From NCBI RefSeq assembly GCF_003987185.1, contig NZ_PIPS01000001.1:62001-126000 (forward strand): a stretch of DNA of 64,000 nucleotides, given 5' to 3'. A program made the translations under genes and the position numbers. This DNA comes from Idiomarina aquatica. GTDB taxonomy: Bacteria; Pseudomonadota; Gammaproteobacteria; Enterobacterales; Alteromonadaceae. Shown one piece after another: positions 1 to 64,000 of this stretch; positions within the stretch are counted from its first letter, which is position 1, and each line of letters starts with the position of its first letter. A model generated the notes under the pieces. It saw nothing but the letters and a program-made list of their open reading frames with translations. It did no database searches and had not been told where the DNA came from.

Positions 1-900
1 ACTGGCTAACCAACCGGTTTCGCTATCTGCTGTGCCAAGACCACGATGCCCCTCATCAACCAGCAACAAATTCTGGTCGCCAAAGCTGGCGGCATCCATC
101 ACCTTATCGCCCTGAGTGTCGCTTAACTTGGTTATTTCAGTCAGCTTAATGTCAACAAAGGGCGAGTCACCACTTGATAATGGCTGCTGGACGCTCTGTA
201 CAAGCCGACTCGGGTTGAAACCACTATCAGATAATTCAATTAAGTGCTGCTCGCTCAAACGCTCGTTTGGGCTTATTAGAATCACTTGGCTATAATCATC
301 CAACTGCGCGAATCGCTTAGCATAGTGCTGAAACTGCAACACATTACAATGCATTAATAGGGTTTTGCCACTACCTGTTGCATTTTGTAAGCACAGCTTG
401 TTTAAATCTTCGTATGCGTATGGCGTCAACGGCGTTTCATAACCTTGTTCATGATAATAGTTGTTGAACGCTGAAAGGTAGTTATTAAGCTTATTCAGCA
501 AACTGTATCTATCGTTAAAAAACTCATACAGGTATATTTCAACGAATAACAAACTCAACCACTGAAAATACTTCCATTCAATTGCGTTGTCACGGCCCTC
601 GTTAATTAAGTCCAAGTGCGCAACGATATTTTCATCAAACTTTCTTAACTGCTGTTCACTGTATTGCCAGCTCGGTTGCCAATGAGTTAATAGATCGGCC
701 AAGTAAAAATGATGCCGGTCAGCTGCGAGACCAGATTTTGATTTACGAAGCGTATTTGCCAAAACATCCAGCGCGCGCAAACTGCCAGTTTTCAGAAATT
801 TTTCATCTAACGGATTAATACCGAATTGCGTCGTTAACCACTGATTCAAAGCCAGCTTTTTATTAAAATGCTTGGTTTCAAGTTTCTTTAGTTTCGCCAT
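1..900 (-). CDS. Type III restriction enzyme, Res/DEAD-like helicase subunit (partial)
   Basis: This is the N-terminal 300 codons of a superfamily 2 helicase-nuclease; the gene runs off the left edge. The frame is open throughout. A Walker A motif (ATGSGKT, about residues 174-180) is followed by motif II, DEGH (282-285), as in the Res subunit of type III restriction enzymes, which translocates or switches on DNA and cleaves between two unmodified sites. The start is ATG at 898-900, with an AGGAG ribosome site 6 nt upstream. The gene begins 33 bp after the adjacent methyltransferase gene and so belongs to the same operon. The C-terminal nuclease domain lies outside the window, so a helicase with a different partner domain cannot be excluded. 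Confidence 0.8.
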   Translation of the reverse strand, partial: MAKLKKLETKHFNKKLALNQWLTTQFGINPLDEKFLKTGSLRALDVLANTLRKSKSGLAADRHHFYLADLLTHWQPSWQYSEQQLRKFDENIVAHLDLINEGRDNAIEWKYFQWLSLLFVEIYLYEFFNDRYSLLNKLNNYLSAFNNYYHEQGYETPLTPYAYEDLNKLCLQNATGSGKTLLMHCNVLQFQHYAKRFAQLDDYSQVILISPNERLSEQHLIELSDSGFNPSRLVQSVQQPLSSGDSPFVDIKLTEITKLSDTQGDKVMDAASFGDQNLLLVDEGHRGLGTADSETGWLAS

Positions 901-933
901 GCTAACTCCTTACTATAATCTTGAAGAAACGCA

Positions 934-3900
934 TTACGCGTCTTCCCACATTTTGGTCATGAAGGTGTCTTCAAGAGAGAGTAAACGAGTCTTTGCACTA
1001 CCACGAAGTTGCAAGCCGTGTGGGCCATTGATATAAATCTTGTCAAACTGACTATCCGATTCAATAATTTTGCCGATGTCAGCCTTCTCTGAATCGAGCA
1101 ATGCTTCTAAAAAGGCTGAATCTTTCTCTGGATCATCGCTTAAGTTACGCCAAATCACTAACACTTTATCCCGCAATTCATCATTACCGGGAATTCGACG
1201 CACCCAACCTTCTACCACACGAATCTGATAAATAGGGGCGTCTTCAGCATAGGCATTAGCTTCTGTCATCTGACTGACTTTCAAACGCGTGTTCTGGTCT
1301 TGCGGCAATTCAGGGTCTTGCTCGCGCTCAAACTCACAATCATAAGCACGCCATTTATCTAGCTTTTCTACGTGCAAACCTATTAGCCAGTTAAAGGTTT
1401 CGACTAAATCAATTACCTGTGGTGATGACTGATCGGAGTTGGGTTTCTTGATTTGTAATTTGTAGTTTCGAGGGTTACTGAACTGTTCCAAATTCAACAA
1501 AGACGGGCTTTCTGCTGTTTCTGCTTCCAATAAATACGACAGCATAAAATCTTTGGGAACAGATTCAGGGTTGTAAGAGTTGCCATCTACTAAGTTGTTG
1601 AGAGTATCTTCGTACTGTTCCAAGCGCAGATATTTGAAACACTGGCTAACGCCACCGGCTTTGCCTTCCTTATCAAAAATTGGTCTACCATCTTTCCAGC
1701 CCTCTGCGTAGATCGCTTTCTGAACTCGTGGTTTAGTGACTGCATCAAAATAATTACCCATTTCAACAAGAACAAAACGTCTGTTACCATTATCTTCTTT
1801 ATTCAACCTAATAACTGCATGCCCAGTGGTTCCTGAACCGGCAAAATAATCTAATACATACCCTGATGTGTCGGACGCTGCGAAAATTGAGTCTCTTACA
1901 GTATACAAAGACTTAGGAAAGTCAAAGAGAGATTTATCTATTCCCATGTTTGTTAATATACTAGTTCCGTAATCACCTGCGTTATATTTTGAGTCATACC
2001 ACATCGTTTTAAATTGTGAATCATTCTTTGCCTTTTTGATAGACAAATCCCCGTTTCTTGCCTTATCGACTTTTAATAAACTGCTAATTGATTGAACGGT
2101 ATCTCTTGAATATCTCCATTTTCTTTCAATACCTTGCTCATCTATAGGGTAAATTTCGATAATACCATTTTCCCTCAGAATATTCGCAGATACAGGGCTG
2201 TAACTGTCTTCACACACATCGCCGAACCCAACAATTCGACCATTCTTTACAAGAATAGGATAAAAACACGTCTTCCCATCCGCTCTTAGAGATTCGCCGC
2301 CCCAATTTCTTAAATTAGAATACTCCCATTCAGATTCTGGCAATATAGCCCGATTTAACTTCTTCCTTTCCGGCGGTATAGCAAATATTCCAAATTCACT
2401 GGAGTATGAAAAATGGTTACCCTGAATACCTTTTTTATTATGTTGAATTGCTATTTTCACAACTTCAAATTGGGGAAATAGTTCGTACATTAGGCGTTCT
2501 AGCCCGTTAGCTTCATTTTCGTCAATAGCTACAATAACAGAGCACTTTTCATCTTGTAATTTCCTTGCAGATGACAAGCGATTTTCCATAAGACTCATCC
2601 ACGAAGAGTGTTTATATTCATTTTTATAAGCAATCTGACTTGACGGAGAGTTGTAAGGAGGATCAATGTAAATACAAGAAACTGATGACTCAAGTTTGTT
2701 GGTTAACGCATTTATTGCTTGAAAATTCTCAGAGTGAATCATGATCCCATCAACTTTATCATCCAGTAATGTAATCCTCGACAATAAATCATCGCGATAT
2801 GCTGGTAAGTAAAATTTTGTATCTATTATTAACTTGCTAAATCTCTCATCGTTGAATAATTTATCAGCGCCTTGCTCTCGCAATTTATCCATTTCCTTTA
2901 AGTCAATTCCAAACAAGTCGACCCACTCTTTTCGCTGAGCGTCATTCGATAATGCAGTTTCAAGCAAGTCAGTATGGCAGGCTAACCGATCCAAAGTGAT
3001 GCAATAATTAGTTTCTGTCACAAACTTTTTTTTCAGCCAAAGTTTCTTCTGAAAATTTTCAATTTGAGCTAAAAATTTAATGATATCTTTTGCAACGCTA
3101 CGTAGCGTTTTAATTTGTTTAAGCAATCGTGCATAGTTAGCCTCACTCGCTTGCTCAATATCATCTAGTCGCATTATTTCGTTTTTAATATAGAAATCTA
3201 ACTCGCGCTGTAAAAATCCACCGAGGTCTTTATGAATAAAATAATCCATGGTGTTTTTACTAGTGTAGTTATTGATGTATTTTGTGATGAGAGGGCGCTG
3301 TTTGACTTTATCTGTCGGTGCAAGGATCTGAGCAAAAGTAATGAAATCTTCAGTACCCGCCTGTGATTGCATCGCTGATAGTTCATCTTGAATCACTTGC
3401 GTGATATACAAATTTGGTAAATCACCTTTTTTGCTTGCGCCGAATCGGGTCTTAAGCTGTTTTTCTCTCTCTGCGGTTATCGTGTCGGCTTTTGTTGCAA
3501 CTCGGAATTCAAAGTATACTTCAAGCTCACCTTCATCATTGAGTGCAACGGGTTGCTCTGCTCGAATGAAAAACTGCCGTTTTTCAGACTCTTTATTATT
3601 GTTGTGCTCACCTTGAGCGGCATCCACCAATTTAAAATGAATGCGTTTATTGGCAAGCTGCGTGGCCTCTTCAAAATTAAGCAGCCCTGTTTTTGCTGAC
3701 TGACCGAATGATTCAGCATGTTTTTTAGCAGCTTCGGAAATATCAAAGCTGTAGAGGTTAAAACTCTCGGTAGTTTTTATGTAATATTGATCTTTATTCG
3801 CCCAATGCAGATAAACTTCGCTACCATCGTAAGGCACGGCATAAACTGCGGCTCTAGACTTATTCTCCGCAACGTGGTAGCGGCGACTCATAAAATCACC

Positions 3901-4314
3901 GCCGTCATAGTAACGTTTAAAGAAGCGGATGAGGTGGTCATAAATCACCGCTCGTTCACTTAAATTGCCTTTAGTAGCTTTCGCTTTCTCTACCGCATTT
4001 AAATAATCTTTAGCAGCTGGAACAGTTTTAAAATGTTCAGCTAACTCGTCATTTTCATCAAATGCGCTGTAGCCCAGTTGGGTGATCAATTTCTGCTTAG
4101 CAGCCTCAATCACTTGGTTTTGGTTCGCTTGATCAGCGTCTTCAAATACTGCGTCAATTTGCTGAGCCAATTCGGTTTCTAAAAAACGGTTAATCCGATC
4201 CGCTTTGGCATGCATAATACGGTACAGACCAAAGTCCAACTCTGGCTGGTCCAACTGAAACATCGACTTCAGTACTTCAGTAAATTTGCTTTTCAACTCT
4301 GTTGCGTTAGCCAT
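934..4314 (-). CDS. Type III DNA methyltransferase (Mod), long form
   Basis: Predicted adenine-specific DNA methyltransferase of about 1126 aa. Motif IV (DPPYN, near residue 548) precedes motif I (FAGSGTTG, near residue 823), the order of beta-class and type III Mod enzymes. The roughly 270 residues between them should hold the target recognition region. Typical Mod proteins are about 600-700 aa; the extra length is an N-terminal region of about 500 residues that I do not recognise. I chose ATG 4314 (MANATELKS) over an upstream ATG at 4392 because the extra 26 residues look non-coding. The gene is followed by the helicase subunit 33 bp downstream, which supports a complete type III restriction-modification pair. 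Confidence 0.85.
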   Translation of the reverse strand: MANATELKSKFTEVLKSMFQLDQPELDFGLYRIMHAKADRINRFLETELAQQIDAVFEDADQANQNQVIEAAKQKLITQLGYSAFDENDELAEHFKTVPAAKDYLNAVEKAKATKGNLSERAVIYDHLIRFFKRYYDGGDFMSRRYHVAENKSRAAVYAVPYDGSEVYLHWANKDQYYIKTTESFNLYSFDISEAAKKHAESFGQSAKTGLLNFEEATQLANKRIHFKLVDAAQGEHNNNKESEKRQFFIRAEQPVALNDEGELEVYFEFRVATKADTITAEREKQLKTRFGASKKGDLPNLYITQVIQDELSAMQSQAGTEDFITFAQILAPTDKVKQRPLITKYINNYTSKNTMDYFIHKDLGGFLQRELDFYIKNEIMRLDDIEQASEANYARLLKQIKTLRSVAKDIIKFLAQIENFQKKLWLKKKFVTETNYCITLDRLACHTDLLETALSNDAQRKEWVDLFGIDLKEMDKLREQGADKLFNDERFSKLIIDTKFYLPAYRDDLLSRITLLDDKVDGIMIHSENFQAINALTNKLESSVSCIYIDPPYNSPSSQIAYKNEYKHSSWMSLMENRLSSARKLQDEKCSVIVAIDENEANGLERLMYELFPQFEVVKIAIQHNKKGIQGNHFSYSSEFGIFAIPPERKKLNRAILPESEWEYSNLRNWGGESLRADGKTCFYPILVKNGRIVGFGDVCEDSYSPVSANILRENGIIEIYPIDEQGIERKWRYSRDTVQSISSLLKVDKARNGDLSIKKAKNDSQFKTMWYDSKYNAGDYGTSILTNMGIDKSLFDFPKSLYTVRDSIFAASDTSGYVLDYFAGSGTTGHAVIRLNKEDNGNRRFVLVEMGNYFDAVTKPRVQKAIYAEGWKDGRPIFDKEGKAGGVSQCFKYLRLEQYEDTLNNLVDGNSYNPESVPKDFMLSYLLEAETAESPSLLNLEQFSNPRNYKLQIKKPNSDQSSPQVIDLVETFNWLIGLHVEKLDKWRAYDCEFEREQDPELPQDQNTRLKVSQMTEANAYAEDAPIYQIRVVEGWVRRIPGNDELRDKVLVIWRNLSDDPEKDSAFLEALLDSEKADIGKIIESDSQFDKIYINGPHGLQLRGSAKTRLLSLEDTFMTKMWEDA

Positions 4315-4602
4315 GGTTAATCCGTTTGTCCATTTTAATTCTTGTCTTATTAAATCTGTGAAAACGAGCTGTATCACACAACTCGCCAGCAAATCTCTGT
4401 TCTCTAACTGTCTGTGCTACTCGTGTATTTATTGCAACCACATGTAAATACAGTGCTCTTTTGAAGCTAAATTTCAGCCGAAAACACCTCATCTTAGGCG
4501 CTATATCGGACGTAGCTCGTTGCTCTCGCCATTCAATGGAAATCATAGTAAACGACATTGACTTATCGTTAAATACTGACTAGTCTGACAGGAGAAATTT
4601 TG

Positions 4603-4890
4603 TCAATAGTAAGAACAACTTTTGTACTCTATCGAACTACTTCGCGAATTTTGTGTTCCAGCGAGTAACAACTCATAATTGTATTCGTCATAATATTCTA
4701 GTTGCTTGACTCTCAGACAATATTTCCAACATTCGATGTTCGGCCTCGGCTCTCCAAAACTTACTCCAGTATTTACCCCATCTATTATCAGTTCTACCGT
4801 GCCTGTACTGACTTGAAAAGTGACTGATAAAGGCTTGCTGCAGTGTCTATCTGGTGAGATTTTGGCGATAACATCACAAAAAGCCAGCAT
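4603..4890 (-). CDS. Doubtful small ORF upstream of the mod gene
   Basis: An open frame of 95 codons with a plausible amino-acid composition but no recognised domain and no clear ribosome site. It lies between the mod gene and a divergent small membrane-protein gene. It may be a small gene or chance. The rest of 4315-5159 shows no other convincing gene; it must hold the promoter of the mod-res operon and it contains a hairpin repeat at 4998-5114. Confidence 0.25.
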   Translation of the reverse strand: MLAFCDVIAKISPDRHCSKPLSVTFQVSTGTVELIIDGVNTGVSFGEPRPNIECWKYCLRVKQLEYYDEYNYELLLAGTQNSRSSSIEYKSCSYY

Positions 4891-4997
4891 GAAATACGAA
4901 TAGGTGCTCTACTACATTACCAGACGACTATTGAAAATGGCACTATCAAATTTGTTAGTCTTTAAGTTCCTTAATTTCTACTCAAGCAGCCTCACGA

Positions 4998-5114
4998 CCC
5001 ACTCACTTCCCTCGTGATGTCCATATTAGATAGACTAATTCATAGCTGCGTCATTTTGCGTCGCAGCTGGTACTGAGGCAAAAGCCCCTCGTTTAAGACA
5101 TTAGGTGACGCACC
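4998..5114. repeat. Degenerate hairpin repeat, copy A
   Basis: This stretch resembles 6963-7104. Shared blocks are CCCACTCAC-TCC, TGATGTCC, TTTGCGTCGCA and CATTA-GTGA-GCAC, in the same order. Its centre forms an inverted repeat, AGCTGCG (5044-5050) with CGCAGCT (5062-5068). It lies just upstream of a small plus-strand gene. The structure recalls an integron attC site, but the boundary boxes do not fit well in this copy. Confidence 0.5.
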
Positions 5115-5159
5115 AAACTGTCACAATAACACTATCTCAAGCAATCAACGAGGTCTTAT

Positions 5160-5408
5160 ATGTTGTGGTTTTGGTTCGGAATTACGGTTATTTTTGCGAC
5201 GCTGCTCAGTAGCGCAAAGTTATGGTGTCTGGCCGGTGGCATCGTGCTGGCGGGGAATCTTAATCTACCATTTGATGTTTATGTTGAGAAGTTCGCCAGT
5301 ACGAACAACGAGACGCACAACCTTAGTATGTACCGCGGCCTGATGATTATCGCTGTGGCGGTGTTTAGTTTCGTGGCTTGGTGGGTTTACTCAAATTATT
5401 TAAAGTAG
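5160..5408 (+). CDS. Small membrane protein of unknown function
   Basis: An 82-residue protein with two hydrophobic segments, at about residues 2-30 and 58-78, separated by a short polar loop. It starts at ATG 5160 after an AGG ribosome site 7 nt upstream. I recognise no family. It points away from the restriction-modification operon and converges with the next gene. Confidence 0.55.
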   Translation: MLWFWFGITVIFATLLSSAKLWCLAGGIVLAGNLNLPFDVYVEKFASTNNETHNLSMYRGLMIIAVAVFSFVAWWVYSNYLK

Positions 5409-5420
5409 GCAATTAGCCGA

Positions 5421-6314
5421 CTACTCACTCAATAGCCGCGTTGCATCGTGCAGCCAGCCGTGCCCTATCTGTGTTTTCTTGCAGAACTCTTTAAATACGT
5501 GCTCTAGCGGATATACCAGATGTCCGTTAATCGTCTCTATTTTGTTATGGTCACAAAAGTAAACCGTTTTATGGCCTGATTTGAGATACTGATCCAGTTT
5601 TTTAAACTTTTTACCTGCTTTATCGAAACGCCCATAAGTAACCTGCACGGACACCTTTTGCCCGTGTTTATCGACACCCAAAATATCAATGTCTTTCATG
5701 GTTCGACCAACCGGCATCAGAGTATATTCTAGTTGCGGCAAGTCGTTTTCGGCAGCCTTTTGAGTGCGCATATATTCCATACACATTACTTCTTGCAAGT
5801 CTGGTGTTAGACTGTCAAGACTCATGGTTGTATTGCCTTCGACTAAATCAACAACTCGTGAGCCGACTTTATGCCATTGACAAAAAGTGCCTTGACGGGG
5901 CTGAACGGCAGTTAGCGATATCGCCTGCCCAGCGTTTAGTTTGCGAGCTTTTTTAAGCTCGATTGATTTTAGTACTGCTTCACGCGCAGCCGAATCACCT
6001 TTCTGCCTCCACTCACCTCTAAATAGTTCTATCTCGCTACCTGGTTCAACAAAGCCGATTATACCGCCGGGCTTGCCTCGATAGGCTGCGAAAACATAAC
6101 CACCTTTGCGTGCTAAGCCTTTGAAACGTTGCAAATTGGATTTAGCTGACCCTGAATAGTCCCCAGGCTCGAGACTTTCCGAATCAAAAAGCTCGAAATC
6201 ACCGCTATTATCCACTGGGTAATGAATAGCAATTCGATCTTCCTGAAAAAGCCTATTCATTGTGTCTTTACTAATTGCCAGCGCTGAACTGTGGCGTATA
6301 AAGTAGGTTTTCAT
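5421..6314 (-). CDS. Hypothetical protein, possibly nuclease-fold
   Basis: A 297-residue soluble protein I cannot assign. Residues 208-226 (DIDILGVDKHG then VSVQVTYG) resemble the core strands of PD-(D/E)xK nucleases: an acidic residue on one strand and a Q-x-T in place of the usual E/Q-x-K on the next. The missing lysine weakens the case for activity. The ATG at 6314 has an AAGGA ribosome site about 8 nt upstream. The position beside a restriction-modification operon makes a DNA-related role plausible, but that is inference. Confidence 0.6.
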   Translation of the reverse strand: MKTYFIRHSSALAISKDTMNRLFQEDRIAIHYPVDNSGDFELFDSESLEPGDYSGSAKSNLQRFKGLARKGGYVFAAYRGKPGGIIGFVEPGSEIELFRGEWRQKGDSAAREAVLKSIELKKARKLNAGQAISLTAVQPRQGTFCQWHKVGSRVVDLVEGNTTMSLDSLTPDLQEVMCMEYMRTQKAAENDLPQLEYTLMPVGRTMKDIDILGVDKHGQKVSVQVTYGRFDKAGKKFKKLDQYLKSGHKTVYFCDHNKIETINGHLVYPLEHVFKEFCKKTQIGHGWLHDATRLLSE

Positions 6315-6384
6315 GGAGTCGTCCTTGATCCTGTTAACGCATTGATACCTTGAGCATACTTGAACACGCTCATACTTTTAATAC

Positions 6385-6906
6385 CTAATCCATCGGAATA
6401 ACGATTTCAGTCAGCTTCCACCCCAGACCACGACGGCGCAGAACAAATTTACCCTCGTCGCCCTGTTCATCCTTTACTCGCACAACAAATTTGTTGAGCG
6501 ATTCGTAGAACATGGACGAATCGATCAGTGTTTTTTCATTGCGTTGCTGATTTTCGGTATTGTCAGCATCCAGTTTTTCCCCAGCCATTAATTTGGCGAT
6601 ACCGGCTGGAGTAACATAGGCATCAACAATACGCTCAGCCATGATACTTGCAATACCAGCTCCTAAAGCCGCAAATGGGTTACCTTTTGTTGTCTCGTCA
6701 GGCTCCATTGTGCTCGCCATCATCGCGTTTAGTTGATCTTTAAGGCTTTGTCGCACACTGCTGAATTCAATATGCTCTGATAACGCTTCGCTATCGCGAC
6801 TTTCAGCCGCCGATTTAATCTGGTAAACGGTTAAGTAAGGCGATACCGCTTGGAAAACCAAAAAAGCGGCGATGATTAAACCAGTAATCAACTTCCCTTT
6901 ATTCAT
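6385..6906 (-). CDS. DUF2939 family protein
   Basis: About 173 residues, starting MNKGKLITG. A membrane anchor or signal segment (residues 5-22) is followed by the family-typical SPYLTVYQIKSAAESRDSEAL stretch, in which a short tract after a hydrophobic segment leads into alternating small and charged residues. I chose ATG 6906 over an upstream ATG at 6957 because it has an AAGGA ribosome site and begins the hydrophobic anchor. The family is of unknown function and probably periplasmic. It follows the same strand as the 5421-6314 gene, about 70 bp upstream of it. Confidence 0.75.
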   Translation of the reverse strand: MNKGKLITGLIIAAFLVFQAVSPYLTVYQIKSAAESRDSEALSEHIEFSSVRQSLKDQLNAMMASTMEPDETTKGNPFAALGAGIASIMAERIVDAYVTPAGIAKLMAGEKLDADNTENQQRNEKTLIDSSMFYESLNKFVVRVKDEQGDEGKFVLRRRGLGWKLTEIVIPMD

Positions 6907-6962
6907 GATCACGTCCTTATTGAACCTTTGAAAAATGCACCTAAGCATCAGCAGCATCCCTG

Positions 6963-7113
6963 CCCACTCACATCCGCTGTGATGTCCCTATCAACAAGCC
7001 TAACGACGACTTGCGACAGTTTGCGTCGCAACCGAACATTGGCGTTGAGCGGGACTATCTCCTTCACTAATGCGAGTTGGGTGCATGCCATTACGTGAGG
7101 CACTCTAGGTAAA
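6963..7113. repeat. Degenerate hairpin repeat, copy B
   Basis: This is the second copy of the repeat at 4998-5114, carrying about 27 extra bases in its right half. Its inverted repeat is TTGCGAC (7011-7017) with GTCGCAA (7025-7031). It also holds GCCTAAC (about 6998-7004) and GTTGAGC (7034-7040), which fit the integron R'' (RYYYAAC) and R' (GTTRRRY) consensus. It occupies much of the gene-free stretch 6907-7337, where I see nothing else beyond a likely promoter for the plus-strand gene at 7338. Confidence 0.5.
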
Positions 7114-7337
7114 TAGGCGATTAGATGAACCGTTTACCTGACCCGAGTTCGTGAGGTGTTGAAGAATCCATTACTCGATTGGAAAAGGACAATTAAGCAA
7201 TGAGCGAAAGAACTGCTGTTCGGCTTGTGCTTTTGTTTTCTCATCTCTGTAGACGAAAAAGACCGTTTTTTTACTGAGCTTTTCTTGATAGGCTGGGTAA
7301 AAAGCATTCAAAATTAACAATAATTAAAACTCTTTTT

Positions 7338-7940
7338 ATGATCATCACCGCCAGCATTATCATTTACAGCACCGCCTTCTTACTCTGGTTTGTCGTTTGG
7401 TATGGGGCAACTGGCTATACACTAATGCGAACAAACAAACTTCTGATTTTTCCCTGGATTATTTGTCCGCTATTTTTAATTGGCAACTTATTGATGACGA
7501 TTTTCTTTGGCGATGTCGGTAGTACAGAGTATGAGGAAGGCAGGTTCACTCATCTTACCGACCGAGCCTCAATCGCGGTGCAAGCAACGGCGAGTATTGT
7601 GATTGTTGCAACCATCGTCTACGGCATGAGCATTAAACGAGTGCCGGTTCATTTTATCCGCTTTATGGTTTATACCTTTATCTGTGTACTGGGTTTGATG
7701 GCGCCTGTGCTGTGGATTCCGATTGAAAGTCCTGAGATGTTTTATATTCTCCGCCACTTGCAAACTGTGGCATTGAATTATGGTTTGTTCTTCTGTGTGG
7801 CCGGTATTGCCATTTTGTTAAAGGACTTGGTCACGCACGGCGATGTCGCCATATCCTTCGACGATCACGCTGCTACGCTGGCTAACGCACCCAGAGATGT
7901 TGTCCAAAAAGATGAACGTGGAAATAATGAAGAAAAGTAA
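7338..7940 (+). CDS. Polytopic membrane protein of unknown function
   Basis: A 200-residue protein with about five transmembrane segments (near residues 5-25, 38-58, 78-98, 110-130 and 140-162) and a polar C-terminal tail rich in acidic and lysine residues. I do not recognise the family. The start ATG 7338 has no strong ribosome site. It converges with the next minus-strand gene. Confidence 0.55.
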   Translation: MIITASIIIYSTAFLLWFVVWYGATGYTLMRTNKLLIFPWIICPLFLIGNLLMTIFFGDVGSTEYEEGRFTHLTDRASIAVQATASIVIVATIVYGMSIKRVPVHFIRFMVYTFICVLGLMAPVLWIPIESPEMFYILRHLQTVALNYGLFFCVAGIAILLKDLVTHGDVAISFDDHAATLANAPRDVVQKDERGNNEEK

Positions 7941-7964
7941 GCTTATACTTTCAGGACTTAGTAC

Positions 7965-8396
7965 CTAATTAAAGCCAAACTCTTTGAGTATCCTTTTGAA
8001 CTTGCCTGCCGTTTTACCAAACATCCATGGTTGAATACGAGTAGCTACTTCACCATAGGACACCAGAGTAACAAAGCCCGCCCCTTTGTCGATTTTGATT
8101 TTCTTTAGGTCAGAGGGTTTGATGACTTTTTTTACCCCTTTGCGACAAAGGGTCAAACTGTCTTTTGCCAAGGTCAGTTGATCATCAGCATGACGAAAAT
8201 AGAAAGATAGGCGACGATAGAGATCCAAACCGATCACCAATAAAGCATACATAGCGTAGGCAGGAACATCTGAAATTGTTCCGCCGTAATCTTCGGTTAT
8301 TTCGATAATGAAGAAAATTGTGGCTATTGCAATAGCGACTAGCCCGCCCATGTAATACCAAAAACTACGACTTCTTTTTAATTCTAATTGGTTCAT
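7965..8396 (-). CDS. Small membrane protein with PH-like tail (hypothetical)
   Basis: About 143 residues. Two hydrophobic segments (near 14-35 and 45-62) are followed by a basic, strand-rich C-terminal half of the kind seen in bacterial PH-domain membrane proteins. The assignment to that fold is a guess from composition. I chose ATG 8396 (MNQLELKRS) because AGG lies 6 nt upstream; a longer frame to 8441 lacks a ribosome site. Confidence 0.5.
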   Translation of the reverse strand: MNQLELKRSRSFWYYMGGLVAIAIATIFFIIEITEDYGGTISDVPAYAMYALLVIGLDLYRRLSFYFRHADDQLTLAKDSLTLCRKGVKKVIKPSDLKKIKIDKGAGFVTLVSYGEVATRIQPWMFGKTAGKFKRILKEFGFN

Positions 8397-8461
8397 AAGA
8401 TGCCTAAACGCTAACCAATAAGCCTGCTGATGTGAGTGCAAGCGATTTTACTTCCGGCTGC

Positions 8462-8480
8462 CTTGCGCCAAAGGCGCAAG
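8462..8480. repeat. Palindromic repeat unit 1
   Basis: A perfect palindrome, CTTGCGCCAAAGGCGCAAG, with an 8-bp stem and 3-nt loop. It is immediately downstream of the stop codon of the 8481-8681 gene. Near-identical units occur at 8769, 9361 and 16294. The sequence after this unit (CTACTG) is also shared with the unit at 16294. Confidence 0.75.
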
Positions 8481-8681
8481 CTACTGTTTTACATCCTTTT
8501 TTAATACAAGCACGATGAGGAAGATTATGGCCAGCGGTGGGATCAGCGCGCTGAGCGCTGCAATAACCGCGGTGAGTACAGGGTTGGTGGTTTTACGCTT
8601 ACCGAGATAATAGCCAAGCACTGCCATAATGATGGCAAATAAGATGATAGACTGACCAATAATTGTTGCGTTCATTTCCAT
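8481..8681 (-). CDS. Very small membrane protein
   Basis: A 66-residue protein with two hydrophobic segments (about 6-26 and 33-60) separated by a basic turn (GKRKTTNP), ending in a short charged tail. The family is not recognised. The start could be ATG 8681 or the ATG two codons later. A palindromic repeat abuts its stop codon. Confidence 0.5.
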   Translation of the reverse strand: MEMNATIIGQSIILFAIIMAVLGYYLGKRKTTNPVLTAVIAALSALIPPLAIIFLIVLVLKKDVKQ

Positions 8682-8768
8682 TAACCGAATTCTCTGATTG
8701 TTATAACTTGAATGTATTTATTTTGTTAATATACACGCAATGAATAAGGAATTGCAATTAATGGTTGA

Positions 8769-8789
8769 GCTTGCGCCAAAGGCGCAAGC
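8769..8789. repeat. Palindromic repeat unit 2
   Basis: GCTTGCGCC-AAA-GGCGCAAGC, a 9-bp perfect stem. It lies downstream of the cupin gene, which is transcribed toward it, so it could help end or stabilise that transcript. There is no T-tract, so it is not a standard terminator. Confidence 0.75.
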
Positions 8790-8796
8790 GACAGAG

Positions 8797-9252
8797 TCAT
8801 TTCACGTTAGTGACATCCTCGACATCCACTAAATCCCAACCGCTTGGGTAGCGGTACAAGCGTTTGGCCTGACGCGGATAGTCGCTGACATCGGCATTCA
8901 GGCGATTTCCCACCACCAGACATTGCAACGGCTCGGAGCCGGTCGCCTCCATCGAATGCGGCACATGATCGATGGGACAGCCGATAAAGTCGCCCGCGCC
9001 GATGGCAAACTGCTCGTCGCCGATATGCACGATGCCGGTACCCGACAACACGTAGATCGCTTCTTCTTCAAAATGATGAAAATGGTGCTCGGTTGAGTCG
9101 CGCCCCGGCTCGACCGTGATCAGATGGATACCCATCGATTTCATGCCCGTTGCGTCACCCAGCGATTTGTTTAAGCGCTGTGCGTTAGCGTTTAAAAAGT
9201 GCGTTTTGTGCTCGCCCGGCATGGCATCGATTGCAGATTTTTTGAGTAACAT
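8797..9252 (-). CDS. Cupin domain protein
   Basis: A 151-residue single-domain cupin. The first metal-binding cluster is visible as HHFHHFEEEAIYVLSG (two or three histidines and a glutamate), followed by the second cupin block ending in a histidine near DHVPHSM. This predicts a small metal-dependent beta-barrel protein, with substrate unknown. I chose ATG 9252 because GGGGAGGAG lies just upstream; the longer frame to 9348 covers this ribosome site. It is co-directional with the TonB receptor gene upstream but separated from it by a palindromic repeat. Confidence 0.8.
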   Translation of the reverse strand: MLLKKSAIDAMPGEHKTHFLNANAQRLNKSLGDATGMKSMGIHLITVEPGRDSTEHHFHHFEEEAIYVLSGTGIVHIGDEQFAIGAGDFIGCPIDHVPHSMEATGSEPLQCLVVGNRLNADVSDYPRQAKRLYRYPSGWDLVDVEDVTNVK

Positions 9253-9360
9253 GGATGGCTCCTCCCCCAGAATGCCTGACTGAAAGGAGCCATTATACAA
9301 AAAGACGCCGTTTATGAACCCTACGCATTTTATCGCCGTTGGTTTCAAACTGCGGGTCGG

Positions 9361-9381
9361 GCTTGCGCCAGAAGCGCAAGC
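9361..9381. repeat. Palindromic repeat unit 3
   Basis: GCTTGCGCC-AGA-AGCGCAAGC: the stem has one change from units 1 and 2. It lies about 20 bp past the end of the TonB-dependent receptor gene, again at the 3' end of a minus-strand gene. Confidence 0.7.
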
Positions 9382-9402
9382 CGCGAGGGATAAAAGCCTT
9401 GT

Positions 9403-11553
9403 TTAGAAGCGGTACGTTGCGCCCAGTGACACCGTTGCACCAACGCCCTTCACGCTATAACCGGTCCCGTAGCGCAGAGCCTGCGAACGCGCCGGGAAGT
9501 AATCCGCATTGAACAGGTTTTCGATGCCGCCAAACAGCTCCCAGTTGTTCAACTGGTAACGGACCGACAGGTTAACCACATCGTAGCTGTCGATCGGTCC
9601 CTGATCGCCGCTGTAAAACCCTTGTTCGTTGGCGTCGAAACGGTCACGGGAGAACACGTGTAACCAGTTCAGGTTAACGTCCAGATCTTGACTCGGGCTG
9701 TAGTTAACCGCGCTGGTAAGTTTCGGTGCGCTGATCTGACGGGCGCCCAAATAGGTGTCGTTCTGAGTATCTTTACCTTCGGTGTAACCATAGGCCGCCT
9801 GCAGGCTCCACTGATCATTTAAGGTGTACTCGGCCGTCGCTTCAAAGCCCCAGATTTTTTGCGGTGCACGGGCCGGACGGTAGATACCGCTTTCCGGATC
9901 GTAAACACTGCGGGTACCCAAATCGGATGTGCTGCGGTACAACGCACCGGTGAAGAACAGATTGTTCAACTGGCTGCTGAAGCCAACTTCGTAGTTCTTG
10001 ATGATCGACGCTTCGTTCTCAATCAGACCCAGGTCGCTCACGGTGGCGGTGCGCAGCAACAAACCTAAATCAGGTACTTCATACCCTTCGGAGTAGCTGG
10101 CGAATGGCGAGAAGGCGTCCGAATAACGATAACGCAAGCCGACGTTATAAGTGGTTGCGGCGTAATCCATATCGCCACCCGACACTTGCATCGGTGTTGA
10201 ACAGGTTGTTGCGTCGCGGCACAGGCGTAAGGTTTCGTAATCATCGACGGTGACTGAAATGTCTTCACGACGTACGCCGGCTTTTAGCGTCCAGTCCTGT
10301 GCCAGTTCCCACTTGGTTTGTAAGAAGCCGGCTTTCGAGCTCATGTCCATTTCCGGTACCCAGATACGGCCGTCCAGCAATGGCTGCGAGGTAACGTCGT
10401 TGAGCAGATCAAGGCCGTAGATGAAGGTGGCGTAGATACCGCCGATGTTAACGTCGCTGGTGAAGACCGAGCGGAAGCCTTGTTTTTCGGACAAAATCGC
10501 CGATTGTCCTCCGTCATAACCCGCGTCCGGGTTACCCAGGGTTGGCGACCAGAAGAACACGTTGTCGATTTTTTGCTGGTACGCATCAACGGTCAGTGAG
10601 GTGTTGGTGAACAGCGCGTCATTGTGATATTTGGCCATCACGTTGTAGTTGCCTTCCGGCCCCTGTGGCGCGCCAAGCTGCACGTCACCCTCTTCCAGCG
10701 GCACGGCGTAGGTTTTCTCACCAAGGTCGATGTTGCCGGGTACGTCTTTGTAGGCCGCATCCTGATCGGAATCGTAGTAGTTATAGGTCAGTTGCAGGTA
10801 CTGGCTGTCGCTGAGATCGTAGCTCAATTTAAAGAAGGCATCGCGTTGCACGCTGTCGGACAAACCGTACTGCAACCCTAAAATGTCGCCCTCGGCGTCC
10901 CGTTGTACGCCATATTTTTCCTGGGCGAGTGTGGCCACAAAGCCAAGCGCGCCTTCGCTGCCGTCAACAGAAACCACGGTGCGATAGCCTAAGCTGTCAT
11001 CGGTTTTCACCAGGCTGCTTTTTACCGCCTGGGTAAGGCTAACCGTGCTGCCCTGCCCGCTTGGCTTTTTGGTGATGTAGTTGATAACACCGCCAGCGGC
11101 ACCGTTACCCCAGACAGAGGTTGCGCCATTCAGTACTTCGATACGCTCGATGCTGGCCGGATCGAGCGTGCGGATGCCCAGTGCGCCGTTACGTAATGGC
11201 GTGTCCTGTGGTACGCCGTCGATCATGATCAGCATGTTACGTCCGCGCAGAGTTTGGCCGAAATTGCTTGAGCTTCCGGTGCTCGGCGCCATGCCCGGTA
11301 CCGCCAGCGCAAGCAGGCTTTGCAGCTCTGAGCTGACGCGTAAATTGGCTTCGATGGTGTCACGGTCAATAATGGTGATGCTTGCCGGTACTTCGTCAAA
11401 ACTTTCAACGATACGGCTGCCGGTAACGGTAATTCGTTCGAGGTTTTGTTCGGCTTGCTCCTGCTCAGTTGGCTGTGAGTCCTGCGCCAACGCCGGATTC
11501 AACACCATCTGAACAGCGAACGCAACGGGTAATACATGAAACGATTTGCGCAC
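9403..11553 (-). CDS. TonB-dependent outer-membrane receptor
   Basis: A 716-residue outer-membrane receptor, likely for a siderophore or other iron complex. A signal peptide (residues 1-23, ending near NPALA/QD) is followed by a TonB-box-like segment (ITVTGSRI), a plug domain (about 50-170, including the GGVINYITKK block) and a beta-barrel ending in the C-terminal aromatic residue needed for outer-membrane insertion (ATYRF). A Fur-box-like palindrome lies about 60 bp upstream, consistent with iron-repressed expression. The ligand cannot be told from sequence. The gene is GC-rich compared with both flanks. Confidence 0.9.
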   Translation of the reverse strand: MRKSFHVLPVAFAVQMVLNPALAQDSQPTEQEQAEQNLERITVTGSRIVESFDEVPASITIIDRDTIEANLRVSSELQSLLALAVPGMAPSTGSSSNFGQTLRGRNMLIMIDGVPQDTPLRNGALGIRTLDPASIERIEVLNGATSVWGNGAAGGVINYITKKPSGQGSTVSLTQAVKSSLVKTDDSLGYRTVVSVDGSEGALGFVATLAQEKYGVQRDAEGDILGLQYGLSDSVQRDAFFKLSYDLSDSQYLQLTYNYYDSDQDAAYKDVPGNIDLGEKTYAVPLEEGDVQLGAPQGPEGNYNVMAKYHNDALFTNTSLTVDAYQQKIDNVFFWSPTLGNPDAGYDGGQSAILSEKQGFRSVFTSDVNIGGIYATFIYGLDLLNDVTSQPLLDGRIWVPEMDMSSKAGFLQTKWELAQDWTLKAGVRREDISVTVDDYETLRLCRDATTCSTPMQVSGGDMDYAATTYNVGLRYRYSDAFSPFASYSEGYEVPDLGLLLRTATVSDLGLIENEASIIKNYEVGFSSQLNNLFFTGALYRSTSDLGTRSVYDPESGIYRPARAPQKIWGFEATAEYTLNDQWSLQAAYGYTEGKDTQNDTYLGARQISAPKLTSAVNYSPSQDLDVNLNWLHVFSRDRFDANEQGFYSGDQGPIDSYDVVNLSVRYQLNNWELFGGIENLFNADYFPARSQALRYGTGYSVKGVGATVSLGATYRF

Positions 11554-11614
11554 GTTAATGCTCTCCTTGGCTGATTCTAGGTTTTTAACGGAGGCGATTG
11601 TAGTGTCTTTTTAT

Positions 11615-11633
11615 GCAAATAACAATGATTTGC
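11615..11633. promoter_or_regulatory. Candidate Fur box upstream of the TonB receptor
   Basis: The 19-mer here contains the inverted repeat TGCAAAT/ATTTGCA spaced by 7 nt. I count 12 of 19 matches to the consensus GATAATGATAATCATTATC. It lies upstream of the minus-strand TonB receptor start. The rest of the gene-free stretch 11554-12040 shows no convincing gene; short open frames there have no family signature. Confidence 0.55.
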
Positions 11634-12040
11634 ATTAAGGTCTTATTGGAAGGTTTCGCTGATCGGTCAATGCAATAATGGCCCGGGCTGCTGGAGCTAT
11701 TACAGATCTTACCGGATTGAGCCGCTCTGTCTCGCTGGATGCTTTTGGTCACCAGTTGCGCAAAGCCTCGCTCCGCATATTCCCGGGTGATTCCAGAGTA
11801 TCGCAACGCAAGGTTCAAGCTAGCATCCCAAACGTCGGCAAGTTCCTTTTTTGCTTTGAAACGTGATTTTGAGTACTTAAGAGGCTATAAAGGTAGAAAT
11901 ATCCCGTTTTTAGTGGGTTTGCTTATTCCCAATTTGTTATTTTGAGAACTTGACGCAAGTTGATAACCCACTGACCACATAAACGTGATATGTGTTTGAA
12001 AAGAGTTAACTTAAGCACTTTGAGATAAAAAGGATTTACA

Positions 12041-12808
12041 ATGAGTGACGACGCCGAAAAAGTTGAAGAAAATACAGCAAGTGAAGCCATTGCATTATCA
12101 TGTACCCCGGCCTTAACGGCTTTAGTAAAACCAACTTTTGAAATGCTTGGGAATGAAGTAAGAGACTCAATTAAGGAAAGTATCGACAACTGGCGTGATA
12201 AACGTCGTAGAAAAAACTTGGAGGCTCACTTAGAGGCTGTAAATGCTGAGCTAAATACCAAGGACAGTACTAATCATGAGCCTCCATCGTTAGCTCAAGT
12301 TGACACGGCCGAGGAATGGTTAACTAGCGTTCAAGACGTCGACCCACAGGACGAAGAGCTCAGTGCCATTTGGCAAGGCTTACTTATCCGCGCTGTTAAT
12401 GGAGACAGCATCGCTGATGAGGTACGTCAAACACTTAAGCTATTGACTCCTGAACAAGCAAAGCTTCTCTTTGAATTCAAACGTCGCATTCCCGCATTTC
12501 CACTACATGCAGGTACTGTAGGAGCAAAGGAGCGCTATCTAGCCAAAAAACTCGAAGTAAATAAAGTGCTAGAAAAAGACTACACTTATACGATTATCTT
12601 CACCAGTACAATACTATTATCAACTGGTTTTTTTATTTATTTTTTTGGAAACGTTTTTTACTCGTCCATACAGCCTGTTCTGCTATGGGGCGCGGCACTT
12701 TTATTTACACTGACAAGTACTGCTTTAGCCTTCAGGTTAGGGATCTCACGCTGGCGTCTTTCTTGGCTGGGGAGAGAGCTAATGCGATTAGTTTCGGATA
12801 GAAATTAA
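12041..12808 (+). CDS. Membrane protein with Abi-alpha-like helical signature
   Basis: A 255-residue protein. The soluble N-terminal part carries DEELSAIWQGLL followed by LLTPEQAKLL (about residues 106-160). This resembles the 'DEEL..lW..LL / Ls.eqA.lL' pattern of Abi-alpha (DUF4393) and DUF2806 proteins linked to abortive infection; the link is by pattern only. Two transmembrane segments follow (near 182-205 and 210-232). The ATG at 12041 has an AAAGGA ribosome site. It starts an AT-rich block of four plus-strand genes, 100 bp before the GHKL ATPase gene. Confidence 0.6.
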   Translation: MSDDAEKVEENTASEAIALSCTPALTALVKPTFEMLGNEVRDSIKESIDNWRDKRRRKNLEAHLEAVNAELNTKDSTNHEPPSLAQVDTAEEWLTSVQDVDPQDEELSAIWQGLLIRAVNGDSIADEVRQTLKLLTPEQAKLLFEFKRRIPAFPLHAGTVGAKERYLAKKLEVNKVLEKDYTYTIIFTSTILLSTGFFIYFFGNVFYSSIQPVLLWGAALLFTLTSTALAFRLGISRWRLSWLGRELMRLVSDRN

Positions 12809-12908
12809 CTAAGTTTTCTATTAATCAGCCTGAGGTAAAACCTCTTGTTAACTAATATTTCATAATACTAGGTAGTAACCTTTCACACACCGAAAGACAG
12901 GGAATTCC

Positions 12909-14267
12909 ATGAAATCTAGTGCACGCTTGAGTATTTATGATCTGAAACGAAAAGCAAAACGATTTCAGCGTGATTTAAAAATCAAAACTGCGAAGCGTCA
13001 GAGAATAGCTAGGCAACAGCTTAGATCCGGCAAAGTACCAATTGCAATAAGCTCTATCGTAAGAAGAATAAGTTCACAAGAGCCGAGGCGTAAATACCGA
13101 AAATATGAGACCTTCAAGCTTCCAAGGACATTTTCCTTCTTAGAAGACCCGGAACAAGCACTTAGCACTATACACGAAATCACATCCGCATTAACAAACC
13201 GGAGATGCAGAAGCATTCAGTTGAACTATCAACATTGCAGACGGTACAGTTTAGGCAGTGAAGCTTTGCTCGGAGTATTGGGCCGTGTTATAAAACATCA
13301 AAAACGCACAAATGGCAGAACCGTTACCATAAACGGCGTTTATCCATCCGAACCAAACCATACTGAAATAGTTCGAGATGTCGGTATAGTAAAGGAGATT
13401 GATGCAGATAAAGAGCATCGTGATCTTGCCGACACCAAGCAGCAATTTATTTTTATGAAGGAAAAGACCTCTACAGCAAAGGGTTCCGCGTATGCTCGTG
13501 ATGATAAGAACCAAACTTCTGAAAACTTCGTAAAGTATATTAATGACTGCTTAGCAGAGAGCATAAGCAAAAAGCTAACAGAAAAAGCGTGTAGAACGCT
13601 AAAATCATGTGTCAGTGAATTGCTTGATAACGCTGAACGTCATGCAATGGATAAACAGCAAGGTAAATGGTATGTAAGGGCTCATGTCAACTTTTCTCAT
13701 GAGCATCCTAGTTGTGAAATCGTTATATTTAACTTTGGTAAGACAATTGCGGCCACTTATGATGGCTTAAGCGCTGAGCACTTTTCATACAACCAACAAG
13801 TAAAACCGTATGTTGAGCGGCATATCGGTGTAAGGGGGTTGACTCGAGAAGCATTAATTACTGTAGCGTCGCTTCAAGGAAGAGTTTCGTGCAAAAATAA
13901 CGATGAAAGAAGAACTTGCGGAACAGGGACGGTTGAATTATTGAACTTTTTTCAAGAACTTCATGACGACATATGTTCTTCGGGTTTGATGAAAAATAAC
14001 GATCTGAGACCTTTAATGGCTCTCATGTCTGGTAATACCTGGATTAAGTTCGATGGAACCTATAGACTCTCTTTTACGAATGATGACTGGAATGATGGGC
14101 TGGATGACCGCAGTCTAGAACAAGCAATTTATCCTCTCAACGATACACCCGGTAAGTTAGCTGATCCACCTGATACCGAATTCGTTAAGAGTTTAGATAC
14201 TGGATTTTTCCCGGGAGTTATGATAAACATCCGCTTCCCATTGGAAGTAACCCGGGATCAAGTTTAG
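12909..14267 (+). CDS. GHKL-type ATP-binding protein
   Basis: A 452-residue soluble protein. The N-terminal part is very basic, then a STAS-like or alpha/beta region (about 75-165). A GHKL ATPase domain follows: N-box SELLDNAERHA (E237, N241), a G1-like FNFGKTI (N275), a second glycine motif HIGVRGL (about 307-313) and a CGTGT motif near 338. No phospho-acceptor histidine domain is visible, so it looks like a SpoIIAB-type kinase or a GHKL ATPase rather than a sensor kinase. The start has a GGGAATTCC ribosome region. The STAS-like gene follows after 10-13 bp, a known kind of pairing. Confidence 0.75.
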   Translation: MKSSARLSIYDLKRKAKRFQRDLKIKTAKRQRIARQQLRSGKVPIAISSIVRRISSQEPRRKYRKYETFKLPRTFSFLEDPEQALSTIHEITSALTNRRCRSIQLNYQHCRRYSLGSEALLGVLGRVIKHQKRTNGRTVTINGVYPSEPNHTEIVRDVGIVKEIDADKEHRDLADTKQQFIFMKEKTSTAKGSAYARDDKNQTSENFVKYINDCLAESISKKLTEKACRTLKSCVSELLDNAERHAMDKQQGKWYVRAHVNFSHEHPSCEIVIFNFGKTIAATYDGLSAEHFSYNQQVKPYVERHIGVRGLTREALITVASLQGRVSCKNNDERRTCGTGTVELLNFFQELHDDICSSGLMKNNDLRPLMALMSGNTWIKFDGTYRLSFTNDDWNDGLDDRSLEQAIYPLNDTPGKLADPPDTEFVKSLDTGFFPGVMINIRFPLEVTRDQV

Positions 14268-14280
14268 AATTGGAGGGGTG

Positions 14281-14628
14281 ATGTTGGAGAATATCGATAT
14301 GGCAACGTATAAGATTGAGTTCCGTAGGTTATTGGAAGACGCTCCTGAAAAACGGCTTTTCTCAGGCAGAAGTAATGGAGAAAAGGCTCATGAATTCTTT
14401 AAACTCGATCATGCCGATAAGACCGATTTTTTTGAATTAGAAGTCCCTGAGGAGGTCGTCGTATCGAGCTCATATTTTTTAGGCATGCTTGAAGATATTA
14501 TGCGAAAATATGATAGCGTTGATGAACTAAAGCAACATCTCGACTCTAGCTCTTTAAAGGGTGATACTTTAGCTGAATATAAGCGTGCTTTGAAAAGAGG
14601 CTTCTACACCAACCGTGGCTTCTTTTGA
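14281..14628 (+). CDS. STAS-like (DUF4325-type) protein
   Basis: About 115 residues. The segment FFELEVPEEVVVSSSYFLG matches the DUF4325/STAS-like pattern in which a core strand leads to a serine cluster (SSS-F) at the start of a helix. In STAS proteins this is the phosphorylation or partner-binding site. I chose ATG 14281, four bases after a GGAGG; GTG 14278 is too close to that site. Its gene is tightly coupled to the GHKL ATPase upstream and overlaps the next gene by 14 bp, so the three probably form one operon. Confidence 0.6.
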   Translation: MLENIDMATYKIEFRRLLEDAPEKRLFSGRSNGEKAHEFFKLDHADKTDFFELEVPEEVVVSSSYFLGMLEDIMRKYDSVDELKQHLDSSSLKGDTLAEYKRALKRGFYTNRGFF

Positions 14629-15331
14629 ATTTCCTAGAAACGTGAAGCTATGGTTAGTGCTATTAGTTACTTTAACTAGCACTAGCGCATCCGCATTCAC
14701 GCAAGAAAATAATGAAAAGACAGAGCAGGCTAAGACTGCTTCAGACAATCGCGTTGTTGCCAGCAACAATCCAACTGCTGGACTTCCTTTAACAATAATA
14801 AATATCAACCGTCTCGAAATACCTAACAGTTTGTCTAACACTCAAGTCTCTCCTGCTTGGTGGCAGGACTATCGTGCAATCCTTTCTATTTTAGCAATGA
14901 TCTTATCCCTATCGACAATAGGGTATAATGTCTGGTCGCGAAGTCAGGATAAAAAGCAATCCATTCATGATGAGTTTTGGTTACGGAAAGTTATCTTTCC
15001 CAAAATAATAGAGCCACTACAAGATTTTTGGATGTCCTCCAGAAAGATTCATATTGAGGTTTTTGGAGAGCAGCCCAGTCAATCATCTTTAACACAACCT
15101 AAGATTGACGAGTACAACCTAAAAATATGGAACCATATCGGGGCAATAAGGGACTCTCTGCAAGCTTTGTCAATGGTGTCAAAAAATCTTGTACAGCAAG
15201 CTGAAGCAATAATTGACGAATATGAAGAGGACGTTAACGACATCACAGTGTTCCCCAGGGAACATGCTTCACATTTGCACTTCAAACTACTAGAGTTCCT
15301 TAAAAATGATGTTCATCACGAATATATGTAG
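14615..15331 (+). CDS. Membrane-anchored protein of unknown function
   Basis: A 238-residue protein starting at GTG 14615. It has an N-terminal hydrophobic signal or anchor (residues 9-28), a polar region, a second transmembrane helix (about 88-108), then a helical cytoplasmic domain of about 130 residues rich in acidic and lysine residues. No family is recognised. It overlaps the STAS-like gene by 14 bp, which points to translational coupling and a shared function. A later start is possible because the ribosome site is weak. Confidence 0.5.
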   Translation: MASFEFPRNVKLWLVLLVTLTSTSASAFTQENNEKTEQAKTASDNRVVASNNPTAGLPLTIININRLEIPNSLSNTQVSPAWWQDYRAILSILAMILSLSTIGYNVWSRSQDKKQSIHDEFWLRKVIFPKIIEPLQDFWMSSRKIHIEVFGEQPSQSSLTQPKIDEYNLKIWNHIGAIRDSLQALSMVSKNLVQQAEAIIDEYEEDVNDITVFPREHASHLHFKLLEFLKNDVHHEYM

Positions 15332-15495
15332 CTGAGTTTAGTCTTCAAGTAGCAATTCATCTAATAAGCAAATTTTACAGTTCTGCTAACAAGTCGACTT
15401 ACACATAAATTCCCCCACCACCCCATCATTTCAACCCGCTCATCCCAGTACTCAGCCATATGCAAGTGAGCGCCCTTAACCCTATTCCCAAACGG

Positions 15496-16236
15496 CTATT
15501 CCCATGCCTGCTTCGGGTAGCTCGGTAATTCAAGCGGTGTTTCCGGCGCATTCAGGGCTTTTTTATGGGCCGCCACGATATCTTCATGGACTTGATTGCG
15601 AAATTTGGCGACGGCCATCCATTGTTGGATAAAGCGTTGCGGGGGTTGCTGAGCGCCGGATGTTTTGTAGGCTTTTAACTGTGGTGCCACCCACTCATAG
15701 CCGGCTTTGATCCGTTCAGCCTGTTGTTGTTTAAACGCCGACAGTTGTTGACGATGAGCTTCGCTAAGCGGCTCTTCGGTGGGTGTTAAGAAATCTTGTT
15801 CCAGGAAATAGGCCTGAAACTCGTCGGCGGAGTGTTTGGAGGCATTGGTCCAATGCTGCCAACTGGCGAAGTTTTTGATTTGCCCGCTACCGGCGTCAAT
15901 GATCATCACCGTGGGCGTACCGTAGTAAATGGGTTCGCCGTAGGCCTGCACGATGTCATAGCCGCGTTCAAAATAACTGACATCAACTGTGTGGATTTGA
16001 TACTGCTGTTTAAGCTGGTCGCGAAACGGCGATTGATTGAAGCGCTCTAACAATGCGGTGCTGTCGTGGCACCAATTGGCGCCGAGCACCAACATCAGAT
16101 CCTTACCCTGCTTCGCCGCCTGCTGCTGCCAGTCTTTGGTTTGCTCTGCAGTGGGTGCCTGCCCGGCAAACTGCCATTCCTGCGCTGCCGCTGGCCACGC
16201 TAACAAGCTGATCATCAGAAGAAGAACGTATTTCAT
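15496..16236 (-). CDS. Secreted thioredoxin-fold protein with CxxS site
   Basis: A 246-residue protein with a signal peptide (residues 1-19, cut near AAA/QEW) and a thioredoxin-like domain. The active-site position reads ANWCHDS, that is, C-x-x-S rather than C-x-x-C, and a cis-proline-type segment GTPTVMIID follows. A CxxS site usually forms mixed disulfides or isomerises rather than reduces. The C-terminal 90 residues are helical and unassigned. I chose ATG 16236 because it begins the signal peptide; the longer frame reads back through a tRNA fragment and a palindromic repeat. Confidence 0.75.
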   Translation of the reverse strand: MKYVLLLMISLLAWPAAAQEWQFAGQAPTAEQTKDWQQQAAKQGKDLMLVLGANWCHDSTALLERFNQSPFRDQLKQQYQIHTVDVSYFERGYDIVQAYGEPIYYGTPTVMIIDAGSGQIKNFASWQHWTNASKHSADEFQAYFLEQDFLTPTEEPLSEAHRQQLSAFKQQQAERIKAGYEWVAPQLKAYKTSGAQQPPQRFIQQWMAVAKFRNQVHEDIVAAHKKALNAPETPLELPSYPKQAWE

Positions 16237-16293
16237 CACAGTGCCTGATGGAATCAATGAAAAGGCTACTATAACGCAATTGGGGCTATATAT

Positions 16294-16313
16294 CTTGCGC
16301 CGAGGGCGTAAGC
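16294..16313. repeat. Palindromic repeat unit 4
   Basis: CTTGCGCC-GAG-GGCGTAAG followed by CTACTG, as in unit 1. It has one mismatch in the stem. It sits 17 bp before the tRNA-Leu-derived direct repeat at 16331. Confidence 0.65.
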
Positions 16314-16330
16314 TACTGAGAAATTTCAAA

Positions 16331-16356
16331 GGAATTGGTGCCCGGGGCCGGACTTG
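16331..16356. repeat. tRNA-Leu 3'-end direct repeat (candidate att site, left)
   Basis: Twenty-six bases identical, in the same orientation, to 22922-22947, which is the 3' end (CCA, acceptor strand and part of the T-arm) of the tRNA-Leu gene plus five flanking bases. No tRNA body follows here. This is what an integrase that recombines in a tRNA 3' end leaves at the far end of its element. Confidence 0.7.
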
Positions 16357-16493
16357 CGACAGCAAACAAATGAATTAACGCAATAGTTAAAAACTCACTC
16401 CAGTACGACAACGTATTCCTTCCTTGCTTTCCAGTAACTTACCTGCGAGAATCAAAGTTACATTTTGTTAATTACAAATACCAAATAATTAAT

Positions 16494-17413
16494 ATGAAAA
16501 AGCAAAGTTTCCTTCACTTAATGCACTTCGAGTCTTTGATGTTGCGGCCAGAAGCGGGTCTTTTAAGCAGGCTGCACAACAACTTGGAGTGACTCAGTCG
16601 GCCGTTACCCGTCAAATTCAAGCGCTTGAAGAGCAGCTCGACATGCGACTTTTCCAGCGTGATAACCGAGTACACTCATTAACACCGGTAGCGCTTGAGT
16701 TAGCCCCACAAATTGAACAAATATTTGATCAATTAGAGCGTGCTATAGAGCGTACCCGAAGTTTGAGTGATAACACAACAACTCAGCTGACCGTTGCTAT
16801 AAGCTCTGAACGTTTCCGCTTTTGGTTAGCCGATAAGCTCGAGGACTTTCATGCCCTTTACCCGCATATACAATTAAACTTTACCCGCTGTGCTGACTAC
16901 TTTGCCGGTGAACATGCCGCTGACATGGTCTCTGCCGTACAACATCAAAGTTGGGATATTGCTATTGGCTATGGTCAGATAAACGACAAACACTTGCAAA
17001 GTCAGCGTTTATCGAAAAATGATCTTGTTCCGGTATCGGCTATCTCAACCAATGACACGCCATATCACCAAAGCTGGATAATTAACCCAGATAATCCGGA
17101 ACATACCAAATTGGCCGAAGCAAACCAGTCCAAACTTAAAAACCAGCGTATTATACATTGCGATGACTTTTACATGTCCCTGGACTTAGCTCAAACAGAA
17201 AAAGCCGTGACCTTAGTCGATAGCAGCCTGTTAAACGCTCAACTATCTCATTTAACGCCTTTTCGAGAGTATGCACAGCCAATTAAGTCACCACTCTCGG
17301 TATTTTACAAAAAACGGAAGCGTCAGTCAGTTGCCCTTGTCGCTTTTATTAAATGGTTACAATTAATTAACCAACAACTCGTTTACATACATTCGTGGAT
17401 GTATGTAAAATAA
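16494..17413 (+). pseudogene. LysR-family regulator, frameshifted at the start
   Basis: A GcvA-like LysR transcriptional regulator. The DNA-binding helix-turn-helix is clear from SLNALRVFDVAARSGSF through QSAVTRQIQ, followed by a substrate-binding domain, about 306 aa in all. The only sensible start, ATG 16494, is out of frame with the rest by one base; adding one A to the A-tract at 16497-16501 gives MKKAKFPSLNALRVF in frame. The first in-frame start codon otherwise is GTG 16589, inside the recognition region, which would remove half of the helix-turn-helix. It may be a real frameshift or a sequencing error. It probably controlled the downstream pagL-like gene, 32 bp away. Confidence 0.7.
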
Positions 17414-17445
17414 AGGCACTTTTAATCAACCATTAAGAGAGCGAT

Positions 17446-17979
17446 ATGTTAAGACGTCTTTCGCTTCTAAGTGCCTTATTATTATCAAGTAGTTTAGCTT
17501 CAACCTCTACGCTGGCTGATGAAGTCAGCTTTACGGCTTCCTATTCAACCGATCAATTCCGTGGCGCTCGTGTGGCCTATCGCTTTACCGACATTCCGTT
17601 AGAAATGCCGGGCTTTTTTGGCTCGCCAACGTTATATATCGACACTGGATTAAACCATTGGCAGAACTCGAATGATACATCTGACAACATTACGGCGTTT
17701 ACTATAAGCCCTGTTGCTTCCTGGCATATAGCCGGCTCAGAGCGACCGCTTTATTTAGAAGCGGGTATTGGCGGCAGTTATTTCGATAAGACCAGCCTCG
17801 GTAACAGAAAGCTATCAACCAAGTTTCAGTTTGAAGATCGTATCTCGTTGTCCTGGCAGTTCAGCAAAAACTCTGACGCCCGCATTGACTTTGGCTATAC
17901 TCATTACTCTAATGGTGACATTAAGCGCCCTAACGACGGCCTCGACTTTTATTGGCTCAGTTGGGTTTACCCCTTTTAA
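17446..17979 (+). CDS. pagL: PagL-like lipid A 3-O-deacylase
   Basis: A 177-residue outer-membrane beta-barrel protein with a signal peptide (residues 1-24, ending TLA/DE). It carries the family signature HYSNGDIKRPNDGLDFYW near the C-terminus, with the catalytic His and Ser of HxS, and ends in an aromatic residue (YPF). PagL removes the 3-O-acyl chain from lipid A in the outer leaflet. The residue 12 positions after the Ser, where the family is reported to have the catalytic Glu, is Asp here. It is preceded by an AGAG ribosome site. Confidence 0.8.
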   Translation: MLRRLSLLSALLLSSSLASTSTLADEVSFTASYSTDQFRGARVAYRFTDIPLEMPGFFGSPTLYIDTGLNHWQNSNDTSDNITAFTISPVASWHIAGSERPLYLEAGIGGSYFDKTSLGNRKLSTKFQFEDRISLSWQFSKNSDARIDFGYTHYSNGDIKRPNDGLDFYWLSWVYPF

Positions 17980-17994
17980 CTAACAAAGGTTATT

Positions 17995-18594
17995 ATGAGC
18001 AGCGAAACTCCTTCAAGAGACAGAGTTTATCAGGTATCCAGTAACAGAGAGAGCGCCTCTCATAAACTCCGTTATGTTGAAGGCTCTGCACCGGCTTCCG
18101 GCGAGTGTCGGCTATGTGTCGGCTCGCTGGCACAAGCGGGTAAAAACGATGTACCTGTGACAGTACAAAGCGCTGCTTCTGACGATATTGCCCGGCTCGC
18201 TTTTTTTGAAAAGCAGCTTTATGACAACGACGCCTACTCCAGCTTGTTTTTTTACCAAGCCCTACGACAATGGCCTAGAGGTTTTTTAACCATAAAAAGT
18301 GACGAAAAAGTTGCCGGTTACAGCCTTATCGTGCCGCTCGATGGCAGCCGGGCAATCTTAATGTCTTTGCTTATTGGTAAAAGCTTTCAAGGTCAGGGGC
18401 TTGGCCGTATATTGTTGGAGCAGGCTATTAAATCGGCGGCTGAAAGCAGTTGGAAAACACTGGAGCTCAGTGTGGCTCCGGACAATGCCGCTGCCATCAA
18501 GTTATATAAGCAAACGGGCTTTTCAGTTATCGAAACCATTCAGGATTACTTAGGCCCGGGCGAAGATCGCCTAATTATGAGTCGCGCACTCTAA
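17995..18594 (+). CDS. GNAT family N-acetyltransferase
   Basis: A 199-residue protein. Residues 55-199 form a RimI-like GNAT domain: the acetyl-CoA motif QGQGLGR (about residues 138-144) follows strand beta-4, and the NAAAIKLYKQTGF motif is typical of the C-terminal half. The first 50 residues are polar and have no known match. It lies 16 bp after pagL and 17 bp before alkB, so it is probably co-transcribed with them. The acetyl acceptor is unknown. Confidence 0.8.
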   Translation: MSSETPSRDRVYQVSSNRESASHKLRYVEGSAPASGECRLCVGSLAQAGKNDVPVTVQSAASDDIARLAFFEKQLYDNDAYSSLFFYQALRQWPRGFLTIKSDEKVAGYSLIVPLDGSRAILMSLLIGKSFQGQGLGRILLEQAIKSAAESSWKTLELSVAPDNAAAIKLYKQTGFSVIETIQDYLGPGEDRLIMSRAL

Positions 18595-18610
18595 CCGGAT
18601 TTGCTGAGCT

Positions 18611-19255
18611 ATGGCATCACTCGACTTATTTGCAAGCGAGAACCACGAGGTTACGCAGTTTAGTGAGCAAGCCTACCTACTCCATGGCTATGTCGCACCT
18701 CAGGCAGACACTATTTTAAGCCACCTCAGGGGCGTTATTAAACAGTCACCGCTAAGACAGTTTGTGACGCCCGGGGGCGGTAAAATGTCAGTACGCACCA
18801 GCAGCTGCGGCTATTTTGGCTGGATAACCGACAAAAAGGGCTATCGCTACACAGACACAGACCCGATAACTGAGAAGCCCTGGCCGCCTATGCCTGAAAC
18901 GCTAAAAACACTTGCTGAACAGGCGGCTGCAAAGTGTGGATTTGAATCGTTTTCTCCCAATGCCTGCTTAATTAACGTTTACCACCCCGGCGCAGCTATG
19001 GGACTTCATCAGGACAAAGACGAGTCCGACTTTTCACAGCCTATTGTGTCTTTCTCGTTTGGCTTACCCGTTACTTTTCTCTGAGGAGGACTCAAACGGG
19101 GCGGCAGTCCACAAAAAGTGACGTTGCAACATGGTGACGTACTTGTCTGGGGCGGCTCCGATCGTCTTCGTTATCACGGCGTAAAAAAACTCGCAGACGG
19201 CCAGCATCCACTCACCGGCAATGTCCGCGTGAACTTAACCTTCAGAGTAAGGTAA
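18611..19255 (+). pseudogene. alkB: AlkB-type DNA repair dioxygenase with in-frame stop
   Basis: A Fe(II)/2-oxoglutarate dioxygenase homologous to AlkB, which reverses alkyl damage on DNA bases. The Fe-binding HxD is present in GLHQDKDESD. At 19082-19084 a TGA replaces the codon expected for Trp in the conserved FLWGGLKR stretch. The same frame then continues for 57 codons with the remaining family motifs: VWGG, the third Fe ligand in RYHG, and RVNLTFR for 2-oxoglutarate. The full frame would be 214 aa. The 157-aa product lacks essential residues and should be inactive, unless the stop is a sequencing error or is read through. Confidence 0.85.
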
Positions 19256-19265
19256 GGGTCGGTAA

Positions 19266-21691
19266 ATGCCTGACATTAAGCCCATGCTTTGGCGTCTATT
19301 AGCCATTACCGGCAGTGTCTTACTGACTCTTGTCCTGTTTATTGGCATTGGGCTATTAATCGGCCTGTCGATAGCTAACCGTGAACTGGCAAAGGTTGGT
19401 ATCGAGGACTGGTCGATAAGCATCGGTTCGCTGTCCAAAGAGCGAGTGGTCATTGAACCGTTAAGCGTGACAATGAACGAGTTACCGTCACCCTCCACGT
19501 CGAACTCAGCTGCTGCACCGCTTACCATTAAAAAGCTACTAAACACGCCTGTGCCAAGCTGGCTTCCTGAAACGGTTATTCTTAACAACGTCACGCTGAA
19601 AGGCGAACTTTTTAAACGGTATTCACCGCTTCAGGGAGAAGTAACATTAAACACAAAGCGCCCTAACCTCAGTTTAAACCTTTCTCATCCTGAAACATTT
19701 GCTACTCAGCTATCTCGCGACAACTCAATTTTATCGGTCGATATAGAGCATAACCTTGGCCATTTCAACGCCAATTACGAGCTTATTAGCGGTGAATGGA
19801 ACATTGAAGGTTCAGCAAAGGTTCCAACCGAGCAACTTGCTCAAGCATCTGAGTTTGTAAAAAACGAGCGCATTGCTCTATTGTTTAATGCCGAAGGCTC
19901 GCTTTCACCAGAAACCGAATTAACAGGTCCAGAAGGCCTCATTAACGCGACTTCCGGTAAATTCATCTTACAATTACAAAAGCCTGTGAATGTCGCAGCG
20001 TCAGGCGTTACATCCGTCGCTGACGGAAATATACGTTTCAATGTTAAAAGCGGCGTTATTGAAAGCTATGGCTTAAATATCAGTGGCGACTTAACGGAAT
20101 GGCCAACTCTGCCTTTAGAAAAGAAATAAGCACGGTAAAGTGGCAACTGACCAGTCAGGACTTTTTAGTGCTTGAACCATTAAGCTATCAGCAAATACTG
20201 AATAAAACAGCCTGGCCGGTTCAGCTTAGTGCTGCGCTTAACGGTAAAGACGTCTCTGGCGTTAGGGTAACTGCAACGGGTCACTTCGTTCAAAACGACG
20301 CCCAGTTTGTTCGACTTGAACTCCCAAAAACTAACCTAAGTGCCGACAGAATTGTAGTACATAATATTGACGCCATAAGCCCACTCAAACTTAATACGTT
20401 AAGTGACTTAGTATTCAACGCTGATATAACGCTCAAGAGCGATAAGCTGATGCTTAGCTCAAAGCAGCCCTCTTCGTTTTTTGCCGAATCAGAGTTTGCC
20501 AATGCTGACCTGTCAGTTCCAACGATCTTTGCTGAAATACCTTTTACCGCCCCCGAAACGGCAACAGCAAAACTGACAACGGAAGTTAATAATGTCACGA
20601 TAAAAGTAGCAGGCATTCAGAGTTTAAAGCCTCAACTCTCGCATAATATCCATTACAAAAACGGCCGTGTTGACGCCGAAGGCACTATTGAATTAGCTCA
20701 GGGCGCGGCATTGAATCATAGCAGCACACTGACAGAAGATTTAAGATTGACCTCGAATATAGTTATAAACATTCATGACTTAGCGCAAGCAGACTTACAG
20801 GCACAATTGTCACCGTTGATACAAGACACTCTCCCATTATTAACGCTAAACAAAGGCACCGCTACGGCGGGCTTTAGGCTGTCAGGCAATTTAGAAACAG
20901 GAAAATGGAGCATTGATGAAGGAGACGCGAACTTACAGTCTATCGATGCCATATATGACACAACGTCTGTGACCAACGCTAATTTGAACACTCAATTTAA
21001 CGCGACTCCAGAGCGTTTGAGTTTTCAACAGGCAAGCTTATCCGTCGGCAGTATTCAGCAAGGGTTTACTATTGGTCCTGTAGAAGCTGAGCTTGCCGGC
21101 GTCATTCCTTTCAAGAACCTGCGAAACAGTACAGTGCAGCTCAATAGCCATAGCATTAAAGCACTGGGAGGCTCGGTTAGAATACCAGAACAAACTTATA
21201 AGTTTGTTAACGAAATACGTATTCCTATTGTCTTCGAGCGTATCAACCTCGGCGAACTCATGCGTCAGTACCCAAGTAACCGAATTGCTATAGACGGCGA
21301 AATTTCGGGAACCATCCCCCTCGTTTGGGATTCTCAACAACTAACAGTCGAAAAAGGCTATTTAAGTGCTGTCGCGCCTGGCGGGCATTTGCAGGTAGAC
21401 TCTTCGGCGTTGCGCTCTGCCGTTGGTACAAACCCAAGTCTGAAAACACTCGCCAGTGTGCTGGAGGACTTTTACTACCAAGAGCTGTCGAGTGTCGTTG
21501 GCTATGACAAGAACGGTGAGCTAACCTTAGAGTTACAGCTGAACGGATATAATCCAGCTGTTGAAAATGGTCGTAAGGTAAAATTAAACGTCACTTTAGA
21601 GGAAGACCTACCTGCGCTCATTAAAGGCATACAGCTCAGCAACAGTGTCAGCGACGTTATTCGTAAACGGATCCAGCAACGGGTCAATTAA
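19266..21691 (+). pseudogene. ydbH: YdbH-family envelope protein, frameshifted
   Basis: A homologue of YdbH, an AsmA-like inner-membrane-anchored protein that with YnbE forms a bridge to the outer membrane and helps phospholipid transport. The first part (19266-20129, 287 aa) has an N-terminal transmembrane anchor (about 9-30); the second part (20099-21691) continues the beta-rich repeat domain to the C-terminus in another frame. The two together would give about 808 aa, near the usual length. The switch lies in the A-rich run at about 20118-20129. ynbE and ydbL follow directly, as in other bacteria. Confidence 0.8.
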
Positions 21692-21703
21692 TCAGAGGAC
21701 GAT

Positions 21704-21889
21704 ATGAAACAATTGCTTGTCATTACACTATCGGTGCTGCTCATGTCCGCCTGCACCCCAACCGTTCAGGTGGCGGCTCCGAAAGAGCCAATAACCATTA
21801 ATTTGAACGTGAAAATTGAGCATGAAATTTACGTCAAAGTCGACAAAGCACTCGACGACGTTATTTCAGAGTCGAGCGGTTTATTTTAA
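21704..21889 (+). CDS. ynbE: YnbE outer-membrane lipoprotein
   Basis: A 61-residue lipoprotein. The signal peptide ends in the lipobox LLMSAC, with the lipidated Cys at about residue 17. The mature part contains the short conserved INLNVKIEHEIYVKVDK segment. YnbE stacks as a beta-structure onto the C-terminal end of YdbH to complete the periplasmic bridge. It lies 12 bp after ydbH with a GAGGA ribosome site. Confidence 0.9.
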   Translation: MKQLLVITLSVLLMSACTPTVQVAAPKEPITINLNVKIEHEIYVKVDKALDDVISESSGLF

Positions 21890-21907
21890 TTTTCAAAGGA
21901 TTGTGAC

Positions 21908-22273
21908 ATGAAAAAACTAACAATTAGTGCGTTCGTCGCCCTACTTTCCATTTCAAGCATGAGCGTGCCAACAGCAAGTTACGCACAGGAAATAACCTTA
22001 CAAGAAGCCATGGATCAACTGTCATCAGCCAAAGATAAAGGCTGGGTTGGCGAGCAACCTAATGGTTATTTAGGCGTTGTTGAGGATTCTGAGCAGGCAA
22101 AGCAAATAGCAGAACAAATAAATGAAGCCAGACGTCAGGAATATGCCCGCATAGCAGAAGAAAACGACATTGCCGTTGCTGATGTTGAGCTACTTGCTGG
22201 TAAACGCGCCATTGAACGCACACAGTCAGGGCATTATGTGAAGGTTGATGGTCAGTGGAAGAAGAAGCCTTAA
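21908..22273 (+). CDS. ydbL: YdbL family periplasmic protein (DUF1318)
   Basis: A 121-residue secreted protein with a signal peptide (residues 1-26, ending SYA/QE) and the DUF1318 core (AKDKGWVGEQPNGYLGVV, then an acidic helical part). YdbL is thought to modulate YdbH-YnbE assembly. It is the last gene of the ydbH-ynbE-ydbL operon and is followed by a strong terminator. Confidence 0.9.
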   Translation: MKKLTISAFVALLSISSMSVPTASYAQEITLQEAMDQLSSAKDKGWVGEQPNGYLGVVEDSEQAKQIAEQINEARRQEYARIAEENDIAVADVELLAGKRAIERTQSGHYVKVDGQWKKKP

Positions 22274-22314
22274 CAACGGTAGAACCTATAAAGTATAAGG
22301 AGTGCGTTGAAGAG

Positions 22315-22340
22315 GCGAGGAATTTTTTCCTCGCTTTTTT
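22315..22340 (+). terminator. Rho-independent terminator after ydbL
   Basis: The stem GCGAGGAA/TTCCTCGC (22315-22322 with 22327-22334) has a 4-nt loop and is followed by six T residues. Confidence 0.9.
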
Positions 22341-22342
22341 AC

Positions 22343-22639
22343 CTATTGAGCCCTACTATGCCAATACCCCGGCTTCCGCCTGTTATTAATAACCGCTATA
22401 ACAAAGATGGAGTCACCTTTTACACTAAAGATGATGGAAAATGGGAACCAGTTGAGTACATAGCGCTTAAAACGAGAGTAAAAAGTAGGCCAAGCTTCTG
22501 GGTATTCAGATATGACTTTATAGGAGGCTTCCAACTCTGAGAAAAAGTCATCCCCTAGCCCTTTTGCATGGCTTTCATACCAATGATACGCGGCACCAAC
22601 TTCGTGAGCTACATTAGGGTGAAAGGTAAGAGGCTTCAA
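22343..22639 (-). CDS. RelE/ParE-family toxin
   Basis: A 98-residue toxin of the RelE/ParE fold: HPNVAHEVGAAYHWYES in the N-terminal helices, a central basic FKRYVLNWFPFSIIFSV strand block, and a C-terminal VIAVINNRRKPGYW that carries the basic residues typical of the active region. The start appears to be TTG 22639, placed immediately after the stop of the antitoxin gene. It would act on ribosomes or on gyrase depending on subfamily, which I cannot tell. Confidence 0.8.
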   Translation of the reverse strand: MKPLTFHPNVAHEVGAAYHWYESHAKGLGDDFFSELEASYKVISEYPEAWPTFYSRFKRYVLNWFPFSIIFSVKGDSIFVIAVINNRRKPGYWHSRAQ

Positions 22640-22858
22640 TTACTTGCCTTTTACTTGCTCTTTAATTTCGGACCATGAAACGCCTTTTACTGCCCCGCTA
22701 TTAAGTTGAGACAGTCGCTCTTCGGCCAGTTCTGCCCAAGCGCCATCGACATTATCATCTTGGGCTGTATCTAAAGAAGAGATCAAACAATGAGCAAGCT
22801 TAGCTTTGTCGTTGCCGGACAAATGCTTAGTGCTTTCAAGGATGTCTTTGATGTCCAT
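22640..22858 (-). CDS. Addiction-module antitoxin
   Basis: A 72-residue acidic protein of the short 'addiction module component' family (helical, ending VSWSEIKEQVKGK) that pairs with RelE/ParE toxins. I chose ATG 22858 because AAGG lies upstream and the extra residues to 22888 look non-coding. It sits between the tRNA-Leu and the toxin gene, a common place for a module that stabilises an island. Confidence 0.8.
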   Translation of the reverse strand: MDIKDILESTKHLSGNDKAKLAHCLISSLDTAQDDNVDGAWAELAEERLSQLNSGAVKGVSWSEIKEQVKGK

Positions 22859-22921
22859 AATGAAACGCCTTGTACCAATTAGATACAAAAGAGTTTAGCA
22901 TCAAATTTATTTATTTTATAC

Positions 22922-22947
22922 GGAATTGGTGCCCGGGGCCGGACTTG
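22922..22947. repeat. tRNA-Leu 3'-end direct repeat (candidate att site, right)
   Basis: This is the copy of the 26-bp repeat inside and just past the intact tRNA-Leu gene; the other copy is at 16331-16356. Confidence 0.7.
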
Positions 22948-23013
22948 AACCGGCACGCTGTTACCAGCGAGGGATTTTAAATCCCTTGTGTCTACCAATT
23001 CCACCACCCGGGC
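22927..23013 (-). tRNA. tRNA-Leu (anticodon TAA)
   Basis: The gene is 87 nt including encoded CCA. The acceptor stem is GCCCGGG/CCCGGGC, the anticodon loop TTTAAAA gives TAA, and a long class II variable arm and the GGTTCAAGTCC T-arm are present. It is the last of a Gly-Cys-Leu cluster downstream of pgsA. Confidence 0.97.
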
Positions 23014-23037
23014 ACTACAAGAAGTGTTCTCGAATAA

Positions 23038-23111
23038 TGGAGGCGGGTCCCGGAGTCGAACCGAGATCCACGGATTTGCAATCCGCTGCATAGCCATTCT
23101 GCCAACCCGCC
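23038..23111 (-). tRNA. tRNA-Cys (anticodon GCA)
   Basis: The gene is 74 nt with encoded CCA. The acceptor stem is GGCGGGT/ACCCGCC and the anticodon stem-loop GGATTGCAAATCC gives GCA. Confidence 0.97.
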
Positions 23112-23117
23112 GATGTT

Positions 23118-23193
23118 TGGAGCGGGAAACGAGATTCGAACTCGCGACCCCAACCTTGGCAAGGTTGTGCTCTACCAGCTGAGCTATTCCCGC
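23118..23193 (-). tRNA. tRNA-Gly (anticodon GCC)
   Basis: The gene is 76 nt with encoded CCA. The acceptor stem is GCGGGAA/TTCCCGC and the anticodon loop within CCTTGCCAAGG gives GCC. It is the first of the cluster, about 100 bp after pgsA. Confidence 0.97.
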
Positions 23194-23289
23194 ACCGTCA
23201 TCTGCCGTGGCATTCTACTGTCTATTCGTTTTCAGTCAACGACTTTTTTCCATTTTTATGACCGTTTGCCTAAATTTGCGGCAAAGCAG

Positions 23290-23838
23290 TTAATTTCTGG
23301 TCAGTTCGCTGCCGGCGGCGCGCAAATATTCCCACATTGACCACAATGTCAGTACAAACGAGAGGATAAATAATACCAGCGCCAGTACGAACACATAGAC
23401 GTTAGCGTTCCACAGCAGCCCTATCAGAGCGACCATTTGCGCGATGGTTTTTAATTTACCCAGGTTCGACACCGCCACTTTTGAGCGGCTACCGCGCTGG
23501 GCCATCCATTCGCGCAAGGCGCTGACGATCAGTTCGCGGCAGATCATGGTTAATGCCGGAATGGTGATGTACCAGGCGTTAAAATCTTCGACAACGACCA
23601 CCAGCGCGGCCACCACCATGGCTTTATCGGCCACTGGGTCTAAAAATTCGCCGAACTCGGTATATTGGTTAAACTGACGGGCAATAAAGCCGTCCAGCGC
23701 GTCGGTTACCGCTGCTAACAAGAAAATGAACGCCGACCAAAACCGAGCTTCGTCGATGGGTAAGTAAAAAACGATCAAAAAGACCGGAATCAAAACGATT
23801 CGAAAACTGGTCAGTATGTTCGGGATATTCCACTTCAT
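23290..23838 (-). CDS. pgsA: CDP-diacylglycerol-glycerol-3-phosphate 3-phosphatidyltransferase
   Basis: A 182-residue inner-membrane enzyme that makes phosphatidylglycerol phosphate from CDP-diacylglycerol and glycerol-3-phosphate, the first committed step to phosphatidylglycerol and cardiolipin. The CDP-alcohol phosphatidyltransferase motif DALDGFIARQ-(8)-GEFLDPVADK is intact, with its aspartates. Four to five transmembrane segments are visible. It follows uvrC by 26 bp on the same strand and precedes the tRNA cluster, as in E. coli. Confidence 0.97.
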   Translation of the reverse strand: MKWNIPNILTSFRIVLIPVFLIVFYLPIDEARFWSAFIFLLAAVTDALDGFIARQFNQYTEFGEFLDPVADKAMVVAALVVVVEDFNAWYITIPALTMICRELIVSALREWMAQRGSRSKVAVSNLGKLKTIAQMVALIGLLWNANVYVFVLALVLFILSFVLTLWSMWEYLRAAGSELTRN

Positions 23839-23864
23839 TATCCGCCATTTCCTTTTAGGCTGTG

Positions 23865-25688
23865 TTATTCATCACGAAATGAATAATAGATTTTTTCCGC
23901 TAGTGCCCGACTGATGCCCGGTACATTTGCTAATTGTTCAATACTAGCGTTTTTTACCTCATGTAATCCACCCAGATTTTGCAGTATTTTCTGCCGGCGC
24001 TTAGCGCCGATACCTTCTATCTGCTCAAGGCTGGAGGTGCGTTTTACTTTACCACGTTTTTGCCGGTGTCCGGTTATCGCAAAGCGATGCGATTCGTCGC
24101 GGATGTGCTGGATCAAATGCAGCGCGCTGGCGTCTTTGTTCAGCGGGATGGTTTCGTGGCTGCCGGCCATGATTAAGGTTTCCAGCCCCGGTTTCCGCGA
24201 CTCCCCTTTTGCCACACCGATCAGCATCGGTGCGTCATCGCCCCAGTCGGCAAAGTATTTTTCGGCCTGCGCCAACTGCCCTTTACCGCCGTCGATAAAC
24301 AGAATATCGGGAATGTTGCCGGCTTCCTTGGCGTTGTCGTAGCGTTTTGCCAGCGCTTTGGCCATGGCGGCATAGTCATCGCCGGGGGTAATGCCGTCGA
24401 TGTTATAACGCCGGTAGTCGGATTTCTTCGGCCCGTTCTGATCAAACACCACGCAGGATGCGACGGTTTGTTGCCCCATGGTGTGACTGATGTCAAAACA
24501 TTCCATCCGCTGGATCGGTACGCCCAGTTCCAGTACCTGTTGCAGTGCTGAGGTGCGGCGGTTCATGGTGCTTTGCTGGTTAAGTTTGCTCTCGAGCGCG
24601 TTAACGGCGTTTTTGTGCGCCAGTTGCTGGTACTGTTTGCGTTCGCCGCGCACATTCTGCAGCAACCGGATTTTACGGTTCAGTGCCTGCCCCATCACTT
24701 CCGCCAGCAGGTCGTCACGTGGCACATCCAGTGGTAGCACGATTTCGGCGGGCACTTTGCGACCGGCGGTATCGGACAGATAAAACTGCAGCAAAAAGGC
24801 GCGCAGAACTTCTTCGTCCGGGGTGTCCGCCGGCACTTTGGGGAAGTAACTGCGACTGCCCTGCAGATGATTGTCGCGCACAAACAGCATTTGTACGGTG
24901 GTGACGCCGTTGCCCCGGGCCAGACCAATTACGTCCAGCTCCTGCTGGGCGCCGGTCACCGAGTTACGTTCCTGGGTGCGCCTTAACATGGCGATTTGGT
25001 CGCGGTAACGGGCGGCTTTTTCAAAGTCGAGTGCGGCGCTGGCGTTTTCCATTTTAGCCACCAGCTCGTCGATCACCTGTTGGTTCTTGCCCTGCAGAAA
25101 CTGCTTCGCAAAGCCGACCTGTTCGGCGTATTCCTCGTCGGTGCAGACGTTGACGCACGGCGCCAGACAGCGCTGCAGCTGATATTGCAGACAAGGCCGG
25201 CTGCGCGCGCGGTAATATGAATCTTCACATTGGCGCACCGGGAAAATTTTCTGCATCAAGCGCAGGCTTTCCCGCACTGCTGCGCCGTTGGGGAACGGCC
25301 CAAAATACTCGCCTTTGGTGCGCCGTGCGCCCCGATGGAAGCCCAGCCGCGGATGCTGATGATCGGTCAGAATAATGTACGGATAGGATTTATCGTCGCG
25401 CAGCAGCACGTTGTAGCGCGGCCGGTACTTTTTAATGAAGGTGTTTTCCAGGATCAACGCTTCGGCTTCGGTGTTGGTCACCGTTACGTCCATGTCGGCA
25501 ATTTGCTTAACCAACACCTGAGTTTTTACTCGATCGACTTTTTCCCGGAAATAGCTGGATACGCGTTTTTTCAGATCTTTCGCTTTACCAACGTAAATCA
25601 CGTCACCCGCTTCATCGTACATGCGGTAGACACCCGGCTGATGAGTCAGGTGACGAAGAAAGTTTTCAGCATCAAATGTGCGTGCCAT
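23865..25688 (-). CDS. uvrC: Excinuclease ABC subunit C
   Basis: A 607-residue nucleotide excision repair endonuclease. The N-terminal GIY-YIG nuclease (PGVYRMYDE ... VIYVGKAKDLKKRV, residues 16-45) makes the 3' incision. A Cys-rich segment and UVR domain (about 205-235) follow, then an RNase H-like 5' nuclease (MECFDISHTMGQ; FIDGGKGQL) and C-terminal helix-hairpin-helix motifs (EGIGAKRRQKIL; VPGISRALAEKIY). The length is typical. Its start overlaps the uvrY end by 17 bp, showing translational coupling. Confidence 0.98.
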   Translation of the reverse strand: MARTFDAENFLRHLTHQPGVYRMYDEAGDVIYVGKAKDLKKRVSSYFREKVDRVKTQVLVKQIADMDVTVTNTEAEALILENTFIKKYRPRYNVLLRDDKSYPYIILTDHQHPRLGFHRGARRTKGEYFGPFPNGAAVRESLRLMQKIFPVRQCEDSYYRARSRPCLQYQLQRCLAPCVNVCTDEEYAEQVGFAKQFLQGKNQQVIDELVAKMENASAALDFEKAARYRDQIAMLRRTQERNSVTGAQQELDVIGLARGNGVTTVQMLFVRDNHLQGSRSYFPKVPADTPDEEVLRAFLLQFYLSDTAGRKVPAEIVLPLDVPRDDLLAEVMGQALNRKIRLLQNVRGERKQYQQLAHKNAVNALESKLNQQSTMNRRTSALQQVLELGVPIQRMECFDISHTMGQQTVASCVVFDQNGPKKSDYRRYNIDGITPGDDYAAMAKALAKRYDNAKEAGNIPDILFIDGGKGQLAQAEKYFADWGDDAPMLIGVAKGESRKPGLETLIMAGSHETIPLNKDASALHLIQHIRDESHRFAITGHRQKRGKVKRTSSLEQIEGIGAKRRQKILQNLGGLHEVKNASIEQLANVPGISRALAEKIYYSFRDE

Positions 25689-26334
25689 AGTCCCTTTGTT
25701 GTTTGAGCTCGACTAAGCCATTGCGAATGGCAAGATGGGTCAATTGTACATCACCTTGCACGCCGAGTTTAGCGAAGATTCGATAACGAAAGGTATTGAT
25801 GGTTTTGCTGCTGATGTTCAGGTGGTTGGCAATGTCGGTGACTTTGACGCCACGGCTGATCATTTGTGCCACCTGTAGCTCGCGTTCGCTGAGCCGGTCG
25901 ATCAGCGGCATCGTCCGTGCCAGGTGTGGATTTTGCGCCAGATAACGCGCCACCGGTGCGGCAACATACACGTTGCCGTGCTTCAGCGACAGCACCGCCT
26001 CTTTCAGTTCATGACCGCTGCTTGATTCGAGCAGATAGCCGTCGACGTGTGGCAGGCTGCACTGAAAATCCAGTACGTCCTGATAGCTTTTGCCCCACAC
26101 AATCAGCCGCAGCTCGGGGTAGCGCTTGACCAGCCGCCGCCAGGTTTCGACCGTCGAGTCGCCGCCCAGTTTACTGCACAGGACAACAATCGCGTCGTCA
26201 TGCTGATTACAGGCATGGCGCAGTTCAAGCATTGATGTAACGGATTCGATAGTGTGCCCCAGGCCGTCTTCCAGAAAGTTAGCCATACCTGCACTTACAA
26301 AAGGATTTGATACCGCCAGAATAATATGGTCCAT
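25672..26334 (-). CDS. uvrY: UvrY/GacA-like LuxR regulator with degenerate receiver
   Basis: About 220 residues. The C-terminal LuxR-type helix-turn-helix (LSERELQVAQMISRGVKVTDI... TINTFRYRIFAKLGV) and the gene order with uvrC and pgsA identify it as the UvrY/GacA orthologue, which elsewhere activates the small RNAs that sequester CsrA. The receiver half is unusual: aligned by eye to E. coli UvrY, the acidic pair DD is SN, the phospho-acceptor Asp54 is Cys, the conserved Thr is Gly and the Lys is Glu. It should not be phosphorylated by BarA/GacS. I chose ATG 26334 because GAGG lies 8 nt upstream; GTG 26340 is too close to it. Confidence 0.88.
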   Translation of the reverse strand: MDHIILAVSNPFVSAGMANFLEDGLGHTIESVTSMLELRHACNQHDDAIVVLCSKLGGDSTVETWRRLVKRYPELRLIVWGKSYQDVLDFQCSLPHVDGYLLESSSGHELKEAVLSLKHGNVYVAAPVARYLAQNPHLARTMPLIDRLSERELQVAQMISRGVKVTDIANHLNISSKTINTFRYRIFAKLGVQGDVQLTHLAIRNGLVELKQQRDYGTHI

Positions 26335-26512
26335 AGTCACGTCCTCATGTTCTGATTAACTGTTGATTCCATTCTTAAGTGATGACCGCGACCACGTTTA
26401 CCCTGCGACATCGGCAATAACCATTTAACTAAATATCGTATTAGACAAGTGGCAATAAGTTGCGCTTCGGCAATTAGGTTCAGGCGGCCGACAACTGGGG
26501 TTCAGGCTGATT

Positions 26513-27103
26513 CTACAACCGCGCCTGGTCGAGAAATTCCCACAAATAGCAGGCCAAATAACTGCGGTACGGCGCCGCCCGCTCGGGGATAACGAGGATG
26601 TCCCGATCTTTCAGTAAGCCGATGGCTTTTCGCAACGAGCTGTCCTGAATGGGGAATAAATCGTGGTGGGCGAAGTGAAACATCGCCAGAATCGACGCCG
26701 ACCAGGGGCCGACGCCTTTGATCGTGGTCACTTCGTTAAGCAGCGCGCTGGTCGGCAGGTTTTGCCAGTTGTCCATCTGCTGCGGGTATTGCTGGTAATA
26801 AGCTTCGATAGCGCCGATGGTGGTGGCTTTACTGCGGCTCATGCCGCACTCCAGCAACATTTCATACGGCAATTGTGCCAACCGGCAACCGAGCTCGTTG
26901 GCGCGGTCCTCGGCGCGTTTTATCAGCGTGCGTGACACCACCAGCGACAACATCTGGCGGATAACGATACGCGGCAGCGCCTCAACCGGGTGCGAACCGG
27001 ATGGCGTCAATACCGGTTGCAGCGGTACTTCCAGCATCAACAGTTCGATACCGGCCTGGGTATCAATCAGATGTTGGCGGATCTGCTCGGCGCTGGCGTT
27101 CAT
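26513..27103 (-). CDS. HhH-GPD DNA glycosylase (AlkA-like)
   Basis: A 196-residue DNA-3-methyladenine glycosylase-type protein that removes alkylated bases. The helix-hairpin-helix reads VTTIKGVGPWSASILAMF (about 130-147), followed by the catalytic Asp in FPIQDSSLRKA. It is shorter than AlkA because it lacks the N-terminal TBP-like domain. ATG 27103 lies 4 nt after the stop of the thioesterase gene, so the two are one operon; an upstream frame to 27223 only overlaps that gene. Confidence 0.85.
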   Translation of the reverse strand: MNASAEQIRQHLIDTQAGIELLMLEVPLQPVLTPSGSHPVEALPRIVIRQMLSLVVSRTLIKRAEDRANELGCRLAQLPYEMLLECGMSRSKATTIGAIEAYYQQYPQQMDNWQNLPTSALLNEVTTIKGVGPWSASILAMFHFAHHDLFPIQDSSLRKAIGLLKDRDILVIPERAAPYRSYLACYLWEFLDQARL

Positions 27104-27107
27104 GGGC

Positions 27108-27902
27108 TTAAGCAAACACCGTAAAGGACTGTCGACTGATTGCCAGCAGTTCGCCGTCTTCCCGCCAGAGACCGGCGCGACTGTGGCCGTAACCGTCGGC
27201 GGCGTGCTCGATAAAGGCTTCATACTGATACCAGTCGTGGGTGTTAAACGAGCTTAGATCTTTATCCGGGAACTCGATGGTCCAGGTCAGTGACGACGCC
27301 GGTGCCGGTTGTTTCAGGTGCGGCAATACGGCCGGTGGCCAGGCATCGACCAGCGCAATAATCGCGGCGGTAGTCAGCGTTTCCTGTTCGTGCCGGAAGC
27401 GGATCCAGCCGCCGAAGGTACGTCCCGGCTGACCGCTGAACGGCATGCCGCCGGAGGTGATGCGATAGTCATAGTTTTTCGCAAACTCCGGTACGATCTC
27501 GGCATCCGGCAGACCCGGACCGTCGTTAACGGTTTTAAGATCCGGTGCGCGCTCGCCGTCGACCTGAACTTGTGAAGCGCGGGCTTTGCCCAGACTGGCC
27601 AGTGCTGACAACATCACGTCACCCTGCTGTTTGAGCTCAACGGCAACCTGAATCACCGACGAACCCTGTCGCAGTATGCGGTAACTGAGGGTTGCACTGC
27701 CCGGTGCCGCCGGTGCCACAAAGGAGATGCTCATGCTGCGCAGATGGTATTCAGCCGCAAACTGACGCAACAAAAACTGTGCGGCCAGCGCGGCACTAAA
27801 ACCGCCGAAGAACGCTCTTCCCTGCGCCCAGCCTTGCGGTAACTCAATGTCCTGATGGTTTTGGTTGGCCTTAATTAAAGCCAGGGTTTGATGAAACTGC
27901 AT
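27108..27902 (-). CDS. Acyl-CoA thioesterase family protein (double hotdog)
   Basis: A 264-residue protein of the TesB-like/4HBT_3 thioesterase family: an N-terminal hotdog (GRAFFGGFSAALAAQ ... RSMSISFVAPAAPG) and a C-terminal hotdog (FGGWIRFR ... LVDAWPPAVL ... LTWTIEFP). It would hydrolyse acyl-CoA; the chain length preference is unknown. It is immediately upstream of the glycosylase gene. Family assignment is firm, substrate is not. Confidence 0.8.
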   Translation of the reverse strand: MQFHQTLALIKANQNHQDIELPQGWAQGRAFFGGFSAALAAQFLLRQFAAEYHLRSMSISFVAPAAPGSATLSYRILRQGSSVIQVAVELKQQGDVMLSALASLGKARASQVQVDGERAPDLKTVNDGPGLPDAEIVPEFAKNYDYRITSGGMPFSGQPGRTFGGWIRFRHEQETLTTAAIIALVDAWPPAVLPHLKQPAPASSLTWTIEFPDKDLSSFNTHDWYQYEAFIEHAADGYGHSRAGLWREDGELLAISRQSFTVFA

Positions 27903-27931
27903 CTGACGTCCCTATAAAACAAGCGTTTGAA

Positions 27932-28897
27932 TTAGCTGTTGAGAATACCAATGATCACCATAATTACAAAGGATACGGCCAACAATATCAGATAGACAAC
28001 ACCGGACAGCATGAACTTAAACACCGTCATGCCCCAGCCCTGCTGATAGAAGTGCTTTTGTGTCAGCAAAATATAGAGCACCAGCCACAGCAGCAGGCCG
28101 TTGGTTATCCAGTCGCCAAGCTCGCCCAGCCAGCTCCAGATTTCCATGCTCAGCAGCGGTGTGGTGAGGCTGCTGACGATGGTCACCAGCATCAGCATCA
28201 ACAGGATAAAGGCGTGGGTGTGCAACGCGACGGTCAGGTGTTCGAGGTAATAACGGTGACCGAACAGATAGATAAATTTTAACACCAGCGCCCAAAACGG
28301 CAGCATCAGCAGCATCATCTGCGGCGTCATCGACACCAGTTTTTGAGACAACTGCGCCGGGTTTTCGAGTAAATACTGCATTTTGGCTTCGAGTTCGGCT
28401 TTTTCGGCTTCGTCCATCCACGGCACCGTCATATCGCCGAGACTGACCGTCGGCGGCTTCACTTCGCCGTTTTCGTCAATCAGAGGTTTGATCGGGTTGG
28501 GCAGGTTTTGGTCGAGATCGTCCTGTACTTGCGCCAGCACTTCTTTGTCCTGCGGCTGCGCGCCCCGGAATTCAAAGTCGATCAGTGAGGTGAGCACCAT
28601 GAAGGAGATCAGTGAGATAAAAAAATACAGTCGCAGTGGCGGTACGTAAGACGCATGCCGGCCGCGCACAAATTCCAGCGATAAAAAGGCGGGTTTAAAC
28701 AGTAACCCGGTCAGCGTGCGGTAAAAGCGGGAATCCCAGTGCCCTATTTCTCCAAACAGGTCGCCAACCACGGCGAAGATACTACGGATATATTGTTTGT
28801 CTTGTTGCCCGCAGCGGTGACAATACTCGCCCTGCAACTCGGTATCGCAGTTTTTGCATAGATGTTGGTTGGTCAGCAACGGGGTTTCGGTGCTCAT
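27932..28897 (-). CDS. DUF3667 membrane protein with zinc-ribbon start
   Basis: A 321-residue protein. Two CxxC pairs near the N-terminus (CKNCDTEL and CHRCGQQ, about residues 12-32) form a zinc ribbon. Next comes the DUF3667 core (HWDSRFYRTLTGLLFKPAFLSLEFVRGRHASYVPPLRLYFF) and about five transmembrane helices. An acidic periplasmic or cytoplasmic loop lies between helices 1 and 2. The function is unknown. I chose ATG 28897 because it begins the family alignment and has GGA upstream; the longer frame runs through the tRNA-Ser gene. Confidence 0.85.
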   Translation of the reverse strand: MSTETPLLTNQHLCKNCDTELQGEYCHRCGQQDKQYIRSIFAVVGDLFGEIGHWDSRFYRTLTGLLFKPAFLSLEFVRGRHASYVPPLRLYFFISLISFMVLTSLIDFEFRGAQPQDKEVLAQVQDDLDQNLPNPIKPLIDENGEVKPPTVSLGDMTVPWMDEAEKAELEAKMQYLLENPAQLSQKLVSMTPQMMLLMLPFWALVLKFIYLFGHRYYLEHLTVALHTHAFILLMLMLVTIVSSLTTPLLSMEIWSWLGELGDWITNGLLLWLVLYILLTQKHFYQQGWGMTVFKFMLSGVVYLILLAVSFVIMVIIGILNS

Positions 28898-28994
28898 GAT
28901 AAATTCCATTTTTTTAATGGAATATACCAGCAAACTGAGATTTGTCGAACCCTTGGGGTTTTCATTGAGCTGCCATTTTGCGACAACTGAAAAC

Positions 28995-29025
28995 AAAAAG
29001 GCCCGCTCGATGAGCGGGCCTTTTT
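28995..29025. terminator. Bidirectional terminator near tRNA-Ser
   Basis: The stem GGCCCGCTC/GAGCGGGCC (29000-29008 with 29012-29020) has a 3-nt loop and is flanked by A5 and T5, so it works in either direction. It ends the tRNA-Ser transcript. Confidence 0.9.
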
Positions 29026-29035
29026 GTTTTGAATT

Positions 29036-29127
29036 TGGCGGAGAGGGAGGGATTCGAACCCCCGGTGGGTATGAACCCACGCCTGATTTCAAGTCAGGTG
29101 CATTCAACCGGACTCTGCCACCTCTCC
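29036..29127 (-). tRNA. tRNA-Ser (anticodon TGA)
   Basis: The gene is 92 nt with encoded CCA. The acceptor stem is GGAGAGG/CCTCTCC, the anticodon loop within GACTTGAAATC gives TGA, and a long class II variable arm is present. The following 298 bp up to yccA hold a GC hairpin near 29131-29162 and the yccA promoter region. Confidence 0.97.
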
Positions 29128-29425
29128 GAATTGTCTTGCTGTTGGGGCTTGCCCCTCAAGACGAAGCGAATATTAAAGGGCTGAGATTCGCTTGTAAAGT
29201 AAAAATTGAAACAAAATTGCAGTTTTTGGTTCGTTTGGCGATGAAATAAACAAACCGATCGATATTCCACCAGAATACGTATTACCGGTTAGCAAAAAGC
29301 CTTGATTTAACTACCCAACGCCCCTATTAGTGCGGTAGTATCAGTTACAGTAAATTCATTTACTCATAAGAAACTTTTTAACGGATAAAAAGTCTTATAA
29401 GCAGTCGTTAAACACGGAGACAACT

Positions 29426-30097
29426 ATGAACGATCGCAGTCAGATGTATGTCGGTCAAGAGACGTCGACACTGGCCGTCAACAAGGTACTACGTAACACT
29501 TACTCATTGCTGGCAATGACACTGGCGTTCAGTGCCGTTACAGCAACCATCAGCACGATGATGAATTTGCCTTATCCAGGCTTCTTTATCACCATCATTG
29601 CTTACTTTGGTTTGTTGTTTGGTATTCACAAAACCAAAGACAGTGGTATGGGTATCGTACTGACCTTCGCGTTGACAGGCTTCCTGGGTTACACCTTAGG
29701 TCCGTTGCTGAACATGGCGCTGTCCATGCCCGGCGGCGGTGAGATGGTGGCGACCGCGTTGGGCGGTACCGCGCTGACCTTCTTTGCGACTTCAGCGTAT
29801 GTGCTGACCACGAAGAAGGATATGTCGAAGTTAGGCGGATTGATTACTGCCGGTATCATCATGGTATTTGTCGCGATGATCGCTAACTTCTTCTTCCAGA
29901 TGCCTGCGCTGCAGTTGGCGTTGTCGGCGTTAATGATTCCATTAATGGCGATGCTGATCATGTGGCAAACCAGCGACATCATTCACGGTGGTGAGCGTAA
30001 CTACATCATGGCTACGGTAACCTTGTATGTTTCGCTTTATAACCTGTTTGTAAACTTGCTAACATTACTGATGGCGTTTGGTGGCGGCGACGATTAA
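29426..30097 (+). CDS. yccA: BI-1/YccA family inner-membrane protein, FtsH modulator
   Basis: A 223-residue protein with seven transmembrane helices and a soluble N-terminal tail of about 20 residues. YccA is a slow substrate of, and regulator for, the FtsH protease, and protects jammed SecY from degradation; the wider family includes Bax inhibitor-1. The C-terminal ending (NYIMATVTLYVSLYNLFVNLLTLLMAFGGG) is typical. Start ATG 29426 has GGAG upstream. It is followed by a terminator and then the tus genes. Confidence 0.95.
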   Translation: MNDRSQMYVGQETSTLAVNKVLRNTYSLLAMTLAFSAVTATISTMMNLPYPGFFITIIAYFGLLFGIHKTKDSGMGIVLTFALTGFLGYTLGPLLNMALSMPGGGEMVATALGGTALTFFATSAYVLTTKKDMSKLGGLITAGIIMVFVAMIANFFFQMPALQLALSALMIPLMAMLIMWQTSDIIHGGERNYIMATVTLYVSLYNLFVNLLTLLMAFGGGDD

Positions 30098-30120
30098 TCG
30101 TCGGTTAAACCGAAGTATCG

Positions 30121-30146
30121 AACGCCCCGCACTGCGGGGCGTTTTT
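30121..30146 (+). terminator. Rho-independent terminator after yccA
   Basis: The stem AACGCCCCGC/GCGGGGCGTT (30121-30130 with 30134-30143) has a 3-nt loop, followed by a T-run. Confidence 0.92.
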
Positions 30147-30184
30147 GTTTCTGCGCAGATTTTTCGTTTTAACGGGACGATACC

Positions 30185-30529
30185 GTGACAACACTTTGTA
30201 TTATGTTGCAGCACAGCATTGCACAACCGCAGTTTAGCCGTCGGGCGCTGCGTTTTTGCCGGCAGGCTCTACAGCAGGGGCACCGCATTGAGTGCGTGTT
30301 TTTTTACCGCCAGGCGGTGGATCATGCCGCCCAATCTGACGATGCCGACACCCGCGCGGTGCAACAGCAATGGCAACAGTTTGCCCGACAGCACGATGTG
30401 GCGCTGGTGGCCTGCCATACGGTGGCTGAACGACTGAACATTGGCGAGTTTGCCGAGGGCTTTGAGGATTCGGGGTTAACCGCGTTGGTGCAGGCGATGG
30501 CCAACGCCGACCGCACCCTTCAGTTTTAA
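30185..30529 (+). CDS. tusD: Sulfurtransferase complex subunit TusD
   Basis: A 114-residue DsrE-fold protein. TusD accepts persulfide sulfur from TusA within the TusBCD hexamer and passes it to TusE for 2-thiouridine formation at U34 of tRNA. The active cysteine lies in VALVACHTVAERLNI. The start is GTG 30185 with GGGA about 8 nt upstream. It is the first gene of tusD-C-B-E. Confidence 0.95.
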   Translation: MTTLCIMLQHSIAQPQFSRRALRFCRQALQQGHRIECVFFYRQAVDHAAQSDDADTRAVQQQWQQFARQHDVALVACHTVAERLNIGEFAEGFEDSGLTALVQAMANADRTLQF

Positions 30530-30579
30530 CCCCAGCCGTTTTAACAAACGCACGTTAACAGAGGCGTGAAGCGAATATC

Positions 30580-30888
30580 ATGAGCAAACGAACCGCTATT
30601 TTACAAACCCGCGCCGACGGCGACACCGCCACCGAGGCGCTGGACGTTGCGCTGGCACTGGCCAGCCTGGATCAGCCGGTGCAACTGATTTTAACCGCAG
30701 CCGCCTGTGCGGCGCTGCAAACCGGTCCGGTCAAACGCTACGGCATGCTTGAGTTGTTGGACGCCGAACCTATCCTGCTGTGTTGCGACGATCCGGCGGT
30801 TGCCACCGAACTCGACGTTGAGCATTTGTCTCCGGCGCAGTTGCGTGCGCACTTATCCACTTTTGATGAGGTTTTGCAGTTTTCATGA
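30580..30888 (+). CDS. tusC: Sulfurtransferase complex subunit TusC
   Basis: A 102-residue DsrF-like protein, shorter than the usual 118-120 aa. It is a structural subunit of the TusBCD sulfur relay. The KRYGMLELLDAEPILLC segment is typical. Its stop overlaps the start of tusB by 4 bp (ATGA). Confidence 0.9.
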   Translation: MSKRTAILQTRADGDTATEALDVALALASLDQPVQLILTAAACAALQTGPVKRYGMLELLDAEPILLCCDDPAVATELDVEHLSPAQLRAHLSTFDEVLQFS

Positions 30889-31142
30889 TATTGCACTGGA
30901 TCCGCCAAACGTCACTGCAGCAGTGGCTGCAACAACAGCCGACCTTGCCCGGCGCTGACGATGCGCTGCTGCTCACCGATGCGGCTTTACAACAACTGCC
31001 GGCAACAACACCCACGTCACTGCCGGTGTACGCCCTGGCTGAAGAAACCAGCGCGCTGTCGCTGCCGGACTATGTGCAGCGCATCGATGACGCCCAATGG
31101 CTGCGTCTCGTGCTAAACTACCCCCAACAAATCACCTGGTAA
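30885..31142 (+). CDS. tusB: Sulfurtransferase complex subunit TusB
   Basis: An 85-residue DsrH-like subunit of TusBCD, assigned from size, the C-terminal block containing [11 protein letters not shown], and its position between tusC and tusE. It is translationally coupled to tusC and ends 20 bp before tusE. Confidence 0.85.
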
Positions 31143-31162
31143 CCGCGGGAACGTCCGTAACG

Positions 31163-31492
31163 ATGATTGAGTTTAATGGTCAGCAGTACGAAACCGACAA
31201 ACATAATTACCTTGCCAGCCTCGACGACTGGAGTGAGCCGCTGGCGTTGCACATTGCCGAACTGGAAGGCATCGAAATGAGCGATGCCCACTGGGAAGTG
31301 GTCTACTTTGTGCAAAACTTCTATAAAGAGTTTGATACCAGCCCGGCCATGCGGGTGCTGGTTAAGGCGATGAAAAAACAGTTGGGCGAGGATAAGGGCA
31401 ACAGCCGCTATCTGTACAAGCTGTTCCCGAAAGGTCCGGCTAAGCAGGCAACCCGCATTGCCGGACTGCCAAAACCGGCCAAGTGTATTTGA
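31163..31492 (+). CDS. tusE: TusE/DsrC sulfur carrier protein
   Basis: A 109-residue carrier that takes sulfur from TusD and hands it to MnmA for tRNA 2-thiolation. The sequence ends in the conserved [10 protein letters not shown] with the penultimate Cys that carries the persulfide. The start ATG 31163 ([12 protein letters not shown]) fits the family; a longer frame to 31097 overlaps tusB. Confidence 0.95.
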
Positions 31493-31572
31493 TCACGCTC
31501 ATTTAATTCGCTTTACCCCGGGCCGCGAGATCGCTTAAATTATCGACAAAGGGAATCGTTAATGAGGTCGGT

Positions 31573-35947
<4,375 letters not shown>

Positions 35948-35961
<14 letters not shown>

Positions 35962-37303
35962 CGTCCCGTCCCCGCGCCCATGGGCTGCGTTCGTCCAGTG
36001 ACTGCAAACGCAGCAGTTTTTCTTTTATTTTGATTTCCAGCCCGCGCTCGTTGGGCTGATAAAAACGGCTGTCCGCCAGTTCATCCGGCAAATACTGTTC
36101 ACCGGCCACATAGGCATTGGGGTAGTCGTGGGCGTAGCGGTAATCCTGACCGTAGCCCTGATCCTTGTGGACCTGAGTCGGTGCATTGCGCAAATGCTCG
36201 GGTACCGGCGCATCGCCGTGTTCTTTGGCAGCCCGCAGCGCCTGCTTAAAGGCATTGTAAACGGCGTTACTTTTCGCGGCACAGGCGCAGTAGATGGTTG
36301 CCTGTGCAATCGCCCGCTCGCCCTCTGCCGGCCCCACCCGGTGATAGGTATCCCAGGCGTTCAGCGCCAATTGCATGGCGCGCGGATCGGCATTACCGAT
36401 GTCTTCGGAGGCGATCGCCAGTAACCGTCGCGCAATAATTAACGGGTCACCGCCGCCGACCAACAACCGTGCATACCAGTACAGCGCACCGTCCGGTGAC
36501 GAGCCGCGCACCGATTTATGAAACGCCGACAGAATGTCGTAATAATGGTCGCCCTGGTGATCAAAGGCGGTGGCTTTCTCGCCGATGGCATCGGTGACCA
36601 GCTCGACACCGACCTCATGTTGATCCAACGGCAGGTAGTCGGCCACCACTTCCAGGTAGTTGAGTAACCGCCGCGCATCGCCGCCGGCTAAATCCAGCAG
36701 CCGTGCCTGCGCTTGCGGTTGCAACTGTATCCCGCGCTTGCCAAGGCCGTACTCGCTGTCACTGAGGGCGCGCTGCAGCAGTTGCAGCAAATCGTCGTTA
36801 CTGAGGCTTTGCAGGCGGTACACACGGGCGCGTGACAACAACGCGTTGTTCAGTTCAAAACCGGGGTTTTCGGTGGTGGCACCGATAAACACCACGGTAC
36901 CGTCTTCGATGTGCGGTAAAAACGCGTCCTGCTGGCTCTTGTTAAAGCGATGCACTTCGTCAACAAACAACAGCGTACGACGCCCCTGCTGCTGCGCCCG
37001 CTGTTTGGCCTCGTCGATGGCCAGGCGAATGTCTTTAACGCCGGAGGTTACCGCACTTAAGCGGCTGACCGAGGCATTGGCGTGGCGGGCGATCAGCTCC
37101 GCCAGCGTGGTTTTGCCGGTACCCGGCGGTCCCCACAAAATCATCGAATGCAGATGACCTTGCTCTATCGCGACGCGCAGCGGTTTGCCGGCCGCCAGCA
37201 GATGTTGCTGACCGACGTACTGGTCCAGGTTTTGCGCGCGCATACGCGCCGCCAACGGCTGAAAATCGGGTTTGAAATCGAGATCCAGGCTAGCGTTGGT
37301 CAT
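35948..37303 (-). CDS. rarA: Replication-associated recombination AAA+ ATPase RarA
   Basis: A 451-residue clamp-loader-like ATPase that acts at stalled replication forks. Walker A is [15 protein letters not shown]; Walker B is DEVHRFNK; sensor and tetramerisation parts follow, ending with the conserved [12 protein letters not shown]-type segment (here [12 protein letters not shown]). I chose ATG 37303 (MTNASLDL), six bases after GGGGTGG; ATG 37309 and 37330 are alternatives. It overlaps the end of lolA by 14 bp. Confidence 0.96.
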
Positions 37304-37904
37304 CCACATCCACCCCGGCGGGGACGTCAAACGTAAATAAACTCTGTTCGAGAGCGGGATTCACCACAACCTCACTGAGCTGCAGCTCGATCACATCGCC
37401 GCCGGGCTGCTGCAGACCGATGCGGCTTAAGGTTTCGTCGTTAAAGCTTAAACGCAGTTCACTGCCCCCCGCGTCGGCGGTGACCAGATACTGGTTTGGC
37501 TCAGGTTCCTGCACGCTGTACCCCTGCCACTGCTCGTCACTGCCGGTCAGCAATAACAGCATTGGACTGTTTGCCGCCGCGTCCTGCTGTTGGTACAACG
37601 ACACCTGCTCAACGAACGGGTTGTAGTACCAAACCGTGTCACCGGAGGCGACCATCAGGGTGTCGTCCGGCGGGTTGGTCTGCCAGCGCATTTTATTGGG
37701 TCGCTGGATCGCCAGTTCACCGCTGAGTTGCTGCAATAACTCACCGTTATCGGCGGTTACCTGCTGCTCGAATTTGGCGGTCAGGCTGTTCATCTGCTCC
37801 AGTTTTTGCTGCAGTTCCTGCTTGGCGTTGTCTGCGGCGGCTGATACCGGCAGCGCCACCAGCAGGCCGGCTGCAAGCATCCAGGTAGATACGGCTTTAT
37901 ACAT
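37290..37904 (-). CDS. lolA: Periplasmic lipoprotein carrier LolA
   Basis: A 204-residue periplasmic chaperone that takes lipoproteins from LolCDE and delivers them to LolB at the outer membrane. A signal peptide (residues 1-24, ending SAA/AD) precedes the half-barrel domain, including [34 protein letters not shown] (family-typical, in two pieces) and [11 protein letters not shown]. It lies between ftsK and rarA, as in E. coli. Confidence 0.96.
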
Positions 37905-37923
37905 CCTTCATCCTTCTTTGGGG

Positions 37924-40347
37924 TTATCGTACCGGCGGCGGTGCCAGCACATCGCGCTGACCGTTGTTGCCTGCCGTAGATACGACACCACTCATTTCCA
38001 TTTGTTCGACGATACGTGCCGCACGATTATAACCGATGCGGAATTTACGCTGTACGCTGGACACGGACACCCGCTGCGATTCGGTCACAAAAGCCACCGC
38101 CTCGTCGTAGAGCGGGTCTGATTCGCCGTCTTCGTCTTCACTCTGCTCACCCGGCAACAGCGCGTCTTCGCCCTGGTCGCCGGACAAAATTTCGTCCAGA
38201 TAATTCGGTTTGCCGCGTTTTTTCCAGTCGGCGACGACCGCATGGACTTCGTGGTCGTCGACAAAGGCACCGTGTACCCGCACCGGTGAGCCACTGCCCG
38301 GCGGCAGATACAGCATGTCGCCCTGCCCCAGCAGCTGATCCGCGCCCGGCTGATCCAAAATGGTCCGGGAATCGACTTTCGACGACACCTGGAACGCAAT
38401 CCGCGTCGGGATATTGGCTTTGATCAAACCGGTGATAACGTCCACCGACGGCCGCTGCGTCGCTAAAATCAGGTGGATACCCGCGGCCCGCGCTTTTTGC
38501 GCAATGCGGGCAATCAGCTCTTCCACTTTTTTGCCGACGATCATCATCATATCGGCAAATTCGTCGATAACGACGACAATATTCGGCAGTTTATCCAGCT
38601 CCGGTGGCAACTCGTCCATCGAGTCGCCCGGTTTCCAGATGGGGTCTCGCAACGGTTTGCCTTCCGCTTTCGCGGCGGCCACTTTGGCGTTATAACCCTT
38701 GAGGTTACGCACACCCAGTGCTGACATCAGTTTGTAGCGACGCTCCATTTCACCGACACACCAACGCAGCGCATTGGCGGCGTCTTTCATATCGGTGACC
38801 ACTTCGGTCAGCAAATGCGGAATGCCTTCATAAACCGACAGTTCGAGCATTTTCGGGTCGATCATGATCAGCCGCACGTCTTCCGGTGTGCTTTTGTACA
38901 ACAGGCTGAGGATCATCACATTAACCCCGACCGATTTACCGGAGCCGGTGGTACCGGCCACCAGCAGGTGCGGCATTTTGGCCAGATCCACCACCACCGA
39001 ACCGCCGGCAATGTTTTTACCGAGAATCATGGTCAGCGGTGAAGTGCTGTTCTGGAAGGCATCACAGTTAATGACTTCGCTGAGCTGCACAATCTCGCGG
39101 TGTTTATTCGGCAACTCAAGGCCAACGTAGGATTTGCCCGGGATAACTTCGACCACCCGCACCGCGACCGCAGACAGCGTCCGCGCGATGTCTTTGGCGA
39201 GGTTAGAAATTTTCGACACTTTCACACCCGGTGCCAGATCCAGTTCAAAACGGGTGATCACCGGTCCCGGCTGTACGTGTGCAACGGTCACATCAACACC
39301 AAAGTCTTTCAGTACCGTTTCTACCGTGCGCGACACCTGATCCAGCTCTTCCTGAGTGATCGGGTTTTCTTTCTTGTTCGGTCGGTCGAGCAATTCAATC
39401 GACGGCAATGGCGGCAGCGTTTCAGCTTGCTCATTATCGTCGCTTTGCGCGGTGGCTTTTTCGCTGACCGTTAACGCCGTCGACGACGGCTGACTGACCT
39501 GCTGCTTGCGCTCAGCCGCCTGCTTGGAGAAGCGCGGTGGTTCGGGTTCGTCTTCTGCTAACGGATTAATGGACGGTAAATCCAGCGTCGGTTCGGCTTT
39601 ATCGTCGGCGTGCTCGTTTTTACCGAACAGGCCTTCCAAATCGATTTTCGGCTCGTCCGCCCGGCCCTGCTCGTCGCTCTCAATGGCCAACACGCTGTCA
39701 TCCGGCTCCGCCCGTTGCGACGGCTGCTCGGTTTGTTGTTGCGGCTCGCTGTCGCCGCGCTGAGTCCAGGTGGTGCGGATTTTTTCAACCAGCCACAATA
39801 CGCCGTTGATGCTCCACTCACCCAGCTTATCCGCTACCTGTAACCAACTGATGCCGGTAACCAGAGTCAGCCCGGTTGCCAGAAAGGTCAGCAACAACAA
39901 GGTTGAGCCGACAAAGTTCAGATACGGCAACAGCGATGATGCGATGACATCGCCGAAGATGCCACCGGCTGAGAAGTAATAAATGTCGTCAAAGTTAATC
40001 GACGATAGCGCCGACGCGCCAATCAGTGTGAGTAACGCCCCCACCAACCGCAGGCTGACCGCGAGGTAATCCAGCTCCAGCAAACGATGGGTCTGACGGA
40101 ACAGCAGATAGCCCAGCCCGGCAAAGGCAAACGGAATAAGGTAAGCAACAAAGCCGAAGGTAAACAGCAACACGTCCGCCGTCCACGCGCCAACGGCACC
40201 ACCGGCGTTATGGATGGCGCCCTCAAAGCCTGTTTGCGACCAACTGGGATCGGCCGGATTAAAGCTTACCAGCGACAAGAAAATAAAAATCGCCAGCGCT
40301 CCGCTGATCAGTAACCCTGCTTCAAGTAATCGTTGTACACCTGTCAT
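37924..40347 (-). CDS. ftsK: DNA translocase FtsK
   Basis: An 807-residue septal DNA pump that helps segregate chromosome ends and activates XerCD at dif. The N-terminus has about four transmembrane helices (to about residue 175), then an acidic Glu/Gln-rich linker (about 195-330), the motor domain with Walker [15 protein letters not shown], and the C-terminal winged-helix gamma domain ([26 protein letters not shown]) that reads KOPS sites. It is shorter than the E. coli protein because of the short linker. It lies between lolA and lrp. Confidence 0.97.
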
Positions 40348-40422
40348 TGCGCGTATCGTGTGTCCTGTTTTTATCGTTATATCCGGCTAACGCATTGATT
40401 GTAGCGAAACTGACGCTGAATG

Positions 40423-40914
40423 TTAGCCCTTTACTAATACTTTATTTTCTTGTTTGACCTCTTCCATCACCACGTAGGTGCGCGATTCATCCACCCCCGG
40501 CATCATCAATAAGGTTTCGCCGAGCAGTTTGCGATAAGCACGCATGTCCGGTACCCGCGCCTTGATCAAAAAGTCAAAATCACCGGCGACTAAGTGGCAT
40601 TCCAGAATTTCGTCGGTTTTACGGGCCGCTTCGCTGAATTCAGCAAAGGCATCGGCGGAAGTACGGGTTAAGGTGATTTCGACAAACACCATCAGGTTGG
40701 CGCCCAGTTTGGCGGGGTTGATTTTGGCGTGATAACTTTCGATAACGCCCTCTCGTTCCAGCTTGCGAACCCGCTCCAGACAAGCGGTTGCGCTCAGGCC
40801 TACGCGTTTGGCCAGCGCCACATTGGAGATGCGGCCATCGTCCTGCAAAATTCGTAAGATCTTCCGGTCGATTCTGTCAATAGTGATTTCTGCGGGTTCT
40901 TCAGCAATAAACAT
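40423..40914 (-). CDS. lrp: Leucine-responsive regulatory protein
   Basis: A 163-residue Lrp/AsnC regulator: N-terminal helix-turn-helix (LDDGRISNVALAKRVGLSATACLERV-type, residues 20-50) and C-terminal RAM ligand domain with HLVAGDFDFLIKARVPD. It senses leucine or alanine and controls amino-acid metabolism. The position upstream of ftsK matches the enterobacterial lrp. It is divergent from ald with 142 bp between, so it probably also controls ald. Confidence 0.95.
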   Translation of the reverse strand: MFIAEEPAEITIDRIDRKILRILQDDGRISNVALAKRVGLSATACLERVRKLEREGVIESYHAKINPAKLGANLMVFVEITLTRTSADAFAEFSEAARKTDEILECHLVAGDFDFLIKARVPDMRAYRKLLGETLLMMPGVDESRTYVVMEEVKQENKVLVKG

Positions 40915-40978
40915 AATTTTATTCTGCTAATGGCTTTATATGTATCACTTTATACTAAAAAGGCACCTAAAAAAAGTA

Positions 40979-41007
40979 CGTCATACACTGCCTTTTGCGT
41001 CTATAAT
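40979..41007 (+). promoter_or_regulatory. Candidate promoter for ald
   Basis: A perfect TATAAT lies at 41002-41007, 50 bp before the ald start, in the lrp-ald intergenic region. The matching -35 position (40979-40984) is poor, which suggests an activated promoter. The AT-rich region upstream is a plausible place for Lrp binding. Confidence 0.4.
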
Positions 41008-41056
41008 TTGCCGCAAATTTTGATGTTCTAACCACTAACAATTTAGAGGCTGTGAA

Positions 41057-42184
41057 ATGCTGATTGGTGTACCTAAGGAAATTAAAAACCACGAGTATCG
41101 TATTGGCTTAACCCCTGCGGCAGTGCGCGAATACGTAGAAAATGGTCACGACGTTATTATCGAAAATAACGGTGGTGCGGCGATTGGTTTTACCAACGAC
41201 CAATACATTGAAGCCGGCGCAAGCATTGTTGATACGCCGGAAGAAATCTTCGCCCGCGCTGACATGATCGTGAAAGTGAAAGAACCACAGCCAAACGAAT
41301 GCAAAATGCTGCGCGAAGGCCAAATCCTTTACACCTTCCTGCACTTGGCACCGGACCCAACGCAAACCGAACTGCTGGGTAAATCGGGTTGTACCGCGAT
41401 TGCTTACGAAACCGTTACCGACAACCGCAATGGCTTGCCGTTGTTGGCTCCGATGAGTGAAGTGGCCGGTCGTATGTCGATTCAGGCGGGCGCGCACTAC
41501 CTGGAAAAAGCTCACGGCGGCAGCGGCACCCTGTTAGGTGGCGTACCGGGCGTAGCACCGGGCAAAGTATTGATCATCGGTGGCGGTGTCGTCGGTACCA
41601 ACGCCGCGAAAATGGCGATTGGTCTGGGTGCAGAAGTTACGATTCTGGATCGTTCATTGCCGCGTCTGCGCGAGCTGGACGATATCTTTGCCGGCCGTGT
41701 ACAAACGGTTTACTCAACCGTTGATGCCATCGACAAATACTCACGCGAAGCCGATTTAGTGGTTGGTGCGGTACTGATCCCAGGTGCGGCAGCGCCGAAA
41801 TTGCTGACTCGCGAGAACATCAAAAACATGAAGCCAGGCTCAGTGCTGGTAGACGTTGCTATCGACCAGGGCGGCTGTTTTGAAACATCTAAAGCCACCA
41901 CCCACCAAGACCCTGTGTACGTTATCGACGACGTGGTTCACTACTGCGTTGCTAACATGCCAGGTGGTGTTGCACGTACCTCAACCATCGCCCTGAACAA
42001 CGCGACACTGCCATACGGCATCGCGCTGGCGAACAAAGGCGTTAAAGCCATGCTGGAAAACGAGCACCTGCTGCGCGGTCTGAACATGCACAAAGGCAAG
42101 ATCACTTACAAAGCCGTGCACGACGACCTTGGCGAGCAACTCGGCCTGGATTACCAGGACCCGCGTGAAGCCCTGCAAGGCTAA
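41057..42184 (+). CDS. ald: Alanine dehydrogenase
   Basis: A 375-residue NAD-dependent enzyme that converts L-alanine to pyruvate and ammonia, and the reverse. The start [20 protein letters not shown], in which Arg and Lys contact substrate, is family-typical. The Rossmann motif is [24 protein letters not shown] (given here as one dinucleotide-binding segment near 174-197), followed by [14 protein letters not shown]. It has an AGAGG ribosome site and a strong terminator, and is divergent from lrp. Confidence 0.98.
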
Positions 42185-42212
42185 GCAAAAGCCGGTCGTA
42201 ATCAGTTGTTTT

Positions 42213-42238
42213 AAAGCCCCGCTTTGCCGGGGCTTTTT
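42213..42238 (+). terminator. Rho-independent terminator after ald
   Basis: The stem AAAGCCCCG/CGGGGCTTT (42213-42221 with 42228-42236) has a 6-nt loop and a T-run. Confidence 0.92.
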
Positions 42239-42255
42239 TGTTGTAGCGTATTAAA

Positions 42256-42963
42256 TCAACTGGCGGCCTGTTTCAGCACAATAAGCTGCTGAATGACGTT
42301 ATCCAGGTTAGTCGGCGGGCGCTTCGGCTGATACGCGAGAATGTACTCAACCAGCCCTTTTCGTTCCAGCACAGGCACACTTGGCGGAGAACTTAGCTTA
42401 ACCCGGGCGTTGCGGTGGGAGAAAAATACAACACCTTCAAGCCAGGTCGAGGCTTTTTTGCCTTTTAGGTAGGTCGACAGCACATGCACCTGCTTTTTCA
42501 GCTGTTTGATGGGGTTGCGCACTTCAGCCGTATAACGACCTCCCTTCTGCCCCACTTTGTGAGCTGTCCAGTTGGGGGCCTGTTCATCCCCCGTTACTTT
42601 CGAATTATTATTTTTGACCTCAATAACAAACACACCATTAGGCCCAACCACAACCAGATCCAGCTCGGTGTAGCCGCGTTTTGTTTTCGCGTTAGGGACG
42701 TCAACCTGATTAAATAACACATAGTCGTCAGGTAGCTTATCCAGTTGTTTTAACGTCTTCAGTTCGCCACTGGCACCGGCTTGTTTTGTGGCCGCCGCGC
42801 CAATAACGATGATTGCGTATGCAAACGCAAAAAACCACCATAGTTGTGGCAGGGAAAACATCAGCACAGCAGCGATCGGAGCGCCAATGATAGCGACCCA
42901 TTTGCGGGTCTGGTTTACTTCTTGGGAGAGACGGTTTTTTGTAATGTATTGAGTATCGGCCAT
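42256..42963 (-). CDS. NERD-domain membrane protein
   Basis: A 235-residue protein. Two transmembrane helices (about 22-60) precede a nuclease-related domain: GELKTLKQLDKLPDDYVLFNQV, then the catalytic-type ELDLVVVGPNGVFVIEVKN (Glu, Asp, and E-x-K). The NERD fold belongs to the PD-(D/E)xK group, and the acidic and lysine residues are kept, so nuclease activity is possible. Its role is unknown. It lies alone between ald and trxB, two genes it has no evident link to. Confidence 0.85.
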   Translation of the reverse strand: MADTQYITKNRLSQEVNQTRKWVAIIGAPIAAVLMFSLPQLWWFFAFAYAIIVIGAAATKQAGASGELKTLKQLDKLPDDYVLFNQVDVPNAKTKRGYTELDLVVVGPNGVFVIEVKNNNSKVTGDEQAPNWTAHKVGQKGGRYTAEVRNPIKQLKKQVHVLSTYLKGKKASTWLEGVVFFSHRNARVKLSSPPSVPVLERKGLVEYILAYQPKRPPTNLDNVIQQLIVLKQAAS

Positions 42964-43065
42964 GAACTGCTACTGAGTTTTTATTATTAACATACGGTTA
43001 TTAAACCATTTTACCGTGTTAACGTCAGCTGCAATTGACGGCGGCGGTTCGCTCTTTATCAATAA

Positions 43066-44151
<1,086 letters not shown>

Positions 44152-44192
44152 GGTGAGTGAGCGTAGATGAGTTTAACGACGGTTATACCCTT

Positions 44193-44900
44193 ATGATTGT
44201 CCAGCTCAGCCAGCGCTCAATCAGCTTCCCTCCCCCGGCAACCGCACTGCATGAGCCGAACGGCCTGCTTGCGGTTGGCGGTGATTTGTCGCCGGAGCGG
44301 CTGATGCACGCGTACCGGCATGGGATCTTTCCGTGGTTTGGCAACGACGATCCGATATTATGGTGGTCACCCAACCCGCGGGCGGTGTTTTACCCTGAGC
44401 AGATCCACATTTCACGCAGCCTGCAGAAGTCCTGGCGCAAGTTCCCCTGGCAAATCAGTATTAATCGCTGCTTCGACGCCGTTATCGAGCAATGTGCGGC
44501 CAAGCGTCGTGATCAGGAAGGCACCTGGATCACCGACGAGATGCAGGCGGCGTACCGGCAGTTGCATGAGCTGGGTCATGCCCACTCGGTGGAGGTCTGG
44601 TGCGAGGAGCAACTGGTTGGCGGCCTTTACGGCATTTCGGTCGGCCTCGCTTTTTGCGGCGAAAGTATGTTCCACAGCCAAACCGATGCCTCTAAAATTG
44701 CGCTGGCGGTGTTTGCCCGTCAGTTTGCCGAACACGGCGGTACCCTGATTGACTGCCAGGTCGGTAATCCGCATTTAACCTCACTGGGCGCGCAAAATCT
44801 CAGCCGTGATGGCTTTTTACGGCGTTTGCACGATGCCCAGAACGGCAGTCTGCCGCGTTCCTTTTGGGCGCCGCGGTTACTCAGCGAGGCCCGTTTATGA
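44193..44900 (+). CDS. aat: Leucyl/phenylalanyl-tRNA-protein transferase
   Basis: A 235-residue enzyme that adds Leu or Phe to proteins with N-terminal Arg or Lys, making them ClpS/ClpAP substrates. Conserved FPPPATALHEPNGLLAVGGDLSPERL, GIFPWF and the central GGLYGISVGLAFCGESMFH are present. I chose ATG 44193 (MIVQLSQRSISF) from the family start; GTG 44157 is a possible earlier start. It overlaps bpt by 4 bp. Confidence 0.96.
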   Translation: MIVQLSQRSISFPPPATALHEPNGLLAVGGDLSPERLMHAYRHGIFPWFGNDDPILWWSPNPRAVFYPEQIHISRSLQKSWRKFPWQISINRCFDAVIEQCAAKRRDQEGTWITDEMQAAYRQLHELGHAHSVEVWCEEQLVGGLYGISVGLAFCGESMFHSQTDASKIALAVFARQFAEHGGTLIDCQVGNPHLTSLGAQNLSRDGFLRRLHDAQNGSLPRSFWAPRLLSEARL

Positions 44901-45613
44901 CGCTGCAGTTTGGTGTTACCCGCGAGTCTCAGTGTGGCTATCTGGACGAACAGCAAGAACGTCTGCTGGTAGCGGTTACCGACGGCAATCCACCGATGAG
45001 TGCGGCCTTGTACGAGCATCTGTTGAGCCACGGCTTCCGCCGCTCGCACAATGATGTCTACCGCCCCTATTGCCGTTTTTGTCAGGCCTGTGAATCGTTG
45101 CGGGTGTTGGCGGATGAATTTGCACCCAGTCGCAATCAGCGTCAGGTGATCAGCAAAAACCGTGACCTGACCCGTAAGCTGGTGACCGAGCCGGGCGAGG
45201 ACTATGCCGCACTGTTTTGCGACTTTATTGAACAGCGCCATAAAGACGGTGCCATGTACCCACCCGATCCAGACAGTTTCTGGCAATGGTGTGCGTGCGA
45301 CTGGATGCAGACGCAGTTTGTCGAATGGCGCGACCGCGATGATCAACTGGTGATGGTGTCGGTCATCGATAACCTGCCCAACGCCTTGTCGGCGATGTAC
45401 ACCTTTTTTGACGCTGCGCTGGCGAAGCGCTCGTTGGGCACTTATTCGATTCTGCAGTTGATCGAGCTGTGTCAGCAGCAGAATAAAGCCTATTTGTACC
45501 TGGGTTACCAGATTGATGCCTGTAATAAGATGAATTACAAAGCCCGATTTACGCCAAATGAACGTCTAATTGGCAATCAGTGGAAAAAAGCGGTAAAATC
45601 GCCGACACTTTAG
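44897..45613 (+). CDS. bpt: Aspartate/glutamate leucyltransferase
   Basis: A 238-residue N-end-rule enzyme of the arginyltransferase (ATE) fold that adds Leu to N-terminal Asp or Glu. It contains GFRRSHNDVYRPYCRFCQACESLRV, with the Cys cluster of the family, and the C-terminal GYQIDACNKMNYKARFTPNE. It overlaps aat (ATGA), so both transferases are translated from one message. clpS and clpA, which degrade their products, lie 2-3 kb away. Confidence 0.96.
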   Translation: MTLQFGVTRESQCGYLDEQQERLLVAVTDGNPPMSAALYEHLLSHGFRRSHNDVYRPYCRFCQACESLRVLADEFAPSRNQRQVISKNRDLTRKLVTEPGEDYAALFCDFIEQRHKDGAMYPPDPDSFWQWCACDWMQTQFVEWRDRDDQLVMVSVIDNLPNALSAMYTFFDAALAKRSLGTYSILQLIELCQQQNKAYLYLGYQIDACNKMNYKARFTPNERLIGNQWKKAVKSPTL

Positions 45614-45883
<270 letters not shown>

Positions 45884-45904
45884 TCTGAGTTTTAAAAAAA
45901 CCAT

Positions 45905-45941
45905 AAAAAAAGCTGCATCACCTGAGTGACGCAGCTTTTTT
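45905..45941. terminator. Bidirectional terminator between infA and clpA
   Basis: The stem AGCTGC-A-TCAC pairs with GTGA-C-GCAGCT (45911-45921 with 45925-45935) and is flanked by A- and T-runs. It serves convergent infA and clpA. Confidence 0.9.
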
Positions 45942-45955
45942 ATTATCCGTTGCGG

Positions 45956-48226
45956 TTAGCCTTCGACGGTTTCGTTACTGCTGTCGTAATCAAACTTCAG
46001 CTGGTCGTCGGCACCGATAGTGACTTTGACACTGCCACCGCGGGTTAACTGCCCGAACAGGATCTCGTTGGCCAGGGTTTTCTTGATGTTTTCCTGGATC
46101 ACACGACCCATTGGGCGCGCTCCCATCGCTTTGTCGTACCCTTTCTTAGCCAGCCAGTCGACGGCGGCTTGGTCGACTTCCAGCGATACGCCTTTGCGAT
46201 CCAACTGCGCCTGCAGTTCGGTGATGAACTTATCGACCACTTGTTTGATCACTTCTTCGTTCAAGTGATTGAACCAGACGATGCCGTCTAAGCGGTTACG
46301 GAACTCCGGCGTGAAGGTGCGGTTGATTTCTGCCATCGCGTCGTGGCTGTGATCCTGCTGTTTAAAGCCGATGGATTTGCGCACGGTTTCACGCACACCG
46401 GCGTTGGTGGTCATGACAATGATGACGTTGCGGAAATCGGCTTTGCGACCGTTGTTGTCGGTCAGTGTGCCGTTATCCATAACCTGCAACAGGATGTTAA
46501 ACACGTCCGGATGCGCTTTTTCGATTTCGTCCAGCAGCAACACACAATGCGGTTGTTTGATCACTGCATCGGTGAGCAAGCCACCCTGATCGAAGCCGAC
46601 GTAACCGGGCGGTGCACCAATCAGGCGGCTAACCGCATGACGCTCCATGTATTCGGACATATCAAAGCGTACCAGCTCGATGCCCATAGCTTTGGCCAAC
46701 TGCTGGGTGACTTCGGTTTTACCCACCCCGGTGGGGCCGGCAAACAGGAACGAGCCGATTGGCTGATGTTCGTTGCCCAGGCCGGAACGCGACAGACGAA
46801 TGGCGGCGGTCAGTTTATCAATGGCCTCATCCTGCCCGAACACCACCATTTTCAGGTTGCGGTCAAGCTGCTTGAGCACGTCCTGATCGGTCCGCGAGAC
46901 CGACTGTTCAGGGATCCGTGCGATCTTGGCGATGATGCTCTCGATGTCCTGTACGCCCACGGTTTTGCGCCGCTTGGACGGCGGTAGCAAGCGCTGTGAA
47001 GCGCCGGCTTCGTCCATCACGTCAATGGCCTTGTCCGGCAGGTGACGTTCGTTGATGTACTTGGCCGATAACTCAGCCGCCGCTTTAATGGCCGGCTGGG
47101 TATAGCGAATACCGTGGTGGCTTTCGTAGCGATCTTTCAGCCCCATCAGAATTTTGGTGGTGTCTTCAACCGATGGCTCAGCCACGTCAATCTTCTGGAA
47201 GCGACGCACCAACGCGCGGTCTTTTTCGAACACGTTCTTAAATTCGTTGTAGGTGGTAGAACCAATACACTTCAACTGACCGCTGGACAACAACGGTTTC
47301 AGCAGGTTGGAAGCGTCTAATACGCCGCCACTGGCCGCACCGGCGCCAATGATGGTATGAATTTCATCAATGAAGAGGATGGCGTTTTCTTTTTCGCTCA
47401 GCTCTTTCAGCAATTGCTTAAAGCGCTTCTCAAAATCACCACGGTACTTGGTGCCTGCCAGCAGGCCACCCATGTCCAGTGAATAGATAACCGCATCGGC
47501 CAGAATGTCCGGCACTTCTTTATTTACGATGCGATAAGCCAAACCCTCAGCGATCGCGGTTTTACCGACACCGGCCTCACCGACCAGCAACGGGTTGTTT
47601 TTACGGCGACGACAGAGGATCTGCGCGCAGCGCTCAAGCTCGGCATCACGACCGATTAACGGGTCGATTTTGCCCTCTTTCGCCTGCACGTTCAGATTGG
47701 TGCAAAAACGTTTCAGATGGCTTTGCTGTTCTTCCTGAACTTCGGCCGCCTCTTCTTCGTCCATGCGTTCTTCGCCCGGCTCCTGATCCTGCATCCGCGA
47801 GATGCCGTGCGAGATAAAATTAACAATATCCAGACGGGTGATGTCGTGTTTGTTCAACAGGTAAACCGCCTGCGACTCCTGTTCGCTAAAGATAGCCACC
47901 AGCACGTTAGCGCCGGTTACTTCAGCGTTACCCGAGGACTGTACGTGAAACACGGCGCGCTGCAGCACGCGCTGGAAACCCAGCGTCGGCTGTGTATCCG
48001 ATGCTTCGTCGTCGGCTTCGAAACTGGGTGTACTGCGGTCAATATAAGACAACAGTTCATCCTTTAACTGTTCGAAGTCGGTCCCGCACGCGCGTAAAAC
48101 CTCGGCTGCATCGGGGTTATCCAGCAGTGCGACTAACAGGTGCTCGACCGTCATTAACTCGTGATGACGCTCACGCGCTAAACGAAACGCGTCGTTTAAC
48201 GTCAGTTCAAGGGCTTTGTTCAACAT
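45956..48226 (-). CDS. clpA: ATP-dependent Clp protease ATPase subunit ClpA
   Basis: A 756-residue AAA+ unfoldase that feeds ClpP. It has an N-terminal ClpS-binding domain (1-145), the first Walker [16 protein letters not shown], the second [15 protein letters not shown], and an IGF loop (KSIGFKQQD) that docks to ClpP. The length is typical. clpS lies just upstream and would direct N-end-rule substrates to it. Confidence 0.98.
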
Positions 48227-48284
48227 ATACCACTCCTTACCGCCATGCTGGCTACTTGCTGCGACCCGTTATTGCTACGAGCAA

Positions 48285-48599
48285 TCATTCCTGCTCCATG
48301 GTACAAAGCAACGGATGCTGGTTCTCACGAGCATATTGGTTGACCTGTACAACTTTGGTTTCTGCAATTTCTGCCGAGTAAACTCCACAAACTGCTTTTC
48401 CTTTATAGTGCACCTGCAACATAGTGTCAGTAGCACGCTCTTGATTCATCTTAAAAAATTTCATCAACACTTCAATGACAAAATCCATTGGCGTGTAATC
48501 GTCATTATTCAGTATGACCTTGTACATCGACGGAGGTTTCAGCTCCTGCTTTTCTTTCTCTTCTAAATCATGAAGATGTTGATGATCAGACTGACTCAT
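48285..48599 (-). CDS. clpS: Clp protease adaptor ClpS
   Basis: A 104-residue adaptor that binds N-terminal Leu, Phe, Tyr or Trp and delivers substrates to ClpA. The conserved [17 protein letters not shown] and [19 protein letters not shown] form the residue-binding pocket. It has the usual place between clpA and the divergent cspD. Confidence 0.98.
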
Positions 48600-48824
48600 T
48601 GGTTAACAACCTATTATCACTATAGTGTATTTGTTAATGGGTTTTCGGAATTTTTTTCGAAAATGATTAACAAAAATGTTGATTTTTTCACCGCAAATGC
48701 TTGACTATTGCACTGCGTTTTCTAGAGTAAAACATGGTGTTGTCGATGGCTCTTTTCAAGAGCACCCGTTCAACGCTCAACATAATAATAAACATTCTCT
48801 GTTGCAAAAGAAGGAAGTAGATGT

Positions 48825-49040
48825 ATGGCTACCGGAAAAGTCAAATGGTTTAACAACTCAAAAGGCTTCGGCTTTATCGAGGCGGAAGACCGTGATGGTG
48901 ACATTTTCGCTCACTATTCAACCATCGAAATGGAAGGCTACCGCACCCTCAAAGCTGGCCAGACCGTTGAGTTTGAACTGGAAGAAGGTCCTAAAGGACT
49001 GCACGCTTCCAATATTGTTCCGGGAAACACTGATAAATAG
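48825..49040 (+). CDS. cspD: Cold-shock-like protein CspD
   Basis: A 71-residue single-strand nucleic-acid-binding protein that inhibits replication in stationary phase. RNP1 is KGFGFIE and RNP2 is DIFAHYS (CspD-type Ala in place of Val). The position divergent from clpS identifies it as CspD. GAAGGA lies upstream. The 225-bp spacer to clpS should hold both promoters. Confidence 0.95.
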   Translation: MATGKVKWFNNSKGFGFIEAEDRDGDIFAHYSTIEMEGYRTLKAGQTVEFELEEGPKGLHASNIVPGNTDK

Positions 49041-49069
49041 TGTTTACACCTAAAACTCTCTAATTTCAA

Positions 49070-49095
49070 AACGCCGGTCAAGTACCGGCGTTTTA
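49070..49095. terminator. Terminator after cspD
   Basis: The stem AACGCCGGT/ACCGGCGTT (49070-49078 with 49084-49092) has a 5-nt loop and T-rich tail; convergent cspD and yejK may share it. Confidence 0.88.
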
Positions 49096-49105
49096 TTTTC
49101 CTTCC

Positions 49106-50149
49106 TTAACTATCAATACCGAAATAACGTCTTAATTGATCACGAAGATTAGGCGGCGTTCCGTGAATCGTCAATGTGTCGGTCGCGGCATCGTATTGAA
49201 TCCGCTCGCCCAATTGCGTGTGGTCAAAGCCCACACTGACACCACCGCCCTGCCCCTGGAACTTAACCAGCTTGCGCAGGGTTGCTTTGTCGGCCGGGAA
49301 CTCCTCCGGTAATTCGGCTTCGCGCTGCTGGGTATACTCACGGCTGAAATCTTCGAACGAACGCTCACTTGGCTGTGCCTGGGCAAAATGTTCGGAAAGA
49401 TCTTTCACCCGCACGTCTTCGCCCTGCTTCCACTGCTGGTCGCAATACTCGTAGGCAACCGCGTTTAACGACTGCCGTTGCTGTGGCTCCAGCTCAGCCG
49501 ATTTGCCGTACTCGTTGACCGCTTCGATTAACGTCTGAGTCTGCGATTTTGCGTTCAAACGCTCGGTACAGCCCAAAAAGTCGAGGAAGAAGTCGGACAC
49601 TTTACGACCGGCGCGGCCTTTAATAAACGAGATGTAACGCTCGCTGTCGGCTTCGGTTTCCCAGTCGGTCAGATTAATCCGTGCCGCCAGCTGCACTTTG
49701 CTGATGTCCAACTGCGACGATTTATTAACCGCCAGATTGGGGTTAATCGACACCCCTTCCTTCACCGGCAAAAACGCCACCAGCAGATAATCCGTGCTGA
49801 GGTGCTGATAACGTGTGATCAGTAAAAAGCCCGCTTCCAGCATATTGTGGTTTTGCAGCTGTTCAAGCAGCAACTTAGCCGCCTGCTGGCTGAAATCGAC
49901 AAATTGCAGTTGGTCGGTATGCCATTGTTTCAGCACGTCCGGGAACGGACCCCGTTCGCCGTCGTCCTGCTCGGTTAAAAAGCTGGCGTAACCTTTGGCG
50001 GGTTTATTGGTGTAGACCTGGGTCAGCTCTTCCAGCAATTCGTGTAATTGCTCGTCCTCGGCCAGGGCCTCAGGCGCCAACCGCAGACCGACCTGATCGT
50101 CGTGACTGTAAAACTGATGAATAATGCTGTTTTCAATACGCAGTTGCAT
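49106..50149 (-). CDS. yejK: Nucleoid-associated protein YejK (NdpA)
   Basis: A 347-residue nucleoid-associated protein that interacts with topoisomerase IV and gyrase in E. coli. It shows the family N-terminus (IENSIIHQF), GYASFLTEQ, FLLITRYQHLSTDYLLVAFLPV (in two pieces) and the SDFFLDFLGCTERLNAK segment. It is divergent from the yejM homologue, as in E. coli. Confidence 0.95.
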   Translation of the reverse strand: MQLRIENSIIHQFYSHDDQVGLRLAPEALAEDEQLHELLEELTQVYTNKPAKGYASFLTEQDDGERGPFPDVLKQWHTDQLQFVDFSQQAAKLLLEQLQNHNMLEAGFLLITRYQHLSTDYLLVAFLPVKEGVSINPNLAVNKSSQLDISKVQLAARINLTDWETEADSERYISFIKGRAGRKVSDFFLDFLGCTERLNAKSQTQTLIEAVNEYGKSAELEPQQRQSLNAVAYEYCDQQWKQGEDVRVKDLSEHFAQAQPSERSFEDFSREYTQQREAELPEEFPADKATLRKLVKFQGQGGGVSVGFDHTQLGERIQYDAATDTLTIHGTPPNLRDQLRRYFGIDS

Positions 50150-50220
50150 ATACGGGACTATCCTTGCAAAATCCGTGTGTTAGACTAATTGCTAATAGTG
50201 TACCACGGGACATAACCAGA

Positions 50221-51867
50221 ATGGGAAAACACCAACGCAGGGATAAAATTGCCCGCCTGATCAGCTGGGGGCATTGGTTTACTTTTATCAACATTCTTCT
50301 GTGTCTGGCGTTGGGTGCGTTGTATATCGAAACCTCACCGACGTCGCCTTCGGCGCTGGCCACGTTATACGGCATTTTAAACTGGGTTGGTCACTTTGCC
50401 TTTCTGCCGTTCGTGTTTTTCATCATTCTGATTTTTCCGCTCTGTTTATTGGTCCCCTACTCCCGTATTTTGCGTGGCTGGTCGGCTTTAATCGGCTCGC
50501 TGGGTATCGTCGCATTAGCCGCTGACCTGTTGTTTTATCGCCAGTACGGTTACCACCTGAACAGCTACTCACTGGCGCAAATGGCAAAAGACGCCGAAAC
50601 CGTGTTCGCCGGTGCCAGCTTTTTGATCATCCTTGGCGTGCTGCTGGGCTTTTTGGTGCTGCTGGGGTTTGAATTACTGATAGCCAATTACACCTGGAAG
50701 CACTTGCAAGACTTGCAACGGCGCCGCATTGGTGCGCCCGCCACCAGTGTTTTTGTGTTTTGCTTTTTTGCCAGCCACCTGATTCACGTATGGGCGGACG
50801 CCGAGCTTTATGAGCCGATTACGCAGCAGGATGACATGTTCCCGCTGTCCTACCCGACCACCGCCAAGACCCTGATGGCCAAGCACGGTTTTATTGATGT
50901 TGAAAGCTACCAGGCGCAGCAACAAATGCTGATGGCGGCCAATAACATCAAGTTACGCTACCCGCAAAACGACTTGTTGTGCACCAAACAAAACACCGAT
51001 CAAGCCATTACCGTGTTCGTGTTTGACCGTTTATCCGCTGAGCAGCAGGTGCGCTTAACCGAACTTGCCGGTGCGGCGCAACTACAGCCTGTTAAGGCCC
51101 GTTTGCTCGGTCATCCGAGCCGTGAAGGCGGGTTGTTTCAGTTTCTTTATGGGCTACCCGATTTTTATCAGGACACCATTGAGCAGCAGAACATTGCGCC
51201 GGCGTATTTAAAACCGTTGGATGATTTTGGTGTGCAGGTTAACTGGCTAGCCAGTGAACACTGGGGCAACGAACTGACCCTGACCCGTTACAGTGAGCAG
51301 TGGCTGACGGAACCTTTAGGCAGCTTCGCGCCAAAAGCCCGTAACCAGATAAATGTGGTGTTTCTCAGTGCGGATGATTTGGCCGCATTACCAGGACTGC
51401 TTGAACGCAGCGCCCGCCATAAAATTATGGTGACTGCACTGGCGCCGGCCGGTTCCGAATCGCTGCTGGGACAAGAACAGTTTATGCCGAAGAACATGGC
51501 AGTGCCGCTGTTTGAACGCGGTTTTGATATTCCTGCCCAGCCCATTGCCGGGTTAATGGATATTATGCCAACGGTGCTGGGCGACCTGATGTCCTGCGCC
51601 GGTGGTACTAAGAATTTCAGTAATGGGGAGAACCTCACCGCCGATGGCGAGCGCTGGCCACTGATCGAAACCTACAGTCCGTACATCGTGATTTATGACG
51701 CCAATGAAATCACCATTCTGGATAACACCGGTCAGTTCAGTGTTTACGATTTCGACAGCTTCGAGCTGAAAAAAGGTGCGGAGCCACCGGTTCCGGTACT
51801 GATCGATGCGCTGAAGGATTTAAAACGCTTCAGCCGTGACGATCGCAGCAGCAACGATGGCCAGTGA
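50221..51867 (+). CDS. yejM: YejM-like inner-membrane protein (DUF3413)
   Basis: A 548-residue protein. The N-terminal part has five transmembrane helices with the DUF3413 start (ARLISWGHWFTFINILLCL); the C-terminal part is a periplasmic sulfatase-like domain. In E. coli, YejM (PbgA/LapC) senses lipopolysaccharide and protects LpxC from LapB/FtsH. The start ATG 50221 fits the family. The usual partner yejL, between yejK and yejM in E. coli, is missing here. The soluble domain is poorly conserved by eye. Confidence 0.88.
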   Translation: MGKHQRRDKIARLISWGHWFTFINILLCLALGALYIETSPTSPSALATLYGILNWVGHFAFLPFVFFIILIFPLCLLVPYSRILRGWSALIGSLGIVALAADLLFYRQYGYHLNSYSLAQMAKDAETVFAGASFLIILGVLLGFLVLLGFELLIANYTWKHLQDLQRRRIGAPATSVFVFCFFASHLIHVWADAELYEPITQQDDMFPLSYPTTAKTLMAKHGFIDVESYQAQQQMLMAANNIKLRYPQNDLLCTKQNTDQAITVFVFDRLSAEQQVRLTELAGAAQLQPVKARLLGHPSREGGLFQFLYGLPDFYQDTIEQQNIAPAYLKPLDDFGVQVNWLASEHWGNELTLTRYSEQWLTEPLGSFAPKARNQINVVFLSADDLAALPGLLERSARHKIMVTALAPAGSESLLGQEQFMPKNMAVPLFERGFDIPAQPIAGLMDIMPTVLGDLMSCAGGTKNFSNGENLTADGERWPLIETYSPYIVIYDANEITILDNTGQFSVYDFDSFELKKGAEPPVPVLIDALKDLKRFSRDDRSSNDGQ

Positions 51868-51949
51868 GCAAAAAAAGAGCATTCGCACCGCCGACCCCGC
51901 ATTAGCCCTTGCTAATTGCGCGTAAATCCGTAACATATCGCTCCACGGT

Positions 51950-52026
51950 CGGCGTGTAGCGCAGCCTGGTAGCGCACTGTCATGGGGTGTCAGGGGTCGG
52001 AGGTTCAAATCCTCTCACGCCGACCA
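51950..52026 (+). tRNA. tRNA-Pro (anticodon GGG)
   Basis: The gene is 77 nt with encoded CCA. The acceptor stem is CGGCGTG/CACGCCG and the anticodon loop ATGGGGT gives GGG. Like E. coli proL it has an unusual mismatch in the anticodon stem. Confidence 0.96.
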
Positions 52027-52111
52027 ATTCTTCTCTCTTGCACCTTCTCTTTCTCGTCCGAATAAAACTCTGTTAACATCAATGATTCGTTATCCCGTTA
52101 AAAGAGTTGCG

Positions 52112-52804
52112 ATGAAAACGATCGGTATTATTGGTGGTATGAGTTGGGAGTCCACGCTCAGCTATTATCGTCTGATTAATCAAAAAGTTAACGCTAAACT
52201 TGGTGGGTTACACTCCGCCAAAATCCTGTTAAACAGCATCGATTTTGCGGACATAGAACCCCTACAACGTCAGGGCGACTGGCAACAAGCCGGGCATTTG
52301 CTTGCGAATGCCGCGCGTGCGCTGGAGTCTGCCGGGGCGGACGGCGTGTTAATCGCAACCAATACCATGCATAAAGTCGCGCCTGCCGTCGCCGACGCGA
52401 TAACTGTTCCCGTGTTGCATATTGTCGATGCAACCGCCGCGGCCATCCGTCAGCGCGGTATTCGCAAGGTTGGCTTGCTCGGCACTCGCTTTACCATGGA
52501 AGAAGACTTTTATCGTCATCGTCTCGAGCAGCAGGAACTTGATGTGCTAACACCCGCGACGGACGTGCGTCAGCAGGTGCACGATATTATTTTTAACGAG
52601 TTATGCCACGGCATTACATCGGAACCCTCAAAGCAGGTCTATCTTGAAGCCATTGAGGCGCTGGCTGAGCGCGGTGCTGAAGCCGTTATTCTTGGTTGCA
52701 CCGAGATTGGCTTACTGGTCTCGCAAAACGATAGCCGTTTACCCTTATTTGATACCACCGAAGTTCACGCCGAAGCGGCGGTAAAATGGGCGCTTGAGGG
52801 ATAA
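52112..52804 (+). CDS. Aspartate/glutamate racemase family protein (YgeA-like)
   Basis: A 230-residue racemase. The start MKTIGIIGGMSWESTLSYYR is family-typical. The two catalytic positions are Thr in IATNTMHK and Cys in LGCTEIGLL. This Thr/Cys pair, instead of Cys/Cys, is as reported for E. coli YgeA, which favours L- to D-direction chemistry on Asp and Glu. I chose ATG 52112 with AAGAG upstream over ATG 52082. Confidence 0.9.
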   Translation: MKTIGIIGGMSWESTLSYYRLINQKVNAKLGGLHSAKILLNSIDFADIEPLQRQGDWQQAGHLLANAARALESAGADGVLIATNTMHKVAPAVADAITVPVLHIVDATAAAIRQRGIRKVGLLGTRFTMEEDFYRHRLEQQELDVLTPATDVRQQVHDIIFNELCHGITSEPSKQVYLEAIEALAERGAEAVILGCTEIGLLVSQNDSRLPLFDTTEVHAEAAVKWALEG

Positions 52805-53018
52805 CATCACCCCACACTGCCAGCGCCCTTAAACCATTACACAGCATTTACACCCCACTCGGGAATTTTTGCGCCGACTTATGTCTAACCAAAAACTTGC
52901 GTCCTCGCGCGGGCGCTGATAAGTTATCGCGCCTTCAGCGCTCAGTCTCGGTTGATAAAGGAAGTTATGGTTAATAAACAATCTGTTGTAGTTTATTTGT
53001 GCGGAGGCGACCGCTGAT

Positions 53019-54290
53019 ATGATGGGCGTAAAACGCTGGCAGGTTTTCGCGGCTGCCCTCGCCATCATCGCGTTATCGCTGGGACTCAGCTCAGGCGGCG
53101 ACGACAGTTCCGCCGATGTGCACGTCCCGCAACCACTGGTCCCTTTTGATTCTGCCTGGGTGCAGAGCGACGCCGACAATTACCGAACTCCGGTGGATGT
53201 TATCGGTGAACCGCAGTTGGTCTACGTCGCCCCCGGCCAAACCTTAACCTCTCTGCTGGTGCAAGAGGGTATTTCCGCCCAACAAATCACGCTGCTGGCA
53301 ATGGCCGCCAGACCCGTCATCAACCTCGGCCGACTGCAAATCGGCACCCCTATCGAAATCACTTATATCGCGCCCGGCCAACCGCGTGTCCGCCTGGCAC
53401 GAGAGTACGGCGAAGTGGTGGAGGCCATCTATTCAGACAGTGGCTGGACCATCAAGAAACATCAGTTGCCAACCCGCTCGACGACCGAGGAAACCGCTGT
53501 GACCATCGAGCGCAGCCTTTATCAGGACGCGGTCGAGAACGGTTTGCCGGTGAGCATGGTCAACAGCTCGATTATGGCGCTCTCCCACTTTGTCGATTTC
53601 CAGCGACAAATTCAGTCAGGTGACATTTTTGAGGCACGCTACGAACGTTATCAGGTGGTTCGTGACAAACAACTGTTTGCGCACCTGGCCCACCCACTAC
53701 GCCTGACGTATCTGCGCTTTACCAATGATGGTGAGGACTATCGGTTGTACCGCTTCGACGGCACCTTTTATTTTGACGATGGCCGCGTCGCTCAGAGTTT
53801 CCTGCTGAAAACACCGCTGAACGGGGCGCGCTTGTCATCTCATTACGGTAACCGTTATCACCCGGTACTGGGGTATAACCGTCTGCATAAGGGCATCGAT
53901 TTCAGTGCCCCGGTGGGGACGCCGATCATGGCCGCTGGCCGTGGAACCATCAAGCATGCGGGCCGTAAAGGCAGTTTTGGTAATGCCGTTATTATCGAGC
54001 ACGCTGACGGTTACGAAACGCTGTACGCGCATTTGAATGGCTTTGCGGATGGCCTGTCTGAAGGCGATCGGGTCAATCAGGGCGATGTCATCGGCTATTT
54101 AGGCAACACCGGCTTGTCGGCAGGACGTCATTTGCACTACGAAGTGCACCGTTATGGCCGCAGCATTAACCCACTCAGTATCAAAGCGCCCTCCAACCGG
54201 CGCTTAGAAGGGGCTGAGTTGGCCCGCTTTAAACGCTATTTGGCACAATTACGGCAGGATGGCAGTGAGCTTGAAGGGCTGGCACCGTAA
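53019..54290 (+). CDS. M23 (LytM) murein endopeptidase, MepM-like
   Basis: A 423-residue periplasmic peptidase anchored by an N-terminal hydrophobic segment (about 5-25). A LysM/OapA-like region (about 60-115) binds peptidoglycan, and the C-terminal LytM domain keeps its zinc ligands: H-x-x-x-D in RLHKGIDFSAP and H-x-H in RHLHYEV. It should cut peptide cross-links to allow cell-wall growth. The start lies after GGAGG; ATG 53022 is equally possible. The 214-bp upstream spacer contains an inverted repeat, GCGCTGA/TCAGCGC (52913-52919 with 52935-52941). Confidence 0.92.
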   Translation: MMGVKRWQVFAAALAIIALSLGLSSGGDDSSADVHVPQPLVPFDSAWVQSDADNYRTPVDVIGEPQLVYVAPGQTLTSLLVQEGISAQQITLLAMAARPVINLGRLQIGTPIEITYIAPGQPRVRLAREYGEVVEAIYSDSGWTIKKHQLPTRSTTEETAVTIERSLYQDAVENGLPVSMVNSSIMALSHFVDFQRQIQSGDIFEARYERYQVVRDKQLFAHLAHPLRLTYLRFTNDGEDYRLYRFDGTFYFDDGRVAQSFLLKTPLNGARLSSHYGNRYHPVLGYNRLHKGIDFSAPVGTPIMAAGRGTIKHAGRKGSFGNAVIIEHADGYETLYAHLNGFADGLSEGDRVNQGDVIGYLGNTGLSAGRHLHYEVHRYGRSINPLSIKAPSNRRLEGAELARFKRYLAQLRQDGSELEGLAP

Positions 54291-54313
54291 CGGCGCCATG
54301 CCCTATTGATTGA

Positions 54314-56239
54314 TTACTGAACCTTTGGTAACGGAGTCTGTTCGCTGATTGCCAGTGACGGGTATTGTTCAATCAACTGCTGATAACGTTCCGGAAACCG
54401 CAGCTTTATCACCGCCATTCGGCTTTGATGAAAGCGGGTAATCTCCGGGTTTGTTGCCATCAGCGCGTCGATCATCTGATTGATGCGCTCGAATTCATAG
54501 TCGCTGCCGGCGTGACGCAATGCCAGCAGCATGGGGTCAGCCCCTTGTTCGTCGCCTTTGTACGGCACCCCCTGATCGAGTAACCATGTGGTTAGCTGCA
54601 GGTCTTTTTCATTAACGGCATAATACAACAGGGTTTTGCCGCGATTGTCCGTGGCCGCAATATCGTAGCCCACGTCATTCAGCGTTTTTATCGTGTCGAG
54701 ATTCATATCGAATCGTTTAAGCTGATGATGTTGCAGTGGCTGCGGCAGCAAGTCGGTTTGCTGTAACTGTTGATAGTACGCGACATCGACTAACATGATT
54801 TGGCCAACCAGATACCACCGTTCGGCGTCCGTCAGTGATTGTTGCTGCAGGTGCGTCAGCACCCTTTCAATGTCACCATCAACCAAAGGCTGTATGACCT
54901 CATCAATCACTTCTGTTCCTTTCATCCGCTGCGCATTGTTCTGATGAATCTGGCGGTACAAGTCCACAGCAAACGGCGAAATGTCGGCCAGATCGGCGAT
55001 GATCGCACTCGGTGAGTCTCCGTAACGTGCTACCGCTTCTTCCATCACGTCATAGCGGCTTTGCGGTTGCCATTGCTGCACTATCGCCTCGACCGTCTGC
55101 TGACATGCTGAGCGAGTTTCGGCCACATCAGCAATGTCGAGTTGCTCTTCCAAATAGGCATCCCGTTCGCTGACTAAGCCCTGGTAAAGACGTCCATGGG
55201 TTTCGGTGGTCAGCGTTTGGCGTGGTTTGATGGTGAGCAGATTAACGTTAAACTGCTGTCTGAGGGTTTCGATCTCATCTTCATCAAATCGATAAAAGCG
55301 ACGCGGAAAGTGACCCATCACAGATTCTGCCGACTGTTCAGAAAACCGCGCGCGGGCGCCAAGGGTAATCAGTCGATTGATGATTTCTGCCCGTTGCTCG
55401 TGTTTCTCGCAGCAATTCATGAGTCCGCTCAGCGCCCACTCCATGGTTGAACCGAGGTAAGCGTCGTGTGTGGGCGTTAATCCTGCATCCAGCAGACGGT
55501 TAAACACCTTTGAGCGCCCGGCCATTGCGGCAAAATCCAGCAGTGACAGGGCTTCTTCGAGGTACTCATAGCCGACGGTGGCGCTGGCGTCCGGCAGGCC
55601 ATCAATCAGCAGGATAATATCGTCATCACTGAGCTCAGACTCGGCGATCACATAAGCGACATCATCAACGCTGATCTCGCCGCTGTCGGCGATTTGTTGT
55701 TGTTCTGCTAACGGCAGGTCGGCGAAGCCTTCCAGCAGACCACTGGGAACTTTGCGCTGCACGCTCAAGCCTTTGGCGGCGGCACCCGGCATATGCTCCT
55801 CGAGTTTTTCTGCCAGCATCGCATTGATTTTCGTCACTTCAGCGTTTTTTCTCAATTGCTTAGCCCGGAACATGGCGGCGAAATTAGAGTTTCTGAACGC
55901 GTCAATGGCGACGGTGATTTCGTCGACTGAGTAACCCTCATCGAGATAATCCGAGAAATTACCGACCGACTCACGAATCCATTGCTGCTGACCTTGGCGC
56001 AATTGGAAAAACGTTTGTTGGCACTGGGCAAAATTGGAAGTATCGACCTTGAGCTTGGTTTGCGGCTTTGCGTCATCAAGCGCCGCCGGGGCGTTTGCCG
56101 GCGACTGTTTATCGTGCGCTGAGGCTGAGAGCCGGGCTTCTGGCTGCAGCGGCTCCTTGTCCAGATACAACCACAGAGCCACCAGCAATAGCGCGGCAAT
56201 AAGGACGGTTATAACGACCTTTTTTGTTATTTTTATCAT
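54314..56239 (-). CDS. Membrane-anchored ankyrin-like protein
   Basis: A 641-residue protein with one N-terminal transmembrane helix (about 7-25) and a large periplasmic part. Two stretches look like ankyrin repeats: LLDFAAMAGRSKVFNRLLDAG (about 235-256, split here) and DNRGKTLLYYAVNEKDLQL with TTWLLDQG (about 540-570). The rest is helical. I recognise no family and no catalytic motif. It starts at ATG 56239 with AGGG 4 nt upstream, and converges with the M23 peptidase gene. Confidence 0.7.
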   Translation of the reverse strand: MIKITKKVVITVLIAALLLVALWLYLDKEPLQPEARLSASAHDKQSPANAPAALDDAKPQTKLKVDTSNFAQCQQTFFQLRQGQQQWIRESVGNFSDYLDEGYSVDEITVAIDAFRNSNFAAMFRAKQLRKNAEVTKINAMLAEKLEEHMPGAAAKGLSVQRKVPSGLLEGFADLPLAEQQQIADSGEISVDDVAYVIAESELSDDDIILLIDGLPDASATVGYEYLEEALSLLDFAAMAGRSKVFNRLLDAGLTPTHDAYLGSTMEWALSGLMNCCEKHEQRAEIINRLITLGARARFSEQSAESVMGHFPRRFYRFDEDEIETLRQQFNVNLLTIKPRQTLTTETHGRLYQGLVSERDAYLEEQLDIADVAETRSACQQTVEAIVQQWQPQSRYDVMEEAVARYGDSPSAIIADLADISPFAVDLYRQIHQNNAQRMKGTEVIDEVIQPLVDGDIERVLTHLQQQSLTDAERWYLVGQIMLVDVAYYQQLQQTDLLPQPLQHHQLKRFDMNLDTIKTLNDVGYDIAATDNRGKTLLYYAVNEKDLQLTTWLLDQGVPYKGDEQGADPMLLALRHAGSDYEFERINQMIDALMATNPEITRFHQSRMAVIKLRFPERYQQLIEQYPSLAISEQTPLPKVQ

Positions 56240-56274
56240 ACATCCCTGTTAGTTATTCACTTAAAGCGTCCTAC

Positions 56275-56625
56275 TTAAGCACCCTTAAGCGGAAACTTCA
56301 AGGCGTCGTCTACCGCCTGTGGCAGCAACGGAAACGCGTATTGCCGGTATGCACTGGCATTCAGCGCTTTGCTGGCGAACAAGTAAGCCGGGATGATCAA
56401 CAGTGGTGCCGGTACCGAGCCCCACTCCGGCAATACGATGGCGGCAAAAATAACGGCTAACAGCGCACTTTGACGCAACAGTACGGAACCTTTGAAATAG
56501 ATTTTCGCGCGTAACTTAGCAATGGCGATAGCGCGTCGTGCGGTAGCGCCGTCGACCTCGGCCAGCGCCGGCTGCTGGCGCCAGCCGACAATATCGAAAA
56601 GAGGTTTTTTAAACAACGTAAACAC
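56275..56625 (-). CDS. Small membrane protein (hypothetical)
   Basis: A 116-residue protein with two closely spaced transmembrane segments (about 51-66 and 71-88) and a basic N-terminal region. No family is recognised. The start is GTG 56625, or TTG three codons later, which is better spaced from AAGG. It lies between the ankyrin-like gene and the lipid kinase fusion, all on the same strand. Confidence 0.6.
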   Translation of the reverse strand: MFTLFKKPLFDIVGWRQQPALAEVDGATARRAIAIAKLRAKIYFKGSVLLRQSALLAVIFAAIVLPEWGSVPAPLLIIPAYLFASKALNASAYRQYAFPLLPQAVDDALKFPLKGA

Positions 56626-56685
56626 CTTAACTTAATGTTGGAACAGCAAACTCAACAGACATCAGTTTACCACAAAACCGACCAA

Positions 56686-58329
56686 TTAGTAATCAACGCG
56701 TTCCGGCACCAGGATCTTCAGAGCGCGCTTTTGCAAGGTCACTTTCATGCTGTCGCCCTGATAAGGCTCACCATCAACAACGTACTTCAATGGTTTTTGA
56801 TCACGGCGTTTTACCTCCACCGCATTCGCCTGGGTATAGCCGGTATTGATGCCCAGGTTTTCCTCGGTCAGTCCGGAATACAGCAATTCGATCAGGCTGA
56901 ATACGTGTTGGTTACCGGAGGACTGTGGCTCGATCCAGGTCAGATCCAGTTTACCGTCGTCCATCATCGGGCTGCCCTGCCCCTGCGCCAATAAGGTGGT
57001 GATTGGCGCGGCATTTGCCACAATCAAACTGCTGGTCTGCCACGCCTCGGCCGGCTCGTCGTTGAGACTCACGTGTAACGGCAACACTTCGTTTTCGTTG
57101 CATGCCCGCCACAGCCCTTGCAGATAAGCCAGTTGCCCCAGTTTGTTTTTGGCCTGGCGGTCGGCTTTTTCGATCATCTGCTGCTCAAAGCCTATTGCCG
57201 CACACAACAGCATGGTGCGGCCATTCACATCGCCGACATCGATGGCACGGCTGCGGCCCTCGATGATGGTGGTGCAGGCGGCTGACACCGGGCTGATTTT
57301 TGAACTCATCCCCCACAGTGCCTGACTTAATGAGTTGGCGGTGCCCAGTGGAATGATGGCCATCACCGTATCGCTGTCTTTAACCACACTGGCGACCTCG
57401 GTCAGTGTGCCGTCACCGCCACAGGCGATAACCAGTTCGGCATTGGCATCGACCGCGCGTTTGGCTAATACATCGGCGCCGGTGGTCTCGGTAGTTTCGA
57501 GTATTTCCAGCTCAAAATAGGGGCTTAACAGCGCTTTGACGGCGTCTTTTTGCTGTTGCCATTTACCGCCTCCGGAAACTGGATTGGCGATGATCCAGGC
57601 GCGTTTCGCCAGCAATAGCCGATGATCGTGGGCGAAGGCTTCCAGTTTTTGTTGCTGCACGCTGTTTAAGCGCGCAACGCGGCGCTGATCTTTGATGCTG
57701 GCAAGGACGTCCTGCACCGACGAATGATGGCTGCGCATCAGCAAATAGGCGGCGACCATAAAGACCGAACGGCCACGTCCCAACGCGCAGTGCACCAATA
57801 CCTTACGGCCTTGCTGGTGTTGTTGCTGAATCCACTGCATGGCCTGATGGATCTGTTGCTCGCTCGGAGCCTTGTGGTCCAGTACAGGAACGTTGAGGTA
57901 AGCGATATTGGCATTTTCGGACGACCAGTCCAACGCATCGAATTCAGCGGTCACATCAAGGATGGCGTTAATGCCTTCGTTTTTGAGCTGTTCGATGTCG
58001 CTGCCAAACAAACGCCGTCCGACGTAGAGGTTATCGCCGACGCGGTGCCAGCCCGGTAAGCCGTCACGACGACGGGCAATGGCATTATAAACGCGCACAC
58101 CGAGTAAAAAAGGCACTAACAGCCAGCGGATGGCCAGCGGGATGGTGCCGCCCTGGCGCTTGCGAAACAGCGAGGCCATATCCAGCCAATAAGCCGATGC
58201 CACCATGGCCAGCGCCACAAAACTCCAGCCAAACAACAACGTTAACGGCCAACCGGGAAGCCACAGTGCCAGTACCAACGCCGTGAGCGCTCCGGCGAGG
58301 TAGTAAAAAGGAATGTAACTGACCTGCAT
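56686..58329 (-). CDS. Fusion of dual-specificity phosphatase and diacylglycerol kinase-type lipid kinase
   Basis: A 547-residue three-part protein. The first 90 residues hold about three transmembrane segments. A PTP/DSP phosphatase domain follows, with the active site HCALGRGRS (C-x5-R-S, about residue 185). A DAGK catalytic domain then shows NPVSGGGKW, GGDGTLTEV and PLGTANSLSQAL, ending with VDGEPYQGDSM. One protein would thus carry a phosphatase and a lipid kinase at the membrane. I chose ATG 58329 (MQVSYIPFY) with GGGAG 7 nt upstream; a frame to 58437 precedes it. It is divergent from the RNase J-like gene. Confidence 0.85.
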   Translation of the reverse strand: MQVSYIPFYYLAGALTALVLALWLPGWPLTLLFGWSFVALAMVASAYWLDMASLFRKRQGGTIPLAIRWLLVPFLLGVRVYNAIARRRDGLPGWHRVGDNLYVGRRLFGSDIEQLKNEGINAILDVTAEFDALDWSSENANIAYLNVPVLDHKAPSEQQIHQAMQWIQQQHQQGRKVLVHCALGRGRSVFMVAAYLLMRSHHSSVQDVLASIKDQRRVARLNSVQQQKLEAFAHDHRLLLAKRAWIIANPVSGGGKWQQQKDAVKALLSPYFELEILETTETTGADVLAKRAVDANAELVIACGGDGTLTEVASVVKDSDTVMAIIPLGTANSLSQALWGMSSKISPVSAACTTIIEGRSRAIDVGDVNGRTMLLCAAIGFEQQMIEKADRQAKNKLGQLAYLQGLWRACNENEVLPLHVSLNDEPAEAWQTSSLIVANAAPITTLLAQGQGSPMMDDGKLDLTWIEPQSSGNQHVFSLIELLYSGLTEENLGINTGYTQANAVEVKRRDQKPLKYVVDGEPYQGDSMKVTLQKRALKILVPERVDY

Positions 58330-58429
58330 AGCGCAACTCCCATGTCGTACAACAATGTCTGCCATTGTTGGTTGCCGGCTATTGCCGGAGTGTGTCACAT
58401 TATCAGCGACCGTTTTGCGAGGAACCTTT

Positions 58430-59794
58430 ATGGACATTATCCATCATGGCGGCTTTGATCAAGTTACCGGTTCGTGTCACGAACTGCGGGTGAGTGACGG
58501 CGAGCGCTATTTGATCGACTGCGGCATAACTCAAGGTCATGACCAGAGTTCTGTGCCCGGTGCGTTACCCGATGTCAGCTTTGTTTCTGATTCGATTAAA
58601 GCCGTCATCATTACTCACTGCCACCTCGACCATATCGGTCGCCTTCCCTATCTGCTGGCGGCGGGTTTTAACGGGCCTATCCTGTGCACTAAAGCAAGCG
58701 CGCGGCTACTGGCGCTGGTGCTTGCGGATGCGATTCAGGTTGGTATCAGCCGTGATGCCGAGCTCATTGAAGCCGTGCTGGAACGGTTGCAACAGCAATT
58801 ACAGCCGCTTGCGTATCAACAGTGGTGGCAATTGTCCGATCGCTGTCGGATACGTCTGCAAAACGCCGGTCATATTATGGGTTCAGCTTACGTCGAATGT
58901 GATGTCGATGACCAGCGAGTGGTGTTTTCCGGTGATATTGGTTGCAAGGGCACGCCATTGTTGCCGGACCCGACACCGCTGGAGCGAGCCGATCTGCTGC
59001 TGCTCGAAAGCACTTATGGTGATCGTTCGCATGAATCCCGTGCTGACCGTCAACAACGCCTGAAGCAACGGATCGAGCGTTGCATTGAGGACCGTGGCGC
59101 GGTCTTGATTCCGGCGTTCAGTATGGGCCGCACACAAGAGCTGCTGTATGAGTTTGAAGACATCTGGCATCAACTTGAGCAATCTCATCAACAGCAGTTT
59201 CCTGAGATTGTCGTGGACTCGCCGCTGGCCGCTGAATTAACTGACGTCTATCAGGAGTTGCACGAACTGTGGGATGCCGAAGCCAAACAACGCCTGCAAC
59301 AGGGCCGTCATCCGTTGTCGTTCAGCCATTGCCATACGGTTCGCGATCATGATCAACACATGGCGCTGGTGAACCGTCTGACATCAACCGCCGAGCCGGT
59401 GATTATCATTGCGGCCAGTGGTATGTGCGCTGGTGGCCGTATCAGTAATTACCTGCGTGCGTTACTGCCCGATCCCAGAACCGATGTGTTGTTTGTCGGC
59501 TATCAGGCACAGGGTACACCGGGCCACGACATTCAGACCTACGGCCCGAGCGGTGGCTATGTCTATCTTGACGGCGAAAAAGTGACCATTAATGCGGGTA
59601 TCTACACCCTCGGTGGTTATTCTGCTCACGCCGATCAGGGCGAACTGCTGGCGTTTATTGGGTCCGCTCAATCGGCGGTAAAACGGGTCCGTCTGATCCA
59701 CGGTGAGCCCCATGCACAGCGCGCGCTGGCCGCACAAATCCGGGAGCGGTTTAATATTCCGGTAGAGACAGCTGCTGAGTTGTTCGGCGGGTAA
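58430..59794 (+). CDS. MBL-fold ribonuclease, RNase J/CPSF (beta-CASP) type
   Basis: A 454-residue metallo-beta-lactamase-fold nuclease. The metal site HCHLDH (about residue 64-69), NAGHIMGSA and SGDIG are kept, with the beta-CASP parts (DSPLAAELTDVY, IIAASGMCAGGRI) and the last motif YSAHADQGELL. It probably processes RNA; targets are unknown. ATG 58430 follows CGAGGAA. Its 3' end overlaps the convergent Fic-like gene by 44 bp. Confidence 0.92.
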   Translation: MDIIHHGGFDQVTGSCHELRVSDGERYLIDCGITQGHDQSSVPGALPDVSFVSDSIKAVIITHCHLDHIGRLPYLLAAGFNGPILCTKASARLLALVLADAIQVGISRDAELIEAVLERLQQQLQPLAYQQWWQLSDRCRIRLQNAGHIMGSAYVECDVDDQRVVFSGDIGCKGTPLLPDPTPLERADLLLLESTYGDRSHESRADRQQRLKQRIERCIEDRGAVLIPAFSMGRTQELLYEFEDIWHQLEQSHQQQFPEIVVDSPLAAELTDVYQELHELWDAEAKQRLQQGRHPLSFSHCHTVRDHDQHMALVNRLTSTAEPVIIIAASGMCAGGRISNYLRALLPDPRTDVLFVGYQAQGTPGHDIQTYGPSGGYVYLDGEKVTINAGIYTLGGYSAHADQGELLAFIGSAQSAVKRVRLIHGEPHAQRALAAQIRERFNIPVETAAELFGG

Positions 59795-60746
59795 CCACCC
59801 AGCGCCCGGCTCGGGCAGAGCCTTCGCGAACCAACAGGCCGTCACGCTTTAACCGCGACAGATGTTTTTCTACCGCTCGTGACGAAATGCCCAGCACGGC
59901 AGCCGCGCGAGCGGCGCTCCACTGTGGCTGCTGCTCCAGCAGTACCAGCAATTTATCGCGTGTTGAGGCTTTGTCCGAACCCATTTGCACGCCGGGTTGT
60001 GAGAAAATGGCGGTGGATTTTTCCGAACCTGGCTGTGCATCACTGTACGGAGTTTCATTAAGCCGTGTTTCGACGCAGTATGAAATTTCGTTCAGCACGA
60101 ACGCGATAAACGCACTGTTGTCGTTGTCCGCAATGGCCTGGCGTAACGTTGCGTAATAGTCGCCCTGCACTTCCAGCAATCGTTGCTCAAGCGGCAGCCC
60201 CGTCAGCGTTGGTCGCCAGGCGCTGAGCAGGCCTTTAAACCACAGCCGCGCCAGCACACCATTGGCTTTGCCAAACGGCTGAATAAATTCAAAGTCGTAG
60301 AGTACGTTAACCGCATGCAGCAGCGGATGATGCTGCGGTTCCGCAACGCTCTGCAGCACTTGTCGCAGCAGTTTAGCGGCCTGATTCGCCGGTGCGGTCA
60401 TATGCACCAGCCGGTTATCACGGTAAAAGCCCATCCCGGTACTGCGGTAGTGACCCGCCTGAGGTGCATCACCAAGCAGCGCCGAGTGGCAGCGTTTCAG
60501 TTCTGCTTCGCTGTCCAGTTGCAGCGCGTCGAGCTGTTGATAAAGATCGGTCAGGGCTTGCACATGATGGTCCTGGTCAAGACCATCAAAGGTCAGGCTG
60601 GCCTGGGCCTGCTGTTGGTATTGCCGCGCCATCTCAGCCGCATCTTGCGGCACAAAACGCGCCTGCAAAAAACCGATGTTCTCGCACGCCGACGCAAGCT
60701 TCTCCAAAACTGGAATAACCGCCAGCATGGCGTTTGCTAAACTCAC
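59751..60746 (-). CDS. Fic-fold protein lacking the catalytic histidine
   Basis: A 331-residue Fic-family protein with a C-terminal winged helix (about 265-320, ARAAAVLGISSRAVEKHLSRLKRDGLL). Fic enzymes transfer AMP through the motif HPFxxGNGR; here the same place reads QPFGKANGVLAR, so the catalytic His is Gln and the anion-binding GNGR is changed. The inhibitory-helix motif also has Asp for Glu (SLTFDG). It should be inactive as an AMP transferase and could be a DNA-binding regulator. The start GTG 60746 has AAGGAG 7 nt upstream, 11 bp after bphP. Confidence 0.85.
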   Translation of the reverse strand: MSLANAMLAVIPVLEKLASACENIGFLQARFVPQDAAEMARQYQQQAQASLTFDGLDQDHHVQALTDLYQQLDALQLDSEAELKRCHSALLGDAPQAGHYRSTGMGFYRDNRLVHMTAPANQAAKLLRQVLQSVAEPQHHPLLHAVNVLYDFEFIQPFGKANGVLARLWFKGLLSAWRPTLTGLPLEQRLLEVQGDYYATLRQAIADNDNSAFIAFVLNEISYCVETRLNETPYSDAQPGSEKSTAIFSQPGVQMGSDKASTRDKLLVLLEQQPQWSAARAAAVLGISSRAVEKHLSRLKRDGLLVREGSARAGRWVVTRRTTQQLSLPEY

Positions 60747-60757
60747 GTCGTTCTCCT

Positions 60758-62851
60758 TTATTGTTCTGCCGCGACTCGATTTCGACCCTGGTTTTTGGCC
60801 CGGTACAGTGCCTGATCCGCTCGTCGTATCAGTTTACTGCGCGAATCACCGGCATCCAGAGAAGCTACACCAAAGCTTGCCGTGACCACACCGGCTTTGT
60901 CAAATTCCAGCCCCATCAGCACCTGCCGCAGTCGCTCCGCCAGTTCCCTGGCTTGCGCAAGATCACTTTCCGGTACGATCACCAGGAACTCTTCACCGCC
61001 CCAACGTCCCAGTGCGTCGGTATCCCGCATGGTCGGCTTCAGTGCTTTGGCAATGCCCTTTAACACTTGGTCACCGACATCATGGCCATAGGTATCATTG
61101 ACCTGTTTAAAGTTATCAATATCAAAAATAATCACACTGAGCGCGTGCTGATGGCGCTGCGCGCGGCTGAGCTCGGTATCCAGGGTTTGCTCCATATGGT
61201 AGCGATTCCACAGTTGCGTTAAGGCATCGGTGTGCACCAAATGTTCGAGGCGTTTGTTGGCCTGTTGCAAGCGTTCGTTCAATTCTTCGATTTGATAGGC
61301 CGAGGCTCCGATAGCCAGATCCTCAGCCAATGTGCGGGCCGCCTGTTTCTGTTCGTCGGTCCATTCCAGCGAACGTCCTTTTAAGGTCTCCTGCCAACCG
61401 GCAAAGGAACGCCGGGGGGACAACACCGTTTTGCCCTGAAATTGCTGGGTCTCGGTTTTTTCCGGGCGGCCGGCCCAGCTTTTCACTTCTACTGCCTCGC
61501 GGCGCAGCATTAACAACCAACCGTTGAGCTTTTTCTCATAGGGCATCGACACCGCCAGCAACCCGCAAAACGGCGAACCACGGAAAATTTCGGCGCAATC
61601 ACTGTCGGCCAGATCGCGGCTACTGAACAACCCGGTAACCCAATGGTACTTGTGCAACCACTCCACCAACTGCGACACACGCCACAGCTCCAATTCGTCA
61701 CCACAATGACTGACGTCCTTACCGTGCGCCAGCACCACCGTTTCCACCTGAAACAAGTTTAACCAGTGCTTACCCTGGCTGGCGAGTAGCTGTGCCGGTG
61801 CCATGATATCTTTGTCGGGGTCAAGCAGCGCTTTGCGGCTTTCCTCAACTCGATCTAAAAAGGCGATGGCCTGATATTGACGTTGTAGCATCAGCCGTTG
61901 ACTGGCCATCAGCACCAGTGAATGCAGTGCGTGGCGTTGATAGGGATTGGTGCGGGCCGGTCGTACACCGTGACAGGAGAGCAGCCCCCATAAACGGTTT
62001 TCGTCAAAGATAGCCACCGACAGTGAGCGGCTGACGCCCATGTTCTGCATATAACCGGCGTGCATTGGCGATACTGCACGCAGGGTCCCCTGACTGAGAT
62101 CCAGGGGTTCCAGCGCTTGCTCAAGCGCTGGATTCTGTAACAGTTGGTGCGGCGGCGCGGTTGAGGACGCTATTTTACGTACCGCATTAACGTGGTACAT
62201 ATCACGCACCTGTGAGGGAATATCGCTGGCCGGGAAATGCTGTCCAACGTAGCTGTCGAGATTATCTTCCTGCAAATGCTCAGCGACCACTTCACCGTTC
62301 CACTCCGAATCGAAGCGATACACTAAGATACGTTCAAAATCGCTGATCTCGGCGGCACTTCTAACCAGCTGTTCAAGCGTCTGCTGTTCTGTTTTACAGC
62401 GGCGTAACCGGTCAAACTGATGCCGTACGGTGGAGGTAAAGTCGCCGGCGAGCTTAACGTAGAGCGGTTCGATTTCGACCACCAACAGCCGCTGACCGTT
62501 GCTTTGGCGTAGCTGATAAACGGTACAGAAGGCGTCAATCGCCGTCGCCGCAAAGGTGTATTCAAACGAGTCGGTTTCATAACCATAACCCAGGCGTTGC
62601 CGGGTACGTTCAAGTTCGGCTAAAAAACACGATGGCAAGGTTTCTGCTAACGGTTCCGCAAACAGCGTCGCCAGCGGTTGTTGTAAAAACTGATCGCAAT
62701 TCTCACTGGCAACCAGCAGTGTGCTGAGATCGCTGTTAAACGCCAGTAAGGCGCCGTGAGACTGCACGGCACCGGGGATGTGAATCGGCTCTTTGGCGCA
62801 GTTGGCCAGAGCCTGTTCCCAATTTATGTCATCATTAGGTTGTTCTGCCAC
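60758..62851 (-). CDS. bphP: Bacteriophytochrome-GGDEF diguanylate cyclase
   Basis: A 697-residue red/far-red photoreceptor that makes cyclic di-GMP. The biliverdin-binding Cys18 lies in NCAKEPIHIPGAVQSHG; PAS and GAF domains follow with FPASDIPSQVR (the DIP motif), then PHY with SPRRSFAGWQE (the PRxSF tongue), a short coiled coil, and GGDEF with GGEEF near 618. All key chromophore and cyclase motifs I can see are kept. The start is GTG 62851 with GAGGAG 7 nt upstream. It overlaps bphO by 28 bp. Confidence 0.94.
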   Translation of the reverse strand: MAEQPNDDINWEQALANCAKEPIHIPGAVQSHGALLAFNSDLSTLLVASENCDQFLQQPLATLFAEPLAETLPSCFLAELERTRQRLGYGYETDSFEYTFAATAIDAFCTVYQLRQSNGQRLLVVEIEPLYVKLAGDFTSTVRHQFDRLRRCKTEQQTLEQLVRSAAEISDFERILVYRFDSEWNGEVVAEHLQEDNLDSYVGQHFPASDIPSQVRDMYHVNAVRKIASSTAPPHQLLQNPALEQALEPLDLSQGTLRAVSPMHAGYMQNMGVSRSLSVAIFDENRLWGLLSCHGVRPARTNPYQRHALHSLVLMASQRLMLQRQYQAIAFLDRVEESRKALLDPDKDIMAPAQLLASQGKHWLNLFQVETVVLAHGKDVSHCGDELELWRVSQLVEWLHKYHWVTGLFSSRDLADSDCAEIFRGSPFCGLLAVSMPYEKKLNGWLLMLRREAVEVKSWAGRPEKTETQQFQGKTVLSPRRSFAGWQETLKGRSLEWTDEQKQAARTLAEDLAIGASAYQIEELNERLQQANKRLEHLVHTDALTQLWNRYHMEQTLDTELSRAQRHQHALSVIIFDIDNFKQVNDTYGHDVGDQVLKGIAKALKPTMRDTDALGRWGGEEFLVIVPESDLAQARELAERLRQVLMGLEFDKAGVVTASFGVASLDAGDSRSKLIRRADQALYRAKNQGRNRVAAEQ

Positions 62852-63423
62852 GCGGCAACTCCTCGACGGTCAACAGGGCTAAGTAACAACTGAAAACATG
62901 CCTTTGCTCCCTCGATGCAGGCCTGTTGCTGTGTTGCCGTTAATTCAAGACCAGCAACCCAGGCCACAAACAATGACCAGGTACCACGACGGTGAAAACC
63001 AAAATATCTCAGCCCGTTGCTATGGGTGAGACCGAGTTTCTTTTTCAGCCGTTGTGCCAGCAGTTTGCCGCCGCTGGTTGAGCCTTCAATGACGTAGGCC
63101 TGTCCAATTGCCTGGTACTGACAATGGTGTGCGGGCGCACCAGCTATGGTCGGCACCTGTCCGCCCAATTCGGTGATGTCTTCCCGAATGTCGGCCAAAC
63201 GCGGAAAATAGGCATAATCACGGCGCTGTTCATCACCAAAATGATGCACTAAGTTCGGCTCGACCGCCGCCACAAACTGATACAGTCGCTGCAGTGCCTG
63301 CAAGTACTGCTCAACCTGTAAGTCGGCACTGAGAAGTTGGCGCATAAACGCCAGTTGCTCAACGTCCTGATGCAAGTTCGCGGTTTGCTGCCGCAATGCT
63401 GTGAGTAAAGGTGTGTCCATCAT
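62824..63423 (-). CDS. bphO: Biliverdin-producing heme oxygenase BphO
   Basis: A 199-residue heme oxygenase that opens heme to biliverdin, the phytochrome chromophore. The proximal His is in QQTANLHQDVEQ (about residue 18), and the distal helix GSTSGGKLLAQRL supplies the glycines. The first ATG is 63423; the frame continues to GTG 63438. It overlaps the start of bphP by 28 bp, so enzyme and photoreceptor are made together. Confidence 0.92.
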   Translation of the reverse strand: MMDTPLLTALRQQTANLHQDVEQLAFMRQLLSADLQVEQYLQALQRLYQFVAAVEPNLVHHFGDEQRRDYAYFPRLADIREDITELGGQVPTIAGAPAHHCQYQAIGQAYVIEGSTSGGKLLAQRLKKKLGLTHSNGLRYFGFHRRGTWSLFVAWVAGLELTATQQQACIEGAKACFQLLLSPVDRRGVAAWQNNLMMT

Positions 63424-63501
63424 CACTGTTAAACGCACTCCCGGCGGATTATGATCAACGCATTAATGCATTGGCTTTGTTGCTACTATGACGAGTCATT
63501 G

Positions 63502-63921
63502 TTACAAACTCAATGCTTTAAAGATTTCCTGTAGCCGGGTTACTGTTTCCTCCGCCAGTGGTTTCGGCGGCAACCGTCCCCAGACGGGATCCGGCCACAC
63601 CGGATCATCACTAAAACGGCCAATATGATGCAGGTGCAATTGCGGTACTTTGTTACCGATGGCGGCAATATTGAGTTTTTCCGGACGATACTCGGCCTTT
63701 AGCCAATGGCTCAAAAACGCACTTTCGCGCCACAACTGTTGTTGATCGGCGTCATTCAGGTCAATGATTTCGGTCACGTTCGGTACCCGCGGAATCAGCA
63801 AAAACCACGGGAACTGACGGTCGTTCATCACCCGCACCTGCGATAACGGCCAGTCGGTGATATGAATACTGTCCTGCGCCAGACGTGGATGCAATTCAAA
63901 TGGCTGGGTTTCTTCACTCAT
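63502..63921 (-). CDS. HIT-family hydrolase-like protein
   Basis: A 139-residue protein of the histidine triad superfamily. The active site reads QLHLHHIGRF, corresponding to H-x-H-x-I of the branch that has QLHVHVIAR, followed by DPVWPDPVWG. Substrates are likely nucleotide conjugates, unknown in detail. Its start ATG overlaps the stop of an upstream gene (ATGA), so they form an operon. Confidence 0.88.
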   Translation of the reverse strand: MSEETQPFELHPRLAQDSIHITDWPLSQVRVMNDRQFPWFLLIPRVPNVTEIIDLNDADQQQLWRESAFLSHWLKAEYRPEKLNIAAIGNKVPQLHLHHIGRFSDDPVWPDPVWGRLPPKPLAEETVTRLQEIFKALSL

Positions 63922-64000
63922 GCTAAGTCCTTGGTTAAAAAGCGGGTAAACAGATCAACGGTATGATCCAGGGTTTTGATCAACCGGTGGTCATCGTTGA
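63918..64000 (-). CDS. C-terminal end of an unidentified gene (partial)
   Basis: The last 26-27 codons of a minus-strand gene, ending LDHTVDLFTRFLTKDLA, open to the right edge. The stop TGA overlaps the ATG of the HIT gene. Too little is present to name it. Confidence 0.6.
   Translation of the reverse strand, partial: NDDHRLIKTLDHTVDLFTRFLTKDLA

What the first reader, a model, noticed from the sequence alone, without database searches (positions are those of the whole stretch)
12041..15331. Four-gene AT-rich block: GHKL ATPase plus STAS-like protein with two membrane proteins
The sequence shows a GHKL ATPase without a histidine phospho-acceptor domain, a STAS-like (DUF4325-type) protein coupled to it, a signal/TM protein overlapping the STAS gene, and an upstream two-TM protein with an Abi-alpha-like motif. 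GHKL kinases and STAS proteins form partner-switching modules such as SpoIIAB/SpoIIAA. Here the module would be tied to the membrane and sits in an accessory region beside a restriction system. I infer a signalling or phage-defence unit not matching a system I can name.
Basis: partly seen in the sequence, partly recalled or inferred. Interest (0 to 1): 0.75.

Follow-up and report, generated by a model that had tools for sequence, protein, structure and literature searches.

The report
Mobile kinase–STAS switch with membrane partner
Three of the four genes form a small mobile set that stays together in distant bacteria and looks like a protein switch wired to a membrane protein, probably a self-sacrifice defence against viruses; it resembles a system described in 2026 but carries a different end piece.

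Summary
The block is real, but it is a three-gene cassette (B 12909-14267, C 14278-14628, D 14615-15331) beside an unlinked gene A (12041-12808). B is a STAS-like domain fused to a SpoIIAB-like GHKL kinase (best fold match Z 10.1). C is a STAS-like (DUF4325-family) protein with a serine invariant in 33 of 33 at the apparent phosphorylation position. D is a membrane protein: hydrophobic segment in 31 of 31, long helix into a helical bundle. C follows B in all 33 distinct loci found; D follows in 32 (broken in one; the 33rd is cut by a contig end). Loci lie on plasmids and chromosomes of Proteobacteria and Bacteroidota. One copy sits inside a Type I restriction operon, another follows an Argonaute gene. 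The anatomy matches VapKSC/CapKS (EMBO J 2026), where an ssDNA-activated STAS-GHKL kinase phosphorylates a STAS protein, releasing a PIN toxin or a promoter; here a membrane protein takes the PIN toxin's place. Most likely B phosphorylates C on damage or infection, freeing D to harm the membrane or arrest growth. Layout, predicted folds and conservation are computed; kinase activity, D toxicity and defence are inferred.

The parts
12041..12808 (+). Gene A (255 aa): two hydrophobic segments (185-203, 213-231), weak Abi_alpha resemblance; neighbour, not part of the conserved cassette
12909..14267 (+). Gene B (452 aa): basic N-terminal helix, STAS-like domain (about 60-168), SpoIIAB-like GHKL kinase domain (about 175-450) with E237/N241/H245 box
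13131..13133 (+). Codon of B Phe75 (Phe in 28 of 30), candidate for the aromatic ssDNA contact by analogy with VapK F54 / CapK W68 (inferred; not aligned to those proteins)
   Evidence: analogy from PMC13373217
13617..13643 (+). GHKL N-box of B, residues 237-245 (ELLDNAERH)
14278..14628 (+). Gene C (116 aa from GTG; an ATG at 14281 follows GGAGG and may be the true start): STAS-like, DUF4325 family
14470..14472 (+). Codon of C Ser65 (counting the GTG as residue 1), invariant in 33 of 33; presumed phosphorylation site
14615..15331 (+). Gene D (238 aa; start uncertain, another GTG at 14642): signal-peptide-like helix, TM segment at 88-106 within a long helix 81-150, helical bundle

Best explanation
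B-C-D is a mobile stress/phage-defence module that works like VapKSC with a membrane effector in place of the PIN nuclease. At rest, unphosphorylated C binds the cytosolic bundle of membrane protein D and holds it inactive. A signal, most likely nucleic acid such as ssDNA from infection or damage bound by B's basic tail and the groove between its STAS and kinase domains, activates B. B phosphorylates the invariant serine of C; C leaves D; D then perturbs the inner membrane or arrests growth before the phage matures. Shown by computation: gene linkage, predicted folds, conserved ATP-site residues and serine, membrane segment. Inferred: the signal, phosphorylation, C-D binding, D toxicity, defence.
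For: C follows B in 33 of 33 distinct loci, D in 32. B's GHKL part is closest to SpoIIAB (top four rows, Z 10.1-9.4) and its N-terminal part to STAS domains incl. SpoIIAA (Z 7.1-6.6): the domain order of CapK/VapK without the HTH (PMC13373217). E237, N241, H245, G277, G338, G340 invariant in 30 of 30; Ser65 of C in 33 of 33, while B's own STAS domain has E/Q/N/S/Y at the matching column. N-terminal 45 residues of B richer in K+R than the rest in 30 of 30 (mean 35% against 13%). D has a hydrophobic segment in 31 of 31. An operon with a PIN gene in D's place exists (L061: kinase, DUF4325 protein, PIN) and its kinase aligns collinearly with B (hhalign 61%, E 8e-5). Inside a Type I RM operon in L026 and just after an Argonaute gene in L030. 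On plasmids and beside integrase or phage tail genes.
Against: No experiment. C versus the L061 STAS protein is not significant (1.3%, E 0.039). STAS-row Z values for B lie under 8, the tool's bar for a common arrangement; Foldseek alone gave B no match at E <= 0.001. D's fold matches are generic helical bundles; nothing says that it is toxic. Defence neighbours are modest: 4 of 20 neighbours scanned singly, in 3 of 15 loci, matched PADLOC models. No PADLOC match for the cassette itself.
Confidence: 0.5

Rival explanations
1. D is the sensor or anchor, not the effector: its periplasmic/membrane part detects envelope stress or phage entry and signals through its cytosolic bundle to B and C, whose output acts elsewhere in the cell.
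For: Window D has a signal-peptide-like start, a non-conserved stretch of about 55 residues and one TM segment, like a receptor. D is the least conserved protein (mean column identity 17% against 32-33% for B and C).
Against: The Bacteroidota D proteins listed have almost nothing before the TM segment, so no conserved outside sensor; no further conserved output gene follows D; in L061 and published VapKSC the same slot holds a toxin.
Confidence: 0.2
2. A toxin-antitoxin-like plasmid or island maintenance module with no specific role in phage defence.
For: Found on five distinct plasmids, one of 6.8 kb; compact overlapping genes; TA-like logic of VapKSC.
Against: Placement inside an RM operon and after an Argonaute gene; a dedicated kinase is more than simple addiction needs (inference).
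Confidence: 0.15
3. A regulator like CapKS: B and C control neighbouring defence genes, and D tethers them to the membrane.
For: Adjacent to RM and Argonaute genes in L026 and L030; CapKS sits beside immune operons (PMC13373217).
Against: C is 116 aa, STAS-like throughout, with no room for the wHTH of CapS; neighbours differ between loci; on the 6.8-kb plasmid no defence gene is annotated beside it.
Confidence: 0.08

Closest known systems
VapKSC (PMC13373217, EMBO J 2026)
   Same: Three-gene order kinase, STAS protein, third gene; STAS-GHKL kinase without histidine-phosphoacceptor domain; conserved Ser in the STAS partner; found near immune genes
   Different: Third protein is a membrane protein, not a PIN nuclease; sequence identity to the published proteins not measured
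CapK-CapS (same paper)
   Same: STAS-GHKL kinase plus STAS partner, near RM and other immune operons
   Different: B shows no HTH, C has no wHTH, and the cassette has its own third gene
SpoIIAB-SpoIIAA partner switching
   Same: GHKL fold (Z 10.1) and STAS partner with invariant Ser
   Different: B carries its own STAS domain; no sigma factor in the cassette; membrane protein instead
Other DUF4325 modules with a TM third gene (L010 second set, L035, L052, L066, L068, L070; plasmid loci L073, L074, L076, L077)
   Same: Same layout; kinases homologous to B (hhalign 98.6%, E 7e-16, 8 of these kinases)
   Different: Their TM proteins are not detectably related to D (3.4%); my literature searches listed no paper that I recognised as describing them

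Membership tests
VapKSC | STAS + GHKL kinase (VapK-like architecture) | tested here: met
   AlphaFold model and VIA-align: STAS rows Z 7.1-6.6 (under the tool's bar of 8 taken alone), SpoIIAB rows Z 10.1-9.4; homologous to kinases of DUF4325 modules
VapKSC | Adjacent STAS protein with conserved Ser/Thr | tested here: met
   C follows B in 33 of 33; Ser65 invariant 33 of 33
VapKSC | Kinase homologous to a VapK from a PIN-containing operon | tested here: inconclusive
VapKSC | VapC-like PIN nuclease as third gene | tested here: not met
   D is a membrane protein in the window and in the other 31 loci where it is present; no PIN match
VapKSC | ssDNA activation, phosphorylation of the STAS serine, toxin release, phage protection | not testable with these tools
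   Needs biochemistry
CapKS | N-terminal HTH on the kinase | tested here: not met
   No HTH in Pfam at E <= 1; model shows one long helix 9-39 and a short one 49-54 before the STAS domain
CapKS | C-terminal wHTH on the STAS protein | tested here: not met
   C is 116 aa; no such domain in Pfam
SpoIIAB/RsbW anti-sigma systems | SpoIIAB-like GHKL fold | tested here: met
   1tid_C Z 10.1, 132 aligned, rmsd 2.6
SpoIIAB/RsbW anti-sigma systems | Sigma factor as partner in the operon | tested here: not met
   The third gene is D in 32 of 33 loci; none of the four window proteins matches a sigma factor
DUF4325 (PF14213), gene C | Pfam match of the protein | tested here: inconclusive
   Window C none; 18 of 33 family members match at E <= 0.1; profile against other DUF4325 proteins 82.5%, E 1e-5
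Abi_alpha (PF14337), gene A | Score over the curated cut-off | tested here: not met
   19.1 bits against 29

The most novel reading that the evidence does not exclude
STAS-GHKL kinase plus STAS pairs are a general plug-in infection or damage sensor, and a large, apparently undescribed branch drives membrane effectors instead of nucleases. At least two unrelated membrane-protein families have been recruited to the third slot (D here; the TM proteins of the other DUF4325 modules), so a phosphorylation-released, membrane-acting class of bacterial immunity exists beside VapKSC.
Probability: 0.4. Interest if true: 0.78.

Novelty: new variant of a known kind. Interest (0 to 1): 0.63.

Why it matters
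A kinase-STAS switch that releases a nuclease was reported in 2026. The same switch tied to a membrane protein, in two phyla and in some loci inside restriction or Argonaute operons, suggests that the sensor pair is modular and that partner switching, known from sporulation and stress control, is widely reused in immunity. The small cassette and named residues make the idea directly testable.

Tried and rejected
Gene A as part of the unit: rejected. No match at E <= 10 in ORFs of the other loci held by then; one partial plasmid match (33% over 43% of A) with no gene of B's size in the 8.3 kb shown; only the own genome of 60.

Core stress regulation: rejected. B is absent from 59 of 60 genomes; with the own genome counted, 2 of 369 class genomes (single protein) and 3 of 398 phylum genomes (profile) have it.

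Phage-borne relatives: none in the phage collection with B of the window, B of L024 or the L035 kinase; none confirmed in viral contigs. PHROG 3364 matches B at 1.2e-11, but that profile also rings in 8 of 14 control genomes, so I did not use it as evidence of phage origin.

D fold: PDB rows are generic helical bundles (Z at most 9.8, under the tool's bar of about 13 for bundles); no viral match at E <= 0.001. Foldseek alone gave B no match at E <= 0.001. PDB sequence search with B or C profiles: nothing meaningful.

Empty site: not resolved. The flanking thioredoxin-like gene is in 2 of 12 other genomes of the genus searched and the TonB receptor has many paralogues.

Promoter/terminator scan: no more than shuffles. 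Distance correlations between B, C and D (0.77-0.92) are confounded by ancestry and not used. More VapKSC-like operons: the L061 kinase found only its own genome and one fragment among 369.

Sequences of the published VapK, VapS and CapK were not found in the collections I used (not searched by accession); supplements could not be opened.
Full report
What is there. Four + strand genes lie at 12041-15331. B and C are separated by 10 nt, D overlaps C by 14 nt, and A ends 100 nt before B. The block is about 41% GC, as is much of the window's first 9 kb, so low GC alone says little.

Is it a unit? With B as query the window's genome is the only one of 60 with a match. With the window, and with the repeat Pantoea records left out, that is 33 distinct loci. 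A homologue of C follows B in 33 of 33 (seven of them built the profile, the other 26 match at E <= 1e-9). For D the profile matches in 26 at E <= 0.01 (again seven by construction; split in two frames in L017). In six more (L023, L025, L027, L028, L031, L033) an ORF of 165-189 aa with a hydrophobic segment near its start stands in that place. In L032 the contig ends 312 nt after C. Hydrophobic segments are found in 31 of 31 unbroken D proteins. A has no match in the ORFs of the other loci. So the conserved unit is B-C-D.

B. The AlphaFold model (mean pLDDT 77.5, 26 sequences) has a long basic N-terminal helix, an alpha/beta domain and a GHKL domain. VIA-align's top four rows are SpoIIAB entries (Z 10.1-9.4; 1tid_C: 132 aligned residues, rmsd 2.6) over residues 175-450, and STAS domains including SpoIIAA match residues 60-168 (Z 7.1-6.6). 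The STAS rows are under the tool's bar of Z 8, but several unrelated STAS entries agree. Foldseek alone gave nothing at E <= 0.001. N-box residues E237, N241, H245 and glycines G277, G338, G340 are invariant in 30 of 30; F75 is Phe in 28 of 30. The first 45 residues hold on average 35% K+R against 13% in the rest, higher in 30 of 30.

C. The window protein has no Pfam match, but 18 of 33 family members match DUF4325, the STAS-like domain, at E <= 0.1, and profile comparison with other DUF4325 proteins gives 82.5%, E 1e-5. Ser65 is invariant in 33 of 33. B's own STAS domain has E, Q, N, S or Y at the matching column (this column match is mine, from the shared motif). I infer that C is the substrate and B's STAS domain a sensor or scaffold.

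D. The model (mean pLDDT 76.2, 26 sequences) shows an N-terminal hydrophobic helix, a disordered stretch, one long helix (81-150) that contains the TM segment, and a helical bundle. PDB matches are generic bundles. In Bacteroidota the proteins begin with, or shortly before, the TM segment. D is the least conserved part.

Setting. Copies lie on plasmids down to 6.8 kb, between two tyrosine recombinase genes (Pantoea), next to a phage integrase (L029) and near phage tail genes (L009). In L026 the order is HsdM, HEPN-like protein, nucleotidyltransferase-HsdS fusion, cassette, HsdR. In L030 it is AbiEii-like AAA ATPase, DUF4276, Argonaute, then the cassette 45 nt on. In L020 a PLD-type helicase follows. 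In bulk, 119 neighbouring ORFs (of 376 called in the flanks: those of 130 aa or more within 3.2 kb) match 380 PADLOC families at 1e-5, against 27 for 109 ORFs from 17 arbitrary stretches of five genomes of the same set. This overstates the contrast, because one methyltransferase matched two dozen models. Scanned singly, 4 of 20 chosen neighbours matched, in 3 of 15 loci. The association is clear in some loci and modest overall. The cassette proteins themselves match no PADLOC model.

Literature. PMC13373217 (Chambers et al., EMBO J 2026; abstract and sections 11-14 read whole, other passages seen) describes CapK (HTH-STAS-GHKL) with CapS (STAS-wHTH), and VapKSC (STAS-GHKL kinase, STAS antitoxin, PIN toxin). 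'Membrane' occurs four times in that text; the passage shown to me is about blotting. Searches for the present combination listed no paper that I recognised as describing it; I judged by listings, and most subscription papers and preprints are not in that library. PMC12137116 (passages) concerns among others a GHKL-Shedu fusion; PMC13092281 (passages) names an HATPase only in a figure legend.

Link to VapKSC. The published sequences were out of reach. Among 30 DUF4325 loci fetched from 229 class genomes, one (L061) is kinase + DUF4325 protein + PIN protein (PIN 1.1e-11, DUF4325 3.3e-13); 4 have a separate STAS gene followed by a protein with a hydrophobic segment (L052, L066, L068, L070); 16 have the STAS domain in a protein of more than 200 aa; 9 are other or unresolved (read with 61 and 71). 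B aligns collinearly with the L061 kinase through STAS and GHKL (61%, E 8e-5); C against its STAS protein is not significant (1.3%, E 0.039). B is clearly homologous to kinases of TM-type DUF4325 modules (98.6%, E 7e-16), while D is not detectably related to their TM proteins (3.4%). Of five plasmid records found with the L066 kinase, four have an annotated third gene with a hydrophobic segment; in the fifth (L075) none is annotated, but an open frame there begins with a hydrophobic stretch.

Conclusion. The window carries a kinase-STAS-membrane module, a variant of the VapKSC kind with a membrane protein in the effector slot. Linkage, predicted folds, conservation and mobility are shown by computation. 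Kinase action on Ser65, the nucleic-acid signal, C-D inhibition, membrane damage and phage defence are inferences by analogy and need the experiments listed.

Noticed in passing
window 12041-12808; L106 4001-4735: Gene A has a partial homologue on a Vibrio europaeus plasmid beside genes annotated as anti-phage Hhe and KwaB-like: A may be a separate defence gene.
   Followed up: partly
L061 862-2664: A VapKSC-like operon (STAS-GHKL kinase, DUF4325 protein, PIN protein) next to a helicase-like ORF.
   Followed up: partly
L026 6272-15476: Type I restriction operon with a HEPN-like gene and a nucleotidyltransferase fused to HsdS, carrying the cassette between HsdS and HsdR.
   Followed up: partly
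L030 5844-12102: AbiEii-like AAA ATPase, DUF4276, Argonaute and the cassette in one direction.
   Followed up: partly
L010 13285-14626: A second, different module (GHKL with C-terminal STAS motif in one gene, then a small TM protein) 880 nt downstream of the cassette.
   Followed up: partly
L044-L051 and similar loci: A common other DUF4325 architecture: GHKL and DUF4325 in one protein of about 340 aa, mostly without a TM gene directly after it.
   Followed up: no
window 5421-6314: 297-aa ORF on the minus strand between the restriction genes and the cassette, without a Pfam match at E <= 0.001.
   Followed up: no
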